Shown: one piece after another, positions 1-11,938 of the stretch
Numbering within the stretch: the stretch's first letter is position 1
Layout: the number at the start of each line of letters is the position of its first letter
NCBI GenBank assembly: GCA_017631725.1
Contig: JAGBSS010000070.1
Location: forward strand, 1 to 11,938
Length of the DNA: 11,938 nucleotides
Direction: 5' to 3'
From: Clostridia bacterium
GTDB taxonomy: Bacteria > Bacillota > Clostridia > Christensenellales > Borkfalkiaceae
Notes under the pieces: generated by a model
The model's database searches: none
The model's input: the letters and a program-made list of their open reading frames with translations, nothing else
What the model was told of the DNA's origin: nothing
Position numbers and translations under genes: made by a program

Positions 1-317
1 CCTTGATATGCAAAAGAAGAATCTATATATCTATCTGAAATAACAAGTTCGCCACGGTTTAAGGCAGGCTCTATAACCTCTTTTAAAAGTTGCGCTCTTG
101 CCGCTGCGTATAAAAGTGCTTCACACTCATCTGTCATTTTTTCGTTATCTTTATCTAAAATAATGTTTCTAATTTTTTCAGAAATTTCCGTTCCGCCCGG
201 TTCTCTCGTTAAAAGATATTTAATGCCGTTGTCTTCTAAATACTTGCAGAACATATTAAGTTGTTTAGATTTTCCAACCCCTTCAGGTCCTTCAAACGTA
301 ATAAACTTACCTTTCAT
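1..317 (-). CDS. tmk: Thymidylate kinase, 3' part beyond window edge
   Basis: Phosphorylates dTMP to dTDP with ATP in the cytosol, a required step of dTTP synthesis. About 105 N-terminal residues are visible. They show the P-loop EGPEGVGKS (residues 9-17), the LTREPGGTE motif typical of bacterial Tmk (about 36-44) and SDRYIDSSFAYQG near the edge, which carries the DRY/F substrate-site motif. The ATG at 315-317 lies 11 bases inside the end of the upstream decarboxylase gene, so the two are probably translationally coupled. It is the last visible gene of the greA operon. The same pairing of a YaaO-type decarboxylase with tmk is known in Bacillus subtilis. One oddity: the residue after the Walker A serine is lysine (position 18), where threonine is usual. 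Family assignment is secure; the C-terminal half, including the LID, is outside the window. Confidence 0.95.
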   Translation of the reverse strand, partial: MKGKFITFEGPEGVGKSKQLNMFCKYLEDNGIKYLLTREPGGTEISEKIRNIILDKDNEKMTDECEALLYAAARAQLLKEVIEPALNRGELVISDRYIDSSFAYQ

Positions 318-1626
318 CTTTTTCACCAACTATTCTAATTTTCCCGTTTTCCAAACCGAAAACGTTTTCCCCTTTTAAAAGTTGTATTATTTCAAAAGAA
401 ATTTCTTCCCCCGCCGTTATTTTTGGAGTGCACGGCGGAAAAACTCCAACGTCACAGGCACTTACTTTGCCAATTGCATTATCTATTTCTACCAACTTAA
501 ACGGGCCATTTATCGCCGTTAAATAAGGCATTTTTCTATCTAATAAAACTTGCACTTGCTTGCCCTCTATCTGGCTTTTTTCTATGCTTTTTAATGCCTT
601 ATAAAGCCTTGAATAATCTTTTTTAAGGTTAAAAGGCGAAAACATAAATAATGCAACGTTTTTATTTATAAGTTCGGCATCTACTCTGTATTTTTTAAGG
701 GCAAACCTTAATTTTTCTACACTTATTCCACTTTTTGCTAAAAGAACGTTTAACTTTAACTTGTCCTGAAAAATTTCCGTTTTAATGCCAATTTTATTTA
801 ACTTTTCGGCTAAACTTAACACTTTATTTTCAGCATTTAGGTATAACTTATAATTTAAATTAAAAAATTTAAATCCGTACTCTACAGATGCAAGCGTTGG
901 ATAACTTGGGCTAGAAGTAGAAAAAGTTTCCGCCCCACTTTCTACCAAGTTTACAAGGTTTTCATTTTTCACAAAAATTATTGCACCTTGGTTTAACGTT
1001 AAAAGTGATTTATGCGCCCCGTCTACCCAAACGTCTGCAAAATTGCCTGCATAAAAATCTTTTAAATATAAATGTGCGCCGTGTGCGTTATCGCATAACA
1101 AAAGTTTATTATGCTTTAAACAAACATTTTTAACTTCGTTTAAACAAGCACTTTTTCCAAAGTAATCTATTCCGTTAAGTAAAACGCCAATTAACGAACT
1201 ATTATTTTCAAACGACTTTTCAAGTTCTTTTGGACAAATATCACTAAAGGAATTTTGGCTTTCTAAAATTATAGGCTCTATACCAAAAATTTTTAAGCCC
1301 GAATAAACGCTTTTGTGTGAGTTTTTGCTAATAACAAGTTTGTTGCCAAAATTTTTCACAGCACTTATCATAGAAAGAATTCCACAAGTTGCCCCATCTG
1401 ATAAAATTCTACAAAAACTTGCATTAACACTTTTTGCAAGGTCTTTTTCCGCACTTTTTACTGCCGAAAAGATATCAAGTTCTTCTACTTCGGTAAAATC
1501 TAAACGGGAAAGACTTTTAAAAAGAAAATTTCTCCCCTTATGCCCCGGCATGGATAACCTTGCCGTTTTTTTTGTGGAATATTTTTTTATTGCAGAATAA
1601 ATTTCCGCATTTAAAACCTTACGCAT
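307..1626 (-). CDS. YaaO-like Orn/Lys/Arg decarboxylase family PLP enzyme
   Basis: A fold-type I PLP enzyme of the Orn/Lys/Arg decarboxylase major family, expected to decarboxylate a basic amino acid in the cytosol. With ATG at 1626 it has 439 residues. Visible landmarks are the N-terminal MPGHKG motif (26-31), SDGATCGI (77-84) at the cofactor phosphate region, NSHKSV (102-107), CDNAHGAH (178-185) with Asp179 expected to hold the pyridine nitrogen, and DGAHKSL (202-208) with Lys206 as the likely Schiff-base lysine. The C-terminal domain has VFPPCTPKITAGE, comparable to the PPGxPxxxPGE signature. A TTG at 1644 would add six residues but has no ribosome binding site. The ATG overlaps the preceding gene by 8 bases. 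Neighbouring tmk matches the B. subtilis yaaO-tmk arrangement. The substrate (arginine, lysine or ornithine) cannot be decided from motifs alone. Confidence 0.88.
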   Translation of the reverse strand: MRKVLNAEIYSAIKKYSTKKTARLSMPGHKGRNFLFKSLSRLDFTEVEELDIFSAVKSAEKDLAKSVNASFCRILSDGATCGILSMISAVKNFGNKLVISKNSHKSVYSGLKIFGIEPIILESQNSFSDICPKELEKSFENNSSLIGVLLNGIDYFGKSACLNEVKNVCLKHNKLLLCDNAHGAHLYLKDFYAGNFADVWVDGAHKSLLTLNQGAIIFVKNENLVNLVESGAETFSTSSPSYPTLASVEYGFKFFNLNYKLYLNAENKVLSLAEKLNKIGIKTEIFQDKLKLNVLLAKSGISVEKLRFALKKYRVDAELINKNVALFMFSPFNLKKDYSRLYKALKSIEKSQIEGKQVQVLLDRKMPYLTAINGPFKLVEIDNAIGKVSACDVGVFPPCTPKITAGEEISFEIIQLLKGENVFGLENGKIRIVGEKDER

Positions 1627-2614
1627 AAAAACTAAAACTACCAAAAGAAGAAACTATATAATCTACAAAAGTTATTGCTTCAAATTGGAAAAAAGGTTGA
1701 TCTTCGTAATAATCAAAAATAATTAAAACGGTGTTTTCCGACGTTGTGGTGTTAGAGTTTGTCAAACGGAAAAAGTCTTGAGTATTATATTTTCCACCCG
1801 TAAGTTTAACTAAATTAAGCCCGTATCTAAGAGTAGTGGTGTTATTATATGCTTCTTCATACTCTGCTTTTTCGCTTTCACTTGCCGAATTTAAAGATTG
1901 CTCGAACCTTCTGTATTTATAAAAAACTTTATCATTTTCTGGCAAGGTGTTATCGTATTCTAAAAGTAAACTTAACCTTTTAGTTGCGTTTGCAAGGTCT
2001 TCTAACCTTTGCATTTCTTTTTTAAAGCCTTCTCTTTTTTGTTCTTTAGTTCTAAATCTATTGTCGTTTTTAACACGATTTAAAAACTCCGTTTCCATTT
2101 TTTCTATGCTAAAATTAGAAAAATTTAACGGGTCTTGACCTTGTTCTACGTATTTAGAAAGATATGCTTTTGCATCAGAAACAAGTTTATCATAATCGTA
2201 AGTTAAAAAGCCGTCTATAATGCTGTCAACTTGGCTTGTAGTGTATTCTTGCCCTTCTTTACTATTTCTTTTACTAGAAGAAAACATTGCATCGCCGTCT
2301 ATACCCTTAACCAAGGTTATAAACTGTTCGTAATTTTCTAACAAATAAGTTGGCTCTACTTTTTGAATTCCGTAACTGAAAATTTGATCGCCATCGTTAT
2401 CCGTTAAAAGTTGATTATTAAACGTTGCAAAATTATCGTAAGAAACGTTTATATCGTAATAGTAATAAAAAGATTCTTCTCTAGAAAGTTTAACGCTTCC
2501 AAAAGCAAATAAAAGTTCCCATGCCAAAATCGCCGCAACTGCGACGATTATAAGGGTTATCCAACTATAAGCCATAAAACTTGATAGCCTTGCTTTTGTT
2601 ATTTTGTTATCCAT
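1619..2614 (-). CDS. Unrecognised membrane-anchored protein in the greA-lysS operon
   Basis: I do not recognise this 331-residue protein. A short basic N-terminus (DNKITKARLSS) is followed by one hydrophobic helix at about residues 14-38 with no obvious signal-peptidase site. It is therefore most likely an N-in single-span anchor with an outside domain of about 290 residues. That domain begins with a tyrosine run (SFYYYYD), is acidic and polar, contains a highly charged, probably helical or coiled-coil stretch at about 165-240, and ends with an aromatic-rich tail. No catalytic motif is apparent. The start codon lies three bases after the lysS stop with no good ribosome binding site, and the stop overlaps the decarboxylase start by 8 bases. 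It is therefore transcribed, and probably translationally coupled, with housekeeping genes. Base composition looks like that of its neighbours, with no sign of recent transfer. Confidence 0.75.
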   Translation of the reverse strand: MDNKITKARLSSFMAYSWITLIIVAVAAILAWELLFAFGSVKLSREESFYYYYDINVSYDNFATFNNQLLTDNDGDQIFSYGIQKVEPTYLLENYEQFITLVKGIDGDAMFSSSKRNSKEGQEYTTSQVDSIIDGFLTYDYDKLVSDAKAYLSKYVEQGQDPLNFSNFSIEKMETEFLNRVKNDNRFRTKEQKREGFKKEMQRLEDLANATKRLSLLLEYDNTLPENDKVFYKYRRFEQSLNSASESEKAEYEEAYNNTTTLRYGLNLVKLTGGKYNTQDFFRLTNSNTTTSENTVLIIFDYYEDQPFFQFEAITFVDYIVSSFGSFSFYA

Positions 2615-2617
2615 AAA

Positions 2618-4120
2618 CTATTTTTTTACAGGTTTCATTGTTGGGAATAGAATAACGTCTCTAATAGAAGCGCTATCGGTTAAAAGCATAACCAACCTGT
2701 CTACGCCAAAACCTAAACCGCCTGTTGGTGGAAGACCATATTCAAGAGCCGTGACAAAATCTTCATCTACCCTTGCATCGTTTCCGCCTTTAGCACGTTT
2801 TTCTGCAACTTGTTTAACAAACCTTTCTTTTTGGTCTATTGGGTCGTTAAGTTCAGAGAAGGCATTTCCCATTTCCCTTGCGTAAATAAAGTATTCAAAC
2901 CTTTCTGTAAATGCAGGATTAGATGGCTTACGTTTAGCAAGTGGAGAGTTTTCCACAGGGTAATCGTAAATAATTGTTGGTTGAATAAGGTTGTCTTCTA
3001 CATATTTGTCAAAGAACGCAATTAAAACGTGACCTTTGGTTGCGTTTTTACCTTCTTCTACTTCTACGCCCATTTTATCTGCAACAGCACGAGCGTCTTC
3101 ATCTGTAGCCCAATCGTTATAATCTACACCTGCGTATTTTTTAACGGCTTCTACCATGGTAAGTCTTTCCCACTTTTTGCCCATATCGATTTCAATGCCT
3201 TGGTAAGTGATTTTATCAGTACCTAAAACGTTTACCGTTATCGTTTTATACATATCTTCAATTAAATTCATCATATCGATGTAATCGCTATATGCTTGAT
3301 ACATTTCAACGGTGGTAAATTCTGGGTTGTGAGAACGGTCCATACCTTCGTTTCTGAAAATTCTGCCAACTTCGTAAACCTTGTCAAAACCGCCAACTAT
3401 TAAACGTTTTAAATAAAGTTCCGTTTCTATTCTTAAATACATATCAATGTCTAAAGCATTGTGATGCGTTTTAAAAGGTCTTGCAGCAGCACCAATTTCA
3501 AGTGGTTGTAATACCGGGGTATCAACTTCTAAATAGCCAACTCCGTCTAAATATTTTCTAATTTCAGACATAATTTTAGAACGTGCTATAAAAGTACGTT
3601 TAACTTCTGGATTGGCAATTAAGTCTATTTCCCTTTGGCGATATCTCGTGTCTTCATCTTTTAATCCGTGATATTTTTCTGGAAGTGGAAGTAAAGATTT
3701 AGATAAAAGTTCTACGCTTTCTGCGTGAACGGAAACTTCACCCGTGCGAGTTTTAAACACCCTGCCGGTAATACCAATAATGTCGCCAATATCGTATTCT
3801 TTAAATTCTAAATAAGAATCGCCTAAATCGTTAATAGAAAGATAAGACTGAATAGTTCCCTTTCCGTCTAAAATAACGGCAAAAGATGCCTTACCCATAA
3901 TACGCTTAGAAATAAGCCTACCTGCAACGCCAACCGTTTTGCCTTCGTAATTTTCATAATCGTCTTTAACGTCTTGGCTGTACGCATCTCTATCGTATCT
4001 AACTTTTTCAAATGGGTTTTTGCCACTTGCAACAAGATTAGAAAGTTTTTCCCTTCTAACCCTTAAAATTTCGTTTAAATCTAATTCTTCGTTTATAACG
4101 TTAACGTTGTTGTTTTCCAT
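2618..4120 (-). CDS. lysS: Lysyl-tRNA synthetase, class II
   Basis: Charges tRNA-Lys with lysine. The 500 residues match the usual length of bacterial class II LysRS. An N-terminal OB-fold anticodon-binding domain spans about 60-135 (TVGVAGRLISKRIMGKASF onward). The catalytic core follows, with GAAARPFKTHHNALD (210-224), motif 2 FRNEGMDRSHNPEFT (255-269), ENSPLAKR (390-397), MGNAFSELNDP (417-427) and motif 3 GGLGFGVDRLVMLL (467-480), ending SIRDVILFPTMKP. The start ATG lies 13 bases after the greA stop, with AAAAGG over the greA stop codon as ribosome binding site. Adjacency of greA and lysS is common in Clostridia. No T-box leader is present, so expression should follow the greA promoter. 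Identification is certain. Confidence 0.98.
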   Translation of the reverse strand: MENNNVNVINEELDLNEILRVRREKLSNLVASGKNPFEKVRYDRDAYSQDVKDDYENYEGKTVGVAGRLISKRIMGKASFAVILDGKGTIQSYLSINDLGDSYLEFKEYDIGDIIGITGRVFKTRTGEVSVHAESVELLSKSLLPLPEKYHGLKDEDTRYRQREIDLIANPEVKRTFIARSKIMSEIRKYLDGVGYLEVDTPVLQPLEIGAAARPFKTHHNALDIDMYLRIETELYLKRLIVGGFDKVYEVGRIFRNEGMDRSHNPEFTTVEMYQAYSDYIDMMNLIEDMYKTITVNVLGTDKITYQGIEIDMGKKWERLTMVEAVKKYAGVDYNDWATDEDARAVADKMGVEVEEGKNATKGHVLIAFFDKYVEDNLIQPTIIYDYPVENSPLAKRKPSNPAFTERFEYFIYAREMGNAFSELNDPIDQKERFVKQVAEKRAKGGNDARVDEDFVTALEYGLPPTGGLGFGVDRLVMLLTDSASIRDVILFPTMKPVKK

Positions 4121-4133
4121 TTTTTAATGCCTT

Positions 4134-4598
4134 TTAATAAACTTTTTTTACTGTGATATTTAATACGCCAGAAGGAACGGTAACTGTAAGAACGTCTCCT
4201 GCTTTTCTACCTAAAAGAGCGTTGCCAACGGGTGATTCGTTAGAAATTCTGTCCTTTTCAACGTCTGCTTCGGTTGTGCCAACAATTTCACAAGAATATT
4301 CTTCTTTAGTGTCGTTGTCGATAAAATCTACCTTGCTACCAAGAGAAACAGGGCCGTCTTTAGAATTATTTTCAATAATAACAACGTTTTTAAGTTTTTC
4401 TTCTATTTCTATAATTTCGCCTTCTATCATGCCTTGTTCGTTTTTAGCAGCATCGTATTCAGCGTTTTCAGAAAGGTCGCCAAATTCTCTTGCGGTTTTA
4501 ATTCTTTCCGTAATTTCTGCACGTTTTTGTACTTTTAAATATTCAAGTCTTTTTTCAAGTTCTTCTTTACCTTCTTTGGTAAGTATTACTTCTGCCAT
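4134..4598 (-). CDS. greA: Transcription elongation factor GreA
   Basis: Binds the secondary channel of RNA polymerase and stimulates cleavage of backtracked RNA. It has 154 residues, the normal length. An N-terminal antiparallel coiled coil (about 1-75) has the tip sequence REFGDLSENAEYDAAKNEQG, in which Asp41 and Glu44 are the acidic residues that position the catalytic metal. A C-terminal FKBP-like domain follows (SLGSKVDFID, then the family signature SPVGNALLGRKAGD). The start is fixed by a strong GGAGG eight bases upstream of the ATG. It is the first gene of the leftward operon and is read from a near-perfect promoter about 50 bases upstream. Confidence 0.98.
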   Translation of the reverse strand: MAEVILTKEGKEELEKRLEYLKVQKRAEITERIKTAREFGDLSENAEYDAAKNEQGMIEGEIIEIEEKLKNVVIIENNSKDGPVSLGSKVDFIDNDTKEEYSCEIVGTTEADVEKDRISNESPVGNALLGRKAGDVLTVTVPSGVLNITVKKVY

Positions 4599-4651
4599 AT
4601 AAGGGCCTCCTATAAAATTGCGATAATACGCTTATTATTTAAAGTTTAATA

Positions 4652-4680
4652 ATTATAATATAATATTAAGAATTTGTCAA
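4652..4680 (-). promoter_or_regulatory. Sigma-A promoter of the greA-lysS-tmk operon
   Basis: On the minus strand, TTGACA (4675-4680) is followed by exactly 17 bases and TATAAT (4652-4657). Both hexamers match the consensus. Transcription should start near 4645, giving a leader of about 46 bases before greA. That is too short for a T-box or other large riboswitch. Confidence 0.88.
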
Positions 4681-4751
4681 CTTTGTAAAAGATTTCTACC
4701 ATATTTTTAATGCGTTTTATGACATTATGCCATAAAATAAAAAATTCCCTA

Positions 4752-4779
4752 TTGACTTTTTTAAAATTAATGGTAAAAT
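4752..4779 (+). promoter_or_regulatory. Orphan rightward promoter
   Basis: TTGACT (4752-4757), a 16-base spacer and TAAAAT (4774-4779) preceded by TG at 4771-4772 form an extended -10 promoter facing right. There is no rightward gene downstream before the terminator at 4827-4861, so it would yield an RNA of about 75 bases. An overlapping TATAAT at 4779-4784 has no matching -35. Confidence 0.5.
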
Positions 4780-4785
4780 ATAATT

Positions 4786-4861
4786 GTAAATAGAACTTTT
4801 TAGGGGATTTCCGAATAATATATGATAAAAAAACGGCCACGCATTTGCGTAGCCGTTTTTT
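4786..4861 (+). ncRNA. Candidate short RNA ending at a terminator
   Basis: This is inferred only from a plausible rightward promoter (4752-4779) and an intrinsic terminator hairpin ending at 4861. The RNA would carry about 40 unstructured bases including AGGGGA (4802-4807), then the hairpin. I recognise no known RNA family. The alternative is that the promoter is fortuitous and the hairpin serves only the leftward minigene. Confidence 0.25.
4827..4861. terminator. Bidirectional terminator after the DUF1540 gene
   Basis: ACGGC (4833-4837) pairs with GCCGT (4852-4856). Inside are one C-A mismatch, then ACGC/GCGT, and a loop of four bases. Seven A flank the left side and six T the right, so it can work in both directions. 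It lies 8 bases past the stop of the leftward cysteine-rich minigene. Confidence 0.85.
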
Positions 4862-4869
4862 CCTTTTTG

Positions 4870-5016
4870 TTATTCTCTTTCTTGGTAAGAACCACAACAA
4901 GTGCAAGTATCTCCGCAACCACAGGTCACTTTTATGCACTCTAATTGGCAATTGCAACCTTCTGCGTTGTGCTTGCATTTTTCTACGTCACATTTAATTG
5001 AATAATTTCTGTTCAT
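4870..5016 (-). CDS. Small cysteine-rich DUF1540-type protein
   Basis: A 48-residue protein beginning [17 protein letters not shown]. It has ten cysteines (9, 14, 21, 23, 27, 32, 34, 38, 40, 41), spaced as C-x4-C-x6-C-x-C-x3-C followed by I-x-V, which fits the DUF1540 family of short cysteine-rich proteins common in Clostridia. The function of that family is not established; metal binding is the natural inference. The gene is supported by AAGGAG six to seven bases upstream of the ATG (5014-5016), a stop at 4870-4872 and a terminator directly after. A TATACT at 5057-5062 could be its -10, but the -35 is poor. It lies divergent from rplI. The many cysteines and the stand-alone unit argue against a chance open frame. 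Confidence 0.85.
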
Positions 5017-5073
5017 ATTCTTCTCCTTTTTAGTTATTATTTACCTTTAAGAAAAAAGTATACCTTTTATAGA

Positions 5074-5102
5074 TTGACAAATTTACCTTTTTATTTTACA
5101 AT
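5074..5102 (+). promoter_or_regulatory. Sigma-A promoter of rplI
   Basis: TTGACA (5074-5079), a 17-base spacer and TACAAT (5097-5102). The start of transcription is expected near 5109, only about 13 bases before the rplI ATG. The AAGGAG ribosome binding site would therefore lie almost at the 5' end of the message. Confidence 0.88.
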
Positions 5103-5121
5103 AAAAAAAAGGAGATTTATT

Positions 5122-5562
5122 ATGAAAGTTGTTTTACTTAAAGACGTTAAAGGCTCTGGAAAAATGGGCGATATTATAGAAGCAAAAGATGGTTTTGCAA
5201 GAAACTTTTTAATTAAAAACGGGCTTGCTAAAGAAGCCGATGCGCAAGCAATGTCCGAACATAAAAACAAAAAAGAGGCAGAAGCTTTTCACCGTGCAGA
5301 ACTTTTAAAAGCCAATAAAGAGTTAAGGGAAAAGTTAGATGGTAAACAAGTTACCCTTCAAGTTAAAGGTGGGGAAAGCGGTAAATTTTTCGGCAGTGTC
5401 ACAAGCCGTGAAATTGCAGATAAGCTTTTTGAACTTGGCTTTAATATCGATAAGAAAAAAATTGTTTTAAAAGAAAATATTAAAGTTCAAGGTGCATACC
5501 CTGTTACCATTAAAATTTCTCCAGAAGAAACTGCAAAAATAACAGTAAACGTTATTAACTAA
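5122..5562 (+). CDS. rplI: 50S ribosomal protein bL9
   Basis: A protein of the large ribosomal subunit that binds 23S rRNA near the L1 stalk base. It has 146 residues, the normal length. The N-terminal domain begins [17 protein letters not shown] and contains the family signature region [14 protein letters not shown] (23-36). A long connecting helix rich in Lys, Glu and Ala follows (about 41-75), then the C-terminal domain ([16 protein letters not shown] and onward). The start is the ATG at 5122, preceded by AAAGGAG. An in-frame extension to 5074 would run through the promoter and is not used. It stands alone, convergent with tyrS, rather than with rpsF/rpsR or dnaB as in many Bacillota. Confidence 0.97.
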
Positions 5563-5575
5563 TCTAAACAGAATT

Positions 5576-5604
5576 AAAAGCACGCTTTTTAGCGTGCTTT
5601 TTTT
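5576..5604. terminator. Terminator between rplI and tyrS
   Basis: AAAAGCACGC (5576-5585) pairs with GCGTGCTTTT (5592-5601) around a short T-rich loop, followed by a run of T to 5604. It is strong for rplI. In the leftward direction it starts just after the tyrS stop, but with only a short T tract (TTTT, then AATT). Confidence 0.9.
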
Positions 5605-5606
5605 AT

Positions 5607-6830
5607 TTATTTTAATATTGCTTTGTGGAAAACTTTTTTACCTTTTTTAATAATTGCGCCTTTTGTTAAATCATCTTTACTAACTTTAAACGCAAAGTCG
5701 GAAACCTTTTCTTCGTTAAAGGTAACGCCCCCTTGGGATATTAAACGTTTTGCTTCGCCTTTGCTTTGGCAAAGTTTACACATAACCATAAGGTCAGATA
5801 AATAAATTCCACCGTCTACTAATTCACCTTCACTAATTTCGGTAGTTGGTGCGTTTTCATCAGCCCCTTTACCGCTAAATAATGCACTTGCAGTTGCTTT
5901 TGCTTTGTCTGCTTCTACACTTCCGTGAACTAAACTTGTCAGCTCGTATGCTAAAATTTCTTTCTTTTCGTTAATTCTTGCTCCGTCCCACTTTTCCATT
6001 TCTTGTAACGTTTCAAGTGGAATAAAGGTAAGCATTTTTAAACACTTATCAACGTCGGCATCGTCTACGTTTCTCCAATATTGATAGAACTCAAACGGAG
6101 TGGTTTTATTTGGGTCTAACCATACTGCACCTTTTGCCGTTTTGCCCATTTTTTTGCCTTCACTATTTAATAAAAGGGTAATTGTCATTGCGTAAGCATC
6201 TTTGCCACGTTTTTTTCTAATAAGTTCAGTGCCACCAAGCATATTGCTCCATTGGTCGTCTCCACCAAACTGCATATTACAACCATAATTATCGGAAAGA
6301 TATAAAAAGTCGTAACTTTGCATAATCATATAGTTAAATTCTAAAAAGGAAAGCCCTTTTTCCATACGTTGTTTATAACACTCTGCACGGAGCATATTGT
6401 TAACAGAGAAACAAGCGCCAACGTCTCTTAAAAGGTCAACGTAGTTAAGTTTTAAAAGCCAATCGGCATTGTTTACCATAATTGCTTTGTCTTCGCCAAA
6501 CTCTATAAACCTTTCCATTTGCTTTTTAAAGCAGTTGCAGTTGTTTTGAATTACATCTGCAGTCATCATAGAACGCATATCCGTTCTACCAGATGGGTCG
6601 CCAATATAAGCAGTACCGCCACCAATTAAAACAACGGGGCGATTGCCTGCCATTTGCAACCTTTTCATTAAGCAAAGTGCCATAAAATGCCCAACGTGAA
6701 GCGAATCTGCCGTAGGGTCAAAACCGATGTAAAACCTTGCGTTTCCACCGTTAATAAGTTCTTTAATTTCCTTTTCGTCGGTAACTTGTGCTATAAGTCC
6801 CCTTGCAACTAATTCTTCGTAAATGCCCAT
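5607..6830 (-). CDS. tyrS: Tyrosyl-tRNA synthetase
   Basis: Charges tRNA-Tyr. The 407 residues match bacterial TyrRS. The class I signature is SLHVGH (43-48), following YIGFDPTAD (34-42). The tyrosine site shows QSYDFLYL (171-178) and GGDDQW (189-194). The second class I signature is KMGKT (227-231). A C-terminal S4 RNA-binding domain spans about 340-407 (LCQSKGEAKRLISQGGV). The ATG lies three bases after the aminotransferase stop, and AAAGGA inside the end of that gene serves as ribosome binding site. It is the third gene of the operon starting at the Lrp/AsnC regulator. There is no T-box leader in front of it or of the operon, unlike many Bacillota tyrS genes. Confidence 0.98.
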   Translation of the reverse strand: MGIYEELVARGLIAQVTDEKEIKELINGGNARFYIGFDPTADSLHVGHFMALCLMKRLQMAGNRPVVLIGGGTAYIGDPSGRTDMRSMMTADVIQNNCNCFKKQMERFIEFGEDKAIMVNNADWLLKLNYVDLLRDVGACFSVNNMLRAECYKQRMEKGLSFLEFNYMIMQSYDFLYLSDNYGCNMQFGGDDQWSNMLGGTELIRKKRGKDAYAMTITLLLNSEGKKMGKTAKGAVWLDPNKTTPFEFYQYWRNVDDADVDKCLKMLTFIPLETLQEMEKWDGARINEKKEILAYELTSLVHGSVEADKAKATASALFSGKGADENAPTTEISEGELVDGGIYLSDLMVMCKLCQSKGEAKRLISQGGVTFNEEKVSDFAFKVSKDDLTKGAIIKKGKKVFHKAILK

Positions 6831-6833
6831 TTT

Positions 6834-8012
6834 CTATTCCTTTATTTTACGTTCTTTAACAAATTCTGCAATTTTTTCCATTGCGCACATTAAATTTTTC
6901 ATTGAATATGCGTAAGAACATCTTATATAATCGTTGCCAAATTCCCCAAAAGCATTGCCGGGGACAACGGCTACTTGTTTTTCTTCTAAAAGTTTAAGAG
7001 CAAACTCTTCACCAGAAAGCCCCGTGTTTTTAACACAAGGGAATATGTAAAAAGCACCTTCTGGCATAAACACGTCTAACCCCATTTCTTTAAAGGATTT
7101 ATACATAAACCTTCTGCGTTTATCGTATTCTTCTCTCATAAGAGAAACAGAAGAATACCCATCTGCCTTACCTGTCTTAAGCCCCTGTTCTGCTGCGTAT
7201 TGAGAGAAAATTGGAGCGCAAATTATTGTGTATTGATGAATTTTTAAAAGTGCTGTCTTAACTTCTTTCGGAGCGCAAACGAAACCTACACGCCAACCTG
7301 TCATTGCAAAAGACTTGGAAAAACCACCAATGTATACAACTCTATCTTGCATTTCTTTAAAACTTGCAATAGAGCAATGTTTTTTGCCATAAGTAAGTTC
7401 TGCATAAATTTCATCGGAAATAACAAGTAAATCGTGTTTAATAATTATTGGAATAATTTTTTCTATATCTTCACGGTCCATAATTCCGCCCGTGGGGTTA
7501 TTTGGATAAGGGAAAATTAAAGCCTTGGTTTTATTGGTTATAACTTTTTCTAAATTTTCCGGCGTTAACTTAAACGCATTTTTACCATCGCAATAAACGG
7601 GAACGGCTTTTCCGCCTGAAAGTTCTACACAAGGCTTATATGAAACGTAGCTTGGGTCTGGAATTAAAATTTCATCTCCTTCATCTACAATTGCACGCAA
7701 AGTAATATCTATTGCTTCACTTGCACCAACGGTTATTACCGTGTCTTCAAAAGAGTAATTTACGTTAAAACTTGTTTTTAAATATTCGGAAATTTCTTTT
7801 CTTAAAGATACAAGCCCACTGTTAGAAGTATACTGCGTATAGCCCCTTTTAATAGTTTTAATACCTTCATCTCTAATTTCCCAAGGCGTAATAAAGTCAG
7901 GCTCGCCAACCCCAAGGGATATAACGTCCTTTCTTTCGGAAACTATGTCAAAAAACCTACGTATACCAGAAGGTTTTAAATCTTGTGCTTTTTTAGATAT
8001 AAAGTTTCTCAT
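6834..8012 (-). CDS. Class I/II PLP aminotransferase, AlaT-like
   Basis: A fold-type I aminotransferase of 392 residues that exchanges the amino group between an amino acid and a 2-oxo acid. Motifs: LGVGEPDF (33-40), the glycine-rich VGASEAID (95-102), PYPNNPTGG (168-176) with the cofactor-binding Asn172, SDEIYAEL (199-206), SKSFAMTGWRVG (232-243) with Schiff-base Lys233, and YIRCSYA (362-368) with Arg364 for the substrate carboxylate. The start overlaps the stop of the upstream Lrp/AsnC regulator in an ATGA, implying coupling. The same pair occurs in Bacillus subtilis as alaR-alaT (yugG-yugH), where the enzyme makes alanine. That role is therefore likely, but aspartate or aromatic substrates cannot be excluded, especially with tyrS next in the operon. 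Confidence 0.93.
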   Translation of the reverse strand: MRNFISKKAQDLKPSGIRRFFDIVSERKDVISLGVGEPDFITPWEIRDEGIKTIKRGYTQYTSNSGLVSLRKEISEYLKTSFNVNYSFEDTVITVGASEAIDITLRAIVDEGDEILIPDPSYVSYKPCVELSGGKAVPVYCDGKNAFKLTPENLEKVITNKTKALIFPYPNNPTGGIMDREDIEKIIPIIIKHDLLVISDEIYAELTYGKKHCSIASFKEMQDRVVYIGGFSKSFAMTGWRVGFVCAPKEVKTALLKIHQYTIICAPIFSQYAAEQGLKTGKADGYSSVSLMREEYDKRRRFMYKSFKEMGLDVFMPEGAFYIFPCVKNTGLSGEEFALKLLEEKQVAVVPGNAFGEFGNDYIRCSYAYSMKNLMCAMEKIAEFVKERKIKE

Positions 8013-8500
8013 GCCTGAACTAATTCTCTCTCAAAAAGGTCGCCTTTTTTAACAATTTGACCTTCAATTTTATATTTTTTAAGTATAAAGTGTGTTTGAA
8101 CACCGATAATTCCATCTATTACGCTTAATTTTTCTGAAACGAAAGCGGCAATATCGCCTAAATCTTTACCTTCTACAAAAACTGCAAGGTCGAAACCGCC
8201 ACTCATTAGATAAAGGCTTGTAACTTCTTTAAAGTGGTAAATTTCTTCTGCTGTAGAATCGAACCCCTTTAATTTTTGTGGAGCAACCTTAACTTCTATT
8301 AAAGCCTGAACAAGTTTATCTTCTAAGGCTTCTGTATCAATAATTGCAGAATATTTTACAATAACCCCATCGTTTTCCATTTCTTTAACGGCGTTTTTAA
8401 CGGCGGATTCTTCTACACCAAGCATTGCCGCAAGGTCAGAATAAGAATATTTTGCATTTTCAGTTAAAAGTTTGACTAAATCTTTCTTTAAGTTTTCCAT
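8009..8500 (-). CDS. Lrp/AsnC family transcriptional regulator, AlaR-like
   Basis: A 163-residue feast/famine regulator. An N-terminal winged helix-turn-helix spans about residues 12-50 (YSYSDLAAMLGVEESAVKNAVKEME), followed by the link GVIVKYSAIID. A RAM-type ligand-binding and oligomerisation domain spans about 65-145, with the VTSLYLMSGGFDLAVFV segment typical of Lrp proteins. The start is the ATG at 8500, with GGAGAAGG just upstream. The TTG at 8512 overlaps that ribosome binding site and is not used. It is fused by a 4-base overlap to the aminotransferase, as AlaR is to AlaT in B. subtilis. It probably controls its own operon in response to an amino acid, and perhaps the divergent small gene, whose -35 lies only 9 bases away. 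Confidence 0.93.
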   Translation of the reverse strand: MENLKKDLVKLLTENAKYSYSDLAAMLGVEESAVKNAVKEMENDGVIVKYSAIIDTEALEDKLVQALIEVKVAPQKLKGFDSTAEEIYHFKEVTSLYLMSGGFDLAVFVEGKDLGDIAAFVSEKLSVIDGIIGVQTHFILKKYKIEGQIVKKGDLFERELVQA

Positions 8501-8548
8501 AGCCTTCTCCAAAATAAAATTTTTCCAATATAATTTTATTATTTATAT

Positions 8549-8577
8549 ATTGTAAACCCCAAACGCTATTTTGTCAA
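8549..8577 (-). promoter_or_regulatory. Promoter of the alaR-like/aminotransferase/tyrS operon
   Basis: On the minus strand, TTGACA (8572-8577), a 17-base spacer and TACAAT (8549-8554). The start is near 8542, with a leader of about 42 bases before the ATG at 8500. That leaves no room for a T-box. Confidence 0.87.
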
Positions 8578-8586
8578 TAATTATTC

Positions 8587-8615
8587 TTGTCTTTTGCCTT
8601 TTCCCGTGATACAAT
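8587..8615 (+). promoter_or_regulatory. Divergent promoter, start at or next to an initiator ATG
   Basis: TTGTCT (8587-8592), a 17-base spacer and TACAAT (8610-8615), preceded by TG at 8607-8608 as in an extended -10. The expected transcription start (8621-8623) coincides with the ATG at 8622. The -35 is 9 bases from that of the leftward alaR promoter. Confidence 0.78.
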
Positions 8616-8621
8616 AATTGT

Positions 8622-8882
8622 ATGATTAGAATTTGGTTTAAGGTATTAAAAAAAGATAAAATTTTAAAGCAATACGTTTTTGAAAAACAGGGTGTTATAG
8701 ATTATTCGGAATTTTTCGAATACGTTAGAGAATCGTGTGAAAATTTAGATATTCCAACCCCAATTATAATTAAAACGCATCTTTTCCACTATGCTAAATA
8801 CAACACCTTAAAGTTCAGGAAAGACGATTTTGTTGAAAACGTAGATTTTGATTATTTAGTTTTAGAAAATTTGTTCTCATAG
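8622..8882 (+). CDS. Hypothetical 86-residue protein, apparently leaderless
   Basis: I do not know its function. The protein begins MIRIWFKVLKKDKILKQYVFE and is soluble-looking. Short beta-strand-like segments lie at both ends, and the middle has a charged stretch with two cysteine/aromatic-rich parts (FFEYVRESCENLDIPTPIIIK) and a C-terminal DFVENVDFDYLVLENL. It has no signal peptide and no membrane segment. Similar short proteins occur, to my recollection, in uncultured Clostridia as conserved hypotheticals. There is no ribosome binding site before the ATG, and the promoter -10 ends only six bases upstream, so the mRNA seems to start at the ATG itself. Support for coding comes from the well-placed promoter, the clean open frame and the spacing to the next gene. 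DUF378 follows 47 bases later. Confidence 0.7.
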   Translation: MIRIWFKVLKKDKILKQYVFEKQGVIDYSEFFEYVRESCENLDIPTPIIIKTHLFHYAKYNTLKFRKDDFVENVDFDYLVLENLFS

Positions 8883-8890
8883 TATAAAAA

Positions 8891-8924
8891 TCTCCCTTTA
8901 AAGCATACTAACCTTAAAGGGGGG
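8891..8924 (+). promoter_or_regulatory. Hairpin over the DUF378 ribosome binding site
   Basis: TCTCCCTTTAA (8891-8901) pairs with TTAAAGGGGGG (8914-8924) over 11 bp with two G-U pairs, around a 12-base loop. The right arm contains the purine-rich ribosome binding site of the gene starting at 8930, so the hairpin would hide it. There is no T-run, so it is not a terminator. A TATAAA at 8883-8888 might be a separate -10 with a poor -35. Confidence 0.5.
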
Positions 8925-8929
8925 AAATT

Positions 8930-9142
8930 ATGAAATTTGCTAATTTTATAGCTTTTAGCCTTGTTTTAATAGGCGCACTCGTTTGGGGAATTATTGGTAT
9001 TTTTAACTTTAATCTCGTTGCCGCAATTTTCGGCGGTTCGAGTGCTGTAATTTCCAGAATTATATATTCACTTGTCGGCGTTGCCGCTATTTGGATGTTT
9101 TTTTACTGGATTATCTATAGGCCTTTTACAAAGGCTGTATAA
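8930..9142 (+). CDS. DUF378 family small membrane protein
   Basis: A 70-residue protein with two membrane helices at about 5-26 and 40-63. It matches the DUF378 (YuzA-like) pattern: a first helix VLIGALVWGIIGIFNFNLVAAIFG, then a turn with SSAVISRIIYSLVG and a second helix rich in aromatics. Its function is unknown; it is a common small inner-membrane protein of Bacillota. The ATG is preceded by AAAGGGGGGAAATT, a strong ribosome binding site that is nevertheless the right arm of a hairpin. It is probably read from the promoter of the 86-residue gene upstream and ends at a strong terminator. Confidence 0.88.
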   Translation: MKFANFIAFSLVLIGALVWGIIGIFNFNLVAAIFGGSSAVISRIIYSLVGVAAIWMFFYWIIYRPFTKAV

Positions 9143-9145
9143 AAT

Positions 9146-9174
9146 AAAAAGTCCGCTTTTGCGGACTTTTTTTT
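9146..9174. terminator. Bidirectional terminator between DUF378 and queT
   Basis: GTCCGC (9151-9156), loop TTTT, GCGGAC (9161-9166), extended by A/T pairing. There are eight T on the right and five A on the left. The queT stop codon (9173-9175) overlaps the T-run, so one hairpin serves both convergent genes. Confidence 0.92.
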
Positions 9175-9682
9175 ATCTGAAAAATTCTACACCTTTTTTT
9201 CTTAACCTTTTTATAGATAAGGTTAGCCCCGTTCCTAAAAGATAAATGGAAACAACCTGCCCTGCTAAAACAAGTAAAACGGAAATAATATACCCATAAG
9301 AAATATGTCCGTAGCAAAATTTCCACACTAACGGAAGCAAAAATGCGTTAAGCAAACAAGGGAAAAGTCCACCGACAAAAATTTTTAAAGACGTCTTTTT
9401 TATTTTCCTACAAACTATGTGTGTTAAAAGTGCCGCAAAAAAAGTTATTAAACTGCCAAAAACCACGTCTAATATAGCAGTTCCCGTTATCAAGTTTACT
9501 GCCATACAACCAACAAAAAGCCCAATAGAACTTTCTATAAAAAACAATGGTAAAAGTGTTAAACACTCCCCTATTCTAATTTGTATTGCCCCCGATGCCA
9601 CAGGAAAGGCAAGAAGAGATAAGCAAGCGTAAAGGGCGGCTATAATTGCCGTTCTACATATTCTTTTAGTATTTTTTTTCAT
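9173..9682 (-). CDS. queT: QueT family queuosine-precursor transporter (ECF S component)
   Basis: The substrate-binding membrane subunit of an energy-coupling-factor transporter for a queuosine precursor such as preQ1. It would dock to a shared EcfA/A'/T module that is not in this window. The 169 residues have about five or six membrane helices. The family pattern is visible: AALYACLSLLAFPVASGAIQ, the conserved QIRIGECLTLLP (34-45), GLFVGCMAVNLI (54-65), and DVVFGSLITFFAALLTH (72-88). The start is ATG 9680-9682, with AAAGGGGG eight bases upstream embedded in a terminator-like hairpin. It is a single gene convergent with DUF378. Its leader resembles a preQ1 riboswitch, which agrees with the proposed substrate. 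Confidence 0.9.
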   Translation of the reverse strand: MKKNTKRICRTAIIAALYACLSLLAFPVASGAIQIRIGECLTLLPLFFIESSIGLFVGCMAVNLITGTAILDVVFGSLITFFAALLTHIVCRKIKKTSLKIFVGGLFPCLLNAFLLPLVWKFCYGHISYGYIISVLLVLAGQVVSIYLLGTGLTLSIKRLRKKGVEFFR

Positions 9683-9710
9683 AAAAAAACCCCCTTTCGC
9701 CGAAAGAGAG
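9683..9710 (-). terminator. Terminator/ribosome-binding-site-hiding hairpin before queT
   Basis: On the minus strand, CTCTCTTTC (9710-9702) pairs with GAAAGGGGG (9698-9690) over 9 bp, including two G-U pairs, across a GGC loop. Seven T (9689-9683) then run directly into the ATG. The right arm is also the queT ribosome binding site, so the hairpin could stop transcription and block translation. An alternative stem uses CCGAAGGG (9722-9715) with the left arm, TTTCGG included. Confidence 0.7.
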
Positions 9711-9717
9711 AATTCCC

Positions 9718-9753
9718 TTCGGTTGTTTTAGAAGTGTTGTCCGAAAACCTTCG
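9718..9753 (-). promoter_or_regulatory. Candidate preQ1-I-like riboswitch aptamer in the queT leader
   Basis: The minus-strand leader can form an H-type pseudoknot. P1 is GAAG (9752-9749) with CTTC (9734-9731). P2 is TTCGG (9745-9741), in the loop, with CCGAA (9722-9718), after an A-rich linker TAAAACAA (9730-9723). Size, topology and A-rich tail are those of preQ1 class I riboswitches, which regulate queuosine genes including transporters. P2 formation would use up CCGAA and leave the terminator hairpin at 9683-9710 free to form, giving an OFF switch. P1 is only 4 bp, and I cannot place the ligand-contacting cytosine confidently, so class membership is an inference from structure plus context. 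Confidence 0.6.
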
Positions 9754-9764
9754 ATTTTTTTTCT

Positions 9765-9793
9765 ATTATATAATTAAATTATTGTTTTTGCAA
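9765..9793 (-). promoter_or_regulatory. Promoter of queT
   Basis: On the minus strand, TTGCAA (9788-9793), a 17-base spacer and TATAAT (9765-9770). The start is expected near 9758, a few bases before the first arm of the candidate aptamer. This gives a leader of about 76 bases, just long enough for aptamer plus terminator. Confidence 0.82.
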
Positions 9794-9843
9794 GTATATT
9801 TTTAACTTTTACACTTTTAACACCTTTTTATTTTTAAAACCTA

Positions 9844-9871
9844 TTGACATTTTTCGACAATAGTATAAAAT
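9844..9871 (+). promoter_or_regulatory. Promoter of the NhaC-family gene
   Basis: TTGACA (9844-9849), a 16-base spacer and TAAAAT (9866-9871). An alternative pair, TCGACA (9854-9859) with TATACT (9877-9882) and a 17-base spacer, overlaps it. The -10 region of either lies within an 11-bp perfect inverted repeat. Confidence 0.7.
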
Positions 9872-9885
9872 GAATTTATACTATT
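9859..9885. repeat. Perfect 11-bp inverted repeat, operator candidate
   Basis: AATAGTATAAA (9859-9869) and TTTATACTATT (9875-9885) are exact reverse complements separated by five bases. The palindrome covers the -10 region and transcription start of the NhaC gene. That is the position for a dimeric repressor site. The low complexity of AT-rich DNA makes chance a real alternative. Confidence 0.55.
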
Positions 9886-9906
9886 TTTTACCTACAAGGA
9901 GTAATT

Positions 9907-11634
9907 ATGGGAGAAATGTTAGGGGTAAAGAAATTCTTTACCAAAAAACGCCTTGCCGTTTTAATTGCAGGCGTGTGTATTATTGGGCTTTTAATAGCCG
10001 CAATGGCATCTGGGCTTTTAGCCAAACTTATAACTTGTCCTACTTGCGATGGAACGGGTTTATGGTTAAATGGTGAATGTATAACTTGCGAAGGTGCTCT
10101 CGTTCACAAAGGTTCTTTTTGGGCTTTACTTCCACCAATTATAGCAATAGGTTTAGCGCTTATCACTAAAGAAGTGTTTAGTTCTCTTTTTATTGGTATA
10201 ATTTCAGGTAGTATTCTTGCTGCTTACACAAGGTCTGCTTCTGTTGGCGGCGTTTTAAAAGGAACTATCGATATTGCCATTAACGAAGGTTTAATTAATG
10301 CTGTTTCCGGCACGGCTGGTATCTTTGTATTTTTAATTGAACTTGGTATTATAGTTTGTATTATCAATAAAGCAGGTGGCAGTAGGGCGTTCGGCGAATG
10401 GGCAAAAACTCACATTAAAACCAAAGTTGGCGCTGCTCTTTGCACTTTCTTTTTAGGAATTTTAATTTTTATTGACGACTATTTTAACTGCTTAACGGTT
10501 GGCTCTGTAATGCGCCCTGTTACCGACAAACACAAAATTAGCCGTGCTAAACTTGCTTATTTAATAGACGCAACGGCTGCTCCTATTTGTATGATAGCCC
10601 CAATTTCTTCTTGGGCGGCGGCAGTTAACCAATACGTTGCCGGTGGCGATGGTTTTACCTTCTTCTGTATGGCAATACCATTTAACTTCTATTCAATTTT
10701 AACACTTGTGTTTATTATTTCCTTAACACTCTTAAAATTCGACTTTGGCCCTATGAAACGCCACGAATTAAACGCATTAAACGGCGACCTTTTCAGCGGA
10801 AACCAAGTTAAAGATAACTCTGGCGAACCTGCATCTAAAGGTAGAGTGTTTGACCTTATTGCCCCAATTGTTATATTGATTGTCACTTGTATTGCATCTT
10901 TATTTATTACCGGTTACGATGCAGAACACAACACAATTATTTCTGCAATTGGTAACACCGATGCAACTGTTGCTCTTCCTTGGGGCGGTCTTATCTCCCT
11001 TGTAATTTTAATAATTTATATGGGTATAAGAAAACTTGTTTCCTTTAAAGAATCTATGGAAGCAATTCCAAAAGGCTTTATGGCAATGGTTCCTGCAATT
11101 TTAATTCTAACCTTTGCAACTGCCCTTAAAAACGTAACGGGCGAACTTGGCGCTGCTTATTACGTTGGCGACCTTATGAAGGGTGCTGCAGGTAGCCTTT
11201 ATGGTTTCTTACCAGCAATTATTTTCTTGGTTGCTTGTGTTCTTTCATTTGCAACGGGTACAAGCTGGGGAACGTTTGGTATACTTATTCCTATAGTTAC
11301 CGCTATGTTTGAACCGGGTAGTCCTATTATGATTATTTCAATGTCCGCTTGTCTTGCCGGTGCAGTTTGTGGCGACCACTGTTCACCAATTTCCGACACG
11401 ACCATTATGAGTAGTGCAGGTGCAGAGTGCGAACACTTAAACCACGTTTCCACTCAATTACCTTATTCACTATTTGTTGCAGGCATTTCCTTTGTTTGTT
11501 TCTTAATTGCAGGCTTTATTCAAAAAGCATATATAATGCTTCCATTAAGTATTGCAATTATGATTGGTGCAATTATTGCTACAAAGTTTATCGTTAAAAA
11601 GATAGAAAGCAAAAAAGCTAAATTACAAGAATAA
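9907..11634 (+). CDS. NhaC-family Na+/H+ antiporter with N-terminal CxxC extension
   Basis: A secondary transporter of the NhaC/COG1757 family in the cytoplasmic membrane, with 575 residues and about 12-13 helices. The family core starts at about residue 71 (FWALLPPIIAIGLALITKEV). It contains IFIDDYFNCLTVGSVMRPVTDKH (about 196-218), TAAPICMIAPISSWA, GTSWGTFGILIPI near the end, and GDHCSPISDTTIMSSAGA, all typical of NhaC proteins. Before the core lies an extension: a basic start, a hydrophobic helix (about 16-38), then CPTCDGTG (44-51) and CITCEG (58-63), a DnaJ-like pair of CxxC motifs. Start ATG 9907 has AAGGAG at five bases. The substrate could be Na+/H+ or, as in some relatives, a carboxylate/Na+ exchange; sequence does not decide. 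The gene is monocistronic, with its own promoter and terminator. Confidence 0.92.
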   Translation: MGEMLGVKKFFTKKRLAVLIAGVCIIGLLIAAMASGLLAKLITCPTCDGTGLWLNGECITCEGALVHKGSFWALLPPIIAIGLALITKEVFSSLFIGIISGSILAAYTRSASVGGVLKGTIDIAINEGLINAVSGTAGIFVFLIELGIIVCIINKAGGSRAFGEWAKTHIKTKVGAALCTFFLGILIFIDDYFNCLTVGSVMRPVTDKHKISRAKLAYLIDATAAPICMIAPISSWAAAVNQYVAGGDGFTFFCMAIPFNFYSILTLVFIISLTLLKFDFGPMKRHELNALNGDLFSGNQVKDNSGEPASKGRVFDLIAPIVILIVTCIASLFITGYDAEHNTIISAIGNTDATVALPWGGLISLVILIIYMGIRKLVSFKESMEAIPKGFMAMVPAILILTFATALKNVTGELGAAYYVGDLMKGAAGSLYGFLPAIIFLVACVLSFATGTSWGTFGILIPIVTAMFEPGSPIMIISMSACLAGAVCGDHCSPISDTTIMSSAGAECEHLNHVSTQLPYSLFVAGISFVCFLIAGFIQKAYIMLPLSIAIMIGAIIATKFIVKKIESKKAKLQE

Positions 11635-11648
11635 AATTTTAAAAAAAT

Positions 11649-11685
11649 AAAAGGCGTTGCTATTTTTTAGCAACGCCTTTTTTTT
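11649..11685. terminator. Bidirectional terminator after the NhaC-family gene
   Basis: AAGGCGTTGCT (11651-11661) pairs with AGCAACGCCTT (11669-11679) over 11 bp, extended by flanking A-T pairs, with eight T to 11685 and an A-rich left flank. It also follows the stop of the leftward coat gene (11684-11686). Confidence 0.93.
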
Positions 11686-11938
11686 AACTTAATTGTGATT
11701 TTACTTTTAAAAATTTATTTTTTTGTTCTGATAAAACGGTTTCTTCTGCAGACTGAACTTTGTAATAACCACCTTCGGTCATTGCTAAAAACACGCTCAT
11801 TTGGTCTCCTGCAGTTTCGGTTAAATGAGTTTTTGTCATACTTCTAAATCCCCTGCTTGCACCTTCAGTCATTGCAGTTGCATAAAGTTTAACCATTGTC
11901 TTTTCTAAATTTAACATATCTTGAAGTGAATCTTTTTC
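11684..11938 (-). CDS. CotF-like spore coat protein, 5' end beyond window edge
   Basis: The open frame continues past the right edge. The visible 84 residues begin EKDSLQDMLNLEKTMVKLY, followed by an acidic/hydroxyl helix (ATAMTEGASRGFRSMTKTH), then DQMSVFLAMTEGGYYKV and a Lys/Glu-rich C-terminus. This is the Coat_F (COG5577) helical-bundle pattern: a 'DLLxxEK' start, 'LYxxAxTE' in the first helix and 'M...GYY' before the last. Most family members of this type are about 90 residues, so only a few N-terminal residues are probably missing. The ATG at 11915-11917 is internal. CotF-type proteins are found in the spore coat of Bacillota, which suggests a spore-forming lineage, though such genes also persist in relatives not known to sporulate. 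Confidence 0.82.
   Translation of the reverse strand, partial: EKDSLQDMLNLEKTMVKLYATAMTEGASRGFRSMTKTHLTETAGDQMSVFLAMTEGGYYKVQSAEETVLSEQKNKFLKVKSQLS

Follow-up and report, generated by a model that had tools for sequence, protein, structure and literature searches.

The window, a stretch of 11,938 nucleotides from a Clostridia bacterium of the family Borkfalkiaceae, encodes on its minus strand queT (9173–9682), a queuosine-precursor transporter gene of 169 amino acids whose product matches PF06177 at 104 bits (cut-off 33.7) and found no match in an NCBIfam search. Upstream, on the same strand as all leader features given below, the −35 hexamer TTGCAA (9793–9788) and the −10 hexamer TATAAT (9770–9765) stand 17 nt apart and together agree with the consensus at 10 of 12 positions; as an earlier note on this DNA had supposed, RNA is expected to start near 9758, giving a leader of about 76 nt (9758–9683). 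Read from its 5′ end, this leader runs GAAG, G, UUU, UCGG, ACAAC, A, CUUC, UAAAACAA, CCGAA, GGGAATT, a hairpin, seven U and AUG. GAAG (9752–9749) can pair with CTTC (9734–9731) as stem P1, which has 4 bp in the window because the next outer pair is C.T, and TTCGG (9745–9741; UCGG if the fifth pair is left uncounted) can pair with CCGAA (9722–9718) as P2, the two stems and the A-rich L3 (9730–9723) composing an H-type pseudoknot. Downstream, the terminator-like hairpin CTCTCTTTC-GGC-GAAAGGGGG (9710–9690) contains a second copy of the P2 5′ strand, TTCGG (9704–9700), a possible antiterminator partner for CCGAA in the unbound state, and closes with a Shine-Dalgarno-like 3′ arm, AAAGGGGG (9697–9690); seven U (9689–9683) then adjoin the queT ATG at 9682. 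The pseudoknot segments, the alternative partner of CCGAA and the hairpin with its seven T all lie where the earlier note had read them. The nested energy fold of this single leader is unremarkable (z −0.91, with 34 of 200 shuffles equally good), and the case therefore rests on comparison.

A protein-family search located queT in 36 of the 44 genus genomes and, across the family, in 185 of 251, and we read the sequence upstream of it at 58 loci (the window's own, 29 from the genus and 28 from the family), chosen by QueT protein family with no use of the RNA in selection. All but one of these leaders, L055, contain the core GGUU[U/C]UCGG-N2/3-AACAC followed by the P1 3′ strand, an A-rich linker and ACCGA (57/58), and a pseudoknot descriptor demanding a 4-bp P1, a G.A on top and P2 matches 56 of the 58, against a mean of 0.3 and a maximum of 2 in 20 rounds of dinucleotide shuffles. 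Of 57 leaders, 47 have a −10-like box (5/6) no more than 40 nt upstream of P1, the median gap being 9 nt, in a count made without shuffle control.

The earlier note had proposed that the stems be checked for covariation among homologous queT leaders, and P1 does covary. In a first alignment of 39 of the 57 variant leaders, 96.9% of P1 cells are paired and three of the five P1 pairs show changes on both sides, two of these resting on one row each. A second alignment of 96 rows (A2), partly chosen by a pattern with the core letters fixed, which leaves it informative for P1 only, gives GC46/AU25/UA6 for the outer P1 pair, AU72/UA15/CG2/GC1 for the next and AU85/UA6 for the following one, the outer cells being unpaired in 12 of the 96 rows, including the C.T of the window. 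The 55 double-change cells in P1 and its covariation score exceed all 500 shuffles of these rows; two of the five measures are equalled by shuffles, namely the number of P1 pairs with double changes (171/500) and the further pair types (67/500). For P2 the expectation held in part: in both alignments it is paired in all rows and invariant inside the variant clade, and it covaries across the related queT leaders of the order.

Those related queT leaders come from the order's other families and number 60, or 61 with leader L087. A descriptor with canonical P1 and P2 matches 13 of the 60, against a shuffle mean of 1.45 and maximum of 3. Under a looser filter, 27 of the 61 qualify and 34 give no element; it asks for an A-rich linker, a Watson-Crick top pair in P1, a U following P1 and a C preceding its 3′ strand. 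Within the 27, L115 looks like a chance match, L152 is out of register and L139 has a misplaced tail. At least three pairs of their own P2 are formed in 13 of these 27 and one pair in 10, the low scores coming mostly from leaders with the type I UC motif. The P2 halves differ from leader to leader (UCGG/CCGA, CUAG/CUAG, CCG/CGG and, with two G-U pairs, UUGUUG/CAGCAG), and pairing within a leader beats that between swapped leaders, with none of 5,000 permutations as good, or 2 of 5,000 when each family contributes one leader. By eye and by descriptors, five other-family leaders (L094, L103, L105, L106 and L120) have no preQ1-I-like element before queT.

What sets the variant apart is the pair on top of P1. 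A G-C pair stands there in 26 of the 27 qualifying order leaders as listed, whereas in the window guanine 9748 faces adenine 9735, both invariant in all 57 leaders fetched through queT. The adenine is found in 95 of the 96 A2 rows as well, many of them chosen by a pattern containing this A, the exception being the C of L087. This leader and L242 have 22-nt hairpins, GCAGGUUUUCGGCAAACCCUGC and GCAGGUUUUCGGCAAACACUGC respectively, that differ by one base, which is the floor base. The variant aligns gaplessly to the preQ1-I-shaped leaders of the order, and we therefore take it to keep the equivalents of the specificity cytosine (C9736; C17 in Can numbering), of U6 (U9747, placed by alignment with L087) and of A30 (the last base of L3, placed by alignment), with the floor pair G5-C18 replaced by G.A. 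Position numbers of the Bsu, Tte and Can riboswitches follow the part of PMC11625349 cited here, which gives U6 a ligand-contacting role in the loop and calls the G5-C16 floor pair of Tte conserved; in the cited part of the structure paper PMC10622847, an amine of the ligand contacts O6 of G5, the position of G9748. We had also considered that the changed base beside P1 was the specificity base itself, which would have implied queuine sensing. We dropped this because the canonical alignment puts the specificity C one base further 5′, and also after queA, tgt and queH were found.

Set against the hallmarks of preQ1-I, the variant thus has the H-type P1/P2 pseudoknot with an A-rich L3, and the cytosine that precedes the P1 3′ strand (UC or AC) appears as AAC in 57 of 57 leaders if P1 is taken to include the G.A as its uppermost position, as the L087/L242 comparison supports. 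Control of a queuosine gene is suggested by PF06177 downstream in the window and by queT following 98 of the 118 core-pattern matches listed (below). The G-C floor pair is absent, being G.A in 57 of 57. The earlier note's proposal of a preQ1-I variant with a short P1 therefore stands, in that the fold is kept, covariation is seen in P1 and, across the order, in P2, and queT lies downstream; as a refinement, the short P1 has five positions, the uppermost being an invariant G.A in place of G-C.

The covariance models of Rfam tell a different part of the story. The earlier note had suggested running the preQ1-I, preQ1-II and preQ1-III models on the minus strand, and all three proved negative: RF00522, RF01054 and RF02680 found no match in the window even at E ≤ 10. 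RF00522, whose gathering threshold is 39 bits, likewise found none at 30 further G.A loci or at L087, 31 loci where permissive E-values brought up no preQ1 family of Rfam in the leader, and under stricter filters no genome of the order (0/347) exceeded its threshold. Weaker matches occur in 91 of the 347 genomes and, at E 0.1, in 7 of the 60 other-family leaders (25–32 bits). Among 14 control genomes B. subtilis alone was positive; the type III preQ1-I element of E. coli is published, and the test is narrow because E. coli was missed as well. This points to an annotation gap: the 347 sampled genomes of the order have no RF00522 matches over threshold under these filters, yet the leaders of several of its families show recognisable preQ1-I shapes.

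Each described subtype shares some features with the variant. With preQ1-I type II (RF00522; Bsu, Tte) it has in common an H-type pseudoknot of about 35 nt, a U after the P1 5′ strand, AC before a five-position P1 3′ strand, the A-rich L3, association with queuosine genes and control by termination or at the Shine-Dalgarno sequence; it differs in its G.A floor, in being RF00522-negative and in a P2 fixed across the clade as UCGG/CCGA. Type III (E. coli yhhQ) likewise has UU after P1 and AC at the specificity base, and its P2 overlaps the Shine-Dalgarno sequence, as in 18 of 27 variant leaders from other genera; but type III elements have a pyrimidine-rich loop and an AAGG Shine-Dalgarno in P2 and occur almost only in Pseudomonadota before yhhQ, whereas the variant has the loop UUUUCGGNNAAC, a P2 3′ strand of CCGA and the G.A floor, and precedes queT in Bacillota/Clostridia. 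The fold and the UU motif are shared with type I (Can; Listeria queT), which has UC before the P1 3′ strand where the variant has AC, then A; these families also have elements bearing the UC motif, upstream of PF02592 genes. Regulation of queT is also known for preQ1-II (RF01054) and preQ1-III (RF02680), which are larger, HL-out pseudoknots, and the window has no Rfam match to either; preQ1-III has been reported from gut Ruminococcaceae in the cited part of PMC11625349.

Taken together, we consider it highly probable on this comparative footing that the queT leader is an OFF riboswitch built like preQ1-I, with preQ1 as its most likely ligand, in which the floor G-C pair has given way to an invariant G.A; which ligand binds, in which direction control runs and what the G.A does are what we infer from it. 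Because its floor pair lies outside the three described subtypes, we regard it as a variant of the preQ1-I type and as a candidate fourth subtype, which is undescribed in the literature searched (open-licence PMC papers). It would add to one of the best-studied small riboswitches a form lacking the G-C floor of the preQ1 pocket, which has been regarded as conserved, and would put a name to the likely control of queuosine-precursor uptake in these gut Clostridia. L242 and L087, a natural pair of 22 nt one base apart, make the role of the floor pair directly testable.

How the floor might work bears on the first alternative, that the pocket is not of preQ1-I type at all: P1 would extend through G9748-C9736, U9747-A9737 and U9746-A9738 with A9735 bulged, and a ligand would bind elsewhere or not exist. 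Partition functions computed with ViennaRNA are what one would expect of such an extended stem, as the floor guanine pairs with the specificity cytosine (G5-C17, A bulged) with a median probability of 0.94 and a minimum of 0.69 in the 57 variant leaders, compared with 0.03–0.62 in 14 canonical leaders of our choosing, each of them an AC-motif leader; with its leader cut slightly differently the window gives 0.64, and in predicted folds of four variant pieces the pairing continues through the U-A steps. The program, however, favours G5-C17 by construction, because it can score neither G.A nor a pseudoknot. The U-A steps are moreover invariant in 57 leaders, where ordinary base pairs could have varied freely, and the one-base homology with a canonical leader (L242/L087) points to a preQ1-I pocket; we therefore hold the extended stem to be very unlikely as the functional structure. 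A tentative and in our judgement still unlikely model stays within the preQ1-I reading, with the G.A acting as a gate: the ligand-free hairpin would slip, bringing the floor G into a pair with the specificity C and the next U-U into pairs with A-A; A9735 would bulge and the pocket be closed, and preQ1 would have to replace the guanine before pocket and P2 could form. If true, this would make the variant a fourth preQ1-I subtype with an exchange of ligand for guanine inside the aptamer. Pairing between loop positions 7 and 15, which we had considered in support of a gate, was discarded; standard pairs occur there in 8 of the 14 canonical leaders.

A second alternative keeps the fold and changes the ligand, the G.A floor retuning the pocket for queuine, preQ0 or a nucleoside. 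An invariant change directly beneath the ligand site invites this thought, and in guanine riboswitch variants changes in pocket bases altered the ligand, according to the part of PMC11625349 cited here. We surveyed the queuosine pathway in 42 genomes, 28 from variant families (the leader itself being seen in 24) and 14 others, for queA, tgt, queH, QueC and QueF. Overall queA is present in 42, tgt in 41 and queH in 38 of 42 genomes, and in the variant families in 28, 27 and 27 of 28, as expected if preQ1 enters tRNA. QueF exceeds its cut-off in 4 of 42 genomes, with matches covering 56–59 of 81 positions; the count is 0 of 12 for the genus and 2 of 28 for the variant families, both partial matches. 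PF06508 (QueC) passes its low cut-off in 34 of 42, never above 36 bits and mostly in frames of at least 330 amino acids, probably relatives with another function; given these weak matches, a loss of preQ1 synthesis is presumptive, and absences in the window's own genome weigh little because its assembly is about 80% complete. Since queA, tgt and queH are kept, preQ1 is the likely ligand, and the pathway is likely one of salvage in which QueT imports preQ1, Tgt inserts it and QueA and QueH finish the modification. Retention of the specificity C, U6 and A30 equivalents also argues against a changed ligand, as does the queT tree (below), whose mixing of G.A and non-G.A families would fit one ligand for both; we accordingly give a different ligand very little credence, even less than the extended stem.

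The weak RF00522 matches point to a second transporter in the order. We examined 23 of the 91 genomes that have them, and 16 loci (L305–L308, L311, L321 and L324–L333; about 22–31 bits, below the Rfam threshold) precede one transporter-like family, its frames matching PF02592 in the three of three tested; PF02592 we take to be a vitamin-uptake transporter family that includes YhhQ. Thirteen of the 16 elements have GACAG, a loop ending in UC and CUGUC, and the other three (L330, L332 and L333) have GAUG-UUCCUUGC and AC instead of GACAG and UC. Genome G379 has such a transporter-like gene with a preQ1-I-like element together with a queT carrying the G.A variant, and three genomes of family f1 that are outside the listed queT-bearing ones (G118, G068 and G125) have the transporter-like gene.

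Returning to the preferred preQ1-I reading, the expression platform is best seen within the genus, where a terminator-like hairpin with a U tract stands against the AUG in 30 of 30 leaders, under a loose test that shuffled heads with the T tract kept also pass (mean 19.4 of 30, maximum 24). A TCGG copy follows the aptamer in 19 of the 30 (shuffles: mean 8.3, maximum 15), the exact copy being missing in 11. The P2 3′ region pairs with the downstream arm of its own locus at −9.75 kcal/mol and with those of other loci at −8.57, and 6 of 5,000 permutations do as well; once the conserved first bases are left out, the values become −5.70 and −5.11, and 168 of 5,000 do as well. In the window, the hairpin is predicted at −8.8 and the antiterminator stretch at −5.5 kcal/mol. 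An SD-like word lies in the 3′ arm of the hairpin in 28 of the 30 leaders, by a loose rule applied without shuffle control, and a single hairpin could therefore serve both to terminate transcription and to block ribosome access, combining the two modes of control that the earlier note had allowed; the window's own hairpin may have this double role. Of 27 leaders from other genera, 18 have a CCGAGG that is usable as a Shine-Dalgarno sequence at most 14 nt from the AUG, overlapping P2; the remaining nine have longer platforms or another sequence.

The control would be OFF when ligand is bound, given this layout and the known logic of preQ1-I. With preQ1 bound, the P1/P2 pseudoknot would be stable and CCGAA held in P2, leaving the hairpin at 9710–9690 free to form; this hairpin would stop transcription at the run of U and sequester the Shine-Dalgarno-like strand before queT. 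When preQ1 is absent, CCGAA would pair with UUCGG on the 5′ side of the hairpin, which would be disrupted, and polymerase would read through with the ribosome site open. The 18 leaders from other genera would use a simpler platform, P2 itself occupying the start of the Shine-Dalgarno sequence. That the terminator-like hairpin and Shine-Dalgarno sequence alone matter, the pseudoknot being a conserved protein-binding or passive leader that senses nothing, would suit the unexceptional single-sequence fold, but is scarcely credible for a near-invariant core whose P1 covaries across genera and which aligns with preQ1-I-like elements at queT in other families.

We traced the distribution of the preQ1-I variant with R1, a covariance model built from the 39 aligned rows, searching order and phylum with stricter filters. 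R1 matched 33 of 347 genomes of the order. Strong matches (at least 53.9 bits) fall in 28 of them, 16 of family f1, 11 of f6 and one of f16; G306, of family f29, has a match of 35.3 bits at queT, and four genomes have matches of 25–30 bits that by eye lie away from queT. A search for queT found it in 140 of 248 genomes of the order: all 19 queT-bearing genomes of f1, f6 and f16 have a strong R1 match, and among the 121 others G306 alone has one at queT. Across 398 genomes of the phylum, R1 matched the window's own genome and three more at 28–29 bits, which we take to be chance; weak matches at L088–L092 and L301–L303 were set aside as chance too, as by eye they are not before queT or form no proper pseudoknot. 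The core pattern returned at least 118 matches in named genomes, the carriers among the matches listed including Candidatus Gallimonas, Scatosoma, Coproplasma and Borkfalkia. A queT frame overlaps or begins within 250 nt downstream of 98 of the 118 listed, and every one of these 98 forms three or more of the four P1 pairs; another 16 lie elsewhere, 14 of them forming at most two P1 pairs and two forming three, and four are too close to the end of a stretch for queT to be judged.

In a queT tree of 58 proteins and 150 columns, families with and without the G.A interleave. A single origin of the G.A form was rejected, as the tree needs at least five changes and its starred branches force three. 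The f29 and f9 rows sit inside a mostly G.A group, and the tree, too weakly resolved to choose among them, would fit losses, regains or gene transfer of the G.A alike.

Several smaller features accompany these loci. In the window, a terminator-like hairpin with T runs on both strands (9146–9171) lies between queT and a DUF378 gene (8930–9142). Lysine riboswitches over threshold occur near queT in six relatives (L002 2183–2356, L015 2171–2334, L007 1078–1248, L021 2870–3039, L003 2264–2438 and L035 3043–3218); those of L002 and L015 stand before a divergent gene, by eye a homologue of the window's antiporter-family gene (9907–11634), for which the Rfam search found no lysine riboswitch, and proteins of this antiporter family may move lysine. 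The linkers between P1 and the P2 3′ strand are long, and hairpin-like by eye, in L036, L037, L047, L183, L201 and L254. In L052 (about 1970–2060, minus strand), the P2 3′ strand is present twice: the first CCGAGCG can pair with a downstream CGCTCGG, with AAAAAACCGAGG then at the ribosome site, and the doubling is possibly a decoy or a duplicated platform.
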